A stretch of 64,000 nucleotides of DNA from assembly GCA_017744915.1 (NCBI GenBank), contig JAGIAH010000001.1, positions 558,001-622,000 of the forward strand, read 5' to 3'. A model generated the notes under the pieces. It had not been told where the DNA came from. It saw only the letters and a list, made by a program, of their open reading frames with translations, and made no database searches. A program made the position numbers and the translations under genes. Positions 1 to 64,000 of this stretch are shown here, one piece after another. Numbering within the stretch: position 1 is the stretch's first letter; every line of letters begins with the position of its first letter. This DNA comes from Agrobacterium tumefaciens. Lineage in GTDB: Bacteria; Pseudomonadota; Alphaproteobacteria; Rhizobiales; Rhizobiaceae.

Positions 1-957
1 TTCGAAATGGCCATATTCGTCATAGACCAGCACCATATGCACGGTGGAACGGCGCAGCGACTGGATGACATCCACCGCGCTCGTCAGGTCGGAAACCACC
101 GGAACCTCGCGCAGAAGCTCGCGAATATTGAGGTCCTTGCCGGACGCCAGCGCATCGAAGGCATCCTTGGCGAAAAGCACGCCCAAAATTTCGTCGGAGG
201 CGCCGTTGCGCACCGGCAGGCGCGAACGCTGCGTCTGGCGAAGCTGCTCGCGGATCTCCTCGGCGCTGTCTTCGATATCGACCACTTCCACATCGCGGCG
301 CGGCGTCATCAGGCCGCGGGCATTGCGGTCGGCAAGGCGCATGACGCTGGTGATCATCGCCGATTCCTCGGTCTCGATCACGCCGGCGCTATGGGCTTCG
401 GCCAGAACCGTGCGGATTTCATCATCGGTGACCGACGCGTTGGACTCGCCGCTATGGCCAAGAAGCGCCAGGACGGCCTTGCCGGACCTGTCGAGCAGCC
501 AGACGAGCGGCGCACCGATCTTGGACAGCAGCGTCATGGTGGGCGCAACGCGGGCCGCGACCTTTTCCGGGTCGCGCAGCGCGATCTGCTTGGGCACCAG
601 TTCGCCGACGATCAGCGACAGATAGGTGATGGCGACGACCACCGAGCCGACGCCGAGCGCATCGGCCGCACGGTCGGGCACGCCCTGCTCGGCAAGCCAG
701 GTCGTGAAGCGGGCGCCGAGCGTGGCGCCCGAAAAGGCGCCCGAAAGGATGCCGACCAGCGTGATGCCGATCTGCACCGTGGAAAGAAAACGTCCGGGAT
801 TTTCGGAAAGGCTGAGCGCCAGCGTGGCGCCCCTGCTGCCCTGCGCGGCAAGCACCTTGAGCCTCGCCGGTCTGGAGGAGACAACGGCAAGCTCGGACAT
901 GGCAAGCACACCGTTCAATACGGTGAGCAGGACCACGATCATAATTTCAGTAAACAA
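1..957 (-). CDS. CNNM/CBS-domain membrane protein (hemolysin C/CorC family), 3' end outside window
   Basis: Partial: the gene starts here and runs off the left edge. The reverse complement gives an open frame with an N-terminal CNNM (DUF21) membrane domain: hydrophobic segments near residues 2-20, 55-80 and 95-125 and the conserved SELAVVSSR and VGELVPKQIAL stretches. A CBS pair follows, with GLMTPRRDV and the RSRLPVRNG motif. Family members are proposed to take part in Mg2+/Co2+ export or tolerance; 'hemolysin' is a historical label. The start is probably TTG at 957, preceded by AAAGAG at good spacing; ATG at 942 is the alternative but has no ribosome site. The membrane and CBS assignment is firm; the transported ion is not. 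Confidence 0.85.
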   Translation of the reverse strand, partial: MFTEIMIVVLLTVLNGVLAMSELAVVSSRPARLKVLAAQGSRGATLALSLSENPGRFLSTVQIGITLVGILSGAFSGATLGARFTTWLAEQGVPDRAADALGVGSVVVAITYLSLIVGELVPKQIALRDPEKVAARVAPTMTLLSKIGAPLVWLLDRSGKAVLALLGHSGESNASVTDDEIRTVLAEAHSAGVIETEESAMITSVMRLADRNARGLMTPRRDVEVVDIEDSAEEIREQLRQTQRSRLPVRNGASDEILGVLFAKDAFDALASGKDLNIRELLREVPVVSDLTSAVDVIQSLRRSTVHMVLVYDEYGHFE

Positions 958-1189
958 GTTTAGCTCTTTGGGCTGTTGAACGGCACGTCGCGGTTTTGGC
1001 CGCAGCGCCCTTTTTTAAAGGGCATGACAGACATACCAATTCGGATAATAGGCAATTGTTCCGCCATTGCAATGACGGCAGTATAAAAAAGCCGCCTCCG
1101 GCAGCGATGAAAATGACTGTCGACAATATTAAAGGTCAGGAGAAGCATCGGCGGGTGATCCGAAACTTCAAGCGCGATCCACGGCGACC

Positions 1190-1335
1190 GATGGAGATTT
1201 ACGATCCTGGGTGCCTACAAAAGTAGGTGGGCACCGTGTGTCCAGCCCCACGGGACTGGCCAGGGACAGCTCCCTTTGGATCGAGTATGGCCCCAGGGAT
1301 TGTGGTTCCTGTCGGGAAGCGCAGAACGCTAGCAA
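1190..1335 (-). ncRNA. ssrS: Probable 6S RNA (ssrS) downstream of zapA
   Basis: The 452-nt stretch between zapA and the CNNM gene has no credible protein gene but is rich in pairing. On the minus strand it holds a CAGG..ACA / TGT..CCTG stem, a CCAGTC..GGCTGG hairpin and a GTGCC..CTAC-TTTT-GTAGGCAC hairpin near 1205-1235. The zapA-ssrS order is the well-known position of 6S RNA, which binds RNA polymerase with the housekeeping sigma factor. The call rests on synteny, structure and a promoter-like element just upstream. I could not confirm the full 6S consensus, so the ends are approximate. Nothing else was seen in 958-1190. Confidence 0.6.
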
Positions 1336-1336
1336 G

Positions 1337-1365
1337 ATATAGGACGGATTGGAGAAAACCGCCAG
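1337..1365 (-). promoter_or_regulatory. Promoter-like element for the 6S-type RNA
   Basis: On the minus strand CTGGCG (1360-1365) lies 17 nt before CTATAT (1337-1342). CTATAT is the preferred -10 of rhizobial housekeeping promoters. The predicted start is near 1330. The -35 match is weak. Confidence 0.4.
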
Positions 1366-1409
1366 AGGGCGCGGCGCGAAATTTTGCCGCCGCAGAACCC
1401 TGCAGGCAA

Positions 1410-1787
1410 TCAATGCGCCGCGGGCTTCGGCCGCGCCAGCAGTTTTTCGGTAATGCCGTTCAGCCGGTCGGCCAGATCGCCGATGGCGAGCGCCACCATC
1501 TCGTCCGATTTCGCCTTGTACTCGGCCATGCCGTCGCGATTGTGGGAAAGGGCAGCAACCTCGCCTTCCAGTTTCTCGATCTTGCGATTGAGTTCGGAAA
1601 GCTCGTCCATCACCATGATGCCGGCCATGACGGTGAGCCTCAGATCGCCGATTTCGCCGAACTGGCTCTTGAGATGCCCGACATAACGATCAAAACGGGT
1701 GGCGAGATCGGTCAGGTGGTCTTCCTGCCCCGCCTCGCACGCCATGCGATAGGCCTTGCCGTCGATCATAACAGTGACTTGCGCCAT
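1410..1787 (-). CDS. zapA: Cell division protein ZapA
   Basis: A 125-residue protein with the ZapA layout: a short N-terminal globular part (MAQVTVMIDGKAYRMAC, then HLTDLATRFD) and a long C-terminal helix/coiled coil (residues about 60-115). ZapA binds FtsZ and promotes Z-ring bundling at mid-cell. Length and the N-terminal pattern fit. It lies 10 nt downstream of the DUF4164 gene in the same direction, so the two are probably co-transcribed. The 6S-like RNA follows, as in many proteobacteria. Confidence 0.9.
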   Translation of the reverse strand: MAQVTVMIDGKAYRMACEAGQEDHLTDLATRFDRYVGHLKSQFGEIGDLRLTVMAGIMVMDELSELNRKIEKLEGEVAALSHNRDGMAEYKAKSDEMVALAIGDLADRLNGITEKLLARPKPAAH

Positions 1788-1797
1788 GAAACCGCTC

Positions 1798-2070
1798 CTA
1801 TCGATCCAGCACCGCGCGGATCGTCTCCATCGCCGTCACCAGCCGGCGGGAAACCTCGCGATTGACTTCCTCAAGACGGTTGGCGCGAAATTCGGCCTGA
1901 TCCAGCTCGTGCGCGAGCCTTGCGCGGTCGACATGGACCCGCTTGACCTCGTTATCGATCTCGCCCGTCTCCCTTTGCCGCTCGATACGCATATCGATGG
2001 CATTTTCGAGATTCGTGATGGCAGCATTCAGCTCCGTCAGCGCAGATTGTAAGGTCTTCTCAGCCGACAT
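1798..2070 (-). CDS. DUF4164 family small coiled-coil protein
   Basis: A 90-residue, highly charged, almost wholly helical protein (for example ALTELNAAITNLENAIDMR) matching the DUF4164 type found beside zapA in Rhizobiales. ATG at 2070 is preferred, with GGAAA 6 nt upstream; a TTG at 2082 would add four residues. Function is unknown. The link to zapA suggests, by inference only, a role near cell division. Confidence 0.8.
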   Translation of the reverse strand: MSAEKTLQSALTELNAAITNLENAIDMRIERQRETGEIDNEVKRVHVDRARLAHELDQAEFRANRLEEVNREVSRRLVTAMETIRAVLDR

Positions 2071-2300
2071 CGTTTTTTCCAACTCGCACGCAACCGGCCG
2101 AATCGTCCGGTTTCAGGCCTTTTCCACGTTCACGAGGTTATTACCCGATTTACCATCCCGTCAATCAAACCAGCGCATTGAAGCGTTTTGCTCTGTGGAT
2201 GAACGAAGCAGCGCGGCCCATATCGCACGATTTTTGTCGGGACAGCCGATTTTCTAAACGATTTTTATCCTTGGGCGAACCGCAATTGCCCGTGGATTTA

Positions 2301-2328
2301 TTGACTTGCCTGCCTCACCTGCTATGGA
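2301..2328 (+). promoter_or_regulatory. Promoter-like element upstream of tkt
   Basis: TTGACT (2301-2306), a 16-nt spacer, then TATGGA (2323-2328). It is the best sigma-70-type match in the 322-nt gap between the DUF4164 gene and tkt. The predicted start is near 2335, giving a leader of about 58 nt. Confidence 0.45.
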
Positions 2329-2343
2329 TCAACCCGCTTTTTG

Positions 2344-2363
2344 GATAGTTGCGTAAAACTATC
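2344..2363 (+). promoter_or_regulatory. Inverted repeat in the tkt leader
   Basis: GATAGTT - 6 nt - AACTATC, perfect 7-nt arms, about 10 nt after the predicted tkt transcription start and 30 nt before the ATG. It could be an operator or an mRNA hairpin. There is no T-run, so it is not a classical terminator. Confidence 0.4.
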
Positions 2364-2392
2364 TCCTTTCACCCGGAACAGACGGAAAAGCC

Positions 2393-4375
2393 ATGATTTC
2401 TCGCGACAAACACAACCGGATGGCAAATGCGATCCGCTTTCTTGCCATGGATGCAGTGGAGAAGGCCAATTCAGGCCATCCCGGTCTGCCGATGGGCGCC
2501 GCCGATGTCGCCACCGTTCTCTTCACCCGTTACCTGAAATTCGATCCCAAGGCACCGCTCTGGGCGGACCGCGACCGCTTCGTGCTGTCGGCGGGCCATG
2601 GTTCGATGCTTCTTTACTCGCTGCTCTATCTGACGGGCTACGAGGACATGACGATCGACGAGATCAAGCGTTTCCGTCAGTTCGGTTCCAAGACCGCCGG
2701 CCATCCCGAATATGGCCATGCGACCGGCATCGAGACGACCACCGGCCCGCTCGGCCAGGGCATCGCGAATGCCGTCGGCATGGCGATTGCCGAACGCAAG
2801 CTGGAAGAGGAATTCGGCTCCGACCTGCAGAGCCACTTCACCTATGTTCTGTGCGGCGACGGCTGCCTCATGGAAGGCATCAGCCACGAAGCCATCGCGC
2901 TTGCCGGCCACCTGAAGCTCAACAAGCTCGTTCTGTTCTGGGATGACAACAACATCACCATCGACGGCGAAGTCGGTCTTTCCGACAGCACCGACCAGAT
3001 CGCCCGCTTCCAGGCCGTTCACTGGAACACGATCCGCGTCGACGGCCATGACCCGGACGCGATTGCCGCCGCCATCGAAGCCGCGCAGAAATCCGACCGC
3101 CCGACCTTCATCGCCTGCAAGACCGTGATCGGCTTCGGCGCGCCCAACAAGGCCGGCACCCACAAGGTTCACGGCAACCCGCTCGGCGCCGAAGAAATCG
3201 CCGCTGCCCGCAAGAGCCTGAACTGGGAAGCCGAAGCCTTCGTCATTCCGGAAGATGTCCTCGATGCATGGCGTCTTGCCGGCCTGCGCTCCACCAAGAC
3301 CCGCCAGGACTGGGAAGCCCGCCTCGAAGCCGCTGAAGCCGGCAAGAAGGCTGAGTTCAAGCGCCGTTTCGCCGGCGACCTGCCCGGCAACTTCGACAGC
3401 GCCATCGATGCCTTCAAGAAGAAGATCATCGAGAACAACCCGACGGTTGCCACCCGCAAGGCTTCCGAGGATGCGCTCGAAGTCATCAACGGCATCCTGC
3501 CGGAAACCGTTGGTGGTTCGGCCGACCTGACGCCGTCCAACAACACCAAGACCAGCCAGATGAAGTCCATCACCCCGACGGATTTCTCAGGCCGCTACCT
3601 GCATTACGGCATCCGCGAGCACGGCATGGCTGCGGCGATGAACGGCATCGCACTGCATGGCGGTCTTATCCCCTATGCCGGCGGCTTCCTGATCTTCTCG
3701 GACTATTGCCGCCCGTCGATCCGTCTTGCCGCGCTCATGGGTATCCGCGTCGTCCACGTTCTGACCCATGATTCCATCGGTGTCGGCGAAGACGGCCCGA
3801 CCCATCAGCCGGTCGAACAGATCGCGGCACTGCGCGCCATTCCGAACCTGCTCGTCTTCCGCCCGGCGGATGAGACCGAAACGGCGGAATGCTGGCAGCT
3901 CGCCCTTGAGCAGAAGCATCGTCCGTCCGCGCTGGCGCTTACCCGCCAGAACCTCGCGCCTTCGCGCAAGGAATATGAAGAAAAGAACCTCTCCGCTTAC
4001 GGTGCTTACGAACTCGTATCCGCAAGCGACGCCAAGGTTTCGATCTTCGCTTCCGGTTCGGAAGTCGAAGTGGCGCTGAAGGCTGCCGCAACGCTGAAGG
4101 ACCAGGGTGTTTCCACCCGCGTCGTCTCCGTTCCCTGCTTCGAACTCTTCAAGGAGCAGCCGGAAACCTATCGCAACGCCATCATCGGCAAGGCTCCGGT
4201 CAAGATCGCGGTGGAAGCCGCCATCCGCCAGGGCTGGGATTACTTCATCGGCAATGACGGCGCTTTCGTCGGCATGCACTCCTTTGGAGCCTCTGCGCCG
4301 GCGAAGGATCTCTTCAAGCACTTCGGCATCACGGCGGAAGCCGTCGTCGCCGCAGTCGAGGCAAAACTTGCGTGA
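2393..4375 (+). CDS. tkt: Transketolase
   Basis: 660 residues, the usual bacterial length. Transfers two-carbon ketol units between sugar phosphates in the pentose phosphate and Calvin-type pathways, using thiamine diphosphate and a divalent metal. Seen: the N-terminal SGHPG motif (His29), the TPP-metal motif GDGCLMEG at about 155-162 followed by DDNN near 183, the pyrimidine-domain glutamate in GIREHG (Glu409), and a C-terminal transketolase domain. It is followed 62 nt later by gap with no terminator between, so a tkt-gap transcript is likely. ATG at 2393 has a GGAAAAG ribosome site. Confidence 0.97.
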
Positions 4376-4437
4376 GGGCTTCCCAGGCCCTCACCATTCA
4401 GCAAAGACCACGCCCATTCTTGTTCGGGAGACTGTAA

Positions 4438-5448
4438 ATGACTGTAAAAGTTGCCATTAACGGCTTCGGCCGCATCGGCCGCAATGTTCTGCGCGCCATC
4501 GTCGAATCCGGCCGCACCGATATCGAAGTCGTTGCCATCAACGACCTCGGCCCGGTTGAAACCAACGCCCACCTGCTGCGTTACGATTCGATCCACGGCA
4601 AGTTCCCGGCCGAGGTGAAGGTCGAAGGCGACACGATCATCGTTGGCGGCGGCAAGCCGATCAAGGTAACGGCCGTTCGCGATCCGGCAACGCTGCCGCA
4701 CAAGGAACTGGGCGTCGACATCGCGCTCGAGTGCACCGGCATCTTCACCGCCCGTGACAAGGCCGCTGCCCACCTGACGGCCGGCGCAAAGCGCGTCATC
4801 GTGTCCGCTCCGGCTGACGGCGCTGACCTGACCGTCGTTTTCGGCGTGAACCACGACCAGCTGACGAAGGACCATCTGGTCATTTCCAACGCGTCCTGCA
4901 CCACCAACTGCCTCGTGCCGGTCGTGAAGGTTCTCGATGACGTTGTCGGCATCGATCATGGTTTCATGACCACGATCCACTCCTACACGGGCGACCAGCC
5001 GACGCTGGACACCATGCACAAGGATCTGTACCGCGCCCGCGCCGCAGCCCTGTCCATGATCCCGACCTCGACGGGCGCCGCCAAGGCCGTTGGCCTCGTT
5101 CTGCCGCACCTCAAGGGCAAGCTGGACGGCACGTCGATCCGCGTTCCGACCCCGAACGTTTCGGTCGTCGACTTCAAGTTCATCGCCAAGCGCGACACGA
5201 CGGTTGCGGAAATCAACGAAGCGATCAAGGCCGCCGCCGATGGCAAGCTGAAGGGCATTCTCGGTTACACCGACGAGCCGCTGGTTTCCCGCGACTTCAA
5301 CCATGACAGCCATTCGTCGATCTTCGCGAACGACCAGACCAAGGTCATGGAAGGCAAGTTCGTGCGCGTTCTGTCCTGGTACGACAACGAGTGGGGTTTC
5401 TCCAACCGCATGTCGGACACGGCCGTCGCTTTCGCGAAGACCATTTAA
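4438..5448 (+). CDS. gap: Type I glyceraldehyde-3-phosphate dehydrogenase
   Basis: 336 residues. Interconverts glyceraldehyde 3-phosphate and 1,3-bisphosphoglycerate with NAD+. The N-terminal Rossmann motif GFGRIGR is at 9-15, the acidic residue in VAINDLG suits NAD+, and the catalytic Cys154 sits in NASCTTNC. The C-terminal [12 protein letters not shown] signature is intact. A GGGAG ribosome site precedes the ATG. It lies 62 nt after tkt and is followed by a strong terminator. Confidence 0.98.
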
Positions 5449-5470
5449 AGCGGGACATAGTCCCGTCAAA

Positions 5471-5505
5471 AAGCCGGCAGGAGCAATCCTGCCGGCTTTT
5501 TATTT
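5471..5505 (+). terminator. Rho-independent terminator after gap
   Basis: AAGCCGGCAGGA / TCCTGCCGGCTT stem with a GCAA loop, followed by TTTTATTT, 22 nt after the gap stop. Confidence 0.9.
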
Positions 5506-5646
5506 GTAAAAAATGCCGACGGAAACGAGGAAACCCGCCGGCACCGATCCAGAAGCAGGGCGACGGGCGCTTCGGATCGAAAACCATTGCAGCAGCGAGA
5601 CGGACCAAACCGTCCCCCAGCCGGCCGGATGCGGCAACCGCCTCCG

Positions 5647-5910
5647 CTACTTTCTATTGTTGATGATGACCGGACCCGAATTGCGGGCGCTGCTCCAGAT
5701 CGTATCGAAAGTCTGTTGCCTCAGTTCGCTTTGCTGCATGGACAATTTCATCATGCAGTCGGCGAAGTCCCGCGAGCCTTCGTAATAGCCAAACACCCGG
5801 CAACGTTCGCGTTGCGCGGCCATGTTTTCAGCCGTCTGTTCGGTGCTCGAGCAGCCCGAAACAATCGAGCCTGCCGCCAGCAATATAATCAATGTAGATA
5901 TCCGTTTCAT
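5647..5910 (-). CDS. Small predicted lipoprotein
   Basis: 87 residues with a lipoprotein signal peptide: MKR, a hydrophobic core, and the lipobox VSGC (Cys at about 20). The mature part has two further cysteines (ERC and DC) and ends in a basic tail. A GGAGCGATC ribosome site supports ATG at 5910. I recognise no domain. It is convergent with gap and has no operon partner. It is likely membrane-anchored on the periplasmic side; its role is unknown. Confidence 0.75.
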   Translation of the reverse strand: MKRISTLIILLAAGSIVSGCSSTEQTAENMAAQRERCRVFGYYEGSRDFADCMMKLSMQQSELRQQTFDTIWSSARNSGPVIINNRK

Positions 5911-6296
5911 CCGATCGCTCCGGTCATGGTGAAAAGCAATTCGGACGCGAGAACTAACGCAGCTGCATTGTCTCTATGTTACGTTGAAACACCGGCAGGC
6001 GAATTGTTTCCAAGCCAAATCGCCACGCTGCGCGCTGTCTCCGTTTTCACTCGCACGCCGAAAAAATTCCCATTTCCTGCCTTTGTCTGGTCCATTTTGA
6101 GACGGACAAGAAACATAGGGATAACGGTCGTGCGCAATGCACTTCGGCCCTGCCGTATCATTCGATACACCCCGCCTTGCGTCGCCTTTCAACGCCACCC
6201 AGACAGCGCTGACAGACCGCAACCCGTGGCGCATTGACTGCAGACGCGCAGAGCGGCGATTGCGGCGATCAAAGCGGTTCGAATGAGGCGGTGGAC
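5911..6296. other. Divergent intergenic region, no gene recognised
   Basis: 386 nt between the small lipoprotein gene and the antiporter gene. Short open frames on both strands have no ribosome site or recognisable sequence. It should hold the promoters of both flanking genes, but I see no convincing -35/-10 pair. Confidence 0.4.
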
Positions 6297-8162
6297 GTGG
6301 AATCATTTTATCTTCTGTTGCTGGTGGCAACCGTTCTGGTTCTCGTCGCAGCCTTTTCCAGCCTCATCGCCTTCCGCTTCGGCGCGCCGCTCCTGCTGCT
6401 GTTCCTGATGATCGGCCTTGCGGCGGGTGTGGACGGCCTCGGCATCGAATTCACCAATAATCCACTCGCCTACATGCTCGGCTCGCTCGTGCTCGCCGTC
6501 ATCCTCTTCGATTCCGGTTTCGGCACGTCGATACAATCCTTCCGGCTTTCGGCAGCACCCGCCGTCGCGCTCGCCACCGTCGGCGTCATCCTTACTTCCG
6601 TGTTCTTCGCGGGTGCGGCCGCCCTGCTGCTTGGGCTCTCCTGGCTGGAGGGCCTGCTGCTCGGCGCCATCGTCGCCTCCACCGATGCGGCGGCCGTCTT
6701 CTTCCTGCTGCGCATCGGCGGCATTCACATCCGCGATCAGGTCCGCTCGACGCTGGAAGTGGAATCCGGCACCAACGATCCGATGGCCATCTTCCTCACC
6801 GTCGCTTTGGTCGAAATCATCGCCAAGGGTCAGGGGCTGGCGGGCATCGACGGCGGGTTCCTGCTGCTCTTCATCGAGGAAATGGGCCTTGGCCTGGTGC
6901 TCGGCCTGCTCGGCGGCGTCATGATCGCCACCGTCGTCAACCGTTTCGCCGCCGACCGCGGGCTGGCACCGATCTTCGTGCTGGCGCTGGCGCTGCTCGT
7001 CTTCTCCTCTACCGGGGCAATCGGCGGCAGCGGCTTTCTGGCGGTCTATGTGGCGGGCATCGTTGCGGGCAACCGCAGGATCTTCGCCAAGGAGACCATC
7101 CGCCGTTTCCACGAGGGGCTGACATGGCTTGCCCAGATCATCATGTTCCTGATGCTCGGTCTCCTCGCCACCCCGTCGCAATTTCCGGCGATCGCCATTC
7201 CCGCCGTGCTGCTGGCACTTTTCCTGATCTTCGTCGCCCGCCCGCTCGCGGTTTGGCTTAGTCTCATGCCCTTCAACTATACCCAGCAGGAAACATCCTT
7301 CGTGGCCTGGGTGGGCTTGCGCGGTGCCGTCTCGATCCTGCTCGCCATCATGCCGATTCTCGGTGGGCTCGACGATGCGCAGATCTATTTCAACGCCGCC
7401 TTCATCATCGTGCTGGTGTCGCTTCTGGTGCAGGGCTGGACCATCAAGCCGGTGGCCACAAGGCTCGGGCTGATCGTGCCGCCGCGCATGGGCGAGGTGG
7501 ACAAGCTTGAGGTCGATCTTCCGGGCACCGCCAATCACGAGCTGATTTCCTACCGCGTCGCCAAGGGCAGCGCCATCATGCAGGGCGAACGGATTCCGCG
7601 CTGGGCCATGCCGTCACTGGTTGTGCGCGACGGCAAGTCGATCCGCTACCAATATGCCGGGCGGCTGCGGGAAAACGATCTCGTCTATCTTTTCATCGCG
7701 CCCGGCTATACCCGCCTGATCGACCGGTTGTTCGCAAGCGCGCTGCCGGTTGCCGACGACGACGCCGATTTCTTCGGCACCTTCGCGATCTCGCCCGCCC
7801 GTCCGGCAAAGGAGCTGGACGCGGCCTATGGTCCCGGCCTGCTTTCTCCCGCCGAACAGGCAATGAGCGTCGCCGAACTTATCGAGGCACGCCTTGCCGG
7901 AAAGGCCGATTATGCCGACCGCGTGCGCCTTGGCTCCATCGTCCTGATTGTCCGCACACTCGACGAGCATGAGGCAATTATCGGCGTCGGCATTTCCCTC
8001 GAGCCGGTGGAGCCGGCAACCAGCCTGCCGATCTTCATCAGCTTTTCGGAAATTCTGGGTCGCGTGCGCAACTATCTGGCGCAGAGGCGCCAGCAGCAGC
8101 CCGCCGACACCGAAGAAGGCATCCCCGCCCCTGCCAATACAGTGCGAGAAAATGACGCCTGA
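6297..8162 (+). CDS. K+/H+ (CPA1-type) antiporter, NhaP2/CvrA-like
   Basis: About 621 residues. A 12-13 segment Na+/H+ exchanger domain fills residues 1-390, including the ASTDAAAVF motif and ESGTNDPMA, both typical of CPA1 antiporters. It is followed by a TrkA-C-like domain (about 400-480) and a C-terminal CorC/HlyC-type domain (about 500-590). This order matches NhaP2/CvrA potassium-proton antiporters. GTG at 6297 is preferred because GAGG lies 8 nt upstream; GTG 6291 and ATG 6234 are in frame too. It sits between gap and pgk. Confidence 0.85.
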
Positions 8163-8167
8163 CCGGC

Positions 8168-8195
8168 TTGCGTCGGCATTCAGGCATAGTATGGT
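8168..8195 (+). promoter_or_regulatory. Promoter-like element upstream of pgk
   Basis: TTGCGT (8168-8173), 16 nt, TATGGT (8190-8195), 35 nt before the pgk start. It suggests pgk is transcribed independently of the antiporter gene. Confidence 0.35.
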
Positions 8196-8230
8196 CCGTG
8201 CCGAACTCGCAACAACATCAGGATCGACCT

Positions 8231-9433
8231 ATGCCCGCTTTCAAGACCCTCGACGACCTTAACGACATTGCCGGAAAACGCGTCCTCCTCCGCGTTGATC
8301 TCAACGTGCCGGTCGCGGATGGGAAAGTGACGGACAAGACCCGTATCGAACGTGTTGCGCCGACCATTCTGGAACTTTCCGGAAAGGGTGCGAAAGTCAT
8401 TCTGCTCGCCCATTTCGGTCGCCCGAAGGGCGAGCCCGTTGCTGAGATGTCGCTTTCCCAGATCGTGCCTGCCGTCGAAGAGGTGCTGGATCACGCCGTC
8501 TCCTTCGCAGCCGATTGCATCGGTGCGGCGGCGGCGGATGCGGTCGCAAAACTGAATGATGGCGATATCCTGCTGCTGGAAAACACCCGTTTCCACAAGG
8601 GTGAGGAAAAGAACGATCCCGCTTTCGTCGAGGCCCTCGCCGCCAACGGCGATATCTATGTGAACGACGCCTTCTCCGCCGCGCACCGCGCCCATGCTTC
8701 CACCGAGGGTCTCGCCCGCCACCTGCCCGCCTATGCCGGCCGCACCATGCAGGCCGAGCTTGAGGCGCTGGAAAAGGGCCTCGGCCAGCCGGTGCGCCCG
8801 GTCGTCGCCATCGTCGGCGGCGCCAAGGTTTCGAGCAAGATCGACCTCCTGATGAACCTCGTCAAGAAGGTCGATGCCCTCGTCATCGGCGGCGGCATGG
8901 CCAATACATTCCTCGCCGCCCGCGGCGCGCAGGTCGGCAAGTCGCTCTGCGAGCATGATCTGGCAGAAACCGCAAAGCAGATCATGATCGAGGCCGCGAC
9001 ATCCGGCTGCGCGATCGTCCTGCCTGAAGACGGCGTCGTCGCCCGCGAATTCAAGGCGGGTGCCGCCAATGAAGTCGTCGACATCAACGCCATTCCCGCC
9101 GACGCCATGGTTCTCGATGTCGGCCCGAAATCGGTTGAAAGCATCAAGGCCTGGATTTCCCGCGCGGAAACGCTGGTCTGGAACGGCCCGCTCGGCGCCT
9201 TCGAAATCGAGCCCTTCGACGCGGCGACCGTGGCTGCCGCAAAACATGCGGCAGAATGCACCAAGGCCGGCAAGCTCGTCTCCGTCGCCGGCGGCGGTGA
9301 CACCGTTGCAGCACTCAACCATGCCGGCGTTTCCGAGGATTTCTCCTACGTTTCGACGGCTGGCGGCGCCTTCCTCGAATGGATGGAAGGCAAGGAATTG
9401 CCGGGCGTTGCCATCCTTGCCGCCGCCAAGTAA
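8231..9433 (+). CDS. pgk: Phosphoglycerate kinase
   Basis: 400 residues. Interconverts 1,3-bisphosphoglycerate + ADP and 3-phosphoglycerate + ATP. Substrate-binding RVDLNVPV is near residue 20, the HFGRPKG motif near 62, GGAKVSSKI near 200, and the nucleotide-binding GGGDT near the C-terminus. All are standard. ATG at 8231 gives the usual PGK N-terminus ([10 protein letters not shown]); an in-frame upstream ATG at 8168 would add an unlikely extension. A strong terminator follows. Confidence 0.97.
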
Positions 9434-9457
9434 ACTTCTTCTACTTGCCTGACACGA

Positions 9458-9495
9458 GGCCGGACAAGCCATGCTTGTCCGGCCTTGCTTTTTGG
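9458..9495 (+). terminator. Rho-independent terminator after pgk
   Basis: GGCCGGACAAG / CTTGTCCGGCC stem with a short CCATG loop, then TTGCTTTTT. Confidence 0.85.
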
Positions 9496-9521
9496 TAAGC
9501 GGTACCTTGAGAAAAAGTTTC

Positions 9522-9548
9522 AAACGATTGAAATCATTTCAATCGTTT
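9522..9548. promoter_or_regulatory. 27-bp perfect palindrome upstream of fba, candidate operator
   Basis: AAACGATTGAAAT - C - ATTTCAATCGTTT: perfect 13-nt arms around a single base, 77 nt before the fba start and downstream of the pgk terminator. There is no T-run, so it is not a terminator. The length and symmetry suggest a dimeric repressor or activator site; the regulator is unknown. Confidence 0.6.
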
Positions 9549-9624
9549 CAATGAGTTAGCGTGCCATTTCCCTGCCCTGGAACTTCTGTTATCGGGAATT
9601 TATTGTGCCTTGGGAGAATAGCAA

Positions 9625-10650
9625 ATGACCGAACGTCTCGAAGACATTGCAATCAAGATGGTCGCCGACGGCAAGGGCCTTCTTGCCGCCGACGAATCCA
9701 CAGGAACGATCAAGAAGCGTTTCGACAGTATCAATCTGGAGTCCACCGAGACCGCCCGTCGCGACTATCGCGAGATGCTGTTCCGCGCCGACGACGCCAT
9801 GAAGAAATACATTTCCGGCGTCATCCTTTACGAAGAGACCCTGTTCCAGAAGGCCGCCGATGGCACGCCTTTCGTGGACATCATCAAGGCAGCCGGCAGC
9901 CTGCCGGGTATCAAGGTGGATATCGGCGCCAAGCCGATGGCCTTCCACCCGCATGAATTCATCACCGAAGGCCTTGACGGTCTTTACGAGCGTCTGCGCA
10001 AATATCACGAGGCGGGCGCCCGTTTCGCCAAGTGGCGCGGCGTCATCACCATTGGTGAACAGCGCCCGAGCTGGGGTTCGATCAAGGCAAACTCCCAGTC
10101 GCTCGCCCGTTACGCAGCTCTCTGCCAGCAGGCCGATATCGTGCCGATCGTCGAGCCTGAAGTGCTGATGGACGGCGAGCCCGGCACCCATGACATCGAT
10201 CGTTGTGCGGAAGTCACGCAATGGGTTCTCCAGACCGTATTCGCCGATCTGTTCGACGCCCGCGTCAACCTTGAAGGCATGATCCTCAAGCCGAACATGA
10301 TCATCGACGGCAAGAACGCCCGCAAGGCGTCCGTCGAGGAAGTGGCGGAAAAGACCGTGAAGGTTCTGAAGGCCACTGTTCCTTCCGCCGTTCCTGGCAT
10401 TGCCTTCCTTTCCGGCGGCCAGTCCTCCGAAGAGGCGACCGCTCATCTCTCCGCCATGAATGCCGGTTACAACCTGCCCTGGTCGCTGACCTATTCCTAC
10501 GGCCGCGCCCTTCAGGATACCGCTCTCAAGACCTGGGGCGGCAAGCAGGAAAATGTCGCCGCCGGCCAGCGCGCCTTCACGCACCGCGCCGCCATGAACA
10601 GCCTTGCCGCCAAGGGCAACTGGAAACAGGAACTCGAAAAGGCAGCCTGA
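9625..10650 (+). CDS. fba: Class I fructose-bisphosphate aldolase
   Basis: 341 residues. Cleaves fructose 1,6-bisphosphate through a Schiff base, without metal. The family hallmarks are present: GKGLLAADESTGTI near 17-30, KWRGVI, EPEVL, and the Schiff-base lysine (Lys222) in LEGMILKPN. The C-terminal FLSGGQSSEEAT phosphate-binding segment is intact. A GGGAGAA ribosome site supports the ATG. Downstream of a 27-bp palindrome and followed by its own terminator, it looks monocistronic. Confidence 0.96.
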   Translation: MTERLEDIAIKMVADGKGLLAADESTGTIKKRFDSINLESTETARRDYREMLFRADDAMKKYISGVILYEETLFQKAADGTPFVDIIKAAGSLPGIKVDIGAKPMAFHPHEFITEGLDGLYERLRKYHEAGARFAKWRGVITIGEQRPSWGSIKANSQSLARYAALCQQADIVPIVEPEVLMDGEPGTHDIDRCAEVTQWVLQTVFADLFDARVNLEGMILKPNMIIDGKNARKASVEEVAEKTVKVLKATVPSAVPGIAFLSGGQSSEEATAHLSAMNAGYNLPWSLTYSYGRALQDTALKTWGGKQENVAAGQRAFTHRAAMNSLAAKGNWKQELEKAA

Positions 10651-10680
10651 GGCTTTCGCCGCAGACATGCGCTAAAATGA

Positions 10681-10707
10681 AGCCGCCCTTCCGGGCGGCT
10701 TTTTCTT
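10681..10707 (+). terminator. Rho-independent terminator after fba
   Basis: AGCCGCCC-TTCC-GGGCGGCT followed by TTTTTCTTT. Confidence 0.88.
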
Positions 10708-10760
10708 TGGAACCAATGGCAAAGGCCATGCGCGGTTTCGCCACCCGCTTTTGTTCCGGC

Positions 10761-10916
10761 CTATGGCCGCAAGAGCAGCGTCGCCGACCAGATGACAAAG
10801 GCGGCAACCGCAATCTTCCAGCAATCGCCTCTTTTTTTCAGGCCCGGCAGGCCCAAAGGCCGGATGATCTGGACCATCATGGCCAGCAGTAAAAAAAGGC
10901 CGATTGCCTTCGTCAT
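10761..10916 (-). CDS. Small membrane protein, 51 residues, unknown function
   Basis: Read on the minus strand: MTKAIGLFLLLAMMVQIIRP..., ending ...WSATLLLRP. Two hydrophobic segments (about 4-18 and 33-48) flank a short basic loop with GLKKRGD, so it is probably a two-pass inner-membrane protein. AAAAGG lies 9 nt before the ATG. It is convergent with fba and divergent from the MFS gene. I do not recognise a named family. Coding status rests on the ribosome site and on the clear hydrophobic-basic-hydrophobic pattern. Confidence 0.65.
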   Translation of the reverse strand: MTKAIGLFLLLAMMVQIIRPLGLPGLKKRGDCWKIAVAAFVIWSATLLLRP

Positions 10917-11051
10917 TTATTGAGCCTTTTCTTTATTTCTGCATCGTCACAGGCTGGACATTTTTACCGTTCACCAGAAGAGTGCAACTCATTCGGGTAA
11001 CCCCGTTCAATGGCCTGTCCGACCGTCCGCCGAACGTATGAGAGTGTCTTC

Positions 11052-12341
11052 ATGAGCAGAAATCTTCTACCCGTATTCGCTCTTTTATCCAGCACTCTGT
11101 TTCTTTTTCTCGGCAACGGCCTGCAGGGCCTCATCCTGCCGGTGCGCGGTTCGGCGGAAGGTTATTCCAACGAAACTCTGGGCTTTCTCGGCACCTCCTG
11201 GGCGGCAGGTTTCGTCATCGGCTGCTTTGTGGCGCCGGCCATAGTGCGCCGCGCGGGGCATGTGCGGGCATTCGGATCCTTCGTGGCGCTGGTGTGCCTG
11301 ACGGTGCTGATGACCGGCCTGATCATCGACGATGCCTCGTGGATCGCGCTGCGCGCGCTCACCGGTTTCTGCACAGCCGGCACCTCGATGATCATTGAAA
11401 GCTGGCTGAACGAGCGCGCCACCAATGAGAGCCGTGGCATGATCTTTTCGCTCTATATCGCCATCACGCTGCTCGGCGTCGTCGCGGGGCAAATGATCGT
11501 GCCGATGGGCGATATCAGCAATACATCGCTGTTCATGATCTGCGGTATCATCTATTGCATCGCCATTCTGCCTGCCACGCTTTCCAAGGCTGCCAGTCCC
11601 CAACCATTGCAGAAGGTCAAGCTGGATTTGCCAGCCCTTTACCGCAACTCGCCGGTCTCCTTCGTCGGCATCCTGATGATCGGCATCGCCAACGGCGCTT
11701 ACGGTACGCTCGGCGCCGTCTTCGGCGCAAGGGCAGGTCTCGACCCGACCATGATCGCCATCATGGTCTCCGTCACGATTTTCGTCGGTGCGCTGGCGCA
11801 ATTTCCGGCGGGCAGGCTTTCAGACCGGATAGACCGCCGTTACGTGCTGGCTGGCCTCGCCGGGCTTGGCGCCGTCGCTGGCCTTGCCGTCGCCTTGGTG
11901 CAGCCACATGACGTCTATGTGCTGATTTCCATGATCGCCATTTATGGCGCCGCCGCCAACGCGCTTTATCCCATCGCCGTGGCGCATGCCAATGACTTCG
12001 CCGCATCGGAAGATTTCGTCAAGGTCTCCGGCGGCCTGCTGCTGCTTTATGGCATCGGCACCATTATCGGCCCGACGCTGGGCGGCACGATCATGACCTA
12101 CTCCGGCCCCTATGCGCTGTTTCTGGTGACGGCGGTGGCGCATCTGCTGATCACCGCTTATGCCATCATCAGAAGCCGCCAGCGCGCCGCCCTTTCCACC
12201 GAGGAAAAGGACAATTTCTCGACCATGATGCCGACAACGCCCTCGCCACTCGTCACGCCGGAAAGTATTGCACTTGACCCGCGCGCGCCGCAATATCCCG
12301 AGGAGGATGGCGACTATGTGGAAAAAGGAGCAGGCATATGA
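11052..12341 (+). CDS. MFS transporter (YcaD-like)
   Basis: 429 residues with about 12 hydrophobic segments and an MFS signature after segment 2 (WAAGFVIGCFVAPAIVRRAG) repeated in the second half (GRLSDRIDRRY). The layout resembles the YcaD group of uncharacterised major facilitator proteins; the substrate cannot be told from sequence. ATG at 11052 is chosen because the protein then begins directly before segment 1; an upstream ATG at 11010 adds 14 unlikely residues. Its stop overlaps the next gene by 4 nt (ATGA), so translation of the two is coupled. Confidence 0.85.
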   Translation: MSRNLLPVFALLSSTLFLFLGNGLQGLILPVRGSAEGYSNETLGFLGTSWAAGFVIGCFVAPAIVRRAGHVRAFGSFVALVCLTVLMTGLIIDDASWIALRALTGFCTAGTSMIIESWLNERATNESRGMIFSLYIAITLLGVVAGQMIVPMGDISNTSLFMICGIIYCIAILPATLSKAASPQPLQKVKLDLPALYRNSPVSFVGILMIGIANGAYGTLGAVFGARAGLDPTMIAIMVSVTIFVGALAQFPAGRLSDRIDRRYVLAGLAGLGAVAGLAVALVQPHDVYVLISMIAIYGAAANALYPIAVAHANDFAASEDFVKVSGGLLLLYGIGTIIGPTLGGTIMTYSGPYALFLVTAVAHLLITAYAIIRSRQRAALSTEEKDNFSTMMPTTPSPLVTPESIALDPRAPQYPEEDGDYVEKGAGI

Positions 12342-12529
12342 GCCTCTTTGACGACGACCGCCCGCAAAAACCCGTGGCACACGAGATCGGCGGCGATCTC
12401 AGCCTTCTTTCGGTAGACGAGCTGAGCAGCCGCATTGACCTCCTGCAAGCCGAAATCGCCCGACTTGAGGAGGAGAGGAAACGCAAATCCGCCGGCCGGC
12501 TGGCGGCGGAGAATCTCTTCCGATCCTGA
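12338..12529 (+). CDS. DUF1192 family protein
   Basis: 63 residues: MSLFDDDRPQKP at the N-terminus, then the conserved LSLLSVDELSSRI and a charged helix with EIARLEEERKRK. This is the DUF1192 pattern of alphaproteobacteria. It overlaps the MFS transporter gene by 4 nt and is probably translationally coupled. Function is unknown; a small coiled-coil adaptor is possible. Confidence 0.85.
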   Translation: MSLFDDDRPQKPVAHEIGGDLSLLSVDELSSRIDLLQAEIARLEEERKRKSAGRLAAENLFRS

Positions 12530-12632
12530 TGCGCGCCTCAGAATAGATACGGGCTGCACGTCTTCCAATGCTGGTTGAGGCGCCCCGGCAGCGTCTTAAA
12601 ATAAAGATCCTGGCGCAGTCTTTCGTTTACCA

Positions 12633-12647
12633 TTAACCAAAAATTAA
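12633..12647 (+). promoter_or_regulatory. CtrA-type box (TTAA-N7-TTAA) before a small transcript
   Basis: TTAACCAAAAATTAA, a perfect match to the full CtrA site TTAA-N7-TTAA. A CTATAC -10-like hexamer follows at 12664-12669. Placement relative to the -10 fits activation by the cell-cycle regulator CtrA; binding is inferred. Confidence 0.6.
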
Positions 12648-12674
12648 GCTTTCTGAGAGATTACTATACATGTC

Positions 12675-12771
12675 CAGTTCTTCTGGACCTCAGGCATCTT
12701 CTCCATACGGCGAATTGGTCTGATTTTTCTCCCTGTTTTACCTTGAGAGCCGCTTTCGCGGCTCTTTTTTT
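12675..12771 (+). ncRNA. Candidate small RNA with CtrA-type promoter and own terminator
   Basis: About 97 nt from the predicted start after the -10 (12664-12669) to the terminator T-run. The 5' end folds as CCAG-TTCTT-CTGG (extended by GT/AC if the start is a few nt earlier). The middle is single-stranded and pyrimidine-rich with CTTCTCC and TTCTCCC, which could pair with ribosome binding sites. The 3' end is the terminator hairpin. Rhizobial trans-acting sRNAs such as EcpR1 and MmgR share this style. A 17-codon frame (ATG 12669, stop 12722) exists but its ATG lies at or before the predicted start. Confidence 0.5.
12746..12771 (+). terminator. Rho-independent terminator of the small transcript
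   Basis: AGAGCCGC-TTTC-GCGGCTCT followed by seven T. It separates the upstream CtrA-type promoter from rcdA. Confidence 0.9.
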
Positions 12772-12803
12772 GCCGCCCTGCGGATTCTGTAAAACTGTGG
12801 GTA

Positions 12804-12818
12804 TTAACCCTTCTTTAA
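12804..12818 (+). promoter_or_regulatory. CtrA-type box (TTAA-N7-TTAA) upstream of rcdA
   Basis: TTAACCCTTCTTTAA, a second perfect TTAA-N7-TTAA, 117 nt before the rcdA start and downstream of the small-transcript terminator. In Caulobacter, rcdA is a direct CtrA target, which supports the reading. Confidence 0.6.
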
Positions 12819-12934
12819 TAATTGCCTTGCGCATTTCGGGTAAAGATACCATCCTGAAAACACTAAAGGCCGGAACAAAATATCCGGGTCGTCGTTGCCT
12901 GACAGTGTGGTGCGTGAGCAGGGATTTAAAGAAA

Positions 12935-13450
12935 ATGTCGGAACAGGTTTTAAATACCATAAGCTTTGCGGGTCGCGCGGCTGCTTCCAACCAGTTCAAG
13001 ACCCTCTATACCGAAGGCATGACCTTGGTTGAGGAGACGGCAAGTTATCTCGACGGCGCCGGCCGCGCAGCCTCCAAGGTTCTGCCGCGCATGGCATCGG
13101 TCCTCTATGCGGCAGAATCGATGCGCCTCACCACCCGCCTGATGCAGATGGCCTCTTGGCTGCTTCTGCAGCGCGCCGTCAACAATGGCGAGATGACGCG
13201 CGATCAGGTTCTGAGCGAAAAGAACAAGGTACGTCTCGACAGCTTTAATGTCGACCGCAACGCGCCCGGCTGGAACGACCTGCCTGAATCCTTCCGCGAC
13301 CTCATCGAGCGCTCGCTGCGTCTCCAGAATCGCATCGCCCTGCTCGACCGCGAAATCTATCGCCCGTCCGAAGCCGCCAAGGTGCCGGACAACGAAAACA
13401 GCGTGCAGGCGCAGCTCAACCTGCTGCGCACGGCTTTCTCAATCAACTGA
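12935..13450 (+). CDS. rcdA: RcdA, regulator of CtrA degradation (DUF1465)
   Basis: 171 residues, helical, with the DUF1465 pattern: SFAGRAAASNQFKTLY at the N-terminus, a central YAAESMRLTTRLMQMASWLLLQ helix (in part) and a C-terminal LNLLRTAFS. DUF1465 proteins include Caulobacter RcdA, a ClpXP adaptor that with CpdR and PopA delivers CtrA for degradation. The start is ATG 12935 (MSEQVLN), with AGGGATTTAAAG upstream. Two CtrA-type boxes lie upstream and a terminator follows. Family assignment is confident; the adaptor role here is by homology. Confidence 0.85.
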   Translation: MSEQVLNTISFAGRAAASNQFKTLYTEGMTLVEETASYLDGAGRAASKVLPRMASVLYAAESMRLTTRLMQMASWLLLQRAVNNGEMTRDQVLSEKNKVRLDSFNVDRNAPGWNDLPESFRDLIERSLRLQNRIALLDREIYRPSEAAKVPDNENSVQAQLNLLRTAFSIN

Positions 13451-13479
13451 GAAAAGACCACATTATCCGGACAACTTGA

Positions 13480-13506
13480 AAGCAGGCTCACGGGCCTGCT
13501 TTTTTG
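13480..13506 (+). terminator. Rho-independent terminator after rcdA
   Basis: AAGCAGGC-TCACGG-GCCTGCTT then TTTT, 30 nt after the rcdA stop. Confidence 0.85.
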
Positions 13507-13626
13507 TTTGCGATGGCAAAGCAGTCGCCGCCACCCAAGTATTGCCCAAATTCAAATAAATACGTGAGATTGGTATTTAATTTTTTATCCTATTTCAGCA
13601 TACAGGCGCACTCAAAGAGGGAAAGG

Positions 13627-13800
13627 ATGAAAATCCTAAAGTATATCTCAATCACGTCTTTATCGGCGCTGCTCGTTGCTGCCTATATTTATGGAAAACC
13701 ACTTTGGGACGCCAACGAGAGAATCGATCGATGTTTCGATGACTATTCTCCGGCATATATCCATGATGACGCCGCAAGAGCCGCTGCCTGCGCCGATTAG
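13627..13800 (+). CDS. Small secreted or membrane-anchored protein, 57 residues
   Basis: MKILKYISITSLSALLVAAY: a short basic start then one hydrophobic segment (about 5-23), which is a signal anchor or signal peptide without a lipobox. The tail has two cysteines (RCFDDY and AACAD) that could form a disulfide in the periplasm. GAGGGAAAGG sits just before the ATG. The upstream stretch is more AT-rich than the flanking genes. No family recognised. It shares a bidirectional terminator with rpmE. Confidence 0.6.
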   Translation: MKILKYISITSLSALLVAAYIYGKPLWDANERIDRCFDDYSPAYIHDDAARAAACAD

Positions 13801-13889
13801 TGCCGGGCCGAAGCGGAACATGAGAACGAGGGTCGCCATACAAAAGAATATTGTCGTGGCGACAACAAGCCAGGCGGGACGAGGCAACA

Positions 13890-13918
13890 AAAAAAGCCCG
13901 GCAAAGCCGGGCTTTTTT
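13890..13918. terminator. Bidirectional terminator between the 57-residue ORF and rpmE
   Basis: AAAAAAGCCCGGC-AAA-GCCGGGCTTTTTT, symmetrical with T-runs on both strands. Confidence 0.9.
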
Positions 13919-13940
13919 AAATGATCCGTCCACAAGGGGA

Positions 13941-14162
13941 TCAGAGGCCGAGGCCGCCGAAACGCTTGTTGAACTTGGAAACGCGACCACCACGGTCCAT
14001 AAGCTGCTGGTTGCCGCCCGTCCATGCCGGATGGGACTTGGGGTCGATTTCAAGGTTCATGACGGCGCCTTCCGAACCCCAAGTAGAGCGGGTTTCGTAT
14101 TCGGTGCCATCGGTCATGACCACCTTGATCGTGTGATAGTCGGGATGGATATCAGCCTTCAT
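13941..14162 (-). CDS. rpmE: 50S ribosomal protein L31 (zinc-free type)
   Basis: 73 residues, [19 protein letters not shown] with the conserved [11 protein letters not shown] and [12 protein letters not shown] segments of bacterial L31. It has no cysteine, so it is the zinc-ribbon-less (C-) form. It binds the central protuberance of the 50S subunit. It is divergent from the ABC exporter gene, with an inverted repeat between them. Confidence 0.95.
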
Positions 14163-14233
14163 GACAATCTTCCTGGTTAAGTGACGTGCGGTCCATTTGC
14201 CGCAATTGCGTCAACTGAGCCATTTCAATAAAT

Positions 14234-14263
14234 GAAGCCATAGACCAGATGGGCTATGGCTTC
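14234..14263. promoter_or_regulatory. Inverted repeat between rpmE and the ABC exporter gene
   Basis: GAAGCCATAG - 10 nt - CTATGGCTTC, perfect 10-nt arms. It lies in the divergent promoter region, so it may be an operator or a hairpin in the rpmE leader. No U-run is present on the + strand. Confidence 0.45.
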
Positions 14264-14422
14264 CCAATTCGATGCGGAGCCTATACATGAAGGTCGCCCA
14301 GATAACAAGAGCCTGCTATCCCCTTGTGAAAGGAGATGGCCAAAGGGGCGGGAATTTTACCGAACATCGGAAATTCGCCCGCAAAAGGCCGAAAACGGCA
14401 TGGAACGAGGAGCATAAGGGAC

Positions 14423-16222
<1,800 letters not shown>

Positions 16223-16223
16223 T

Positions 16224-16327
16224 TTGGAGCATTTCCAGCAGAAGTGTACTCGGTTTTGCGTCCGGAAATGCGCAAAACAAAGAGTTAGAGCAATGGAGGT
16301 GGACAGGTGTTCACCGGAATTGCTTTA
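16224..16327. repeat. Probable rhizobial intergenic palindromic repeat (RIME-like)
   Basis: The stretch GGAGCATTTCC...CGTCCGGAAATGCGCAAAACAAAGAGTTAGAGC...CACCGGAATTGCTTTA (abridged) resembles the short mosaic repeats scattered between genes in Rhizobium and Agrobacterium, which carry GTCCGGAAT, CAAAGAG and TTAGAGCA blocks. It fills the gap between two convergent genes. Its last bases supply the stop codon of the flavoprotein gene. The identification is from memory of the repeat type. Confidence 0.5.
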
Positions 16328-17971
16328 GCCCAACACCCTGCGTCCCGCAACGCGGCCTGAAAACAGGCAGCCGCCAAGGAATGTGCCCTCCAGCGCATTA
16401 TAACCATGCATGCCACCGCCGCCGAAACCCGCCACCTCACCGGCGGCATAAAGGCCCGGCACCGGTTGACCCGCGGCATCCAGCACCCGTGCTTCGAGAT
16501 CGGTATGCAGGCCGCCGAGCGTCTTGCGCGTCAGCACATGCAGGCGCACGGCAATCAACGGCCCCATTGCCGGATCAAGCAACCGGTGCGGTTTTGCCGT
16601 CCGCATCAGCCGGTCACCCAGATAACGGCGCGCGCCATGGATCGCCGTTACCTGCACATCCTTGCTGAAGCCGTTTTCGATTTCTCGGTCCCGCGCTTCT
16701 ATCTGCCGGCGGACATGATCGATATTGAGCCGGTCCTCACCGCTGACGGCATTCATTCCCATCACCAGCTCTTCCAGCGTATCGCGAACGACAAAGTCTT
16801 CGCCCCGCTCCATGAAGGCCCGCACCGGACCCGGCGGCTCCTTGCCCAGCCGTTTTAGCAGCAGCCGTATATCCTTACCCGTCAGATCCGGATTTTGCTC
16901 CGAGCCTGAAAGCGCAAACTCCTTCTTGATAATCGCCTTGGTCAGAATGAACCAGCTGTGGCCGCTGTCGCGCTCACCCAGCATCTTCAACGTGCCGAGC
17001 GTATCGAAGCCCGGCATGGCGGGAGCATCGAGCCGGTTTCCACCGGCATCGCACCAGAAGGATGACGGGCCGGGAAGAATACGAATGCCGTGGTTCGGCC
17101 AGATCGGATCGTGGTTTTTCACGCCCTCGGTATAGTGCCACATGCGGTCCCGATTGATGACGGCCCCGCCAGCGGTTTCAGTAATGCCGATCATGCGGCC
17201 ATCCACATGCGCGGGCACGCCACAGACCATATTTTCCGGCGGCCTGCCCAGACGTTCCACCGGCCAGTTGCGCCGCACCAGTTCCTGATTGCCACCGATG
17301 CCGCCGGAACTGACGATGACCGCGGGGGCAGAAAAGCGGAAGTCACCCTCGGCATCGCGGCTGCTTTTTTGACCACGAAGAACCGGATCAGCGGCAAGCA
17401 CGACGCCGGAAATGCCAGCGATCCGGCCATCGGTCCTTTCCAGACGGTCGACCTGATGGCGGAAGCGGAAAGTCAATCGACCGCTTGCCGCCATGTCCTG
17501 TGCTTTCTTGACGAAGGGCGCGAGCACTCCGGGACCGGTGCCCCATGTGACATGAAAGCGCGGAACGGAATTGCCGTGACCATCCGCCAAAGAGCCGCCG
17601 CGCTCGGCCCAGCCAACCACGGGAAACCAGCGCATGCCCATGCGATGCAGCCATTCGCGTTTCTCGCCGGCCGCGAAATCAAGATAGGCCTCCGCCCAGC
17701 GACGCGGCCAACGGTCCTCGGGGCGATCGAAACCGGCCGAACCAAACCAGTCCTGCCGGGCAAGATCGAGACTGTCTCGCACCCGCATCCGGCGCTGCTC
17801 GGGACTATCGACGAAAAACAGCCCGCCCAGCGACCAGAAGGCCTGGCCTCCGAGGTTCTGCTCCCCCTCCTGATCTACGACACAGACGCTGAAACCACGC
17901 TCGGCCGCCTCAGTGGCCGCCACCAGCCCCGCAAGCCCCGCGCCGACGACAATCACATCATAACGTTCCAT
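16325..17971 (-). CDS. FAD-binding dehydrogenase (fumarate reductase/KstD-like flavoprotein)
   Basis: 548 residues. N-terminal FAD-binding motif VVGAGLAGLVAATEAAERG (residues 8-26), the family's GGQAFWSLGG region, and a C-terminal FAD segment GLYAAGEVAGFGGGGMHGYN. This is the layout of soluble flavoprotein dehydrogenases related to fumarate reductase and ketosteroid dehydrogenase. A GGGAGGGG ribosome site precedes the ATG. It may oxidise a ring or enoate substrate, but the substrate cannot be read from sequence. It lies 87 nt after the MotB-like gene, probably as a separate unit. Confidence 0.85.
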   Translation of the reverse strand: MERYDVIVVGAGLAGLVAATEAAERGFSVCVVDQEGEQNLGGQAFWSLGGLFFVDSPEQRRMRVRDSLDLARQDWFGSAGFDRPEDRWPRRWAEAYLDFAAGEKREWLHRMGMRWFPVVGWAERGGSLADGHGNSVPRFHVTWGTGPGVLAPFVKKAQDMAASGRLTFRFRHQVDRLERTDGRIAGISGVVLAADPVLRGQKSSRDAEGDFRFSAPAVIVSSGGIGGNQELVRRNWPVERLGRPPENMVCGVPAHVDGRMIGITETAGGAVINRDRMWHYTEGVKNHDPIWPNHGIRILPGPSSFWCDAGGNRLDAPAMPGFDTLGTLKMLGERDSGHSWFILTKAIIKKEFALSGSEQNPDLTGKDIRLLLKRLGKEPPGPVRAFMERGEDFVVRDTLEELVMGMNAVSGEDRLNIDHVRRQIEARDREIENGFSKDVQVTAIHGARRYLGDRLMRTAKPHRLLDPAMGPLIAVRLHVLTRKTLGGLHTDLEARVLDAAGQPVPGLYAAGEVAGFGGGGMHGYNALEGTFLGGCLFSGRVAGRRVLG

Positions 17972-18058
17972 CAGCCCCTCCCAGATATGACGGAATTACT
18001 TTTACGCGAACGTAAATTTACTTTCGCCAGAAGGCAACGGTCATGACGGGGCCGTGAT

Positions 18059-19090
18059 TCAGCGCTCGGTCAGCTTGAGTTCGATACGGCGGTTCTGCTG
18101 GCGCGCTTCCGGTGAGTCACCTTCGGCAATCGGCTGATATTCGCCGAAACCGGCGGCAACCAGCCGGTTTGCCGGTACGCCCTTGGAAATCAGGAATTTC
18201 ACCACCGATGTCGCACGGGCAGAAGAAAGCTCCCAGTTGTCGCGGTAGCGGCCGGAACCGGAAAGCTGGACATTATCCGTATGGCCATCCACGCGCAGCA
18301 CCCAGTTGATCTCCGCCGGAATTTCCTTGGCGAGATCGAGCAGCGCAACCGCCAGCTTCTCCATCTCCGCCTGCCCTTCCGGATTGAGTTCGTTGCCACC
18401 GGAAGGAAAGAGCACCTCCGACTGGAAGACGAAACGGTCACCGACGATGCGGATGTTTTCGCGGTCCGAAAGGATTTCACGCAGCCGACCGAAGAAATCC
18501 GAGCGATAACGGTTCAATTCCTGCACGCGCTGAGCCAGCGCGACATTGAGGCGACGGCCGAGATCGGCGATCTTGACCTGAGACGAGGCGTCCTTGGCCT
18601 CCGATGCCTGCAGGGCAGCTTCGACGGAAGCGATCTGCGCCCTCAGCGCCGCAATCTGCTGGTTCAGCAATTCGATCTGCGCGGAGGCGCGGGAATTCGC
18701 CTGCCGCTGCTCATCCAGCTCGCCGGTCAGGCTGCCGATCCGGGCATTGGCGTTGGCATTATTGCCCGATCCCGCGTCGAGAAGCGCCTGCAGGCGCGAA
18801 CGCTCGTTTTCCGAAGCCGCAAGTGTGGATTGCAGGCTCGCAAGCGCATCCTCGATATCCTGCTTGTTGCCCTTTTCCATGGCGAGAAGTTCGGTCAGTT
18901 CGGCAATCTGGCTATTGAGGCGGGTCAGCACCTCGTCCTTGCCGGTAATTTCCCGCGACAACACGAATTGCGCCAGCACGAAAACCGTCAGCAGAAACAT
19001 GATGGCCATGAGCAGCGTCGACAGCGCATCGACGAAACCCGGCCAATAATCCACACCCCTGTCGCGGCGGCGGTTGCGCGCAAGCGCCAT
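18059..19090 (-). CDS. MotB/OmpA-like peptidoglycan-binding stator protein with long coiled coil
   Basis: 343 residues. A basic N-terminus, then one membrane segment (about 20-45) with an aspartate at its edge (GFVDALSTLL, Asp21), as in MotB, TolR and ZorB. A long coiled coil (about 48-190) follows, and then an OmpA-like peptidoglycan-binding domain with LFPSGGNEL, DGHTDN, NWELSSARA and QNRRIELKL. It starts 2 nt after the MotA-like gene. Known relatives use proton flow to do work across the envelope. The long coiled coil is unlike flagellar MotB, and no flagellar genes are nearby. Confidence 0.85.
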   Translation of the reverse strand: MALARNRRRDRGVDYWPGFVDALSTLLMAIMFLLTVFVLAQFVLSREITGKDEVLTRLNSQIAELTELLAMEKGNKQDIEDALASLQSTLAASENERSRLQALLDAGSGNNANANARIGSLTGELDEQRQANSRASAQIELLNQQIAALRAQIASVEAALQASEAKDASSQVKIADLGRRLNVALAQRVQELNRYRSDFFGRLREILSDRENIRIVGDRFVFQSEVLFPSGGNELNPEGQAEMEKLAVALLDLAKEIPAEINWVLRVDGHTDNVQLSGSGRYRDNWELSSARATSVVKFLISKGVPANRLVAAGFGEYQPIAEGDSPEARQQNRRIELKLTER

Positions 19091-19092
19091 GG

Positions 19093-20115
19093 CTACTCGC
19101 TCCCGTTGTCGTGCCGGGTGCGTCCGGGGGATTTTGTCTCGCTGTCGATACGCGTCGAAAGCCGGTCGAGCGTGCGGCGGAGCGATTTCGATTCTTCCTG
19201 CTGCGCCTCGATCCAGTCGCGCAGCATCTGCTGTTCGCTGCGCATATTCTTGACGAGGCCCTGAATGCCTTCGGCAAGGCTGGTCATGGCCGCCAGCGAG
19301 CGCTCGGTGCTGACCACGGCGCCCGGTTCAGCGGCCTTGAACTCCCTCGGCCCCTCCGCCGACGTATCCGTTACCGATGAAAGCCAGTTTTCCAGCTGGG
19401 TATAAAATCGGTTCTGTGCGCGACCGGCCTGAAGATCGAGGAAACCGAGAATCAGCGAGCCCGAAAGACCGAGCAGCGAGGAGGAGAACGCCGTTCCCAT
19501 GCCCGCCAGCGGCGCGGTGAGACCAGCCTTCAGCGAGCTCAGAATATCGTTGCTGTCGCCCGCGCTCGGATCGAGCGACTGGATGACATTGCTGATGGCG
19601 CCGATGGTGCCGATCAGACCCCAGAATGTACCGAGCAGGCCGAGAAACACCAGCAGGCCGACGAGATAACGCGATGTGTCACGCGATTCATCAAGACGTG
19701 TGGCGATGGAATCGAGGATCGTGCGCTGCGTGACGGTGGACAGCCGGACTTCGCCGCGCTTGCCGATAAGCGTGCTCATCGGTGCCAGCAGTTTTGGTGC
19801 ACGGCCGACCTTTTCGACGCTGCCGGCGGCGCGGAAAGCGTTGAACCAGCGAACTTCAGACCGCAGGCTCATGGTCTGCGTAAACACCAGAATGATGCCG
19901 ATGGCGAGCACGCCGAGAATGAAGCCGTTGAGCCCCGGATTGGTCATGAAGGCGGTGTGCGCCTGCCGATAGAGAATGGCCGCCAGAAAGCCGACGAGGA
20001 TCAGAAACAGAACCATCGTCCAGAGAAAGGGTGTGGGGCTGGACAGCTTGTGGCTGTATTGCCGCGTGGTCACCGGTTTCTCGACACCAAGATCGAGCAG
20101 CTCCGAATCCGCCAT
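19093..20115 (-). CDS. MotA/TolQ/ExbB proton-channel family protein
   Basis: About 340 residues. Four hydrophobic segments (about 26-50, 62-85, 150-180 and 200-232), with the family motif LLGTFWGLIGTIGAI and the GLTAPLAGMGTAFSSSLLGL segment of MotA/TolQ channels. A charged cytoplasmic tail (about 280-335) follows. ATG 20115 is preferred over a GTG at 20139. With the next gene it forms a two-gene operon encoding a stator-like complex, whose output is unknown. A suhB terminator lies just upstream. Confidence 0.87.
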   Translation of the reverse strand: MADSELLDLGVEKPVTTRQYSHKLSSPTPFLWTMVLFLILVGFLAAILYRQAHTAFMTNPGLNGFILGVLAIGIILVFTQTMSLRSEVRWFNAFRAAGSVEKVGRAPKLLAPMSTLIGKRGEVRLSTVTQRTILDSIATRLDESRDTSRYLVGLLVFLGLLGTFWGLIGTIGAISNVIQSLDPSAGDSNDILSSLKAGLTAPLAGMGTAFSSSLLGLSGSLILGFLDLQAGRAQNRFYTQLENWLSSVTDTSAEGPREFKAAEPGAVVSTERSLAAMTSLAEGIQGLVKNMRSEQQMLRDWIEAQQEESKSLRRTLDRLSTRIDSETKSPGRTRHDNGSE

Positions 20116-20242
20116 AACGTTCGCATTCCCTCTGGTCACGTATCAAGCGGAAGCTATTTGAAAATTGCGACGATTTGAAGCGAAAAGCCGGTCTTTCGTC
20201 ACAGGCATTTCAGGAAACTGGATGAGCAGCCGGCAATGGAAA

Positions 20243-20275
20243 ACGAAAACGCCCGGCGAATATTCGCCGGGCGTC
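20243..20275 (-). terminator. Terminator after the inositol monophosphatase gene
   Basis: Perfect 26-nt palindrome (ACGCCCGGCGAAT / ATTCGCCGGGCGT), followed on the minus strand by TTTCGTTTT. It lies 42 nt after the suhB stop. Confidence 0.75.
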
Positions 20276-20316
20276 TAAAACTTGCAGAAAACGGCAGGTT
20301 ATCTGCCGAAAATGCA

Positions 20317-21117
20317 TCAGCGACCCGGCACCGGGCGATTGGCGACCTCAACAAGCGCCTTGTGGATATATTCGTTACCGGCAGCAACGCTGCCGCTGCC
20401 GAAGATATCCGCGCCGCCCTTGGCATCGGAAGCAAAACCCCCGGCTTCACGAATCAGCACCAGACCGGCCGCCATGTCCCAGGGCGAGAGGTCCGCTTCC
20501 CAGAAACCATCGAGACGGCCCGCCGCAACATAAGCGAGGTCCAGCGAAGCCGCGCCCATGCGACGAATGCCTGCGGCCTCACCCATGACGTGGCGAAGCT
20601 CGACCAGGAACTTGCCGTGATTGCCACGGCCAAGATGCGGCACGCCGCAGCCGATGATGCAATCGGTCAGCGCCTTGCGCGCGGCAACGCGGATGCGGCG
20701 ATCGTTGAGGAACGCGCCGCCGCCGCGCTCGGCGGTGTAAAGCTCGTCGGTGGCCGGGTTGAAGATCACGCCGGCAACAACTTCACCGTTCCGCTCCAGC
20801 GCGATGGATACCGCGAAATGCGGAATGCCGTGCAGGAAGTTGGTGGTGCCATCAAGCGGATCGACGATCCAGCGATGCGCGCCATCGGTGCCCTTTTCCT
20901 CGCCGCCTTCCTCGCCCAGGAAGTCGTAGGTCGGGCGGGCCTTCATCAGCTCTTCACGCACGATCTTTTCGGCCTTGAGGTCTGCCTGAGACACGAAGTC
21001 GCTCGGTCCCTTGACCGAAACCTGAAGGTTCTGCACTTCACCGAAGTCACGCGACAAAGACTTACCCGCCTTGATGGCGGCCTGAACCATGACATTGAGA
21101 AGGGCTGAACGGGCCAT
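20317..21117 (-). CDS. suhB: Inositol-1-monophosphatase family protein (SuhB-like)
   Basis: 266 residues. Mg2+-dependent phosphatase with the three family motifs: the glutamate in FLGEEGGEEKG, WIVDPLDGTTNFLHG, and the C-terminal WEADLSPWDMAAG. It hydrolyses inositol monophosphate and related sugar phosphates; SuhB also has RNA-linked roles in E. coli. ATG 21117 (MARSALLNVM) gives the standard start. Strand and terminator show an independent unit. Confidence 0.92.
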   Translation of the reverse strand: MARSALLNVMVQAAIKAGKSLSRDFGEVQNLQVSVKGPSDFVSQADLKAEKIVREELMKARPTYDFLGEEGGEEKGTDGAHRWIVDPLDGTTNFLHGIPHFAVSIALERNGEVVAGVIFNPATDELYTAERGGGAFLNDRRIRVAARKALTDCIIGCGVPHLGRGNHGKFLVELRHVMGEAAGIRRMGAASLDLAYVAAGRLDGFWEADLSPWDMAAGLVLIREAGGFASDAKGGADIFGSGSVAAGNEYIHKALVEVANRPVPGR

Positions 21118-21281
21118 CGATGTTGTTTCCTGGAAAGCTTGCGAGCCGCCCGAAGCGCAACGGGCAGGCACGTCATTATTTTCTTGAATTGAAAGTTTGC
21201 GGTTCAAGACCACAAAACGCGCGGAAATTCAAGGCAAAAAGCCCGAATGAGAATGTCGGCGGCAAAGGAAAGGCAGCTGCA

Positions 21282-22376
21282 TCACGTCGGGCGGAAACGA
21301 TTTGCCGCTTCGATCGCCTTTTTCTGCTGCTCGTCGGTGATGCCGAGATAAAAGTCCTCGAGCCTCGGATCCTTCAGACCGGCGCGGCGGGAAAGCACAT
21401 ACCATTTGGCCGCCTCCACGGGATCCGGCCGGGTGCCAAGCGCCTGCACGTAAAGATGCGCCACCTTGTTCTGCGCCACGACATTGCCGCGTTGTGCCGC
21501 GCCATAAAGCCAGCGGAAGCCCTCATCCAGATTGCGCTCGCCGCCAAAACCATTGACCAGCCAGATGCCGAGATCGACCTGCGCCGTATCGTAACCCGCC
21601 TTCGCGGCCCGCATCAGCCAGTCCCGCGCCTTGGCTTTCTTTTCGGCCGGCACATCCTTTACCGTCCAGTAGATCTGCGAGACCGCATATTGCGCGTCGG
21701 CAATGCCCTGATCGGCGGATTTTTCGTAGAACGGCAAGGCCATCAAGAGCCCCTTGGCACCGGGATTTTCCGAAACCAGAATCTGGCCCCAGTTGAACTG
21801 GGCAGAGGCATTGCCGGCTTCCGCCGCACGCCGCATGAAACCGTCAGCCTTTGCCTTGTCACGGGTGACGAATTTGCCTTCCATCAGGATCAACGCGAAT
21901 TTGAACATGGCGACGGGATCGCCGCCGCCAGCCGCCTGCTGATACCAGAAAGTGGCGGTCTTTTCGTCGCGGGCGATGCCGAGACCCCGCGACATCATTT
22001 CCGCCACCAGCGTCTGGGCGGCCGCATCGCCGTTCTGGGCACGGTTCAGTGCCTTGTCGAGCGCCTGCACATATTCGCCGCGCTGGAAATGGCCATAGGC
22101 TTCGTCTACCCGGCCCTTGAATTCCTTTTCCGGCGGCAGGGCCGGCAGATCCGCACCCATGCGCTGATAGACATTCACGCCTGCAGAAGGCTGCAAGTCC
22201 TTCTGCTCTTCGGATTGCACCCTGCCCTGACGGGTCGGCTGAGCCTCACTTTCCAGCTGGCGGGAAAGCGCATTGCTTTCGCTCTGCGGCCCGGATTGGG
22301 CAAAAGCGACACCTGCCGGCGCGCCGAAAGCGAGCACCAGCAGCGAAACGGAAATGCAGAGGTGAACCGAGCGCAT
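21282..22376 (-). CDS. Secreted Sel1/TPR-repeat protein
   Basis: About 364 residues. A cleavable signal peptide (MRSVHLCISVSLLVLAFGAP... with AFAQ as the likely cleavage site) is followed by a low-complexity linker and Sel1-type repeats from about 100 to 340: A..G...AQ....Y..G.GV periodicity, for example GNASAQFNWGQIL and GIADAQYAVSQIY. Sel1 proteins are scaffolds for protein contacts; Rhizobiales use periplasmic ones in signalling (ExoR is a known example, but this is not ExoR-sized). ATG 22376 has AGG 8 nt upstream; it begins 15 nt after the ThiE-like stop, so the two form an operon. Confidence 0.8.
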   Translation of the reverse strand: MRSVHLCISVSLLVLAFGAPAGVAFAQSGPQSESNALSRQLESEAQPTRQGRVQSEEQKDLQPSAGVNVYQRMGADLPALPPEKEFKGRVDEAYGHFQRGEYVQALDKALNRAQNGDAAAQTLVAEMMSRGLGIARDEKTATFWYQQAAGGGDPVAMFKFALILMEGKFVTRDKAKADGFMRRAAEAGNASAQFNWGQILVSENPGAKGLLMALPFYEKSADQGIADAQYAVSQIYWTVKDVPAEKKAKARDWLMRAAKAGYDTAQVDLGIWLVNGFGGERNLDEGFRWLYGAAQRGNVVAQNKVAHLYVQALGTRPDPVEAAKWYVLSRRAGLKDPRLEDFYLGITDEQQKKAIEAANRFRPT

Positions 22377-22390
22377 GATCATCGCCTGTA

Positions 22391-23044
22391 TCAACCGTCA
22401 AACCGTGGCGCTTTTTCGTCAAGCAAGGCGTTGATTTCAGAAACGGCCTGGGCAGCGCCGGACGCATTGTCGAAAACGCCGCTGCGCATCGCCACGAACT
22501 CCACGCCCGTTTCGGCAACGGCAACCACCGACGACGGATCCGTGCCGCCCATGACGATGGCCGGGATTTCGATCATCGACGCCCACCACTCGCCGAGCGC
22601 CAGATTTTTGGGATGCGCCTCCGGCTTGATGTCACCCTCCAGCTTTCCAAAGAACACATAGTCCGGATTGCACTCGCCCTGCTCCAGCGCCTTGTGACGG
22701 TCGTCCGCAGTGCCGCCGCCAACGATCAGCTTCGGCGTGAATTTTTCCACCGCCTCGGCAAGCGCCTCGGCATTGCCTACCACATGCAGGCCATCCGCCT
22801 TGACCCGACCGGCGACCCGGCTGTCACCGGCGATGAGCGCCGCCGCCCCGGCCTTCTGGACGACGGGTACGATCAGTTCCGCGCGTTTTTGGAAGGCGGC
22901 GTCATCCAGACCATATTGCGGAATGATGACCGAAGCGACATCGCCGCCCCGCAGCGCGTCTTCCACATCTGTCACCTGCTTTTGCACATCGTCCGCTTGC
23001 GGAACGATCAGGACAAGGCGGCAACGGTCTTCAACAATGCTCAT
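22391..23044 (-). CDS. ThiE-like thiamine-phosphate-synthase family protein, divergent
   Basis: About 217 residues with a TIM-barrel pattern. ADGLHVVG and a C-terminal PAIVMGGTD...GVEFVAMRSGVF match the ThiE fold. However, the canonical GQED after the ADGxH motif, the S(T/C)H motif, and the GPxFxTxTK loop are absent or changed (here GGGTADDRHK and VFFGKLEGDIKPE). It may therefore not make thiamine phosphate. The start is uncertain: ATG 23044 (MSIVEDR) or ATG 23056. It is the first gene of an operon with the Sel1 gene. Confidence 0.7.
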   Translation of the reverse strand: MSIVEDRCRLVLIVPQADDVQKQVTDVEDALRGGDVASVIIPQYGLDDAAFQKRAELIVPVVQKAGAAALIAGDSRVAGRVKADGLHVVGNAEALAEAVEKFTPKLIVGGGTADDRHKALEQGECNPDYVFFGKLEGDIKPEAHPKNLALGEWWASMIEIPAIVMGGTDPSSVVAVAETGVEFVAMRSGVFDNASGAAQAVSEINALLDEKAPRFDG

Positions 23045-23148
23045 CGTTTCGTCCATTTCAGGCAGAGGACGCTTATGGCGCGATCTGCACTCGTTTTCAT
23101 ATGACAAATCCGATAAACCGGACCGGCGAAAGGATCAACCATACATCC

Positions 23149-23913
23149 ATGCTGACCGATTTTCATTTTTATCTCGTCGCCATCCCCGCTGTCGTGCTTG
23201 TCGGCCTTTCCAAGGGGGGGCTTGGCGGCGCGCTGGCGCTGATGGGCGTGCCACTGATGGCACTTGCCGTTTCGCCCGTGCAGGCGGCGGCGATCTTCCT
23301 TCCGATCCTGATCGTCATGGATATCGTGGCGCTCTGGGCGTGGCGAGGGCACAATCACCGGGAAACGCTGCTCATCATGCTGCCCGGCGCCATCGCCGGC
23401 ATCGCACTCGGCTGGGCGACATCCAGCCTCATTTCCGCAAATGCCATGCGGCTTGTCGTCGCCTCGGTCACGATCCTGTTCGTGCTGCGTTATTTTTACG
23501 AGAGCTTCAAAAGCCGCAAAGGCCAGGAAATTCCGGCCAAACCGCAAAGACCGGCCGCCGCGACACTCTGGTCCAGCCTGTCCGGTTATGCGAGCTTCGT
23601 CGCCCATGCCGGTGGACCGCCCTTTCAGATTTATGTCCTGCCGCTGAAGCTCGATCCCAAGACCTATACCGGCATGAGCGTGCGTTTCTTCGCCATCATG
23701 AACGCAATCAAGCTCATCCCCTATTTCGCTCTCGGCGCGCTCGATGCAACGAACCTTAAGACCTCGGCCACCCTGCTGCCGGTGGCGATGCTGGCGACGC
23801 TTGCCGGCGCAAGGGTGGTGAAATATCTGAAACCGGCCGTGTTTTACCCGCTGATGTATGCGATGGCGCTGATTGCGGCGCTGAAACTGCTGTGGGACGG
23901 GCTGCCGTTCTAA
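23149..23913 (+). CDS. TauE/SafE family sulfite/anion exporter
   Basis: About 254 residues, seven to eight hydrophobic segments. The TauE/SafE pattern is clear: GLSKGGLGGALALMGVPLMAL near the N-terminus and the mid-protein VAHAGGPPFQIYVLPLKL repeat. The family exports sulfite, sulfoacetate or other organic anions. ATG 23149 starts directly before the first membrane segment. ATG 23101, in frame, would add 16 polar residues without a ribosome site. It is divergent from the ThiE-like gene. Confidence 0.85.
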   Translation: MLTDFHFYLVAIPAVVLVGLSKGGLGGALALMGVPLMALAVSPVQAAAIFLPILIVMDIVALWAWRGHNHRETLLIMLPGAIAGIALGWATSSLISANAMRLVVASVTILFVLRYFYESFKSRKGQEIPAKPQRPAAATLWSSLSGYASFVAHAGGPPFQIYVLPLKLDPKTYTGMSVRFFAIMNAIKLIPYFALGALDATNLKTSATLLPVAMLATLAGARVVKYLKPAVFYPLMYAMALIAALKLLWDGLPF

Positions 23914-23920
23914 ATCCGGC

Positions 23921-23961
23921 AATAAAAAAGCTCTGGCAGCAGGTTTTCGCCGCCAGAGCTT
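23921..23961 (-). terminator. Terminator, mainly minus strand
   Basis: AAGCTCTGGC / GCCAGAGCTT stem. On the minus strand it is followed by TTTTTTATT, so it ends the minus-strand DUF465 gene. The + strand side lacks a T-run. Confidence 0.75.
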
Positions 23962-24016
23962 GAGAGGCTCAGACCGCCCGCCCCTCATTCATCGAGGGCC
24001 GGCGGTCTGGCATAAT

Positions 24017-24193
24017 TCAATGTCTTGTCGAGGCTTTGAGCCTCTGCAGTTCATCCTTCAGGCGCAGTTTTCGACGTTTAAGGTCCGCGATCTCTCTATC
24101 GTCAGACGACGGGGAAGCAAGAATACTTTCGAGCTCCTCCTCCAGAGCACCGTGTTTCTTTTCGAGCGATGCAATATGAGCCTGAATGGTCAT
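24017..24193 (-). CDS. DUF465 (YdcH-like) small protein
   Basis: 58 residues: MTIQAHIASLEKKHGALEEE, then DDREIADLKRRKLRLKDEL. This is the DUF465 pattern, a helical hairpin with H..L and LKK/LKD blocks. Found by reading the minus strand. Its stop lies about 55 nt before a terminator. Function is unknown. A paralogue is encoded divergently at 24428. Confidence 0.8.
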   Translation of the reverse strand: MTIQAHIASLEKKHGALEEELESILASPSSDDREIADLKRRKLRLKDELQRLKASTRH

Positions 24194-24427
24194 GCGGCAC
24201 GTCCTTCCTTTTTGAACCTACCTCCAGCTCTCCATCGCTGGAGTTTCAGGTTTACGACGGCAATGTGACACGGATCGCGCCGCTTGTCGAAGGCGAAATG
24301 AAGGCAATAAGTGGGCAATTTGGTCGCAAGGGATAACTTCCCGTTACCGCGATTTGATGATAGAGCCTCCAGAACGGATGACATACACGCCGGAGCCGAT
24401 CCGGCGGCATAAAATGGGGATGACGAG

Positions 24428-24631
24428 ATGCCCGATCAGGACCAGGCGGACATCAGGCTCACGCTGGCGCGGCTGCGCCAGGAGCATGAGGATTATGACG
24501 CGGCGATCAACGCGATGATCCAGACCAGCTGCGATGCGCTGAGAATACAGCGCATGAAAAAGAAGAAGCTGGCCGTCAAGGACAAGATGACCCAGCTGGA
24601 AGACCAGGTCATTCCCGATATCATCGCCTGA
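24428..24631 (+). CDS. DUF465 (YdcH-like) small protein upstream of purE
   Basis: 67 residues: [16 protein letters not shown] followed by [18 protein letters not shown], the DUF465 helical hairpin. It ends 14 nt before purE, so it is probably the first gene of a DUF465-purE-purK operon. The role is unknown. Confidence 0.82.
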
Positions 24632-24645
24632 GCCGGAGAGATTAC

Positions 24646-25146
24646 GTGACAGCAGAAACGCCCCCCGTCGCCATCATCATGGGCAGCCAGTCCGACTGGG
24701 AAACCATGAAGAACGCCGCCGATACGCTGGATGCGCTCGACGTGGAATATGAAGCCCGCATCATTTCCGCCCACCGCACCCCGGACCGGCTTTATGACTT
24801 TGCCAACGGCGCAAAGGACGAGGGCTTCAAGGTCATCATCGCCGGTGCGGGCGGTGCTGCCCACCTGCCAGGCATGACGGCCGCCATGACCCCGCTTCCG
24901 GTCTTCGGGGTTCCTGTACAGTCAAAGACCATGTCCGGTCAGGACAGCCTCTATTCCATCGTGCAGATGCCCGCAGGCATTCCGGTCGGCACGCTTGCCA
25001 TCGGCAAGGCCGGCGCCATCAATGCCGCCCTTCTTGCAGCCGCTGTCCTGGCGCTCAGCGATGAAGACCTCGCCGACCGGCTGGATGCCTGGCGCGCTCG
25101 CCAGTCGGCAGCCGTCGCGGAATATCCCATGGATAGCGCCCAGTGA
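24646..25146 (+). CDS. purE: 5-(carboxyamino)imidazole ribonucleotide mutase
   Basis: 166 residues. Converts N5-CAIR to CAIR in purine synthesis. The class I PurE motifs are present: [17 protein letters not shown] with the catalytic histidine, and [11 protein letters not shown]. The start is GTG 24646, 4-10 nt after GGAGAG. It overlaps purK by 4 nt (GTGA), so the pair is translationally coupled. Confidence 0.96.
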
Positions 25147-26234
25147 CGAAAAACGTGATGGCAAAGACGACCAACCTGACCATCGGCATCATCGGCGGCG
25201 GACAGCTTGGCCGCATGCTCGCCATGGCCGCAGCCCGCCTCAACCACCGCACCGTCGTGCTGGAGCCGCAGGCCGATTGTCCGGCCGCGCAGGTTTGCAA
25301 TGACCAGATCGTCGCGGAATATGACGACGAAAAGGCGCTTGCGGAGCTCGCAAGCCGCTGCGATGTCGTCACCTACGAATTCGAAAACGTGCCTGTCGCG
25401 GCCGCCGAAAAACTCAGCGCCTCCGTGCCCGTCTATCCGCCGGCGCAGGCGCTCAGCGCTTCGCAGGACCGGTTGACGGAGAAACGCTTCCTCAACGGTT
25501 GCGGCATTCCGACCGCCGACTTCCACGCCGTGGACAGTCAGGATGAGCTGGAAGCCGCTCTCGCTGCGTTTGGGGGCAAAGGCGTGCTGAAAACCCGCCG
25601 GATGGGTTATGACGGCAAGGGCCAGCGTCTCTTCCGGGGCGGCGAAGACCTTACAGGCGCCTTTGCGGCCCTTGGTGGCGTGCCGCTCATCCTCGAAAGC
25701 TTCGTCGCCTTCGAGCGGGAAATTTCGATCATCGCCGCCCGTTTCAAGGACGGCACCGTCACCTGTTACGACCCGGCCGAGAACGTTCATCTGAACGGCA
25801 TTCTGCACACCTCGACGGTGCCGGCCGCCCTTTCCGATGCCGCAAGGGCTGTTGCCGTACAATCGGCGGAAAAACTTCTCGCCGCGCTCGATTATGTCGG
25901 CGTCATCGGCATCGAATTCTTTGTCCTGCCGGATGGTTCGCTGGTTGCCAATGAGATGGCGCCACGCGTTCACAATACCGGCCACTGGACGGAAGCGGCT
26001 TGCGTGATCTCGCAGTTCGAACAGCATATCCGCGCCGTTTCGGGCCTTGCCCCCGGCAGCACGGATCGCCATTCCGATTGCGTCATGATCAACCTGATCG
26101 GTGACGACATCAACGATGTGCCGGCATGGCTTTCGAAAAAAGACTGTCTCGTGCATCTCTATGGCAAGACGGAAGCACGGCCGGGCCGCAAGATGGGCCA
26201 TGTGACCGAGCTTCTGCACACAGGAAAAGCCTAG
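25143..26234 (+). CDS. purK: 5-(carboxyamino)imidazole ribonucleotide synthase
   Basis: 363 residues. ATP-grasp enzyme that makes N5-CAIR from AIR, bicarbonate and ATP, the substrate of PurE. The N-terminal [13 protein letters not shown] dinucleotide-like motif, the ATP-grasp core ([24 protein letters not shown]) and [14 protein letters not shown] are all intact. The start is GTG 25143 overlapping the purE stop, or ATG 25158 (MAKTTN). Confidence 0.96.
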
Positions 26235-26302
26235 TCTTTTAAGGCAAAGACGCGGCCAAGTGTTGACAGGCATGGCTCAAACGGGTATCTGCCTGCCAAC
26301 CG

Positions 26303-26331
26303 AAAAGAGCGCGCCCCGTTGCGCGCTTTTG
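26303..26331 (+). terminator. Terminator-like hairpin after purK
   Basis: AAAAGAGCGCGC / GCGCGCTTTT with a six-base loop, 70 nt after purK and 50 nt before rpmJ. It could end the pur operon or attenuate read-through into rpmJ. Confidence 0.6.
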
Positions 26332-26381
26332 ATTGTTTGAATAAGCACGGCAGAAACCGTGCAAAACTGCGGACCAGTAAA

Positions 26382-26507
26382 ATGAAGATCAAGAATTCGC
26401 TTAAAGCGCTTAAGGCCCGTCATCGCGATAACCGCCTGGTTCGCCGCAAGGGCCGCGTCTACATCATCAACAAGCAGAACCCGCGCTTCAAGGCTCGTCA
26501 GGGCTGA
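26382..26507 (+). CDS. rpmJ: 50S ribosomal protein L36 (zinc-free type)
   Basis: 41 residues, [20 protein letters not shown]..., extremely basic, matching the alphaproteobacterial L36. No cysteine is present, so it is the form without a zinc ribbon. ATG 26382 is chosen on family length; the in-frame upstream extension lacks homology. It lies between purK and a TPR gene. Confidence 0.93.
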
Positions 26508-26608
26508 TTGATCGCGACTGCGGTTCGCGATCAATCTCGCGGATCACTTTGTTGACAGTGCAGAAGTTTGCATTTGATATTGGGCGCAGCCGGGTTAAGC
26601 TTTAACCC

Positions 26609-27229
26609 ATGCGCCCAAATCGTTTTTGCACGGCTATCATCCTCGCTCAGGGTTTCCTGCTTTCCGGCCTCCCGATTTCGGGAGCGGTCGCCATTGGTCA
26701 TGCGGCGGACGGACAGCCTGCTGCAGCGGTAGAAGCCGCGCCTTCCCCCGCCAAAACCATCGACACGCTTTTCGCATCGTTGAAAAAAGAGCGGAATGCC
26801 GTCAAGGCGCGCAGCATCGCCAACCAGATCGCCTCCGAATGGAATGATTCCGGCAGCGCGACCGTCAATCTCCTGATGCAATGGGCCGGCGAAGCCGCGG
26901 ACGAAAAGCGGAACGCAGCCGCTTATGATTTTCTCGACCAGGTCATCCTGCTCGACCCGACCTATGTGCAGGCACCCTATCGCCGCGCCATGGTCCATTT
27001 CGCCGATGGCGACACCCGCAAGGCAATGGCGGACATCAACCTGACTCTGGAAAAGGAGCCGCGCTATTTTCCGGCGCTGGCGAGCCTCGCCAACATCCTC
27101 GAAGCCTCCGGCCGCGACGAGCTGGCACTGAAGGCCTGGGAACGCTATCTGGCGGTTTACCCCGCAGACAAGGACGCCCGCAAGGAAGCCGCCGACCTCT
27201 CGGAAAAGCTGGCGGGCACGCGCGGCTGA
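26609..27229 (+). CDS. Secreted tetratricopeptide-repeat protein
   Basis: 206 residues. N-terminal signal peptide (MRPNRFCTAIILAQGFLLSG... with AHAAD as the probable cleavage region). Two to three TPR units follow: AYDFLDQVILLDPTYVQAPYRRAMVHFADGD (abridged) and later repeats with ALKAWERYLAVYP. TPRs mediate protein-protein contacts, here probably in the periplasm. It ends in a bidirectional terminator shared with gapR. Confidence 0.8.
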   Translation: MRPNRFCTAIILAQGFLLSGLPISGAVAIGHAADGQPAAAVEAAPSPAKTIDTLFASLKKERNAVKARSIANQIASEWNDSGSATVNLLMQWAGEAADEKRNAAAYDFLDQVILLDPTYVQAPYRRAMVHFADGDTRKAMADINLTLEKEPRYFPALASLANILEASGRDELALKAWERYLAVYPADKDARKEAADLSEKLAGTRG

Positions 27230-27249
27230 ATTTGACAAAAGCACAAATA

Positions 27250-27277
27250 AAAATCGCCGCAAAAGCGGCGATTTTTC
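27250..27277. terminator. Bidirectional terminator between the TPR gene and gapR
   Basis: AAAATCGCCGC-AAAA-GCGGCGATTTTT, with T-runs on both strands. Confidence 0.88.
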
Positions 27278-27297
27278 ATTGAGGCATTTTCAGCCGA

Positions 27298-27555
27298 TCA
27301 TTCCATGCCGAGCGCGGCCATATAGGTCTGGAGAATCGTTTCTTCCTCGATACGCTCATTGGCATCCTTCTTGCGCAGGCGGATGATGGTGCGGATCGCC
27401 TTCGTGTCGTAACCACGGCCCTTCGCCTCACCCATGACATCCTTGATATCACCCTGGATGGCGGCCTTTTCTTCTTCGAGGCGCTCGACGCGCTCGATGA
27501 ACTGACGCAGTTCTGCGGCGGCGACGGTTTCTGTGGTGCTGGTTTCGTCCATCAT
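27298..27555 (-). CDS. gapR: GapR nucleoid-associated protein (DUF2312)
   Basis: 85 residues. The DUF2312 pattern is clear: [35 protein letters not shown] and IIRLRKKD. The Caulobacter member GapR binds overtwisted DNA ahead of replication and transcription and supports chromosome segregation. The two adjacent ATGs (27555, 27552) follow AAAGGA. It is the last gene of a minus-strand group with DUF1244 and the amidohydrolase genes, 148 nt after DUF1244. Confidence 0.88.
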
Positions 27556-27703
27556 ATCATCCTTTATTGGCGGCCCGCATCTGAGCCCTGTTCATTATAT
27601 CCGGGCGAAGCCTTCGCCGGTCGCCGCCAGCCGGCGGCAAAACTCAGCCCTGTGAACTGCCCACTGAAAGGCGTCCAGTCAAGTCGTTTCCATCGATAAG
27701 GGG

Positions 27704-28009
27704 CTATTCCCTGGGTCGGTTCTGCTCAAAGGCGGCTTTCTGGGCATCGCTCGCCTCCGCCTGATATTTCTCTTTCCAATCCTCATAGGGCATGCCGTAG
27801 ACGATTTCCCGGGATTGATCCTTGCTGATCGCAACGCCGGCTTCCTCGGCGGCTTCCCGATACCAGTTGGAAAGACAATTGCGGCAGAAGCCCGCGAGAT
27901 TCATCAGGTCGATATTCTGCACATCGTGGCGCTCACGAAGGTGCTTGAGGAGGCGGCGGAAGGCGGCCGCCTCGAACTCGATCTGCCTGTTGTCGTTCTC
28001 ATTCGTCAT
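27704..28009 (-). CDS. DUF1244 family protein
   Basis: 101 residues. The DUF1244 signature is present: RRLLKHLRERHDVQNIDLMNLAGFCRNC (abridged), followed by LSNWY and YGMPYEDWK. Two closely spaced cysteines (CRNC) could bind a metal or form a disulfide. It lies 15 nt after the amidohydrolase gene, same strand. Function is unknown. Confidence 0.88.
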   Translation of the reverse strand: MTNENDNRQIEFEAAAFRRLLKHLRERHDVQNIDLMNLAGFCRNCLSNWYREAAEEAGVAISKDQSREIVYGMPYEDWKEKYQAEASDAQKAAFEQNRPRE

Positions 28010-28024
28010 GGCAAAACTCCAGGC

Positions 28025-28813
28025 TCAATAGGGGCCGGTGCGAGAGGCGAACAGCTGATATTCATGTAAAACGGGATCGTCATTCATTGCGGCGAAAATG
28101 GGAGCGAGCCGGTCCGACCATTCGGCGATCCCCTTCTCATCCGCGATCAGATCCTGCCGAACCTCCAGCAGCGCATGCGGTATGCCTTTCATCATGCAAT
28201 GGCGATACATGGTATCGCCCTTGAGCGCCCCGTCATAGGGTTCGTTGTCGCCAACGAGGATGTCGCCGGTGGCGCGCAGATGTGCCAGAAGCGGATCGAC
28301 CGCACGGTGATCCGTATCCCACAGAACGGCCGCATGCCATGGCCGCGGCGTTTCTTTCCAGAACGGCGTGTAGGAATGCAGCGACAGGACGAGCGGCGCT
28401 TCTTCGGACGCTTGCGCCACACCGGTCAGCACTCGGTCCACGGCATTGTGATAGGGCCGGTGAAAAATCTCGATGCGCCTTTGCCATTCCTCATCCGAAA
28501 TCGGATGGTTGCCAGGGACGATCGCCCCGTCCGAAATCTTCATGATGAGGGTGGGGTCGTCCTCGCCGCGATTCGGATCGATCAGCAGCCGTGAGAACCG
28601 CCCGAGCACGGCCGGCACGCCAAGGCGTGCGGCAAGCGAGCGCGTCAGCCCTTCTATGCCGATATCAAATGCGATGTGGCGATGAAAAGCGGTTTGCGGA
28701 AGGCCAAGATTGCCGTAGTGTGCCGGCAGGAGGTTCATGGCATGGTCCGCCAGAAGAACCATGCCTTTGTCATAATCGCCTTCTATGGTTTCATAGGGTA
28801 TGAAGTCGTTCAT
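28025..28813 (-). CDS. N-formylglutamate amidohydrolase family protein
   Basis: 262 residues. Family markers: the N-terminal ADHAMNLLP metal-ligand region, DIGIEGL, RLLIDPNRGEDD and SLHSYTPFW. These enzymes are zinc-dependent and hydrolyse N-formyl amides such as formylglutamate in histidine breakdown; no other hut genes are in view, so the real substrate is open. The start ATG 28813 gives MNDFIPYETIEG. It is the first gene of the amidohydrolase-DUF1244 operon. Confidence 0.85.
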   Translation of the reverse strand: MNDFIPYETIEGDYDKGMVLLADHAMNLLPAHYGNLGLPQTAFHRHIAFDIGIEGLTRSLAARLGVPAVLGRFSRLLIDPNRGEDDPTLIMKISDGAIVPGNHPISDEEWQRRIEIFHRPYHNAVDRVLTGVAQASEEAPLVLSLHSYTPFWKETPRPWHAAVLWDTDHRAVDPLLAHLRATGDILVGDNEPYDGALKGDTMYRHCMMKGIPHALLEVRQDLIADEKGIAEWSDRLAPIFAAMNDDPVLHEYQLFASRTGPY

Positions 28814-29008
28814 CGATGATTTTCTGGGGCAGGATTGAGGAGAGAAGCTTGATGGCATGGCTTGAGGCCGGGCGCAAGTTGCGGCGAAAGAACAGCCATC
28901 TACCTTATCGCACTCATGATCCCACGAACAATATAATCGATTAAACTCGCGTTGACTTTCTTTGGCGGCCACGCCAAGAAGTGTGTTCATTATAACCATG
29001 GAATCCGG

Positions 29009-29491
29009 ATGGAAGCCGTGACTCAGTCATCTCTCGCTCTTCCTCGCCACTTTCGGCATATCGCCCGTCTTTTTTCCGCAGCGGCATTGTTTCTGACCCC
29101 GTTCATGATGGCGGCACCCGCCCATGCGGATTTTCGCGTGTGTAATAGCACGCAGAATCTCGTGGGGGTCGCAATCGGCTACCGCGCTCAGGAAGGCTGG
29201 GTTAGCGAAGGCTGGTGGCAGGTTCCCTCTTCGACCTGCGCAACGCTGATCGAGGGTGAGCTGCAGTCACGTTATTATTATCTCTATGCCGAAGATGCCG
29301 CCCATGGCGGCCGCTGGACTGGTGACGTCAACATGTGCGTGGCGGAGAACGAGTTCAAGATCGCCGGCGTAGATGATTGTTATGCCCGCAGCTTCCAGAG
29401 AATGGGTTTCAAGGAATATGACACGGGCAGACAGGGCAGCTGGATGGTCCAGCTTTCCGATACGCCAGGCACACAGGGAAATCAAAACTGA
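29009..29491 (+). CDS. DUF1036 secreted protein upstream of pyk
   Basis: 160 residues. A signal peptide runs to about residue 40 (FLTPFMMAAPAHAD), then the DUF1036 domain: DFRVCNSTQNLVGVAIGYR, EGWWQVPSSTC and CYARSF. Three to four cysteines suggest disulfides in the periplasm. The start ATG 29009 is uncertain (GTG 29018 also fits). Its TGA overlaps the pyk ATG by one base, so the two genes are translationally coupled. Function is unknown. Confidence 0.82.
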   Translation: MEAVTQSSLALPRHFRHIARLFSAAALFLTPFMMAAPAHADFRVCNSTQNLVGVAIGYRAQEGWVSEGWWQVPSSTCATLIEGELQSRYYYLYAEDAAHGGRWTGDVNMCVAENEFKIAGVDDCYARSFQRMGFKEYDTGRQGSWMVQLSDTPGTQGNQN

Positions 29492-30930
29492 TGAAGCGTA
29501 ACCGCAAAGTCAAAATTCTTGCAACTCTCGGCCCGGCCTCTTCCGAAGAGGCCATGATCGAAAAGCTGCATCTTGCTGGCGCCGATCTTTTCCGGATCAA
29601 CATGAGCCATGCGAGCCACGACGTGATGCGGACGCTCATTCAGCGCATCCGCTCCGTTGAGAGCCGTACCGGCCGTCCCATCGGCATTCTGGCCGACCTG
29701 CAGGGTCCCAAGCTGCGCGTCGGAAAATTCGCCGAGACGAAGGTCGATCTGGTTCCGGGCCAGACCTTCACCCTTGATAACAAGGACACCCCCGGCGACA
29801 ACACCCGCGTTTTCCTGCCGCATCCTGAAATCCTCGAGGCGGTGAAGCCCGGCCACCGCCTGCTGATCGATGACGGCAAGCTGCACCTGCGCGCTGAAAA
29901 GAGCGATGGCAAAAGCATCGTCACCACGGTCGTTTCCGGCACCCGCATTTCCGACCGCAAGGGCATCAGCCTGCCCGACACCCTGCTCGGCGTCGGTGTT
30001 CTCACGGACAAGGACCGCGTCGACCTCGATGCCGTTCTGGAGACCAACGAAGTGGACTGGGTTGCCCTTTCCTTCGTTCAGCGCCCGGAAGACCTGGCGG
30101 AAGTTCGTAAGATCGCGCGCGGCCGCGTCGGCCTGATGTCCAAGATCGAAAAGCCGCAGGCTGTCGAGCGTATCGAAGAAATCATCGAGCTTTCCGACGC
30201 ATTGATGGTCGCCCGTGGTGACCTGGGTGTGGAAATGCCGCTGGAAGCCGTTCCAGGCATCCAGAAGCAGCTGACCCGCGCCTGCCGCCGCGCCGGCAAG
30301 CCGGTCGTTGTCGCCACGCAGATGCTGGAATCGATGATCACCGCCCCCGTGCCGACCCGCGCCGAAGTGTCCGACGTCGCCACCGCCGTCTTCGAAGGCG
30401 CCGATGCCATTATGCTCTCGGCTGAATCCGCCTCCGGCGACTACCCGGTCGAAGCGGTTTCCACCATGGCCTCCATCGCCAGCACGGTGGAACAGGACCC
30501 CTATTATTCCAACATCATCTATGCGCAGCGCGCCCAGCCGGAGCCGACAGGTGCCGACGCCATTTCGCTCGCTGCCCGCCAGATCGCCGAAACGCTTAAG
30601 CTTGCGGCGATCGTCACCTATACGTCCTCGGGCACGACCGGCCTGCGCGCCGCGCGCGAACGTCCGCAGGTGCCGATCATTGCCCTGTCGCCGATCATCC
30701 AGACCGCACGCCGCCTGTCGGTCGTCTGGGGCCTGCACTGCGTCGTCACCGGCGATGCCAGCGATCTGGACGACATGGTGAACCGCGCTTGTCGCATCGT
30801 TGTTTCCGAAGGTTTCGGCAAGCCGGGTGATCGCATCATCATCTCCGCCGGCGTGCCGCTCGGCACCCCAGGCGCAACCAATATGGTACGCATCGCCTAT
30901 ATCGGCTCGGATGGCCAGAGCGGCGTTTAA
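29491..30930 (+). CDS. pyk: Pyruvate kinase
   Basis: 479 residues. Converts phosphoenolpyruvate + ADP to pyruvate + ATP. N-terminal RKVKILATLGPASS, FRINMSHASHD, the active-site SKIEKPQAVERIEEI and the metal/substrate motif VARGDLGVEMP are intact. The C-terminal alpha/beta domain is complete. It is coupled to the upstream DUF1036 gene by a 1-nt overlap and ends in a strong terminator. Confidence 0.97.
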   Translation: MKRNRKVKILATLGPASSEEAMIEKLHLAGADLFRINMSHASHDVMRTLIQRIRSVESRTGRPIGILADLQGPKLRVGKFAETKVDLVPGQTFTLDNKDTPGDNTRVFLPHPEILEAVKPGHRLLIDDGKLHLRAEKSDGKSIVTTVVSGTRISDRKGISLPDTLLGVGVLTDKDRVDLDAVLETNEVDWVALSFVQRPEDLAEVRKIARGRVGLMSKIEKPQAVERIEEIIELSDALMVARGDLGVEMPLEAVPGIQKQLTRACRRAGKPVVVATQMLESMITAPVPTRAEVSDVATAVFEGADAIMLSAESASGDYPVEAVSTMASIASTVEQDPYYSNIIYAQRAQPEPTGADAISLAARQIAETLKLAAIVTYTSSGTTGLRAARERPQVPIIALSPIIQTARRLSVVWGLHCVVTGDASDLDDMVNRACRIVVSEGFGKPGDRIIISAGVPLGTPGATNMVRIAYIGSDGQSGV

Positions 30931-30950
30931 CGCCGCGTACTATGCAGCAT

Positions 30951-30982
30951 AAAAAAACCCGCCGCCGCCGGCGGGTTTTTTA
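30951..30982. terminator. Terminator after pyk
   Basis: AAAAAAACCCGCCG / CCGGCGGGTTTTTT around a short loop. T-rich on both strands, so it also serves the convergent DUF882 gene. Confidence 0.88.
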
Positions 30983-31012
30983 TTGGCCTTTCGGCCATCT
31001 TATAAAACTGGC

Positions 31013-32917
31013 TCAGTGCATCTTCACCGGCGTGCTGAAGCGGCTGGATTCGATGGCCACGGCACCCGGCTTGAAGCTCGCCGAGGTGGCGGAAGCCGAC
31101 ATGGCATTGCTGAGCATACGGTTGGCGACAACACGTGGCGCCTTTACCGAGCGTCCGGTCGTACCCTTGTTCTGGTTGAGCGCCCAATCCGAAATAAGAT
31201 CCTGCGTCAAGCGACCACCGCCCACCATCGCCTGCTCGGAAACGGCCGCATCCTGCTTGCTCGGGCGCGAACCCTTGGTCGGCATGCCGGCGCTGAGACC
31301 GCCATTGATGGCGGGTTTCAGATCGAAGGCATCGCCAAAGCCCTGCTGCGGCTCAGCCTTGGCGGTTTCGGCAGGCGCGACGGTAACCTTGTGGTTGACG
31401 GCAGCCGGGAATTGCGCGGCCGTCGGCATGGCGGCGGACTGGACCTGCGACCGGGCAGCTTGACCGCTCTGTTCAAGAGCCGCAACCACGGTCGGCGAAA
31501 GCGTATCCTGTTGTGCCTCGGCAAGATCGTCTTCGCCTTCCGGATCCGCATTGGCCGCCGCCAGCAGGGCTTCCGCCACGGCCGGACGATTGGCCGGAAC
31601 CGGAACGGAGGCGAGTTCGCCGGTCGCGGCTGGCGTCGCACCATCAGCAGAAGCCGTCAGGATCGACCCTTCCGCATCACCCTTCATGCCACGCGGGCCG
31701 AGAAGTGTGGGCACAGGCACCGAGACTTCCGCGAGATCAGCAAATTGCTGGCGCTCGGCCGGAGCTGAGGTCGGCGTCGGCGTCGTCGCCGCCTGCAGGG
31801 CATCCTGCGCGGCATTGCGGGCCGGAGAATAAAGGGCAGTCGCAAGGCCGGTATTGGCTGGCGGCTGGTTGCCAAATGCGGGACGAGCCGTCGGCAGCGG
31901 CGCATCGTTCACGCCGGGAAGTGCCTGTGCCGAAGCAACGGCGATAGTGGGTTCAGGCTCGGGAGCCGCCTGCTGCGGTGCCGCCGGGCGAGCGACAGCC
32001 GGGCGTTCTGCGGGCTCCGGCGCTGCGATGCTATCGGGATCTTCATCCTCGTCACCACCACCAAAGAGAGCCTGCAACAGGGTCTTGCGCTTGCCCTCAC
32101 CGGAAGAAGCGGGGCCGGCTCCGGCACTGGAAGCAACCTGAATGGAGGACGAGCTGACGCGCTTCTTGTAATCGGCGAGCGCCTGCTCATAACCTGGAAG
32201 CGGCTTGCCGTCGGAAGGAAGATGCAGCGTATTGCCGTTCGGGAAGATGCGGACGAGCTCCTGACGGCTCATGCGCGGCCAGGCGCGAACGCCGCCAACA
32301 TCCATGTGCACGAAGGGAGAGCCCGATGTCGGATAGAAGCCGACGCCACCGATCTGCATCTGCATGCCGATTTCACGCAGGCGGGCAAGCTTCACGCCGG
32401 GAATGTAAAAGTCCATGGCCTTGCCAAGCATATGCTGGCTTTTTTCCGCAACGCCCTTGGTGCGCGTGCGCAGCAGTCCATTGGTCTCGGGTGAACGGAA
32501 GGCCGAAACGACATTGATGTAATCGGTCGCGCCGCTGCGGCGATAGACTTCCCAGACAAGATCGAAAAGTCGCGGGTCCATCCGCGTCGGCTGGTTGCGG
32601 CGCCAGTCACGCAGGAAGCGGTTCAGTTCCTGCAGGCCTTTCTGATCATATCTGCCATTGCGCTTGAAGGTGATGACCGCCTTCTCGCGTGTATGGATAT
32701 AATACAGTTTGAGGCTACGCGTCTCGGCGGCGGCTTCCGTCGCCGAAACACCTACGAAAGGCATTGCGGCGAGCATCAGGCAGGCAAAGGTGACAGCGCG
32801 CGCCGACAGCTTCGTGCATATATCCTTGATCAAGCCGCGCGCGATCCTAGTCGAAAGCGCGTTATTCCGATGCAGATATGGCAATTCGATCCCCGCCTGG
32901 AAGACAATTTCTGTCAC
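31013..32917 (-). CDS. DUF882/peptidase M15-like secreted protein with long disordered tail
   Basis: 634 residues. An N-terminal membrane or signal segment lies near 40-65. A DUF882 (YcbK/MepK-like) domain (about 70-230) follows, with the zinc-peptidase motifs SAFRSPETN, SQHMLGKAMDF and VHMDVGGVRAW. The remaining 400 residues are Ala/Pro-rich and low-complexity, ending in a small conserved-looking KGTTGRSVKAP block. Relatives cleave peptidoglycan cross-links; the role here is inferred. The start is GTG 32917, with some uncertainty. Confidence 0.83.
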   Translation of the reverse strand: MTEIVFQAGIELPYLHRNNALSTRIARGLIKDICTKLSARAVTFACLMLAAMPFVGVSATEAAAETRSLKLYYIHTREKAVITFKRNGRYDQKGLQELNRFLRDWRRNQPTRMDPRLFDLVWEVYRRSGATDYINVVSAFRSPETNGLLRTRTKGVAEKSQHMLGKAMDFYIPGVKLARLREIGMQMQIGGVGFYPTSGSPFVHMDVGGVRAWPRMSRQELVRIFPNGNTLHLPSDGKPLPGYEQALADYKKRVSSSSIQVASSAGAGPASSGEGKRKTLLQALFGGGDEDEDPDSIAAPEPAERPAVARPAAPQQAAPEPEPTIAVASAQALPGVNDAPLPTARPAFGNQPPANTGLATALYSPARNAAQDALQAATTPTPTSAPAERQQFADLAEVSVPVPTLLGPRGMKGDAEGSILTASADGATPAATGELASVPVPANRPAVAEALLAAANADPEGEDDLAEAQQDTLSPTVVAALEQSGQAARSQVQSAAMPTAAQFPAAVNHKVTVAPAETAKAEPQQGFGDAFDLKPAINGGLSAGMPTKGSRPSKQDAAVSEQAMVGGGRLTQDLISDWALNQNKGTTGRSVKAPRVVANRMLSNAMSASATSASFKPGAVAIESSRFSTPVKMH

Positions 32918-33092
32918 ATTGCCTCAAATGAACGTCAAATACGGTGACACGATGGCAAAATTGCCACACACATACAACCTTCCTCTACATAGTGAATCAG
33001 CCACTAACAAGAGGTTTATAGACGGTAAGCGGATATCCTTGCTCAGAAGTTAACGAATTTCACGATCTGCCTTGGAATAAGCGGTTTGGGCC

Positions 33093-34640
33093 TCAGGCGG
33101 CATCTCGAAGCGGATCATCCGGATCGATGCCATAATCCTTGAGCTTGCGATAAAGCGTCGAGCGGCCGATGCCGAGCTTTCTTGCGACCTGGCTCATCTG
33201 GCCCCGATAAAAACGAAGGGCGAAACGGATGAGTTCCTCTTCGATCTCGGCCAGTTTCCGGATATTGCCCGAATCGTCCATGCTGGAGATCAGGTTTCCG
33301 CCCCGATAGATGGTGGTGGAAATATCCGACTGTTCGTCGATGACGGCATGGCTTTCGGCAGCCGGCGGCGGGGGTGGCGAATAGGCCGCAAGCTTCAACG
33401 ACGACCCGGATGGCGAGTGGATGACATCGTCCCCATCATCGCCGTTCGAAAACTCCGGCAATTGCAGCGCGATCTGCGGAAAATCGGAATCCGACAATTC
33501 TTCGCCCTGCGACAGCACCACGGCGCGGAAAACGGCGTTTTCGAGCTGGCGGATATTGCCCGGCCAGTCATAGGCCGTCAGCAGCGCCAGCGCGCTAGCA
33601 TTAAGACCGACGGAATTGGGCAGTTTCTGTTCCGCCGAAAAGCGTTCGGCGAAAACCCGCGCCAGATGCGGAATGTCTTCCTTGCGGCGGCGCAAAGCGG
33701 GGATGGTGATCGGAAAGACGTTGAGGCGATAATAAAGATCCTCGCGGAAGCGGCCTTCCTTCACCTCTTCGATAAGGTTCTTGTTGGTGGCGGAAATCAG
33801 CCGCACATTGACCTTCTGCACCCGCGCGGAGCCGACGGTTTCGATTTCGCCCTGCTGAACGGCGCGCAGAAGCTTCACCTGCACGTCGAGGGGCAGATCG
33901 CCGATTTCATCGAGGAACAGCGTACCGCCATCCGCCTCCATGAACTTGCCGACATGTTTTTCCGTAGCACCCGTGAAGGCGCCCTTCTCGTGGCCGAAGA
34001 GGATGCTTTCCACGAGATTGTGCGGGATTGCACCGCAATTGACGGTGATGAACGGCTTGTTCGCCCGGTCGCCGGCCGACTGGATGGCGCGGGCGACCAT
34101 TTCCTTGCCCACGCCGGATTCGCCTTCCAGCACCACAGGAATGCTGGACTGGGCGGCGCGCTGCGCGAGCTCAATGACCCTCAGCATTGCGGGGCTTGCG
34201 GAAACGATATCGGTAAAATTCACTGCATTGCTCCGTCCGCGCCTGCCCGTGCGGGCCTTTGCCTCTCTCCTGTCCAGCTTGAGCGCATTGGAGATGGCGG
34301 CGCCGATCCTTTCCGGCGAGACCGGCTTGACGACAAAATCGAAGGCGCCGGCGCGCATGGCCTGCACAACGGTCTCGATGCCGCCCTGTCCTGTCTGCAC
34401 GATGACGGGAACATCGGTGCCGAGTTCGCCGACGGCCTTCAGAAAGGTAAGCCCATCCATTTCCGGCATCATCAGATCGAGGACGATGACGTTGATCTCA
34501 CCACTATATTGCTTGAGCAATTCCAGCCCCGCCTTGCCGTTTTCGGCAAGCAAGGCCATATGCCCATAACGTTCCACCGCATTTTTGAGCAGGCGGCGCT
34601 GGACGGGATCATCGTCTATCACGAGAACATGCGCGGTCAT
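33093..34640 (-). CDS. Sigma-54-dependent response regulator (NtrC family)
   Basis: 515 residues. A receiver domain (phospho-acceptor Asp55 in VIVLDLMMPEMDG) is followed by an AAA+ domain with Walker A GESGVGKE, the sigma-54-contacting GAFTGA loop, Walker B GTLFLDEIGDLP and NIRQLENAVF. The C-terminal Fis-type helix-turn-helix reads AEIEEELIRFALRFYRGQMS (abridged) and RKLGIGRSTLYRKLKDYG. GGAGC 5 nt before the ATG. No partner kinase is adjacent. Target genes are unknown. Confidence 0.93.
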   Translation of the reverse strand: MTAHVLVIDDDPVQRRLLKNAVERYGHMALLAENGKAGLELLKQYSGEINVIVLDLMMPEMDGLTFLKAVGELGTDVPVIVQTGQGGIETVVQAMRAGAFDFVVKPVSPERIGAAISNALKLDRREAKARTGRRGRSNAVNFTDIVSASPAMLRVIELAQRAAQSSIPVVLEGESGVGKEMVARAIQSAGDRANKPFITVNCGAIPHNLVESILFGHEKGAFTGATEKHVGKFMEADGGTLFLDEIGDLPLDVQVKLLRAVQQGEIETVGSARVQKVNVRLISATNKNLIEEVKEGRFREDLYYRLNVFPITIPALRRRKEDIPHLARVFAERFSAEQKLPNSVGLNASALALLTAYDWPGNIRQLENAVFRAVVLSQGEELSDSDFPQIALQLPEFSNGDDGDDVIHSPSGSSLKLAAYSPPPPPAAESHAVIDEQSDISTTIYRGGNLISSMDDSGNIRKLAEIEEELIRFALRFYRGQMSQVARKLGIGRSTLYRKLKDYGIDPDDPLRDAA

Positions 34641-34809
34641 TTTTAGCTCCGGTTTCCGGTTTATGGACCTGCTTCATGCGGTCCCTTATTCCGCACTCTG
34701 GCATGGGAGACTTGAACATCCAGTTTTGAGAATTGCTTGCATTTTATCCATTGCCGCGGGAAACAAGGTCCCCATATGCTTCGCACGCATAATCAGAAGG
34801 ACACGTTCG

Positions 34810-36660
34810 ATGACCCTCAACCTCGCCACCCCGCAACCCGTATTCTCCCTTGCCGAAACCGCCGGTCCGGCGCTTGGCGATCTGCCCGGCTGGAAGCTCT
34901 CGGACCTTTATCCGTCGGGGGATTCGCCGGAATATAAGGGCGATCTCGAAAAGGCGGCGTCGATGGCGACGGCTTTCGAGGAGAAATGGAAGGGCAAGCT
35001 GGAAGCTGCGGCGAAGGCAACGGGCGAAAAGGGCATCGGCGCCGCGCTGAAGGACTATGAAGCGCTGGACGATCTTATCGGCCGCATCGGCTCCTTTGCC
35101 GGGCTCACCTATTTTTCCGATACATCGAACCCGGCAAACGGCAAGCTTTACGGCGATGCCCAGGCGAAACTGACGGATATTTCCGCCCATCTCCTGTTCT
35201 TCACGCTGGAACTCAACCGCATTGACGATGCCGTGATGGATGCGTGCATGGCGAATGATGCCGCGGCCGGTCACTACCGCCCCTGGCTGGTGGATCTGCG
35301 CAAGGACAAGCCGCACCAGCTCGATGACCAGCTGGAACAGCTTTTCCTCGAAAAATCGATGACCAGCGCGGCAGCCTTCAACCGCCTGTTCGACGAAACC
35401 ATGGCCGATCTGCATTTCGACATTGATGGCGCAAGCCTTCCGCTGGAAGTGACGCTCAACATGCTGCAGGAGCCGGAGCCGGAAACCCGCAGGAAGGCGG
35501 CCGAAGCGCTGAGCGCCACCTTCAAGGACAATCTGCGGGTCTTCACCCTCATCACCAACACGCTTGCCAAGGACAAGGATATTTCCGACCGCTGGCGCAA
35601 GTTCGAGGATATCGCCGACAGCCGTCATCTCGCCAACCGCGTCGAGCGGGAGGTAGTCGATGCCCTGGCGGCAGCCGTCAAGAAGGCCTATCCGCGCCTT
35701 TCGCATCGTTATTATGCCATGAAGGCGAAATGGCTCGGCATGGAGCAGATGAATTATTGGGACCGCAACGCGCCGCTTCCCGATACATCGAACACGATCA
35801 TTCCCTGGGATGAGGCAAAGGACACGGTACTTTCCGCCTATGGCAATTTCGCCCCTGAGATGGCCGATATTGCCCGCAGATTCTTCGATGAAGAATGGAT
35901 CGACGCCCCCGCCCGCCCAGGCAAGGCGCCCGGCGCATTCGCCCACCCAACCGTGCCCTCGGCTCATCCTTATGTGCTGGTCAACTATCTCGGCAAACCA
36001 CGCGACGTGATGACGCTCGCCCATGAGCTTGGCCATGGCGTGCACCAGGTGCTGGCAGGCCAGCAGGGCGCACTGATGTGCGCCACGCCGTTGACGCTTG
36101 CCGAAACCGCTTCCGTCTTTGGCGAAATGCTGACCTTCCGCAAGCTGCTCGACGACACCAAGGACATCAGGGAACGCAAGGCCATGCTCGCCCGCAAGGT
36201 CGAAGACATGATCAACACGGTCGTGCGCCAGATCGCCTTTTACGAATTTGAGCGCAAACTGCACACTGCGCGCAAAGAGGGCGAGTTGACTTCGGAACAG
36301 ATCGGCGACTTGTGGCTCTCCGTTCAGGCCGAAAGCCTCGGCCCGGCTATCCGGATTTCCGAAGGCTACGAGACTTGGTGGACATACATCCCCCATTTCA
36401 TCCACTCGCCCTTCTATGTTTACGCCTATGCCTTCGGCGATTGCCTGGTGAACTCGCTCTATGCCGTCTACCAGAAGGCCGAGACGGGCTTTCAGGAGAA
36501 ATATTTCGAACTTCTGAAAGCCGGCGGCACCAAGCATCATTCGGAGCTTCTGAAACCCTTCGGCCTCGATGCGACCGATCCTTCCTTCTGGGACAAGGGG
36601 CTTTCGATGATCGAAGGGCTGATCGACGAGCTGGAAGCGCTGGACAAGAAACAGGCTTAA
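34810..36660 (+). CDS. pepF: M3 family oligoendopeptidase F
   Basis: 616 residues. Zinc metallopeptidase of the thimet/PepF group with HELGH at 405-409, the glutamate ligand downstream (ETASVFGEM), and C-terminal FIHSPFYVYAYAFGD, as expected. It degrades short peptides in the cytoplasm. ATG 34810 is preferred, with GAAGGA 8 nt upstream; the in-frame upstream extension is not protein-like. It is divergent from the NtrC-type regulator. Confidence 0.93.
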   Translation: MTLNLATPQPVFSLAETAGPALGDLPGWKLSDLYPSGDSPEYKGDLEKAASMATAFEEKWKGKLEAAAKATGEKGIGAALKDYEALDDLIGRIGSFAGLTYFSDTSNPANGKLYGDAQAKLTDISAHLLFFTLELNRIDDAVMDACMANDAAAGHYRPWLVDLRKDKPHQLDDQLEQLFLEKSMTSAAAFNRLFDETMADLHFDIDGASLPLEVTLNMLQEPEPETRRKAAEALSATFKDNLRVFTLITNTLAKDKDISDRWRKFEDIADSRHLANRVEREVVDALAAAVKKAYPRLSHRYYAMKAKWLGMEQMNYWDRNAPLPDTSNTIIPWDEAKDTVLSAYGNFAPEMADIARRFFDEEWIDAPARPGKAPGAFAHPTVPSAHPYVLVNYLGKPRDVMTLAHELGHGVHQVLAGQQGALMCATPLTLAETASVFGEMLTFRKLLDDTKDIRERKAMLARKVEDMINTVVRQIAFYEFERKLHTARKEGELTSEQIGDLWLSVQAESLGPAIRISEGYETWWTYIPHFIHSPFYVYAYAFGDCLVNSLYAVYQKAETGFQEKYFELLKAGGTKHHSELLKPFGLDATDPSFWDKGLSMIEGLIDELEALDKKQA

Positions 36661-36751
36661 TCTCTTCCGCCGGCAGAGCTATCCTGTTTCGGACAGGTTT
36701 GCCGGTTGATATTGCCGGCAAAGCCACCGGTAAACCATTCAGGCGACGAGC

Positions 36752-37393
36752 ATGGCCATGAAACGCAAACCCGCCGATCTGACCTTGAGGGAAACCCTGC
36801 GCTGGGAGCCGCAAACCGGCTTTCAGCGCATCGACCAGCATATGCGCCGGCTATTGCGTTCCGCTGATGCGCTTGGTTTTCGCGCGCCCGTCAATGCGGT
36901 TCAGGTGCTGGAAAAGAAGGTGGGTGGTGAAAACCCGCTCTGCGTCAGGCTGGTCATGAACTACAAGGGCGAGCTGGATATCGAAACGGCCGAATTCCAG
37001 CCATTGCAGGAAAACACCGTCTGGCGCGTCCGCATTGCCAGACAGACCACACTCGATTCCGCCGATACTTTCTATCGCCACAAGTCCTCACGCCGCGAGC
37101 CCTATGATGCCGCCCGCGCCGAATTTTCGGCCAAAGAGGCAGACGAGGTGCTGCTGCTCAACGAGCGCGGTGAGCTGTGTGAGGGATCGTCGACCAGCAT
37201 CTTCATCGAAATGCCGGATGGGCAATTGCTGACGCCGCCGCTCGACAGCGGCATTCTGCCGGGCGTGCTACGCGCCGATCTGATCCGCGAACGCAAAGCG
37301 CGCGGACAGGCGCTGAAGCCGGAGGATATCGCCGGCCGAAAGCTTTTCGTCGGCAATTCGCTGCATGGTTTGATTGCAGCGGAGCTTGTTTAG
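36752..37393 (+). CDS. Class IV aminotransferase-like protein (PabC-like)
   Basis: 213 residues. ETLRWEPQTGFQRIDQHMRRL at the start and the C-terminal EADEVLLLNERGELCEGSSTSIFIE (abridged) match the fold-type IV PLP family that includes aminodeoxychorismate lyase and branched-chain aminotransferases. The Lys in HKSS(RR) is the probable PLP ligand. A role in folate synthesis is likely but not certain; no pabAB is nearby. Its stop overlaps the end of the GGDEF gene by 4 nt, tail to tail. Confidence 0.8.
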   Translation: MAMKRKPADLTLRETLRWEPQTGFQRIDQHMRRLLRSADALGFRAPVNAVQVLEKKVGGENPLCVRLVMNYKGELDIETAEFQPLQENTVWRVRIARQTTLDSADTFYRHKSSRREPYDAARAEFSAKEADEVLLLNERGELCEGSSTSIFIEMPDGQLLTPPLDSGILPGVLRADLIRERKARGQALKPEDIAGRKLFVGNSLHGLIAAELV

Positions 37394-38298
37394 GCCGTTA
37401 CCGACAGAAGCCGGTCGCGGCCTTTCTCCTTGGCCGCATAAAGGGCCTGATCGGCACGCATGAACACATCGTCCGCGCTTTCCCCTACCCGATATGCCGT
37501 CAGGCCTGCCGAGCAGCTATAGGAGAAATCCGGGAATTCCGAGAGAGGCCTGGAAAGGCGCACCTTCTGCAGCAGCCGCTCGACGATCTCCCGGCCTTCG
37601 GCCACTGTGCTGCGCGGCAGGACAAGCATGAATTCCTCCCCGCCGATCCTGCCGAAACAATCCACCCGCCGGATGACGGAATGGGCAATGCCGACAAAAT
37701 CGCGCAGCACCGCATCGCCGCTCCTGTGACCGAAACGATCGTTGATCTGCTTGAAAAAATCGATGTCGAGCGTGCACAGGCAAAAGGGCGCTTCAAGCCC
37801 CTTGGAAACCCGTTCCACCTGCAGGGCGAGCTTGGCGAAAACGAAGCGACGGTTCGCCGTGCCCGTCAATTCATCCGTCTGCGATGCGCGCACCGCCAGA
37901 TCCCGGTCCTGCCGCAGGGTTCTGTAACCCTGGCGCAATTCGGTAACGTCGCTTGCAACGCAGAGCATCCAGCCATCCTGCTGCACCGTCTCGGTCATCC
38001 AGAACCAGCGGCCGTCATAGAGGTCCATCTCAAAGGCACGATAGGGCAGCTTGCCACGCCGGGATTGCGCCGAGAGCAGCCATCCCTCGAAATCATTGTT
38101 GCGGATGACGACACCGGTGCGCAGCCGGTGGTTCAGCCGCATGATATCCGCCCAGGTCGGGAAATCATCGGCGGCAAGCTGAAAGCTTTCCCGAAACGAC
38201 GGGTTGGCATGGCGCAACCGGTCCCCGGAATCATAAAGGGCAATAAGAACGGGAGTGGCATCCTGAAGCGCTGCGACACGCTCGATAAGATCATTCAA
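37390..38298 (-). CDS. PAS-GGDEF diguanylate cyclase
   Basis: 302 residues. An N-terminal PAS-like domain (about 10-125: LIALYDSGDRLRHANPSF and GRWFWMTE) is followed by a GGDEF domain with TDELTGTANRRF, DIDFFKQINDRFGH and the catalytic GGEEF. The I-site RxxD is not evident. It should make cyclic di-GMP in response to a signal sensed by PAS. It is convergent with the PabC-like gene. Confidence 0.9.
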   Translation of the reverse strand: MNDLIERVAALQDATPVLIALYDSGDRLRHANPSFRESFQLAADDFPTWADIMRLNHRLRTGVVIRNNDFEGWLLSAQSRRGKLPYRAFEMDLYDGRWFWMTETVQQDGWMLCVASDVTELRQGYRTLRQDRDLAVRASQTDELTGTANRRFVFAKLALQVERVSKGLEAPFCLCTLDIDFFKQINDRFGHRSGDAVLRDFVGIAHSVIRRVDCFGRIGGEEFMLVLPRSTVAEGREIVERLLQKVRLSRPLSEFPDFSYSCSAGLTAYRVGESADDVFMRADQALYAAKEKGRDRLLSVTA

Positions 38299-38555
38299 CA
38301 GGCGGCTCCCTGCGCTGGCGAAAATTTCCCGTCGTCATCCGACCAAAGTCCCCCAAACCTTTGGGCCTATGAACGAGAAGAATACCTCGATTATAAACGC
38401 ACTCCCTCAAATGCGAAGAGGCAGAATGCGGTGGAAAGAACGCCGGCGCCCATCTCTCCCCCGCCATCGTCATATCTCCGTCATCCACCTGCCCTTTATT
38501 GTGGCACGCTTTTATGATCTAGCTTACTTATTGGCTGAAAAAGGAAAATTGACGA

Positions 38556-40001
38556 ATGACGGACGCAAACTACCCGATTTACGGTGATATTGACGGCCCC
38601 ATCATCATGATCGGCTTCGGCTCCATCGGGCGCGGCACTCTTCCGTTGATCGAACGTCATTTCAATTTCGACAGAACCCGCCTCGTCGTCATCGATCCGC
38701 GCGAGGACATCGCTGCATTTCTGGCGGAGAGAAATATCCGTCACGTCCAGACGCATCTGACCAAGGCGAACTATAAGGAAGTTCTCAAGCCGCTTCTCAA
38801 GGGCGTGCAAGGTCAGGGCTTCTGCGTCAATCTTTCTGTCGATGCCGCCTCCGTTGATCTGATGCGGATCTGTCGCAAGCATGGCATGCTCTACATCGAC
38901 ACCGTCGTGGAACCATGGCCCGGTTTTTATTTCGACGCCGATGCCGACAATGGCGCCAGAACCAATTATTCGCTGCGCGAGACCATGCTGAAGGAAAGGG
39001 CACGCAAACCCGGCGGCACGACCGCGGTTTCCACCTGCGGTGCCAATCCCGGCATGGTGTCGTGGTTTGTGAAGCAGGCACTCGTCAATCTTGCCAAGGA
39101 CACCGGCCTCGACATCGAGGAGCCGCAGCCGCAGGACCGGGAAGGCTGGGCAAGGCTGATGAAGCAGCTTGGCGTCAAGGGCGTTCATGTGGCCGAGCGT
39201 GACACCCAGCGGGCGAAGGAGCCGAAGCCCTTCGGCGCTTTCTGGAACACCTGGTCCGTGGAAGGTTTCATCGCCGAAGGTTTTCAGCCGGCCGAACTCG
39301 GCTGGGGAACGCATGAAAACTGGATGCCGAAAAACGCGAAAAAGCAGAAGAAGGGAAGCAAGGCGGCGATCTATCTCGATCAGCCCGGCGCCAATACGCG
39401 GGTGCGCACATGGTGCCCGGGGCTCGGAGCGCAATATGGCTTCCTCGTTACCCACAATGAGGCGATCTCGATTTCGGACTATTTCACCGTCCGCAACGAT
39501 GATGGCGACGTGACCTATCGGCCGACCTGCCATTATGCCTATCACCCCTGCAACGACGCCATCCTGTCCCTGCATGAACTGTTCGGCAATGGCGGCAACC
39601 CTCAGCCGATCCAGCATGTGCTCGGCGAAGACGAACTTGTCGACGGTGCCGACGAACTGGGCGTTCTTCTTTATGGCCATGACAGGAACGCCTATTGGTA
39701 TGGTTCGCGGCTGAGCCTCAAGGAGGCGCGCTCGCTTGCCCCCAGCCAGAATGCGACCGGACTGCAGGTCAGTTCGGCGGTTCTGGCCGGCATGGTCTGG
39801 GCCATCGAAAACCCTCAAGCCGGCATCGTCGAGGCCGACGAGATGGATTATCGCCGTTGCCTCGAGGTACAGCGCCCCTATCTCGGCCCGGTCGAGGGCC
39901 ATTATACCGACTGGACGCCGATCGACGGTCGCCCGGGCCTGTTCCCCGACAATATCGATACGTCCGATCCCTGGCAGTTCCGCAACATACTGGTGCGCTG
40001 A
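38556..40001 (+). CDS. hss: Homospermidine synthase
   Basis: 481 residues. NAD+-dependent synthesis of homospermidine from putrescine; homospermidine is the main polyamine of many Rhizobiales. The N-terminal Rossmann motif [20 protein letters not shown] and the substrate-channel residues [10 protein letters not shown] and [19 protein letters not shown] (abridged) match the bacterial enzyme. AAGGA precedes the ATG. It is alone, with omp10 150 nt downstream. Confidence 0.95.
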
Positions 40002-40150
40002 GGGATCGGCGTCACATATTTGTCACGCCGGGCTTTCCTTACGCGACGACAGGAACCGGGGAGAGCGAACAACGTTGCCTTGAAATAAGCAACGCTTCAC
40101 GGCATGGTCGAAGCACGGAAGGTTTCATCGAATCGCAGGAGAACAGGCTC

Positions 40151-40525
40151 ATGAACTTCAAGACAAGCGCTGCATTGCTTGGTGCCGCCATCGCGGTGTC
40201 TTCATGCGTCGCGCCGGGTCCCTCGCAGCAGACCTCGATGGCGCCTTCGCTGGCACGCGGGCCGGCCGTCGACGGCCGCTGGATCGACAGGAACGGCATC
40301 GTATCGACATTCCAGAACGGCGCCTTCTCCACCCGTTCGACCGACACCAACACGCTGCTGGCCTCCGGCACCTATGTCACGATTTCGCCGACGCTTTACG
40401 AGATCAACATGACTTCGTTGGTGCGCAACACGCAGTCGCGCGTCAACTGCGCTCTCGTCTCCCCGTCACAATTGAATTGCACGACGGACACGAACAGCCA
40501 GTTCTCGCTGACGCGTCAGGGCTGA
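40151..40525 (+). CDS. omp10: Outer-membrane lipoprotein Omp10
   Basis: 124 residues. Lipoprotein signal peptide with lipobox VSSC (Cys20), then the Omp10 domain: [23 protein letters not shown] and [12 protein letters not shown] with a conserved cysteine pair. Omp10 is a small outer-membrane lipoprotein first known in Brucella. ATG 40151 follows AGGAGAACAGG. It ends in its own terminator. Confidence 0.88.
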
Positions 40526-40557
40526 TAACCTCGCCTTTTCAATAAGATGATATTCTG

Positions 40558-40588
40558 AAACGCACGCCTCAGGCGTGCGTTTTCCTTT
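40558..40588 (+). terminator. Terminator after omp10
   Basis: AAACGCACGCC-TCA-GGCGTGCGTTT followed by TCCTTT. Confidence 0.82.
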
Positions 40589-40740
40589 ATTGCGAACCTG
40601 TCATAATTTCGCTTGCGGCGGCTGTCGCTAAATGGAAACATCCCGCTTTGAAAGACTGACATGTTTTCGGATTAGGAATGAGCACGGCCGGAGGATGATC
40701 GACCGGTCCGGGCTTCCGCTTTGAAGAGGAGAGAGGGACC

Positions 40741-42654
40741 ATGAAGAAAATTCTGAGACTGGGCATGCTGAGCGTTTCGGCGATGACGCTTTCGGCTGGG
40801 GCGGCCCTGGCCGACTACGAACTCAACATTCTTCACATCAATGATTTTCACTCCCGTATCGAATCGATCAACAAATTCGACTCGACCTGCTCGGCGGAGG
40901 AAGAGGGCAAGAACGAATGCTTCGGCGGCGCAGCCCGCCTGCTGACCGCCATCAACCAGACGCGTGATGCCCTGAAGGCTGAGGGAAAGAACGTTCTCCT
41001 GCTCAATGCCGGCGACAATTTCCAGGGTTCGCTGTTCTACACCACCTACAAGGGCACGGTGGAAGCGGAAGTGCTGAACGCCATGAAGTTCGACGCCATG
41101 ACCGTCGGCAACCATGAGTTCGACGATAGCGAGGACGGGCTTGCTGGCTTCCTCGACAAGGTGCAGTTCCCCGTCGTGACCGCCAATGTGGTGGCCACCG
41201 CCGCCTCGAAAATCGGCGACCGCGTCAAGCCGTCCATCGTGCTTGAGGTCGGCGGACAGAAAATCGGCATCGTCGGTGCGGTTGCCAACGACACGGCGGA
41301 ACTGGCAACGCCCGGTCCCAATATCACCATCGCCGAAGATGTCGCCAAGATCAGCGAACAGGTGCAGAAGCTGAAGCAGGACGGCGTCAACAAGATCATC
41401 GCGCTCACCCATGTCGGTTATCCGCGTGACCTCGAATTCATCGCCAAAATCCCTGATGTCGACGTCGTGGTCGGCGGCCATACCCATACGCTGCTGTCCA
41501 ACACCGACCAGAAGGCCGAAGGCCCCTATCCGACCGTCGTCGACAATCCCGGCGGCTACAAGGTTCCGGTGGTTCAGGCCGGGCAGTACAGCAAATATCT
41601 CGGCGACCTCAAAGTGGTCTTCGACGACAATGGCGTGGTCAAGGAAAGCAAGGGCGACCCGATCCTCATCGATTCCGCCTTCAAACCCGATGAAGCCACG
41701 CTGAAGCGCATCGATGAGCTGAAGGCGCCGATCGAAGCCCTGAAAGCAAAGGTCGTCGGCACTTCGGAAGGCCCGATCGAGGGCGACCGCAAGGTTTGCC
41801 GCGTGAAGGAATGCTCCATGGGCAATCTGGTGGCCGATGCGACGCTGGCGCGCGTCAAGGATCAGGGCGTCACCATCGCTTTTGCAAACAGCGGCGGCCT
41901 GCGCTCCTCCATCGATGGCGGTGATGTCTCGATGGGTGAAGTGCTGACGGTTCTGCCGTTCCAGAACACCGTTGCAACCTTCCAGCTCAAGGGCGAGGAT
42001 ATTCGCGCTGCCCTCGAAAACGGCGTCAGCCAGATCGACGATGGCGCGGGCCGCTTCATGCAGGTTTCCGGCATGAAATATTCCTTCGACCGTTCCAAGC
42101 CGGCCGGCAGCCGCGTCGTTTCGGTCGAGGTCAAGGAAGGCGATGCCTTCGTGCCGCTCGATCCCGCCAAGACCTATATCGTCGCGGCCAATAATTACGT
42201 GCGCACCGGCGGCGACGGCTTCAAGGTCTTTGCGACGAAGGCGATCAACGCCTATGACTTCGGCCCCAACCTCGAAGAGGCGGTCGCGGCCTACATCACC
42301 GCCAACAGCCCCTATAAGCCCTATACGGACGGCCGCATCAGCGAAGTGACGCCTGCCGGTTATGTGGCTCCGGCAAAGCCGGCGGCACCTGCTGCAGCCG
42401 CGCCAGCCGCCGCACCGGCCCCCGCCACCGCCGCGGCACCTGCACCCGCTGCAACCGCGCCGGCATCCCCAACACCGGCCGCAGCCGCTGCAGCAGTCAG
42501 CAAATATGTCGTCGCGAAGGGCGATTCCCTCTGGAAGATCGCAGCGGAGAAATATGGCGACGGCGCGCTCTGGACCAGAATTGCCAAGGCAAACACGCTG
42601 AAGCAGCCGAACCACATCGAAATCGGCGAAGAGCTGGAGCTGCCGGCGCAATAA
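40741..42654 (+). CDS. Periplasmic 5'-nucleotidase/metallophosphatase with C-terminal LysM
   Basis: 637 residues. A signal peptide (to about 24) precedes a metallophosphatase domain with the metal ligands LHINDFHSR, NAGDNFQGS, GNHEFDDS and VVGGHTHTL. The 5'-nucleotidase C-terminal domain follows (GGLRSSIDGG, ANNYVRTGGDG). An Ala/Pro linker (about 540-580) leads to a LysM domain (YVVAKGDSLWKIAAEKYGDG...). LysM binds peptidoglycan, so the enzyme is probably wall-tethered. It releases phosphate from nucleotides in the periplasm. Confidence 0.93.
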   Translation: MKKILRLGMLSVSAMTLSAGAALADYELNILHINDFHSRIESINKFDSTCSAEEEGKNECFGGAARLLTAINQTRDALKAEGKNVLLLNAGDNFQGSLFYTTYKGTVEAEVLNAMKFDAMTVGNHEFDDSEDGLAGFLDKVQFPVVTANVVATAASKIGDRVKPSIVLEVGGQKIGIVGAVANDTAELATPGPNITIAEDVAKISEQVQKLKQDGVNKIIALTHVGYPRDLEFIAKIPDVDVVVGGHTHTLLSNTDQKAEGPYPTVVDNPGGYKVPVVQAGQYSKYLGDLKVVFDDNGVVKESKGDPILIDSAFKPDEATLKRIDELKAPIEALKAKVVGTSEGPIEGDRKVCRVKECSMGNLVADATLARVKDQGVTIAFANSGGLRSSIDGGDVSMGEVLTVLPFQNTVATFQLKGEDIRAALENGVSQIDDGAGRFMQVSGMKYSFDRSKPAGSRVVSVEVKEGDAFVPLDPAKTYIVAANNYVRTGGDGFKVFATKAINAYDFGPNLEEAVAAYITANSPYKPYTDGRISEVTPAGYVAPAKPAAPAAAAPAAAPAPATAAAPAPAATAPASPTPAAAAAAVSKYVVAKGDSLWKIAAEKYGDGALWTRIAKANTLKQPNHIEIGEELELPAQ

Positions 42655-43004
42655 GCCGGACGTGAACGGACAGGGCAATTTGCCGCAGATATGACGCCGG
42701 CCCCGAACATCGGGGCCGGCTTCTTATTTTCCCTTAAGAAACAAATCACTACGCGTCGCATGCCGACAAAGGATAGCCCGCGGCTCCCCCTGCCCCCGAA
42801 ATAGCCTCCGCTGGTGGTTTAATCCTGAAAAATTTCGTCTAGAACACGTGAACAAATAGACGGCCCGAGCGTATAGCTTGGGCATTTCCGGCAAAACCCG
42901 TCACGGTGCGCGTCCGGCATGCATAAAACACACGATGGAGCGTTTCGCCCTTCCCAGGCGGAACCGCTCCTCACACAACCAGTCCGAGTTTCAGGGTATC
43001 ATTC
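42655..43004. other. Intergenic region upstream of hemH
   Basis: 350 nt. It holds a strong terminator (42696-42730) and an imperfect inverted repeat GCCCGAGC-GTATA-GCTTGGGC at 42863-42883. No gene is recognised. I do not see an iron-responsive Irr-type box by eye. Confidence 0.5.
42696..42730 (+). terminator. Terminator after the nucleotidase gene
   Basis: GCCGGCCCCG-AACAT-CGGGGCCGGC followed by TTCTTATTTT. Confidence 0.88.
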
Positions 43005-44039
43005 ATGGCGACAGAACTATCCGCACTCCCCGCAAACCATCCCCGCACAGCTTTTGGCAAGGTGGGTGTCCTGCTCGTCAACCTCGGCACGCCTGACGGT
43101 ACGGACTATTGGCCGATGCGCCGTTATCTCGCGGAGTTTCTGAGCGACAAGCGCGTGATCGAATGGTCGCGTCTCTACTGGTATCCGATCCTTTACGGCA
43201 TCGTCCTCAACAAGCGTCCGCAGAAGGTCGGCAAGGCCTATGAGGAAATCTGGAACCACGAGCGCAACGAAAGCTACCTGCGCACCTATACACGCAGCCA
43301 GGGCGAGTTGCTGGCAGAAGCATTGAAGGACCTGCCCAATGTCGTGGTTGACTGGGGCATGCGTTACGGGCAGCCCTCCATCGCCTCGAAAATCGACGCG
43401 CTGAAGGAACAGGGCTGTGAAAAAATCCTTCTCTTCCCGCTTTATCCGCAATATGCCGCATCGACCACGGCAACCGTGAACGACAAGGCTTTCGAGCATC
43501 TGATGAAGCTGCGCTGGCAGCCGGCCATCCGCACCGTGCCACCCTACCACGACGATCCGGCCTATATCGAGGCGCTCGCCGCTTCCGTCAAAAACCATCT
43601 GGCGACGCTGGACTGGGAGCCGGAGATGCTGATCACCTCATTCCACGGTATTCCGCAATCCTATTTCAAAAAGGGCGATCCCTATTATTGTCATTGCCAG
43701 AAAACCGCCCGCCTGCTGCGGGAAGCTCTAGGGCGGACCGAGAAGGATTTCATGATCACCTTCCAGTCACGCTTCGGGCCGGAAGAATGGCTGCAGCCCT
43801 ATACCGACAAGACGGCGGAAAAACTGGCCTCCGAGGGTATCAAGCGCATTGCCGTCATGAATCCCGGCTTCGTTTCGGATTGTCTTGAGACGCTGGAAGA
43901 AATCGCCGGTGAAGCCGGCGAAATTTTCCTGCATAATGGTGGAGAGAAATTCACCCATATTCCCTGTCTGAACGACAGCGTCGAGGGCATGAATGTTCTC
44001 GAAAAGGTTGTAAGACGGGAGTTGCAAGGCTGGGTGTAA
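43005..44039 (+). CDS. hemH: Ferrochelatase
   Basis: 344 residues. Inserts Fe2+ into protoporphyrin IX in the last step of haem synthesis. Seen: VGVLLVNLGTPDG near the N-terminus, the catalytic SFHGIPQSYFKKGDPYYCHC region, TFQSRFGPEEWL and FVSDCLETLEEI with the metal-binding glutamate region. The bacterial length is normal. The SPFH-NfeD pair follows 58 nt later. Confidence 0.96.
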   Translation: MATELSALPANHPRTAFGKVGVLLVNLGTPDGTDYWPMRRYLAEFLSDKRVIEWSRLYWYPILYGIVLNKRPQKVGKAYEEIWNHERNESYLRTYTRSQGELLAEALKDLPNVVVDWGMRYGQPSIASKIDALKEQGCEKILLFPLYPQYAASTTATVNDKAFEHLMKLRWQPAIRTVPPYHDDPAYIEALAASVKNHLATLDWEPEMLITSFHGIPQSYFKKGDPYYCHCQKTARLLREALGRTEKDFMITFQSRFGPEEWLQPYTDKTAEKLASEGIKRIAVMNPGFVSDCLETLEEIAGEAGEIFLHNGGEKFTHIPCLNDSVEGMNVLEKVVRRELQGWV

Positions 44040-44096
44040 TCTTGCCATAAGGTTGTTGGGATAAATCCCGGACGTTCTGATCCTAGGAGGAAAGTG

Positions 44097-45146
44097 ATGA
44101 TTGCATTGGGCGGTTTCGACATCGTCGTCATAGCGGCGGTTGTTCTGGTTATTCTGGTGCTGTTTGCCGGCATCAAGACCGTGCCGCAGGGGCATCGTTA
44201 CACGGTTGAACGCTTCGGGCGCTACACCCGCACGCTCGAACCCGGCCTGAACCTCATCGTACCGTTCTTCGAAAGCATCGGCTCGAAAATGAATGTGATG
44301 GAGCAGGTGCTCCACATCCCGACGCAGGAAGTCATTACCCGCGACAATGCCAGTGTCTCGGCCGATGCCGTCACCTTCTATCAGGTGCTCAATGCCGCAC
44401 AGGCCGCTTACCAGATATCCAATCTGCAAATGGCGATCGAAAACCTTACCATGACCAACATCCGCTCGGTGATGGGTTCGATGGACCTCGACGAGTTGCT
44501 GTCGAACCGCGATGCGATCAACGATCGCCTGCTGCGCGTGGTGGACGAGGCGGTGGGACCATGGGGCATCAAGGTCACCCGTATCGAAATCAAGGACATC
44601 GCACCGCCGAAGGACCTCGTCGATTCCATGGCGCGGCAGATGAAGGCCGAGCGCGAAAAGCGCGCGCAGGTGCTGGAAGCTGAAGGCGCCCGCAATGCCC
44701 AGATTCTGCGCGCGGAAGGCGCAAAACAATCCGCCATTCTGGAGGCGGAAGGCCAGCGCGAAGCGGCGTTCCGCGATGCCGAAGCACGCGAACGTCTGGC
44801 CGAAGCCGAAGCCAACGCCACCCGCATGGTCTCGGAAGCCATTGCCGCCGGTAACGTCCACGCCATCAATTATTTCGTCGCCCAGAAATATACCGAAGCG
44901 CTTGCCGAGATCGGTACCGCCAAGAATTCCAAAATCGTGCTGATGCCGATGGAAGCCTCGGCGCTGATCGGCTCTCTCGGCGGCATCGGCACGATTGCGA
45001 GAGAAGTGTTCGGCGACAAGGGCGATGCTCCGAGCGCGCCTGCCCCCTCCACCTCATCACGCTCCGTGCCGCCGACCCGATCTTCCGGCCAGAGCATCAA
45101 TGTTTCCATTCCGGGTAATCCCTTCGGCTCTTCATCGGAGAAGTAA
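44097..45146 (+). CDS. SPFH/Band 7 (stomatin/QmcA-like) membrane protein
   Basis: 349 residues. One N-terminal membrane anchor (about 8-25), the Band 7 domain (FAGIKTVPQGHRYTVERFGR, NASVSADAVTFYQV), a coiled coil with EAEGARNAQILRAEGAKQ-type repeats, and a Gly/Ser tail. It probably forms membrane microdomain oligomers with the NfeD partner just downstream. AGGAGG is 6 nt before ATG 44097, a strong site; GTG 44094 is too close. Confidence 0.93.
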   Translation: MIALGGFDIVVIAAVVLVILVLFAGIKTVPQGHRYTVERFGRYTRTLEPGLNLIVPFFESIGSKMNVMEQVLHIPTQEVITRDNASVSADAVTFYQVLNAAQAAYQISNLQMAIENLTMTNIRSVMGSMDLDELLSNRDAINDRLLRVVDEAVGPWGIKVTRIEIKDIAPPKDLVDSMARQMKAEREKRAQVLEAEGARNAQILRAEGAKQSAILEAEGQREAAFRDAEARERLAEAEANATRMVSEAIAAGNVHAINYFVAQKYTEALAEIGTAKNSKIVLMPMEASALIGSLGGIGTIAREVFGDKGDAPSAPAPSTSSRSVPPTRSSGQSINVSIPGNPFGSSSEK

Positions 45147-45148
45147 CG

Positions 45149-45613
45149 ATGTTGCAACGGCTTGCCACTGAGCTGGGACCCTGGAGCTGGTGGATCATCG
45201 GCTTCGTGCTGCTCGCCGCCGAACTCATCGCCCCCGGCGTCTTCCTGATCTGGATCGGCCTTGCCGCGCTGGTCATCGGCGCGCTTTCGCTGCTTTTATG
45301 GGATGCGGCATTCTGGGCCTGGCAATTGCAGCTGGTGCTGTTTGCCGCGCTCTCCGTCATCTTCGCCCTGCTCGGCCGGAAATATTTCGGCCGAAACCGT
45401 GCGGCAAGCGATGAGCCCTTCCTGAACCAGCGGGAGGCAAGCCTTGTCGGCCGCACTGCGACCCTTCAGGAACCGATTGTCGAAGGGCGCGGCCGGATAA
45501 GGCTGGACGACACCTGGTGGCCGGTGAATGGCGAAGACCTGCCGGCCGGAACCCGTGTCAGGATCGCGTCTGCACGCGGGCGCACCCTAACAATCGAGCC
45601 GATTGACCGATAG
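45149..45613 (+). CDS. NfeD family membrane protein
   Basis: 154 residues. Two to three membrane segments (about 13-70), then a C-terminal OB-fold (GRTATLQEPIVEGRGRIRLD, WWPVNGEDLPAGTRV) characteristic of short NfeD proteins. They pair with SPFH proteins. It starts 2 nt after the SPFH gene, confirming the operon. Confidence 0.92.
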   Translation: MLQRLATELGPWSWWIIGFVLLAAELIAPGVFLIWIGLAALVIGALSLLLWDAAFWAWQLQLVLFAALSVIFALLGRKYFGRNRAASDEPFLNQREASLVGRTATLQEPIVEGRGRIRLDDTWWPVNGEDLPAGTRVRIASARGRTLTIEPIDR

Positions 45614-45635
45614 GTTTTCAGGGTCAGCGATGGCC

Positions 45636-46631
45636 TCAGGCCACACCGATCCTCAAGAGATCGTGGAAATGCACCAGCCCAACCGGCCGGTTGTCGTCAT
45701 CAACGACGATCAGCGCGCCGATGTGGAATTTTTCCAGCGTCGCCAGCGCACTGGTCGCCAGAACGGATTTTTTGACGGTCTTCGGGGTGCGGGTCATGAT
45801 GTCGTCAACCGTCAATTCGGCGAGGTTGCGCGACAGGTTGCGCGCCATGTCGCCTTCGGTGACGATGCCGCACAGGCGCCCATCTTCGTCCAGAATGCCG
45901 ACGCAGCCGAAATGCTTGCGCGAGAGAACGCCCACCGCTTCCGGCATCGCAGTTCCCTTGCTGACCAACGGCACGCGATCACCGGTATGCATGATATCGC
46001 TGACCAGCGTGAGGCTCGCACCCAGCTTGCCGCCGGGATGAAACACCTTGAAATCGCCGGCGGTAAAATTGCGCGCCTCCAGCAGCGCAACCGCAAGGGC
46101 ATCACCCAACGCCAGCTGCATCAATGTGGAGGTGGTGGGCGCAAGACCGAGCGGGCAGGCCTCCTGCTCATTGGGCACCAGAAGCACGATATCGGACGCC
46201 TGCGCAAGCGATGAAGTTTCCGAACAGGTGAGCGCGATCAGCGGAATGGAAAAACGGCGCGAATAATTGATGATGCTGCGCAGTTCCGCGCTTTCGCCGC
46301 CCTTGGAAATGGCCAGCACGACATCATCGCCGCCGATCATACCAAGATCGCCATGATTGGCTTCTGCCGCATGCACAAAAAAGGCAGGCGTTCCGGTGGA
46401 GGCAAAGGTGGCCGCAAGCTTTGCGCCTATGTGGCCGCTTTTACCGACCCCGGTGATGATGAGGCGGCCATTCGACTGGCCGATGGTCTCGATCGCCTTG
46501 CAGAAGGGGTCGGAAAGACCGTTCCTCAGGGCATCCTCAAGGGCGGCAAGGCCAGCCCGCTCCATCGAAATCGTCCGCACGGCGGATTCGATGGCACTAT
46601 CTTCAACCAGTTTGACGGCGCGCGTAATCAT
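45636..46631 (-). CDS. kdsD: Arabinose-5-phosphate isomerase (KdsD/KpsF family)
   Basis: 331 residues. A SIS domain (about 40-190: GVGKSGHIGAKLAATFASTG, ISKGGESAEL, PTTSTLMQLALGDALA) and two CBS domains (about 210-325: IMHTGDRVPLV, VGILDEDGRLCGIVTEGD). It interconverts ribulose 5-phosphate and arabinose 5-phosphate, the first step to KDO for lipopolysaccharide. It is convergent with the NfeD gene with only 22 nt between. Confidence 0.94.
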   Translation of the reverse strand: MITRAVKLVEDSAIESAVRTISMERAGLAALEDALRNGLSDPFCKAIETIGQSNGRLIITGVGKSGHIGAKLAATFASTGTPAFFVHAAEANHGDLGMIGGDDVVLAISKGGESAELRSIINYSRRFSIPLIALTCSETSSLAQASDIVLLVPNEQEACPLGLAPTTSTLMQLALGDALAVALLEARNFTAGDFKVFHPGGKLGASLTLVSDIMHTGDRVPLVSKGTAMPEAVGVLSRKHFGCVGILDEDGRLCGIVTEGDMARNLSRNLAELTVDDIMTRTPKTVKKSVLATSALATLEKFHIGALIVVDDDNRPVGLVHFHDLLRIGVA

Positions 46632-46730
46632 GGCCGACTGTTACTCTTTCAGCCGGAATAAGTCCACTCTTCAGCCGGTCAGCGCCAGGTTTTCGCAAAT
46701 GCGGCCCGAAATTGTGCGGCAGCTTCGGGA

Positions 46731-47096
46731 TCAATGACGCAGATCCGGTGGAGAAATCTCCTCCATCGTTCCAAGCCGTTTGAAGGGGATGTTCTCCTCA
46801 TCGACCAGATATCGCCCGAGCGTCCTTACCCACAAGACGGAGCCATCGCTACGATGAACGGCATATTCCTGATTATAAAAACTCGCCGCCTTCAGGGTGG
46901 TCAGTGCCGTCTCGATCACGCGATTTCGATGATCCAGATGCACTTTTTCGAGCATCTGAAAAATGCTGATGCCCTGCATCGCCTGCCTCAGCGAAATCCC
47001 GAAGAATTCAGCGCATATCTCATCCATATAAAAACGGTCGTTGGTAATATCCCAACAATAAAAACCGACCTGCTTGATGTTCAAAACGGGATTCAT
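46731..47096 (-). CDS. Stand-alone PAS-domain protein
   Basis: About 121 residues. A single PAS/PAC fold: GFYCWDITNDRFYMDE, a helical segment EFFGISLRQAMQG, and YAVHRSDGSVLWVRTLGRYL (abridged). There is no output domain. ATG 47096 is preferred to a TTG at 47126; no good ribosome site is visible. It is separated from kdsD by 99 nt and has AT-rich DNA upstream. It may be a sensor fragment or an adapter. Coding is likely from the intact PAS pattern. Confidence 0.7.
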   Translation of the reverse strand: MNPVLNIKQVGFYCWDITNDRFYMDEICAEFFGISLRQAMQGISIFQMLEKVHLDHRNRVIETALTTLKAASFYNQEYAVHRSDGSVLWVRTLGRYLVDEENIPFKRLGTMEEISPPDLRH

Positions 47097-47507
47097 AAAT
47101 CGAGGCGTCACACAAAATAAATTCAATACGATTTGCTGAGCAAAAGAGGATCAGCTCCTCTAAATCATAGGGCGATTCCGCGCCAAATTGAAACGTTTTA
47201 ATCTTCTCATATTAGAAATATTTTGCACTTATGACCATTTTCCAACAGCAATCGAAATCGGTGAAATCGGGCTGCCAAGACGGCCGACAGGTCTCGCCGA
47301 TATTTCGCCCCTGCGGACGCGCTGAAATCCTGGCGATCTTTATCAACTGTTAACCATAAAAAACCTATTGTTAAAGCGATGTTAAAACTTGCGTCGCCTG
47401 TCTGGTCCCTGGTTCGTCAATGTCATTTCACCGGCCTCATTTGGGCTGAGGGGAGACATTGGCAAATCTTCGATCCGGCATCGGCCAAATTCGCCGGGTG
47501 AAAAGGA
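47097..47507. other. AT-rich divergent region with a CtrA-type box
   Basis: 411 nt between the PAS gene and the outer-membrane barrel gene, clearly more AT-rich than its surroundings. It contains the TTAA-N7-TTAA box at 47371-47385. No gene is recognised. Confidence 0.5.
47371..47385 (+). promoter_or_regulatory. CtrA-type box upstream of an outer-membrane barrel gene
   Basis: TTAAAGCGATGTTAA, a perfect TTAA-N7-TTAA, 123 nt before the barrel gene. No convincing -10 follows. Confidence 0.45.
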
Positions 47508-48992
47508 ATGAGTGTGAAGGGCACCGCCACACGTCTGCCGACGTCGCGGAAAGCAGCAACCCTGCTGCTCGCCTGCACGTTTTTTTCCCCGAGCGCTTTC
47601 GCGCAGACTGCGGCGACAGCCTTGCCGGGCGCTATTCCCGCCGGCAACGGGACATTATCAGCCACACCCACAACGGAACCAGGGGCGACCACAGGCACGA
47701 CGCAGGCGGCGCCTGCGCCTGCACCCGTCCCGCAACTCTGGCGTCCCTCGAGCAATCCCGGCGATCCGATTTACGAACAACCGGACGAAGCTGGCCAACC
47801 TTATGCCGATGCCGAGAACCCCTATGAGCCGACGGTAGATGGCGGTGAAAACCCGCGAATGACAACCGAACCAGGGCAAACGCCCGGCATCCGGCTCGGC
47901 ACATTGGTTCTGCGACCTTCGATCAGCCAGACGATCAACACGGAAAAACAGACGAATACCGGCGGCCCTTCCAGACGCAACTATCTGACGACAGGCATAC
48001 GCGGTACGTTGACCAGCGACTGGTCCCGCCACGCGCTGACAGTGACGGGCGATGGCGCCTGGGAGAGAAACTTCGGCAGCGAAAAGGACGGCGAAGAGCC
48101 AAGGGCACGGATTGAGGCCGATCTGCGGCTCGATCTCGGCGCGGAAACAACCGCCAATCTCAAGGCGGGTTATGAATTCAGCCGCGAGGACACGACGGAC
48201 CCCAACGCCCTGACCGGCGCCGCCGTGCAGGGCGGCGAACACCGCTTCACCGCCGGCGCATCGATAGAGCGCGATTTCGGCAAGCTGCGCGGGCTGGCAG
48301 CGCTCGATCTTTCCCGCACGGTCTATACGGATGCCAAGGGTATCGACGGCCGGCCGATCAGCCTCAGCGACCGCGACCAGAACGGCGCGAACCTGCGCGG
48401 ACGCATCGGCTATGAATTATCACCGGCTTTGATCCCCTTCCTCGAACTGAATGTGGGGACGACCCAATATGACAGGCGTCTCGACAATTCGGGCTATGCC
48501 CGCTCCTCCAACGCCTATGGGGCGAAGGTCGGCGCGGAAGTCGATCTTGGCGAGAAGACCCGCGGCGAAGCCGCCATCGGTTATCTGCGCAAGCAATATG
48601 ACGATGATCGCCTGGCCTCGATCGGCGCATTGACGCTGGATGGCAAACTTAACTGGTCACCCCAGCGCGGCACGAACGTCAATCTCGGCTTGCGTACGAC
48701 GATAGAGGACTTCGCCGGCGGTCCACAGGGCGGCTGGGTTTCCTATCGGCTGGATGCCGGCCTGACTCACGAATTGCGCAGCAATCTGGTCGCGCGCCTG
48801 ACGGGGCAGATCGTGCATCGCACATTCCCCTCCTCCAACACGGAGGATGCCGTGGAATATACGGCAGGCGCCGGCCTGACCTGGGGGCTGAACCGCTATC
48901 TCGACCTGACCGCTGACGTCAGCTACCAGTGGACGCCGGTTTATGACAGCAACGAATTGCGTGTCGGCGCCGGACTTGTCCTGAAGCGATAA
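47508..48992 (+). CDS. Outer-membrane beta-barrel protein
   Basis: 494 residues. Signal peptide (to about 32, SAFAQ), a low-complexity Pro/Thr-rich linker (about 35-120), then a predicted barrel (about 125-494) of alternating amphipathic strands such as GLRTTIEDFAGGPQGG and WVSYRLDAGLTHEL, ending in GAGLVLKR. It resembles the BBP2-type outer-membrane proteins common in Rhizobiales. AAAAGGA precedes the ATG. Function is unknown. Confidence 0.82.
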   Translation: MSVKGTATRLPTSRKAATLLLACTFFSPSAFAQTAATALPGAIPAGNGTLSATPTTEPGATTGTTQAAPAPAPVPQLWRPSSNPGDPIYEQPDEAGQPYADAENPYEPTVDGGENPRMTTEPGQTPGIRLGTLVLRPSISQTINTEKQTNTGGPSRRNYLTTGIRGTLTSDWSRHALTVTGDGAWERNFGSEKDGEEPRARIEADLRLDLGAETTANLKAGYEFSREDTTDPNALTGAAVQGGEHRFTAGASIERDFGKLRGLAALDLSRTVYTDAKGIDGRPISLSDRDQNGANLRGRIGYELSPALIPFLELNVGTTQYDRRLDNSGYARSSNAYGAKVGAEVDLGEKTRGEAAIGYLRKQYDDDRLASIGALTLDGKLNWSPQRGTNVNLGLRTTIEDFAGGPQGGWVSYRLDAGLTHELRSNLVARLTGQIVHRTFPSSNTEDAVEYTAGAGLTWGLNRYLDLTADVSYQWTPVYDSNELRVGAGLVLKR

Positions 48993-49006
48993 TGAGCCCC
49001 AAATGA

Positions 49007-49037
49007 AAATCCCGGCACGAAGGCCGGGATTTCCCTG
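49007..49037. terminator. Bidirectional terminator between the barrel gene and galU
   Basis: AAATCCCGGC / GCCGGGATTT stem with T-rich flanks on both strands, placed between two convergent genes. Confidence 0.82.
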
Positions 49038-49050
49038 TATGTTCGGTCGA

Positions 49051-49938
49051 TTATTTCAGACCGTCGATCAGAGCCTTGATCGGCTCCTCGATCGCCGGGC
49101 GGATATCGCCGCGTTCCAGTGCAAAAGCGACGTTGGCCAGGATGAAACCATCCTTGGCGCCGCAATCGAAGGTCTGGCCACGGAAATGATAGCCGGCGAA
49201 CTGCTGCGACTGTGCGAGCGTCAGCATGCCGTCCGTCAACTGGATCTCGTTGCCGGCCCCGCGTTCCTGATTTTCGAGAATATCGAAAATTTCCGGCTGG
49301 AGGATATAACGGCCGTTGATGAAGAAATTCGACGGCGCCGTACCCTTGGCCGGCTTTTCGACCATTTCGGTAATCTTGAAGCCTTCGCCGACGGCATCAC
49401 CTACGCCGACAATGCCGTATTTATGCGTCTGGTCGGGAGCGCATTCCTGCACCGCGATGACGTTGCCCCGGGTCTGGTCGTAAAGTTCGACCATGCCTTT
49501 GAGGCAGCTTTTCTGCGAATGCATGATCATGTCGGGCAAAAGCACCGCAAAAGGTTCATCACCAACGATGTCGCGCGCACACCAGACCGCGTGGCCGAGA
49601 CCAAGCGGCACCTGCTGGCGCGTGAAGCTTGCGGTGCCCGCCTTGGGCAGAAGGCCGGCCAGCAATGTCAGCTCGGCATTCTTGTTGCGCTCGCGCAGCA
49701 TTTGTTCGAGTTCAAATTGAATATCAAAATAATCTTCGATCACCGCCTTGCCACGGCCGGTGACAAATACAAAATGCTCGATGCCCGCTTCCGCCGCCTC
49801 ATCGACGACGTATTGAATGACCGGCTTGTCGACGACAGTGAGCATTTCTTTCGGAACTGCCTTGGTTGCGGGCAGGAAACGGGTGCCAAGACCCGCGACC
49901 GGAAATACGGCCTTCCGAATTTTCTTCTGTTCTACCAC
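49051..49938 (-). CDS. galU: UTP-glucose-1-phosphate uridylyltransferase
   Basis: 295 residues. Makes UDP-glucose for exopolysaccharide, glucan and LPS synthesis. Signature [18 protein letters not shown] at the N-terminus, the [13 protein letters not shown] block and [12 protein letters not shown] are all intact. Divergent from the lytic transglycosylase gene, with palindromes between. Confidence 0.96.
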
Positions 49939-49983
49939 ATATCCCTCCTGAGAGATAAAACTTGATCACAATCCCCGCACGCT

Positions 49984-50006
49984 GTTGTTATTTCAAAAAT
50001 AACAAC
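49984..50006. promoter_or_regulatory. 23-bp inverted repeat in the galU/transglycosylase intergenic region
   Basis: GTTGTTATTT - CAA - AAATAACAAC: perfect 10-nt arms, 46 nt upstream of the galU start. A shorter repeat, TACCAT-CTATTA-ATGGTA, lies at 50026-50043. The first is a good operator candidate for galU or the divergent gene. Confidence 0.5.
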
Positions 50007-50133
50007 GTTTTGTAAAGGGTGACGCTACCATCTATTAATGGTAAAGAATTTGTTGACGTTCTTTTGTTATCCATGACGACGCCCGATGCGTTTTCGCAAT
50101 CGAAATGACATTCGAGAGAACGAAAGACAGACG

Positions 50134-51357
50134 ATGACAAAGATGATCCTTTCAGGTGTCCGCAAATTCGGCTGCATGATGGTTGCAGGTCTGGCAATCT
50201 CGCTGGCTCCCGTCTCGGCCCGGGCCGATCAAGGGTTCAAGCAGTGGATCAACCAGTTCTACGCAACAGCCGCCAAAGAAGGCATTAGCAAGGCGACCTA
50301 TCAGAAGGCCTTTGCCGGTGTCAGCGAGCCGGATCCGGACGCGCTGCGCAAGGCAACCTTCCAGCCGGAATTCACTACCCAGATCTGGGATTATGTCGAT
50401 TCCCGCGTCAATCCGTATACGGTGCGGATTGGCCGCGAAATGAAGATGAAACACGCGACGACACTCAACTGGATCGAGCGCAACTTCAACGTCGACAAAC
50501 ACATCATTCTTGCCATCTGGTCGATGGAGTCCAATTACGGCGCGGTTCTCGAAAAGCCGGAGCGGTTGCACAACATTCCGCAGGCGTTGGCGACGCTCGC
50601 CTATTCCGATCCCAAACGCGCCAAATTCGCCCGCACCCAGCTGATCGCCGCACTCAAGATCCTTCAGGCCGGCGATGTCACGCCGAAACAGCTGACGGGT
50701 TCCTGGGCGGGCGCGATGGGTCACACCCAGTTCATTCCGACCAGCTACCTGCTCTATGCGGTCGATGCGGACGGCAATGGCAAGCGCGACATCTGGCATT
50801 CGGTTCCGGATGCGCTGGCGACCGCTGCCAATCTTCTTTCCAAGAACGGCTGGGAACCCGGCCGGACCTGGGGTTATGAGACCGCCGTTCCGCGTGGCGG
50901 CGCCCGTTACGAAGGGCAGACGAAGACCATCGCGGAATGGTCGAAGCTCGGCTTCACCCGCCCGAACGGCAAGACGTTCACCCGCGGTTCCGATCGCGCC
51001 ATGCTGAAACTGCAGGGCGGAGCGAACGGCCCCGGTTTCCTGATGATGAAGAACTTCTTCACCATCAAGAAATACAACGCCTCGGACAGCTATGCGCTGG
51101 CCGTCGGCCTGCTTGCGGACGAAATCGCCGGTTATGGTGGCATGCAGCAGAAATGGCCGCGCCCGGACGGCACACTGGATATTCGTGAAAAATTCGAACT
51201 CCAGACCCGCATGAAGGAACTCGGTTATTATGATGGCGAGATCGACGGCAATTTCGGCTCCGGCTCCAAGGCCGCCATCAGCGCCATCCAGTCCCGCATG
51301 GGCATGGAAAAGGACGGCGAGCCGTCGCAGCGATTGCTGAAAGCACTGCGCAATTGA
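50134..51357 (+). CDS. Lytic murein transglycosylase (MltB-type) with peptidoglycan-binding domain
   Basis: 407 residues. A signal peptide (to about 28) is followed by an MltB-like domain: WSMESNYGAVLEKP with the catalytic glutamate, GSWAGAMGHTQFIPTSYL and GYGGMQQKWPRPDGT. A C-terminal PG_binding_1 domain reads LGYYDGEIDGNFGSGSKAAI. It cleaves glycan strands, leaving anhydro-muropeptides. ATG 50134 is chosen on signal peptide shape. The SGNH gene follows 63 nt later. Confidence 0.92.
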   Translation: MTKMILSGVRKFGCMMVAGLAISLAPVSARADQGFKQWINQFYATAAKEGISKATYQKAFAGVSEPDPDALRKATFQPEFTTQIWDYVDSRVNPYTVRIGREMKMKHATTLNWIERNFNVDKHIILAIWSMESNYGAVLEKPERLHNIPQALATLAYSDPKRAKFARTQLIAALKILQAGDVTPKQLTGSWAGAMGHTQFIPTSYLLYAVDADGNGKRDIWHSVPDALATAANLLSKNGWEPGRTWGYETAVPRGGARYEGQTKTIAEWSKLGFTRPNGKTFTRGSDRAMLKLQGGANGPGFLMMKNFFTIKKYNASDSYALAVGLLADEIAGYGGMQQKWPRPDGTLDIREKFELQTRMKELGYYDGEIDGNFGSGSKAAISAIQSRMGMEKDGEPSQRLLKALRN

Positions 51358-51420
51358 TAATGTGCCGGCGCATTCGGCGACGTCATGGACGCCGCCGATG
51401 CATCCGGAAGGGTTGATGTC

Positions 51421-52656
51421 ATGAGTAGGAAACCTGCGGCGAGAAACGGAAAGACGGGTTGGCGTTTCTGCGCCATCATTCTTTCCGCCGTCCTCTGTGT
51501 GCCGCTCGTTCCTTCCGAGACCTTCGCACAGGAGCAGCGACGCACCCTTTTCGAAATGCTGTTTGGCAAGCCGGTGGGCCGCGACGGTGGCTCAGGCCGC
51601 GAATATCAGCCCCGCAGCCGCCGGGATTTTCCGGCTGCTCCGCGTGAAAGATCGGTCACCCGCCCACAGCCAACACGGAAAGCTCCCTCGGTCGTTCAGA
51701 TGCGAACCGCAAAACCGGAGCCTGCCGCCAAGCTTGAAAATGCGAGACGCGTTCTGGTCATCGGCGATTTTCTCGCCGGCGGCATGGGGGAAGAGCTCGT
51801 CAATGCCTTTGCCAGTTCGCCGGCGATCGCCGTCGATGTGCGTGCCAACGGTTCCTCCGGCCTCGTCCGCAAGGATTATTACGACTGGTCCGCCAATCTG
51901 CCGCAATTCATAAGCGAGACCAATCCGGCCACCATTGTCATCATGATGGGCTCGAACGATCGCCAGCAGATGCAGATCGGTGATGTCAGGGAAAAATTCG
52001 GCACCGAAGTCTGGTTCAAGGAATATGAACGGCGCATCGACGAGCTTCTGACCCTTGCCGGCCGCCCGAAGGTGCCGGTGCTTTGGGTTGGCGTGCCCGC
52101 CTTCCAGTCGCCCTCGCTTTCGGCCGATCTCGTCGGCTTCAACCGGCTTTATCGCAGCCATGTCGAAAAATATGGCGGTGAATTTGTGGATGTATGGGAC
52201 GGCTTCGTCGACGAGGCCGGGAAATTCGTCATTACCGGTTACGACATGAACGGCCAGCAGGCCCGCCTGCGTGAGGCTGACGGCATCGGCATGACGCAGG
52301 CCGGCAAGCGCAAGCTCGCCTTTTACGTCGAGAAATTCGTGCGCAGGCACCTCGACAGCGCCGGACCGGACCTCGTGAAACTCGACGGCAGCAATTTGCC
52401 GGCGCTCACCTCCCTGCCGGCGCTCGGCATCGATGCGGGGCAGGTGCGCACCCAGCCGATCAGCCTGACCGATCCCAATCTCGATGGCGGCGACAAGCTG
52501 CTTGGCGATACCCCTTTGACGGCTGGTCCGTCACGCGTATCCGTGGTGGAATCGCCCCGCGAAAGGCTGACCAAACGGGGCGAGATGGCGGATGCCCCGG
52601 CAGGCCGTATCGATGACTACCGCGTGATACCGGATACCACGCAGGCGAAACAATAG
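51421..52656 (+). CDS. Secreted SGNH/GDSL-type hydrolase (DUF459)
   Basis: 411 residues. A signal anchor (about 15-38) and a basic, Pro/Arg-rich linker precede a DUF459 SGNH domain (about 110-310). Its blocks are RVLVIGDFLAGGMGEELV (block I, with Asp-Phe-Leu in place of GDSL), IVIMMGSNDRQQM (block III) and a C-terminal DG...T..G block. It is likely to act on O-acetyl groups or other envelope esters. GGAAGGG precedes ATG 51421. It is paired with the lytic transglycosylase gene, which suggests a wall role. Confidence 0.82.
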   Translation: MSRKPAARNGKTGWRFCAIILSAVLCVPLVPSETFAQEQRRTLFEMLFGKPVGRDGGSGREYQPRSRRDFPAAPRERSVTRPQPTRKAPSVVQMRTAKPEPAAKLENARRVLVIGDFLAGGMGEELVNAFASSPAIAVDVRANGSSGLVRKDYYDWSANLPQFISETNPATIVIMMGSNDRQQMQIGDVREKFGTEVWFKEYERRIDELLTLAGRPKVPVLWVGVPAFQSPSLSADLVGFNRLYRSHVEKYGGEFVDVWDGFVDEAGKFVITGYDMNGQQARLREADGIGMTQAGKRKLAFYVEKFVRRHLDSAGPDLVKLDGSNLPALTSLPALGIDAGQVRTQPISLTDPNLDGGDKLLGDTPLTAGPSRVSVVESPRERLTKRGEMADAPAGRIDDYRVIPDTTQAKQ

Positions 52657-52906
52657 ACGCTTTTTCCGTGGCCTGACGGCCCGTGACAGGCGTAATGTTT
52701 AGGCAATCCGACCATGGCAGGATAAGTATAGCTTTGCAGGAATGTGGGGTTGGTGGCCTGCCTTCTCCCATCCTCCTTTTGCATGGCTATATTGACCCAA
52801 CGGCGGCGCGCCAATCGCTCAGAGCGTCAACTGCGCCGTCGTTTTTTGACTTCACGCGCGTTCTTCCTCTTCGGGAGACGAAGCCGGACATTGCCGAGAC
52901 GAATTC

Positions 52907-53581
52907 ATGCGCCTGCTGCTTGTTGAAGACGAACGCGAAATGGCAGCAGCCCTGTCCGCCGCGCTCCATCGGTTCGATATTATCGTGGATACGGTCAGCA
53001 CGCTCGATCTTGCCCGTCATGCCATCGTGGACGGTGTTCACGATCTTGTCGTGCTCGACCGGCAATTGCCTGATGGTGATGGCATCGAGCTTATCGAAGA
53101 TCTGCGTCTCCTGCCCGTCACCCCACCCGTCATCGTGCTGACAGCCCAGGGTGCGCTTGCGGACCGGATCAACGGCCTCAATCTCGGCGCGGACGATTAT
53201 CTGGCCAAGCCTTTCGCCGTTGAGGAACTGCTTGCCCGCATCCGTGCCCTGATGCGCCGGCCGGCTGGCGCCGTGACGATGACGGCGAGACTGGGCAGGC
53301 TGGAATTCTGCTTCGAAACCCGCGAAGTGCGCATCAAGGGTGAATTCCTTCCCCTGACGAGACGGGAGCTGCTGATCCTCGAAGCATTGTTGCGGCGACA
53401 GGGCAGAACGGTGCTGCGCCCGCTGCTGGAGGAGGCCGTCTATAATTTCGATGATGAAATCCAGTCCAATGCACTCGATTCCCATATTTCCCGTTTGCGC
53501 CGCAAATTGGCAGCTGCGGATGCGGGCCTTGAGGTTCACGGCATTCGCGGTGTCGGATATCTCCTGAGGGCGACCGCGTGA
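52907..53581 (+). CDS. OmpR/PhoB-family response regulator
   Basis: 224 residues. Receiver domain (VEDERE at 6-11, phospho-acceptor Asp51 in VVLDRQLPDGDG, Lys in YLAKPF) and a C-terminal winged-helix domain (LTRRELLILEALLRRQGRTV, SHISRLRRKL, VGYLLRA). Overlaps the kinase gene by 4 nt (GTGA), so the two are translationally coupled. The signal and regulon are unknown. Confidence 0.93.
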   Translation: MRLLLVEDEREMAAALSAALHRFDIIVDTVSTLDLARHAIVDGVHDLVVLDRQLPDGDGIELIEDLRLLPVTPPVIVLTAQGALADRINGLNLGADDYLAKPFAVEELLARIRALMRRPAGAVTMTARLGRLEFCFETREVRIKGEFLPLTRRELLILEALLRRQGRTVLRPLLEEAVYNFDDEIQSNALDSHISRLRRKLAAADAGLEVHGIRGVGYLLRATA

Positions 53582-54921
53582 AGAGGAAATCGCTGAAGCG
53601 CCGCCTGACCATTCAATTGCTGCTGTTTCAGATCGGCAGCCTCTTCGTCGTCACCGCAGCCATCGTCACCTATTTGTCGACCGGCGGGGCTGGAAGCGCC
53701 CTGCTGAGCCCCGAGGCAGCCCAGATTACTGCCAAAGCAATCGTGCGGGATAAGGATGGCCAGCTGGTTCTCAAAGAAACACCAGAATTCACCCAGCTCC
53801 GCAACAACACGTCCGATTTCTGGTTCACCGCGGTTAGCGAAAAGGGAGAAGTCGTAAAGGCCGGGCAGGTACCGGATGCATTCAACATGGACCAGCAGCT
53901 GAGCGATATCAGGATTTCCGACGTACGCGACGCGGCACTGTCCTATTCCTATCTCGCCGTGGTACGAATAGCTGTCGTGCGCCGCGCTTCGGGGCCGGCT
54001 GGAGAGTTCGTCATGATCGGCAAAGGCGGGCCGTTCAGCATGACCTTCCCCGTCCTGCTATTCTCCAACATCTTGATCATGCCGGTTCTCATTCTCATGT
54101 CGATCGTGACGATCGTAACCATTCCCTGGATCATTCGCCGGGAATTTCGCGCCCTCTCGACCATCGCGCGCACGGCGGAAACCATCGATATCGACAAACG
54201 CGGATATCGATTGCCGGACGGCAACATTCCACGGGAGGTGCAGCCACTCGTGCATGCCGTCAACGGCGCATTGCAGCGGCTGGACGATGGCTATGAACGG
54301 CACAAACGTTTCATTCTCGATGCCGCCCATGAATTGCGCACCCCTGTCGCCATTCTCCAGACCCGTGTTGAAACGCTGCTGGAAGGCCCGGCCCGCAGCA
54401 GGATTTTGGCCGATGCCAGCCGTATTGCCGTGCTGGCCGAACAATTGCTCGACCTGCAACGTCTGGGCGGCCAGAAAGCACCGCTTATTCCGCTTGATCT
54501 CGTCAGCCTTTGCAGATCCGTCGTTGCGGATATGGCGCCGCTTGCGATCTCACAGGGATATAATCTCTCTTTCGAGCCGGAAGAAGAGCCGATCCTCGCC
54601 CTTGCCGACGACGCCTCGCTGCAGCGCGCGCTGATGAACATCGTGCAGAATGCCATCGAACATGGCGGCAATCGCGGCACGATCACCGTCAAAATCGCGG
54701 CGAACCGCGTGATCGACATCTCCGACGAAGGCAACGGTATTCCCGAAGAGGACAGGGAACTGGTGTTCGACGCATTCCATCGCCTGCGGCCAAAGGATCG
54801 TGGCACCGGGCTCGGTCTCAACCTCGTTCAGGAAATCGTCCGCTACCACGGCGGCGAGATCACCATCAGCGATTCATCCACCGGTGGCGCCTGCTTCCGC
54901 ATCAGCCTTCCCTATTGCTGA
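53578..54921 (+). CDS. Sensor histidine kinase, partner of the upstream regulator
   Basis: 447 residues. Two membrane segments (about 15-38 and 158-185) bracket a periplasmic sensor domain. A HAMP-like linker, the HisKA motif DAAHELRTPVAILQTR, N box NIVQNAIEHGG, and G boxes DEGNGIPEED and GTGLGLNLVQEI follow. It starts with GTG at 53578. The periplasmic domain has no recognised fold by eye. Confidence 0.93.
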   Translation: MKRKSLKRRLTIQLLLFQIGSLFVVTAAIVTYLSTGGAGSALLSPEAAQITAKAIVRDKDGQLVLKETPEFTQLRNNTSDFWFTAVSEKGEVVKAGQVPDAFNMDQQLSDIRISDVRDAALSYSYLAVVRIAVVRRASGPAGEFVMIGKGGPFSMTFPVLLFSNILIMPVLILMSIVTIVTIPWIIRREFRALSTIARTAETIDIDKRGYRLPDGNIPREVQPLVHAVNGALQRLDDGYERHKRFILDAAHELRTPVAILQTRVETLLEGPARSRILADASRIAVLAEQLLDLQRLGGQKAPLIPLDLVSLCRSVVADMAPLAISQGYNLSFEPEEEPILALADDASLQRALMNIVQNAIEHGGNRGTITVKIAANRVIDISDEGNGIPEEDRELVFDAFHRLRPKDRGTGLGLNLVQEIVRYHGGEITISDSSTGGACFRISLPYC

Positions 54922-55051
54922 ACCCATCCCGCATTACTGGCAAAAAACTGCTTTTCGGGAAACGCGTAATGTCCTTGCAATTCACAGGCGCGATATCTTG
55001 CCCGTCCCCATGAAAGCGACGCCCCAATCGCTTTTTTGGTCGTCCAGTCAG

Positions 55052-55090
55052 ACAAAAGGCCTGTTGTATCTGACAACAGGCCTTTTGTTA
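55052..55090. terminator. Strong terminator between the kinase gene and gltD
   Basis: Perfect 16-nt arms ACAAAAGGCCTGTTGT / ACAACAGGCCTTTTGT around ATCTG, placed between convergent genes. Confidence 0.85.
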
Positions 55091-55122
55091 TGGTTCGTGC
55101 GGCTTATGCCGCATTCATTCGC

Positions 55123-56577
55123 TTAGCGCGGCAGAACGGTGGCACCCATCAGCGCCTCGTCGATCGCACGCGCCGCCTGGCGGCCTTCGCGGATCGCCCA
55201 GACCACCAGGGACTGGCCACGGCGCACATCGCCCGCAGCCCACAGCTTGTCGACCGAGGTCCGGTAATCCGTTTCGTTGGCAACCACATTGGTGGAGCCG
55301 CGGCGGTCGGTGTTAAGCGTCAGCTTGCCGTCCATCTCCTTCAGCACGCTGTCGGTGAAGGGACCGGAGAAGCCGATGGCGATGAAGGCGAGATCGGCCT
55401 TGATGATGAATTCCGTGCCGGCGATCGGCTTGCGGCGGTCATCCACCTGGCAGCACTTCACGCCTGTCAACACGCCGTCTTCGCCGACGAATTCAAGCGT
55501 CGCCACCTGGAACTCGCGAATGGCACCTTCGGCCTGCGAGGACGAGGTGCGCATCTTTGTTGCCCAGAAAGGCCAGACCGCAAGCTTGTCTTCCTTTTCC
55601 GGCGGCATCGGGCGGATGTCGAGCTGGGTGACTTTCACCGCGCCCTGACGGAAGGCCGTACCGACGCAGTCGGATGCGGTATCGCCACCACCAACAACGA
55701 CGACATGCTTGCCGCCGGCAAGGATCGGATCAGCAGGCCAGCCGATGCTGTCGATGTTTTCACGGCCGACGCGGCGGTTCTGCTGCACGAGATAAGGCAT
55801 GGCATCGTAAACACCAAGCAGATCGGCGCCACCGATACCGGCCGGACGCGGGGTTTCCGAACCGCCGCAATAAAGAACCGCATCGTGGTCGGAGAGAAGC
55901 GCCTCAACCGTCACATCAACGCCGACATTGACGCCGCAATGGAAGGTGACGCCTTCGCCCTTGATCTGCTCGACACGGCGATCGATGAAGTTCTTCTCCA
56001 TCTTGAAGTCCGGGATACCGTAACGCAGCAGGCCGCCGGGCTTGGATTCACGCTCGTAAACGTGCACCTCGTGACCGGCGCGGCCGAGCTGCTGAGCCGC
56101 CGCCATGCCCGAAGGGCCGGAACCGATGATGGCGACCTTCTTGCCGGTGTGGATCGTCGCCGGCTTCGGCACGATGAAGCCCAGCTCATAGGCCTTGTCG
56201 GCAATCGCCTGTTCTACGGTCTTGATGGCGACCGGTGCATCCTCGAGGTTCAGCGTGCACGCTTCCTCGCAGGGCGCGGGACAGACGCGGCCGGTAAATT
56301 CCGGGAAGTTGTTGGTGGAATGGAGGTTACGGATCGCCTCTTCCCAATTGTTGTTATAAACCAGATCATTCCAGTCGGGAATCTGGTTGTGCACGGGACA
56401 GCCCGTCGGGCCATGACAGTAGGGAATGCCGCAATCCATGCAGCGCGCCGCCTGCTTCTGCACCTCGGCATCCGACATCGGAATGGTGAATTCGCGGAAA
56501 TGGCGGATACGATCCGATGCGGGCTGATACTTGCCCACCTGCCGGTCGATTTCCAGAAAACCTGTAACCTTGCCCAC
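55123..56577 (-). CDS. gltD: Glutamate synthase small subunit
   Basis: 484 residues. Passes electrons from NADPH through FAD to GltB. N-terminal cysteines bind iron-sulfur clusters ([28 protein letters not shown]). FAD-binding [21 protein letters not shown] and NADPH-binding [15 protein letters not shown] follow. The start is GTG 56577 with AGGACA upstream. It lies 15 nt after a small membrane ORF and 183 nt after gltB, same strand: a gltB-ORF-gltD operon. Confidence 0.96.
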
Positions 56578-56581
56578 GTTT

Positions 56582-56751
56582 ATGTCCTCACATCAAAGCG
56601 GAGCGCCTGTCGGGCCCCAGTACCAGTAGGCGAAACCGAAAGCCGCCCCCAATACGATGAACTCAAATCCGGTCTCGCCGCTCGTCCAGTAGACCGCCGT
56701 GGGAACGGCGGCCGCGATCATCAGCGAGACCAGTTGGTGTAATGTCCTCAC
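56582..56751 (-). repeat. 10-bp direct repeat flanking the small ORF between gltB and gltD
   Basis: GTGAGGACAT occurs at 56742-56751 and again at 56582-56591 (read on the minus strand). The copies flank almost exactly the small ORF. The second also supplies the gltD ribosome site. Confidence 0.6.
56593..56751 (-). CDS. Small two-segment membrane protein between gltB and gltD, 52 residues
   Basis: Minus-strand reading from GTG 56751: MRTLHQLVSLMIAAAVPTAV..., with two hydrophobic segments (about 6-22 and 30-47) and an aromatic-rich end (FAYWYWGPTGAPL). Its stop is 15 nt before gltD and its start 8 nt after the gltB stop. The ribosome site is weak (GGAG at 11 nt); ATG 56721 is the alternative start. 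Position within gltBD and the regular membrane pattern support coding. Role unknown. Confidence 0.6.
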   Translation of the reverse strand: MRTLHQLVSLMIAAAVPTAVYWTSGETGFEFIVLGAAFGFAYWYWGPTGAPL

Positions 56752-56759
56752 GCGGCGGA

Positions 56760-59700
56760 TTACTCCGCCGCCACGCCCATGCGCATGCGCTCCATTTCCT
56801 CAAGCGCACGGCGGTATTCGACCGGCATGACCTTGCGGAACTTCGGACGGAACTCGCTCCAGCGGTCGAGTATATCCTTGGCGCGCGACGAATTCGTGTA
56901 ATGGAAGTGGTTCGAGATCAGCTGGTAAAGGCGCTCCTCGTCGTGGCGCGTCATGTCCTCGGAAACGTCCACACGTCCCTTGTGCATGAGGTCGCCGCCG
57001 TGATGGTGCAGCTTTTCCAGCATGTCGTCTTCTTCCGGAACCGGCTCAAGCTCGACCATAGCCATGTTGCAGCGGGTGGCGAAGTCACCCTTCTCGTCGA
57101 GAACATAAGCCACGCCGCCGGACATGCCGGCCGCGAAGTTACGGCCCGTCTCACCGAGAACAACGACGATGCCGCCGGTCATATATTCGCAGCCGTGGTC
57201 GCCCACGCCTTCGACAACCGCGACCGCGCCGGAGTTACGCACCGCGAAACGCTCACCCGCGACACCGCGGAAATAACACTCACCGGTGATCGCGCCGTAA
57301 AGCACGGTATTACCGACGATGATCGAGTTTTCCGCAACGATGCGGGTGTTTTCCGGCGGGCGCACGATGATGCGGCCACCCGAAAGACCCTTGCCGACAT
57401 AGTCGTTGCCGTCGCCCACCAGATCGAAGGTGATGCCGCGGGCAAGGAACGCGCCGAAGGACTGACCGGCCGTACCCTTGAGGGTGACGTGGATCGTATC
57501 GTCCTTCAGGCCCTTGTGACCCCAACGCTTGGCAAGCGCACCCGAAAGCATGGCGCCTGCGGAACGGTCGACGTTCTTGATCGGCACTTCGAAGACCACG
57601 GGTTCGCGGTTTTCGAGCGACGGCAAGGACTTCTCGATCAGCTTGCGGTCGAGAATATCGTCGATCGGATGCTTCTGGCGTTCGGTCCAGAAGGTTGCTT
57701 CCTTGGGTGCCTCAACCTTGTGGAAGATGCGGCTGAAATCCAGACCCTTGGCCTTCCAGTGCGCCAGCATCTCATCCTTTTCGAGCATCTCGGAAGCACC
57801 GATGATCTCATCCAGCCTGGTAACGCCAAGCGAGGCAAGAATTTCGCGCACTTCTTCGGCCACGAAGAAGAAGTAGTTGATGACATGTTCCGGCGTGCCC
57901 TTGAAGCGCTTGCGCAGAACCGGGTCCTGCGTCGCGACGCCCACCGGGCAGGTATTGAGATGGCACTTGCGCATCATGATGCAGCCCGCCGCAATCAGCG
58001 GCGCGGTGGCGAAGCCGAATTCATCCGCACCGAGCAGCGCGCCGATGATGACGTCACGGCCGGTCTTCAGACCGCCATCCACCTGCAGGGCAACGCGCGA
58101 GCGAAGGCCGTTCAGCACCAGCGTCTGCTGGGTTTCGGCAAGGCCGATTTCCCAGGGCGAACCGGCGTGCTTCAGCGAGGTAAGCGGCGAAGCACCCGTG
58201 CCGCCGTCGAAACCGGCAACGGTGATATGGTCGGCACGCGCCTTGGCGACACCGGCAGCAACCGTGCCGACGCCCACTTCCGACACCAGCTTCACCGAAA
58301 CATCGGCTTCCGGGTTGACGTTCTTCAGGTCGTAGATCAGCTGTGCCAGATCTTCGATCGAATAGATGTCATGATGCGGCGGCGGCGAGATGAGGCCGAC
58401 ACCCGGGGTGGAGTGACGGGTCTTGGCAACCGTCGCATCCACCTTGTGGCCGGGCAGCTGGCCGCCTTCGCCGGGCTTTGCGCCCTGCGCCACCTTGATC
58501 TGCAGCATATCGGCATTGACGAGATATTCCGTCGTCACGCCGAAGCGTCCGGAAGCAATCTGCTTGATGGCGGAGCGTTCAGGGTTCGGCTGGCCGTTCA
58601 ACAGCGGCATGTAACGGTCAGATTCTTCGCCGCCCTCACCGGTGTTTGACTTGCCGCCGATACGGTTCATGGCGATGGCGAGCGTGGTATGCGCCTCGCG
58701 GCTGATCGAGCCGAAGGACATGGCCCCGGTCGAGAAGCGCTTGACGATATCTGCCGCCGGCTCGACATCATCGATGGAAACCGGCTTGCGGCCGAGCGCT
58801 TCCGCCGACTTTACCTTGAACAGGCCGCGAATGGTGTTCATGCGCAGCGCCGTCTCATTCACCATGCCGGCGAATTCGCGGTAGCGATCCTGGCTGTTGC
58901 CGCGCACGGCGTGCTGCAGCGAGGCGACGGCATCCGGCGTCCAGGCGTGGCTTTCACCGCGCATGCGATAGGCGTATTCACCACCGATATCGAGCGTGTT
59001 GGCAAGGATCGGATCCTTGCCAAAGGCCGCCGTGTGGCGCGTTACGGTTTCTTCGGCAATCTCCGTCAGGCCGACACCTTCGATGGAGGTGGCGGTGCCG
59101 AAGAAATACTTCTCGACGAATTCCGAGGAAAGGCCGATGGCGTCGAAGATCTGCGCGCCGCAATAGGACTGGTAGGTGGAAATGCCCATCTTGGACATGA
59201 CCTTGAGGATGCCCTTACCGACCGCCTTGATGTAGCGATAAACCACTTCGTCGTCGGAGACTTCCTTCGGGAAGGCGCCGTGCTTGTGCATGTCGAGCAG
59301 CGTGTCAAAGGCGAGATAGGGGTTGATCGCCTCCGCGCCATAACCGGCGAGCAGGCAGAAATGATGGATTTCGCGCGGCTCACCGGTTTCCACGACGAGG
59401 CCGACCGAGGTGCGCAGACCCTTGCGGATCAGGTGGTGGTGCACGGCGGCGGTCGCCAGAAGGGCGGGGATCGCAATGCGGTCCGGGCCAAGCTGACGGT
59501 CGGAGAGAACGATGATGTTGTAACCGCCACGAACGGCGGATTCCGCCCGCTCGCACAGGCGTTCCAGCATTTCCGGCATGCCTTCCGCGCCACGCTCCAC
59601 ATCATAGGTGAAGTCGAGCGTCTTGGTGTCGAAACGGTCTTCCGTATGGCCGATGGAGCGGATCTTCTCCAGATCACCATTGGTCAGGATCGGCTGACGC

Positions 59701-61505
59701 ACTTCCAGACGCTTGGCGCGGGCCGCGCCTTCGTGATCAAGGATATTCGGGCGCGGACCGATGAAGGACACGAGGCTCATGACAAGCTCTTCGCGGATCG
59801 GATCGATCGGCGGGTTCGTCACCTGCGCGAAGTTCTGCTTGAAATAGGTGTAAAGCAGCTTCGACTTTTCCGACATGGCCGAAATCGGCGTATCGGTGCC
59901 CATGGAGCCGATGGCTTCCTGGCCGGTCGTCGCCATCGGCGACATCAGCAGCTTCGTATCTTCGCTGGTGTAGCCGAAGGCCTGCTGACGGTCGAGCAGC
60001 GACACGTCGCGGCGAAGCGCGCGCGGTTCGACCGGCTTCAGCTCTTCGAGGATGAGCTGCGTGCGGTCGAGCCAGGTGCGGTAGGGGTGCTTGGCGGCAA
60101 GTTCGTGCTTCACTTCCTCGTCGGAAATGATCGAGCCCTTTTCCATGTCGATCAGCAGCATCTTGCCTGGCTGCAGGCGCCACTTCTTGACGATGCGCTC
60201 TTCCGGCACCGGCAGCGTGCCCGCCTCGGATGCCATGATGATGCGATCATCATCGGTGACGAGATAACGTGCCGGGCGAAGACCGTTGCGGTCGAGCGTC
60301 GCGCCGATCTGCTTGCCATCGGTGAAGGCAACGGCGGCCGGGCCGTCCCACGGCTCCATCAGCGCTGCGTGATATTCGTAGAATGCCTTGCGTTCGGCAG
60401 ACATGGACTGGTTGCCGGCCCAGGCTTCCGGGATCAGCATCATGACGGCATGGGCCATGGAGTAACCGCCGCGCACGAGGAATTCGAGCGCGTTGTCGAA
60501 ACAGGCGGTGTCCGACTGACCTTCATAGGAAATCGGCCAGAGCTTGGAAATGTCATCGCCGAACAGCACCGACGAAACCGAGGCCTGACGCGCCGCCATC
60601 CAGTTGACGTTGCCGCGCAGCGTGTTGATTTCACCGTTATGGGCGACCATGCGGTAGGGATGCGCCAGCTTCCAGGACGGGAAGGTGTTGGTCGAGAAAC
60701 GCTGATGCACGAGGGCAACGGCGGATTCGAAGCGCGGATCGGCCAGATCCTTGTAATAGGCGCCCACCTGATAGGCGAGGAACATGCCCTTGTAGACGAT
60801 AGTCGAAGACGACAGCGAAACCGGGTAGAAATCCTGCGTTTCCTTGCCGCCGCCCTCATCATAGATGCGGTTGGAGAGAACCTTGCGGATCAGGAACAGC
60901 TTGCGCTCAAAATCATGATTGGTCGCGGCATCGCGGCCTGCGCCGATGAAGACCTGAACATGGTGCGGTTCGGTCGCGGCAATATCCGGCGCCTTCGACA
61001 GCGAGGAATTATCGACAGGCACGTCGCGGAAGCCGAGGAACTGCTGCCCCTCTTCGCCGATGACGTCGACGATGACCTTCTTGTAATGCTCGATGCGGGA
61101 AGGATCGCGCGGCATGAAGATGTGGCCGACGGCATATTCGCCGGCCTTCGGCAACGTCACGCCCTGCGCCGCCATTTCCTCGCGGAAGAAACGGTCGGGG
61201 ATCTGCACGAGAATGCCCGCGCCATCACCCATCAGCGGGTCAGCGCCAACCGCACCGCGATGGGTGAGATTTTCGAGGATGAACAGGCCGTCACTGACGA
61301 TCTGGTGCGACTTGACGCCCTTCATATGGGCTACGAAGCCGACGCCGCAGGCGTCATGTTCGTTGGCGGGATCGTAAAGACCCTGCCGTTCCGGCAAGCC
61401 GCCCGCGAAACGCGCTTTCGCAGAAACGGGTGCGGCCGCAGCCGCGGTGGGACAGTCTGTGGTCAGGGTTGCGGCGGCGATATCCGCCTGCGGCTTGTTC
61501 GTCAT
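56760..61505 (-). CDS. gltB: Glutamate synthase large subunit
   Basis: 1581 residues. Makes glutamate from glutamine and 2-oxoglutarate. A propeptide precedes the class II amidotransferase nucleophile Cys53 (HDACGVGF). The central and FMN domains include [11 protein letters not shown], and the 3Fe-4S cysteines are in [20 protein letters not shown]-terminal glycine-rich GXGXG helix domain follows. With GltD it is the main ammonium-assimilating glutamate source. Four cysteine ligands and the catalytic sites appear intact. Confidence 0.97.
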
Positions 61506-61876
61506 TTTTGTCCCTCCTGCAAAATTACTTGCACGGTTTCATGCGAAGATCCGGCTCGATGCGGATTTCTGCTTCCCGCAAAATCCGCATTCAGGCCGGC
61601 TGGATCAAATTTAGGACAGCAAGACTGTCTCAATTCCCGCTGATTTTGGCAGAAACGACTGAATTTTGCAAGGGTCCGAATCCAATTAGTGAATGTCCCG
61701 ATTTGCAGCGAAGTTTCGATACTGACCTATTGTGCGAAACTTTCTTGTCGAAAGAGCCGCTGGGCCATTGCTTTCATTGCCCGATTTGCCAATCGCGATC
61801 TTAGGTCCTAGAACTTTGTCCGTCATAGCTTCACGCAGCCCAACACAGACCCTCAGCTATCGGAAAGCCTTCAGAG
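61506..61876. other. Divergent region between gltB and a threonine aldolase gene
   Basis: 371 nt. Both promoters must lie here. I see no clear sigma-54 or Lrp-type site and no RNA gene. Confidence 0.4.
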
Positions 61877-62929
61877 ATGTTTTTTGCTTCAGACAATTGG
61901 GCTGGCGCCCATCCGGCCGTCAATGAGCGGCTGTCTCGGGAATCCACACGCTTTGCCGCCGCCTACGGCACCAGCGAGCTCGATCTCTCCATCGAAAAGC
62001 GCTTCAACGAAATCTTCGAACGCGAAGTCGCAGTGTTTTTCGTCGCCACCGGCACGGCGGCCAATTCGCTTTCGCTGGCCAGCATCGCCCGCGCCGGCGG
62101 CCTGACCTTCTGTCATTCCGAAGCGCATGTGATCGAGGATGAATGCGGCGCCCCGGATTTCTTTTCCGGCATGCGCATGGTCGCCGTCGAGGGGCCGAAT
62201 GGCAAGATGCTGCCGGAAAACCTGATCGAACGCATTGCGCGTTATCCGCAGGATGCCGTGCACCATGGGCGCGCCGCTGCCATCACCATGACACAGGCAA
62301 CCGAGGCCGGCACCGTCTACACGCTCGATGAAATCGACGCGATATCGAAGATCGCCAAGGAAAACGGCCTGCCGCTGCATATGGATGGCGCGCGGTTTGC
62401 CAATGCGCTTGCCGCCCTCGGCACCACACCCGCCGAAATGACCTGGAAACGCGGCGTCGATGTCCTGTCTTTCGGCGGCACGAAAAACGGCTGCTGGTGC
62501 GCGGAAGCGATCGTCTTCTTCGATCCTTCGCTCGCGCGGGACTTCTCCTTCCTGCGCAAGCGCACCGCCCAGCTCTTTTCAAAATCGCGCTTCATCGCCG
62601 CGCAGTTCGAAGCCTATCTGCAGGACGATCTGTGGCTCGGCCTCGCCGGCCACGCCAATGCCATGGCCAACCGGCTGCGCGCCGGTTTCGGCTCATTGAA
62701 CAGCGCCCGCCTCGCCTGGCCGACCCAGGCCAATGAAGTTTTCGCCATTCTGCCAAAGGCAGCTGCGGAAGCAGCGACAGAAAAGGGCGCGAAGTTCTAT
62801 GACTGGCTGGAGCCGCGCGACATGCCGGAAAAGGTCGGCAAGGACGAAGCGCTGATCCGCATGGTCACCAGCTTTGCGACGACCGAAGCCGATGTGGACG
62901 AATTCCTGTCGATCTGCGCTGCCGTTTGA
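61877..62929 (+). CDS. Low-specificity L-threonine aldolase family protein
   Basis: 350 residues. PLP-dependent beta-eliminating lyase. Seen: ATGTAANSLSLASIARAG, HVIEDECGAPDFFSG, LHMDGARFANALAAL with the PLP aspartate, and the PLP lysine in SFGGTKNGCWCAEAI. It cleaves threonine or allo-threonine to glycine and acetaldehyde. A weak ribosome site (CAGAG) precedes ATG 61877. Divergent from gltB. Confidence 0.92.
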   Translation: MFFASDNWAGAHPAVNERLSRESTRFAAAYGTSELDLSIEKRFNEIFEREVAVFFVATGTAANSLSLASIARAGGLTFCHSEAHVIEDECGAPDFFSGMRMVAVEGPNGKMLPENLIERIARYPQDAVHHGRAAAITMTQATEAGTVYTLDEIDAISKIAKENGLPLHMDGARFANALAALGTTPAEMTWKRGVDVLSFGGTKNGCWCAEAIVFFDPSLARDFSFLRKRTAQLFSKSRFIAAQFEAYLQDDLWLGLAGHANAMANRLRAGFGSLNSARLAWPTQANEVFAILPKAAAEAATEKGAKFYDWLEPRDMPEKVGKDEALIRMVTSFATTEADVDEFLSICAAV

Positions 62930-62959
62930 ACTATCGGAGGGCGTCGCCTTTCGGCGCCC

Positions 62960-63649
62960 TCAAACCTCCTGCAACCGGTAACCCACCCCGGTTTCCGTCA
63001 GTATATAACGCGGCTGATCCGGGATTTTTTCGATCTTCTGGCGCAACTGGCGCACATAGACCCGCAGATATTGCACGTCGGTCAATTCATCCCAGACATG
63101 TTCCAGCAGGAAACGGTGCGTCAGCACCTTGCCGGCATGCTGCACCAGAACCCGCAGAATATCATATTCCTTGGGCGAGAGCTTCACCTCGCGATCCTCC
63201 ACCTTGACGATGCGCCGGACAAGATCGACCGAGAGATCACCGGTCTGAAACACCGGCCTTTCGCCCTGGCTCTGGAGGCGATGACGGAGCGCGACACGGA
63301 TGCGAGCGACAAGCTCGTTCATGCCGAAAGGCTTGGTGATGTAGTCATCCGCCCCGAGTTCCAGCGCCCTGACGATACCCGCCTCATCCGTGCGGCTGGA
63401 AAGGATGATGACCGGCAGCGCCAGCCCTTCTGCCCGCCACTTTTCCAGAAGATCATGCCCCGACATATCCGGCAGGCCGAGATCGAGAACAACGAGATCG
63501 GGCCTGTCTTCCCGGACCAGCTCCACCGCCACCTTCGCATTCATCGCTTCGCTCACCGCATATCCCTGCGTCGACAGGCCCACCCGCAGGAGCTTGCGGA
63601 TCGGCGGCTCGTCATCGACGATCAGAATACGAACGGCGGAATTGGTCAT
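62960..63649 (-). CDS. kdpE: KdpE-like response regulator
   Basis: 229 residues. Receiver domain with VDDEPPIRK and phospho-acceptor Asp56 in VVLDLGLPDMSG, then a winged-helix domain (LSPKEYDILRVLVQHAGKVLTH, abridged) ending RYILTETGVGYRLQEV, close to KdpE. It controls the kdp potassium-uptake operon in bacteria that have it. AAGGAGATCGGGA precedes the ATG. It lies 60 nt after a KdpD-like kinase gene. kdpABC would be outside the window. Confidence 0.9.
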   Translation of the reverse strand: MTNSAVRILIVDDEPPIRKLLRVGLSTQGYAVSEAMNAKVAVELVREDRPDLVVLDLGLPDMSGHDLLEKWRAEGLALPVIILSSRTDEAGIVRALELGADDYITKPFGMNELVARIRVALRHRLQSQGERPVFQTGDLSVDLVRRIVKVEDREVKLSPKEYDILRVLVQHAGKVLTHRFLLEHVWDELTDVQYLRVYVRQLRQKIEKIPDQPRYILTETGVGYRLQEV

Positions 63650-63709
63650 TCCCGATCTCCTTCAGCGTCATGGCAGAATGCATGACCATCTCTCGCCGGC
63701 AATAGCGCC

Positions 63710-64000
63710 TTAATCATGATCCAGCACCGGCGTATCGACGGCGACGGGCAGGCCTATGATGAATTGCGCTCCGCTACGGCCCGATCTGTTTTCCGCGCGG
63801 ATCGAGCCGCCCATCGCTTCGATGAAACCCTTGCAGATGGAGAGGCCGAGCCCCGTTCCCGCCTGCACATGATCCGCCTTTCGCACCCGGTAGAAACTGT
63901 CGAAGACCCGTTCGATATCATCGGGCGGAATGCCCGGCCCCTCGTCGGCAACCGACAGGAAGATATTTTTTCCCTGCCGCCAGCCGCGTATCGCAATGAT
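63710..64000 (-). CDS. kdpD: KdpD-like sensor kinase, C-terminal end only
   Basis: Partial: only the last 96 codons are inside. The frame shows the end of a histidine-kinase ATPase domain: VADEGPGIPPDDIERVFDSF, GTGLGLSICKGFIEAMGG and a short tail to the TAA at 63710-63712. With the KdpE-like gene downstream, KdpD is the best call. The N-terminal KdpD/USP and membrane domains cannot be seen. Confidence 0.8.
   Translation of the reverse strand: MIAIRGWRQGKNIFLSVADEGPGIPPDDIERVFDSFYRVRKADHVQAGTGLGLSICKGFIEAMGGSIRAENRSGRSGAQFIIGLPVAVDTPVLDHD

Follow-up and report, generated by a model that had tools for sequence, protein, structure and literature searches.

The sRNA BjrC1505, represented in Rfam by the family RF02356, is said to have been seen on northern blots in Bradyrhizobium and Rhodopseudomonas, with a lower level in nodules (work by Madhugiri from 2012). 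The name also occurs in a Herbaspirillum list, in the part of that paper available to us (PMC6337395), and no literature linking BjrC1505 with rcdA or CtrA was found among the sources consulted, which were mostly open-access papers without their supplementary tables. EcpR1 (SmelC291) resembles the RNA considered here as a rhizobial, ~100-nt and apparently cell-cycle-tied sRNA; in the available text of its description it is encoded downstream of divK-pleD and carries the loop UCCGCCGCAUCU (PMC4414408), and it is reported to differ in having a sigma70 promoter and induction by ppGpp and stress, as well as in locus and motif. CcnA of Caulobacter crescentus, as far as its description was available, shares a predicted CtrA site, a CtrA-dependent level and C-rich bases directed at ribosome-binding regions, but its gene is found at the replication origin and its pairing partners are the ctrA and gcrA leaders (PMC8959179).

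Other sRNAs of the Rhizobiaceae, such as PmaR and GspR, have C-rich loops or cell-cycle targets in the excerpts at hand. PmaR is placed there on the circular chromosome between two hypothetical frames and its occurrence is limited to Agrobacterium plus a single Rhizobium strain (PMC6234868); identity with the present RNA, which occurs order-wide, was rejected on this ground. GspR was likewise rejected, being described in the available passages as confined to Sinorhizobium, with other neighbors, and absent in A. tumefaciens (PMC5928217). The mmgR/suhB family (RF00519) has in its alignment an unpaired CUCCCU before the terminator, as does the present RNA, but its model scored only 22.7 bits against a cut-off of 41 and this identity was also rejected.

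Location and distribution of the candidate sRNA gene

Here the window, a 64,000-nt stretch of an A. tumefaciens genome, was searched for features around a candidate sRNA gene at positions 12672–12771 of the plus strand (~100 nt), in which two stem-loops are followed by CUCCCUGUU in an unpaired stretch and then by a terminator. A Pfam search of the window placed the element between a DUF1192 gene at 12338–12529 (PF06698, E 7.1e-23) and a DUF1465 gene at 12935–13450 (PF07323, E 2.4e-60), all three on the plus strand in this order. DUF1465 is taken here to be the RcdA family; an earlier note made from the DNA letters had placed the element directly upstream of rcdA. A conserved sRNA at 12672–12771 is almost certainly real. 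Strong support for a free-standing sRNA whose promoter is of the CtrA type comes from conservation, from covariation, from the almost constant promoter geometry and from a genus where the RNA and rcdA have come apart. The best explanation of the whole, to which we assign a probability of about 0.72, is an autonomous, single-copy, ~100-nt orthologue of BjrC1505 that would be activated by CtrA and would pair with mRNAs in trans. The sRNA is of a known kind. New are the promoter logic, the conserved position and the fact that the gene can part from rcdA; an orphan Rfam family thus gains a promoter logic, a conserved place beside a gene of cell-cycle proteolysis and a mode of action open to testing.

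The earlier note held that nothing in the gene list explained the element and proposed an Rfam search that included EcpR1. No match at the curated threshold was found at this site, but RF02356 aligned over its whole length (model 1–140) to positions 12626–12771 with 36.5 bits and an E-value of 2.1e-5 in a search of a short stretch with permissive filters, a score below the gathering score of 50 bits that decides Rfam membership. The window element shares with BjrC1505 the CUCCCUGU core and a terminator, and differs from it in stem-loop 2, which in the Rhizobium/Agrobacterium group is unlike that of BjrC1505, as well as in scoring below the cut-off. Of the 151 family genomes, 120 had a match to RF02356 (84 above the cut-off), as did 166 of 199 genomes of the order (138 above the cut-off); in neither search was there a match in the 14 control genomes, a set that possibly includes Caulobacter vibrioides. 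In 28 of the 30 best-scoring family loci (own locus excluded) and in all 30 of the best-scoring order loci, an rcdA gene in the same orientation began no more than ~450 nt downstream; the window element thus occupies the same place upstream of rcdA as the fetched members above the cut-off. As the RF02356 search is blind to rcdA, the common position argues independently for the window element being the Agrobacterium orthologue of BjrC1505, the orthology resting on position. The Agrobacterium RNA may well be listed already under a number in the Wilms 2012 sRNA catalogue or in supplementary tables.

The distribution was further assessed with R1, a covariance model of the transcript only, from which the promoter was excluded and for which some training sequences, including that of the window, came from the genomes searched. 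R1 matched the window element with 98.5 bits, the window being part of the training set, and found one copy in each of 135 of the 151 family genomes. The 16 genomes without an R1 match consisted of nine of at most 2.6 Mb and seven larger ones, two of which (G081 and G137) did contain an RF02356 match. At the level of the class, R1 matched 18 places in 16 of 240 genomes. An rcdA-like frame accompanied nine of these, namely the own locus, one from the same order and seven from outside the order, which belonged to six genomes of four families and included two with a weak, partial match; the remaining nine, which include one on a short contig, could be due to chance. One genome outside the order (G552) showed three R1 matches (L158, L159 and L147), of which two form a tandem pair before an rcdA-like frame and the third lies at the end of a contig, a pattern that could reflect local duplication or an assembly effect. 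In relatives, RF02356 matches typically started ~46 nt before the R1 matches, and in the window the first ~45 positions of the RF02356 model aligned with the CtrA-type box and the -10 element, so the Rfam model probably represents promoter DNA rather than RNA in its 5' third.

RNA structure and conserved motif

The structural parts anticipated in the earlier note were present, with a 5' hairpin at 12672–12688 (stem-loop 1, GTCCAG/CTGGAC), a C/U-rich segment in the middle of the element and a strong Rho-independent terminator at 12745–12771 (9-bp stem followed by a T run), in addition to a second stem-loop at 12690–12723. The 97-nt stretch 12675–12771 had a folding z-score of -4.12, none of 200 shuffled sequences being equally stable. 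Alignment A1 was composed of 63 sequences, that of the window (L001) and 62 drawn from a list of 87 distinct transcripts. Its 24 pairs were formed in 95.1% of cells, and 76 cells were changed on both sides compared with 30.0 ± 3.3 in shuffles, covariation counts that are inflated by the relatedness of the sequences. Neither the paired fraction nor the number of double-changed cells was reached in 500 shuffles, and after a shift of the partner by 1–3 columns no more than 36 double-changed cells remained. Further pair types in A1 were not unusually numerous (18, against 16.7 in shuffles, 106 of the 500 reaching as many).

Stem 1 occurred in compensatory forms among 101 loci, as ATCCAG/CTGGAT, GTCCAG/CTGGAC, GTTCAG/CTGAAC, ATCCGG/CCGGAT and GTCCGG/CCGGAC, and failed at the outermost pair in seven and at the second pair in four of these 101 loci. 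In stem-loop 2 (helices 2 and 3) five pairs showed changes on both sides; the inner helix was paired in 95.1% of cells and the outer helix in 85.7%, the lower value arising because the Rhizobium/Agrobacterium group differs there from the remaining sequences. The terminator (helix 4) was paired in 100% of cells in A1. Between stem-loop 2 and the terminator, the motif CUCCCUGUU at 12729–12737, a likely mRNA-pairing segment resembling an anti-Shine-Dalgarno (SD) sequence, was invariant in all 63 aligned sequences, with some loci of the wider order carrying CUCCCUGUC or CUCCCUGUA instead. The segment was unpaired in folds of the Rhizobium/Agrobacterium group, while in some folds of the non-Rhizobium group UGUU was paired and CCUCCC lay in a loop.

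Promoter geometry and CtrA-type boxes

Perfect TTAA-N7-TTAA boxes were found three times in the 64-kb window compared with 0.09 expected from shuffles, and two of the three flank the sRNA element. The distal box TTAACCAAAAATTAA lies at 12633–12647 (plus strand), where such a perfect box had been noted before, and the proximal box TTAACCCTTCTTTAA, also a perfect match, lies at 12804–12818 (plus strand) in the promoter region of rcdA. Conservation of the boxes was examined in loci fetched by the RcdA protein alone, the best 80 of at least 563 confirmed relatives, which lean to Agrobacterium and Rhizobium. The distal box was perfect in 74 of these best 80 and had 7 of 8 letters in the other six, whereas only 0.2% of 480 upstream control windows reached at least 7 letters; the proximal box was perfect in 80 of 80 (best 80 of at least 563), at -126 to -143 from the rcdA ATG. 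Among family loci fetched with RF02356, 27 of the 29 scored had a perfect distal box and two had 7 of 8 letters (controls at 7 or more, 0 of 174), and among order loci the corresponding numbers were 13 and 16 of 29 scored (controls at 7 or more, 0.6% of 174), the ten best-scoring order loci (L112–L121) all being among those with 7 of 8 letters. One locus in each of these two sets (L006 and L126) was left unscored since the sRNA motif was not found there. The RF02356-based loci are biased towards a box because the model covers it, a bias from which the 80 RcdA-based loci are free.

The distance from the end of the distal box to the first hairpin base was nearly fixed. Over a scan range of 19 to 30 nt, it was 24 nt in 87, 23 nt in 13 and 25 nt in one of the 101 loci with a perfect distal box (of 109 loci in total). 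The 87 loci with 24-nt spacing were reduced to 39 representatives and aligned on the first hairpin base, which revealed conserved columns for the TTAA half-sites at -39 to -36 and -28 to -25, GCTTTA at -24 to -19, (A/T)TTACT at -12 to -7 and A or G at 0. From this geometry we infer a transcription start at 12672 rather than 12675 and a -10 element ATTACT at 12660–12665 (plus strand). The -10 string CTATAC put forward previously does exist at 12664–12669, but the conserved hexamer is ATTACT, and the free-standing transcript of ~97 nt starting at 12675 that had been proposed holds up as an autonomous RNA, with a more probable length of ~100 nt that takes in all of the first hairpin.

At -39 to -25 from the predicted +1, the TTAA-N7-TTAA box falls on the -35 region and keeps a fixed distance to the start, as in CtrA-activated promoters, and the sRNA promoter would thus have the geometry in which the -35 region is overlapped by CtrA. 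CtrA very probably activates this promoter; phosphorylated CtrA would bind the box and turn transcription on, as judged from geometry and conservation. If so, this would be a very widely conserved CtrA-regulated sRNA. CtrA ChIP-seq in Sinorhizobium meliloti, in the part of the study available, showed the rcdA promoter region to be bound and yet rcdA to be unresponsive to CtrA depletion (PMC4433202). The link from this signal to the box described here is indirect; a box driving the sRNA could explain it. Also in keeping with the proposed promoter, in three agrobacteria rcdA (atu3742) is given several start sites and predicted CtrA sites in the accessible text (PMC10469942).

It might also be that the sRNA is real and that the distal box does not activate it, with CtrA repressing at this site or the box mainly serving rcdA or DNA organization. 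CtrA can indeed repress genes as well, an example in the available text being minC (PMC5928217), but the box, spaced 23–25 nt from the RNA, occupies -39 to -25 and overlaps the -35 region, and it accompanies the RNA where the RNA stands apart from rcdA, so that a non-activating box appears unlikely.

Proposed mode of action and possible targets

Under the preferred reading of a CtrA-activated sRNA pairing in trans, the RNA would fold into two stem-loops and a terminator, presenting the conserved CUCCCUGUU segment, which would pair with GGGAG-like ribosome-binding sites of several mRNAs and lower their translation. Action in trans through CUCCCUGUU is moderately likely. The sRNA would thereby carry the CtrA regulon to the post-transcriptional level. 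It would be expressed during the same phase as rcdA yet independently of rcdA, which has its own CtrA-type box, and may in this way have a role in cell-cycle control.

The nearest candidate target is rcdA, whose ribosome-binding region contains CAGGGA at 12919–12924 (plus strand), complementary to UCCCUG of the sRNA and a possible, lineage-limited target site. One could therefore propose that the main conserved role of the sRNA is UCCCUG–CAGGGA pairing with rcdA mRNA, protecting CtrA from degradation. The consensus RCAGGGR was present in 56 of 80 rcdA leaders (best 80 of at least 563) compared with 4 of 413 other leaders from the same loci, and AACAGGGA in 34 of these best 80 compared with 0 of 413, the starts of the control leaders being set by a simple codon-usage gene caller. 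For the pairing energy of rcdA leaders with the sRNA, the median stood at percentile 6.8 of the controls; 19 of 80 leaders fell below the 5th and 58 of 80 below the 10th percentile (again the best 80 of at least 563). In the own genome rcdA ranked 6th of 361 leaders by energy, the control starts again coming from the simple gene caller.

Against such a role, the RCAGGGR match was missing in 24 of 80 loci (best 80 of at least 563), many of which have CAGGAT, although the RNA motif is kept there, and 22 of the 361 leaders in the own genome matched or beat rcdA by helix length. RCAGGG occurred in only 13 of 28 family loci, counted with a 50-nt window and thus a wider window and shorter motif than in the 80 loci, and in 3 of 30 order loci within a 30-nt window (4 within 40 nt), where rcdA starts were taken as the nearest in-frame ATG (one TTG) and several are uncertain. 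The loci moreover share ancestry and the counts are not independent. Pairing with rcdA mRNA as the main conserved role is therefore quite unlikely, and direct control of rcdA by the sRNA would be at best a lineage-limited feature. A broader proposal, in which the BjrC1505 family is an order-wide CtrA-driven sRNA paired with rcdA as the gene of a CtrA-degradation adaptor, and in Rhizobium/Agrobacterium lineages additionally targets the rcdA ribosome-binding site, by which CtrA would postpone its own degradation, is doubtful to the same degree.

Other leaders were considered under the reading of pairing in trans with several mRNAs. Two exact complements of the motif occurred before an ATG at 22 and 23 places in the own genome, compared with 3 and 3 for the reversed patterns; since the patterns contain the SD-like GGGAG, any SD-like word should be similarly enriched, and the frames that follow these places are in many cases short. 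A PAS_5 (PF07310) gene (L182, G000:C21:526441–526458) has GAACAGGGAGAGATGCTATG, with a 10-nt perfect complement to UCUCCCUGUU in its ribosome-binding site. A match to the PAS_5 protein was found in 92 of 121 genomes, many of them probably paralogues, and the gene was rejected as a conserved target as the site adjoined the start in the own genome only, among 30 loci fetched. The gcrA gene, a partner of CcnA, was also rejected, with 1 of 30 leaders (30 fetched of 41 genomes searched) matching the motif of the window RNA at p below 0.05 by shuffling, no more than chance. No conserved target was thus found among the rcdA, gcrA and PAS_5 leaders tested.

Linkage to rcdA and separability from it

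A comparison of rcdA upstream regions in relatives, one of the checks proposed in the earlier note, showed the sRNA motif before a terminator-like stretch in 80 of 80 loci and a DUF1192 match in the same 80 of 80 (best 80 of at least 563 RcdA relatives). The structured element might alternatively be a cis-acting leader of rcdA, an attenuator or sensor and not a separate RNA gene, and the position upstream of rcdA on the same strand in the 28 of 30 family and 30 of 30 order loci fetched with RF02356 speaks for this reading. The two family loci lacking an adjoining rcdA (L012 and L016) both belong to one genus (g28). In G028 of this genus the sRNA and its own perfect box share a contig with rcdA at a distance of 337 kb, and in G127 they are on a different contig. 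The separated sRNA keeps box, motif and terminator, and rcdA retains its own perfect box in both genomes. The sRNA gene is therefore separable from rcdA and not simply an rcdA leader. The leader reading is further opposed by the perfect box that rcdA itself has at -126 to -143 in all of the best 80 of at least 563 loci, and by the terminator helix, paired in every cell of A1, and is very unlikely.

In seven loci (L054, L065, L071, L080, L084, L100 and L102), several of them named Neorhizobium, the sRNA is ~85–120 nt further from rcdA, as if DNA had been gained between the terminator and the rcdA promoter.

Coding potential and relation to EcpR1

The region also contains a 17-codon frame, whose ATG is at 12670 and not at 12669 as first given. 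The frame is open in the window and also in two other loci (L042 and L046), but its ATG is kept in only 23 of 101 loci, 21 of which come from the window and the agrobacterial group (L001 and L032–L053), and it would lie at -2 from the predicted +1. The frame was not kept in 8 of 11 loci inspected for it, and the changes in the stems were compensatory, the combination that had been named beforehand as favoring an RNA. On the ATG count and the loss of the frame in these loci, the coding reading was rejected, and a 17-codon peptide as the product of this region is highly improbable.

The resemblance to EcpR1 proposed earlier came down to a similar length. That the element is the Agrobacterium EcpR1 has next to no probability, the identity being refuted by location and motif: the element lies between DUF1192 and DUF1465/rcdA and not downstream of divK-pleD, where the available text places EcpR1 (PMC4414408), and none of the three exact copies of UCCGCCGCAUCU in the genome falls in the element, one of them following a frame that by eye is PleD-like (L263, G000:C21:19223). 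This latter locus is probably the EcpR1 homologue of this genome.

Other features of the window

The sole match at a curated Rfam threshold in the window was a 6S RNA (RF00013, 77.1 bits) at 1172–1330 on the minus strand. The third perfect TTAA-N7-TTAA box is located at 47371–47385 (plus strand), upstream of a 494-codon frame at 47508–48992 that by eye appears secreted or outer-membrane-like and is a candidate for a further member of the CtrA regulon.
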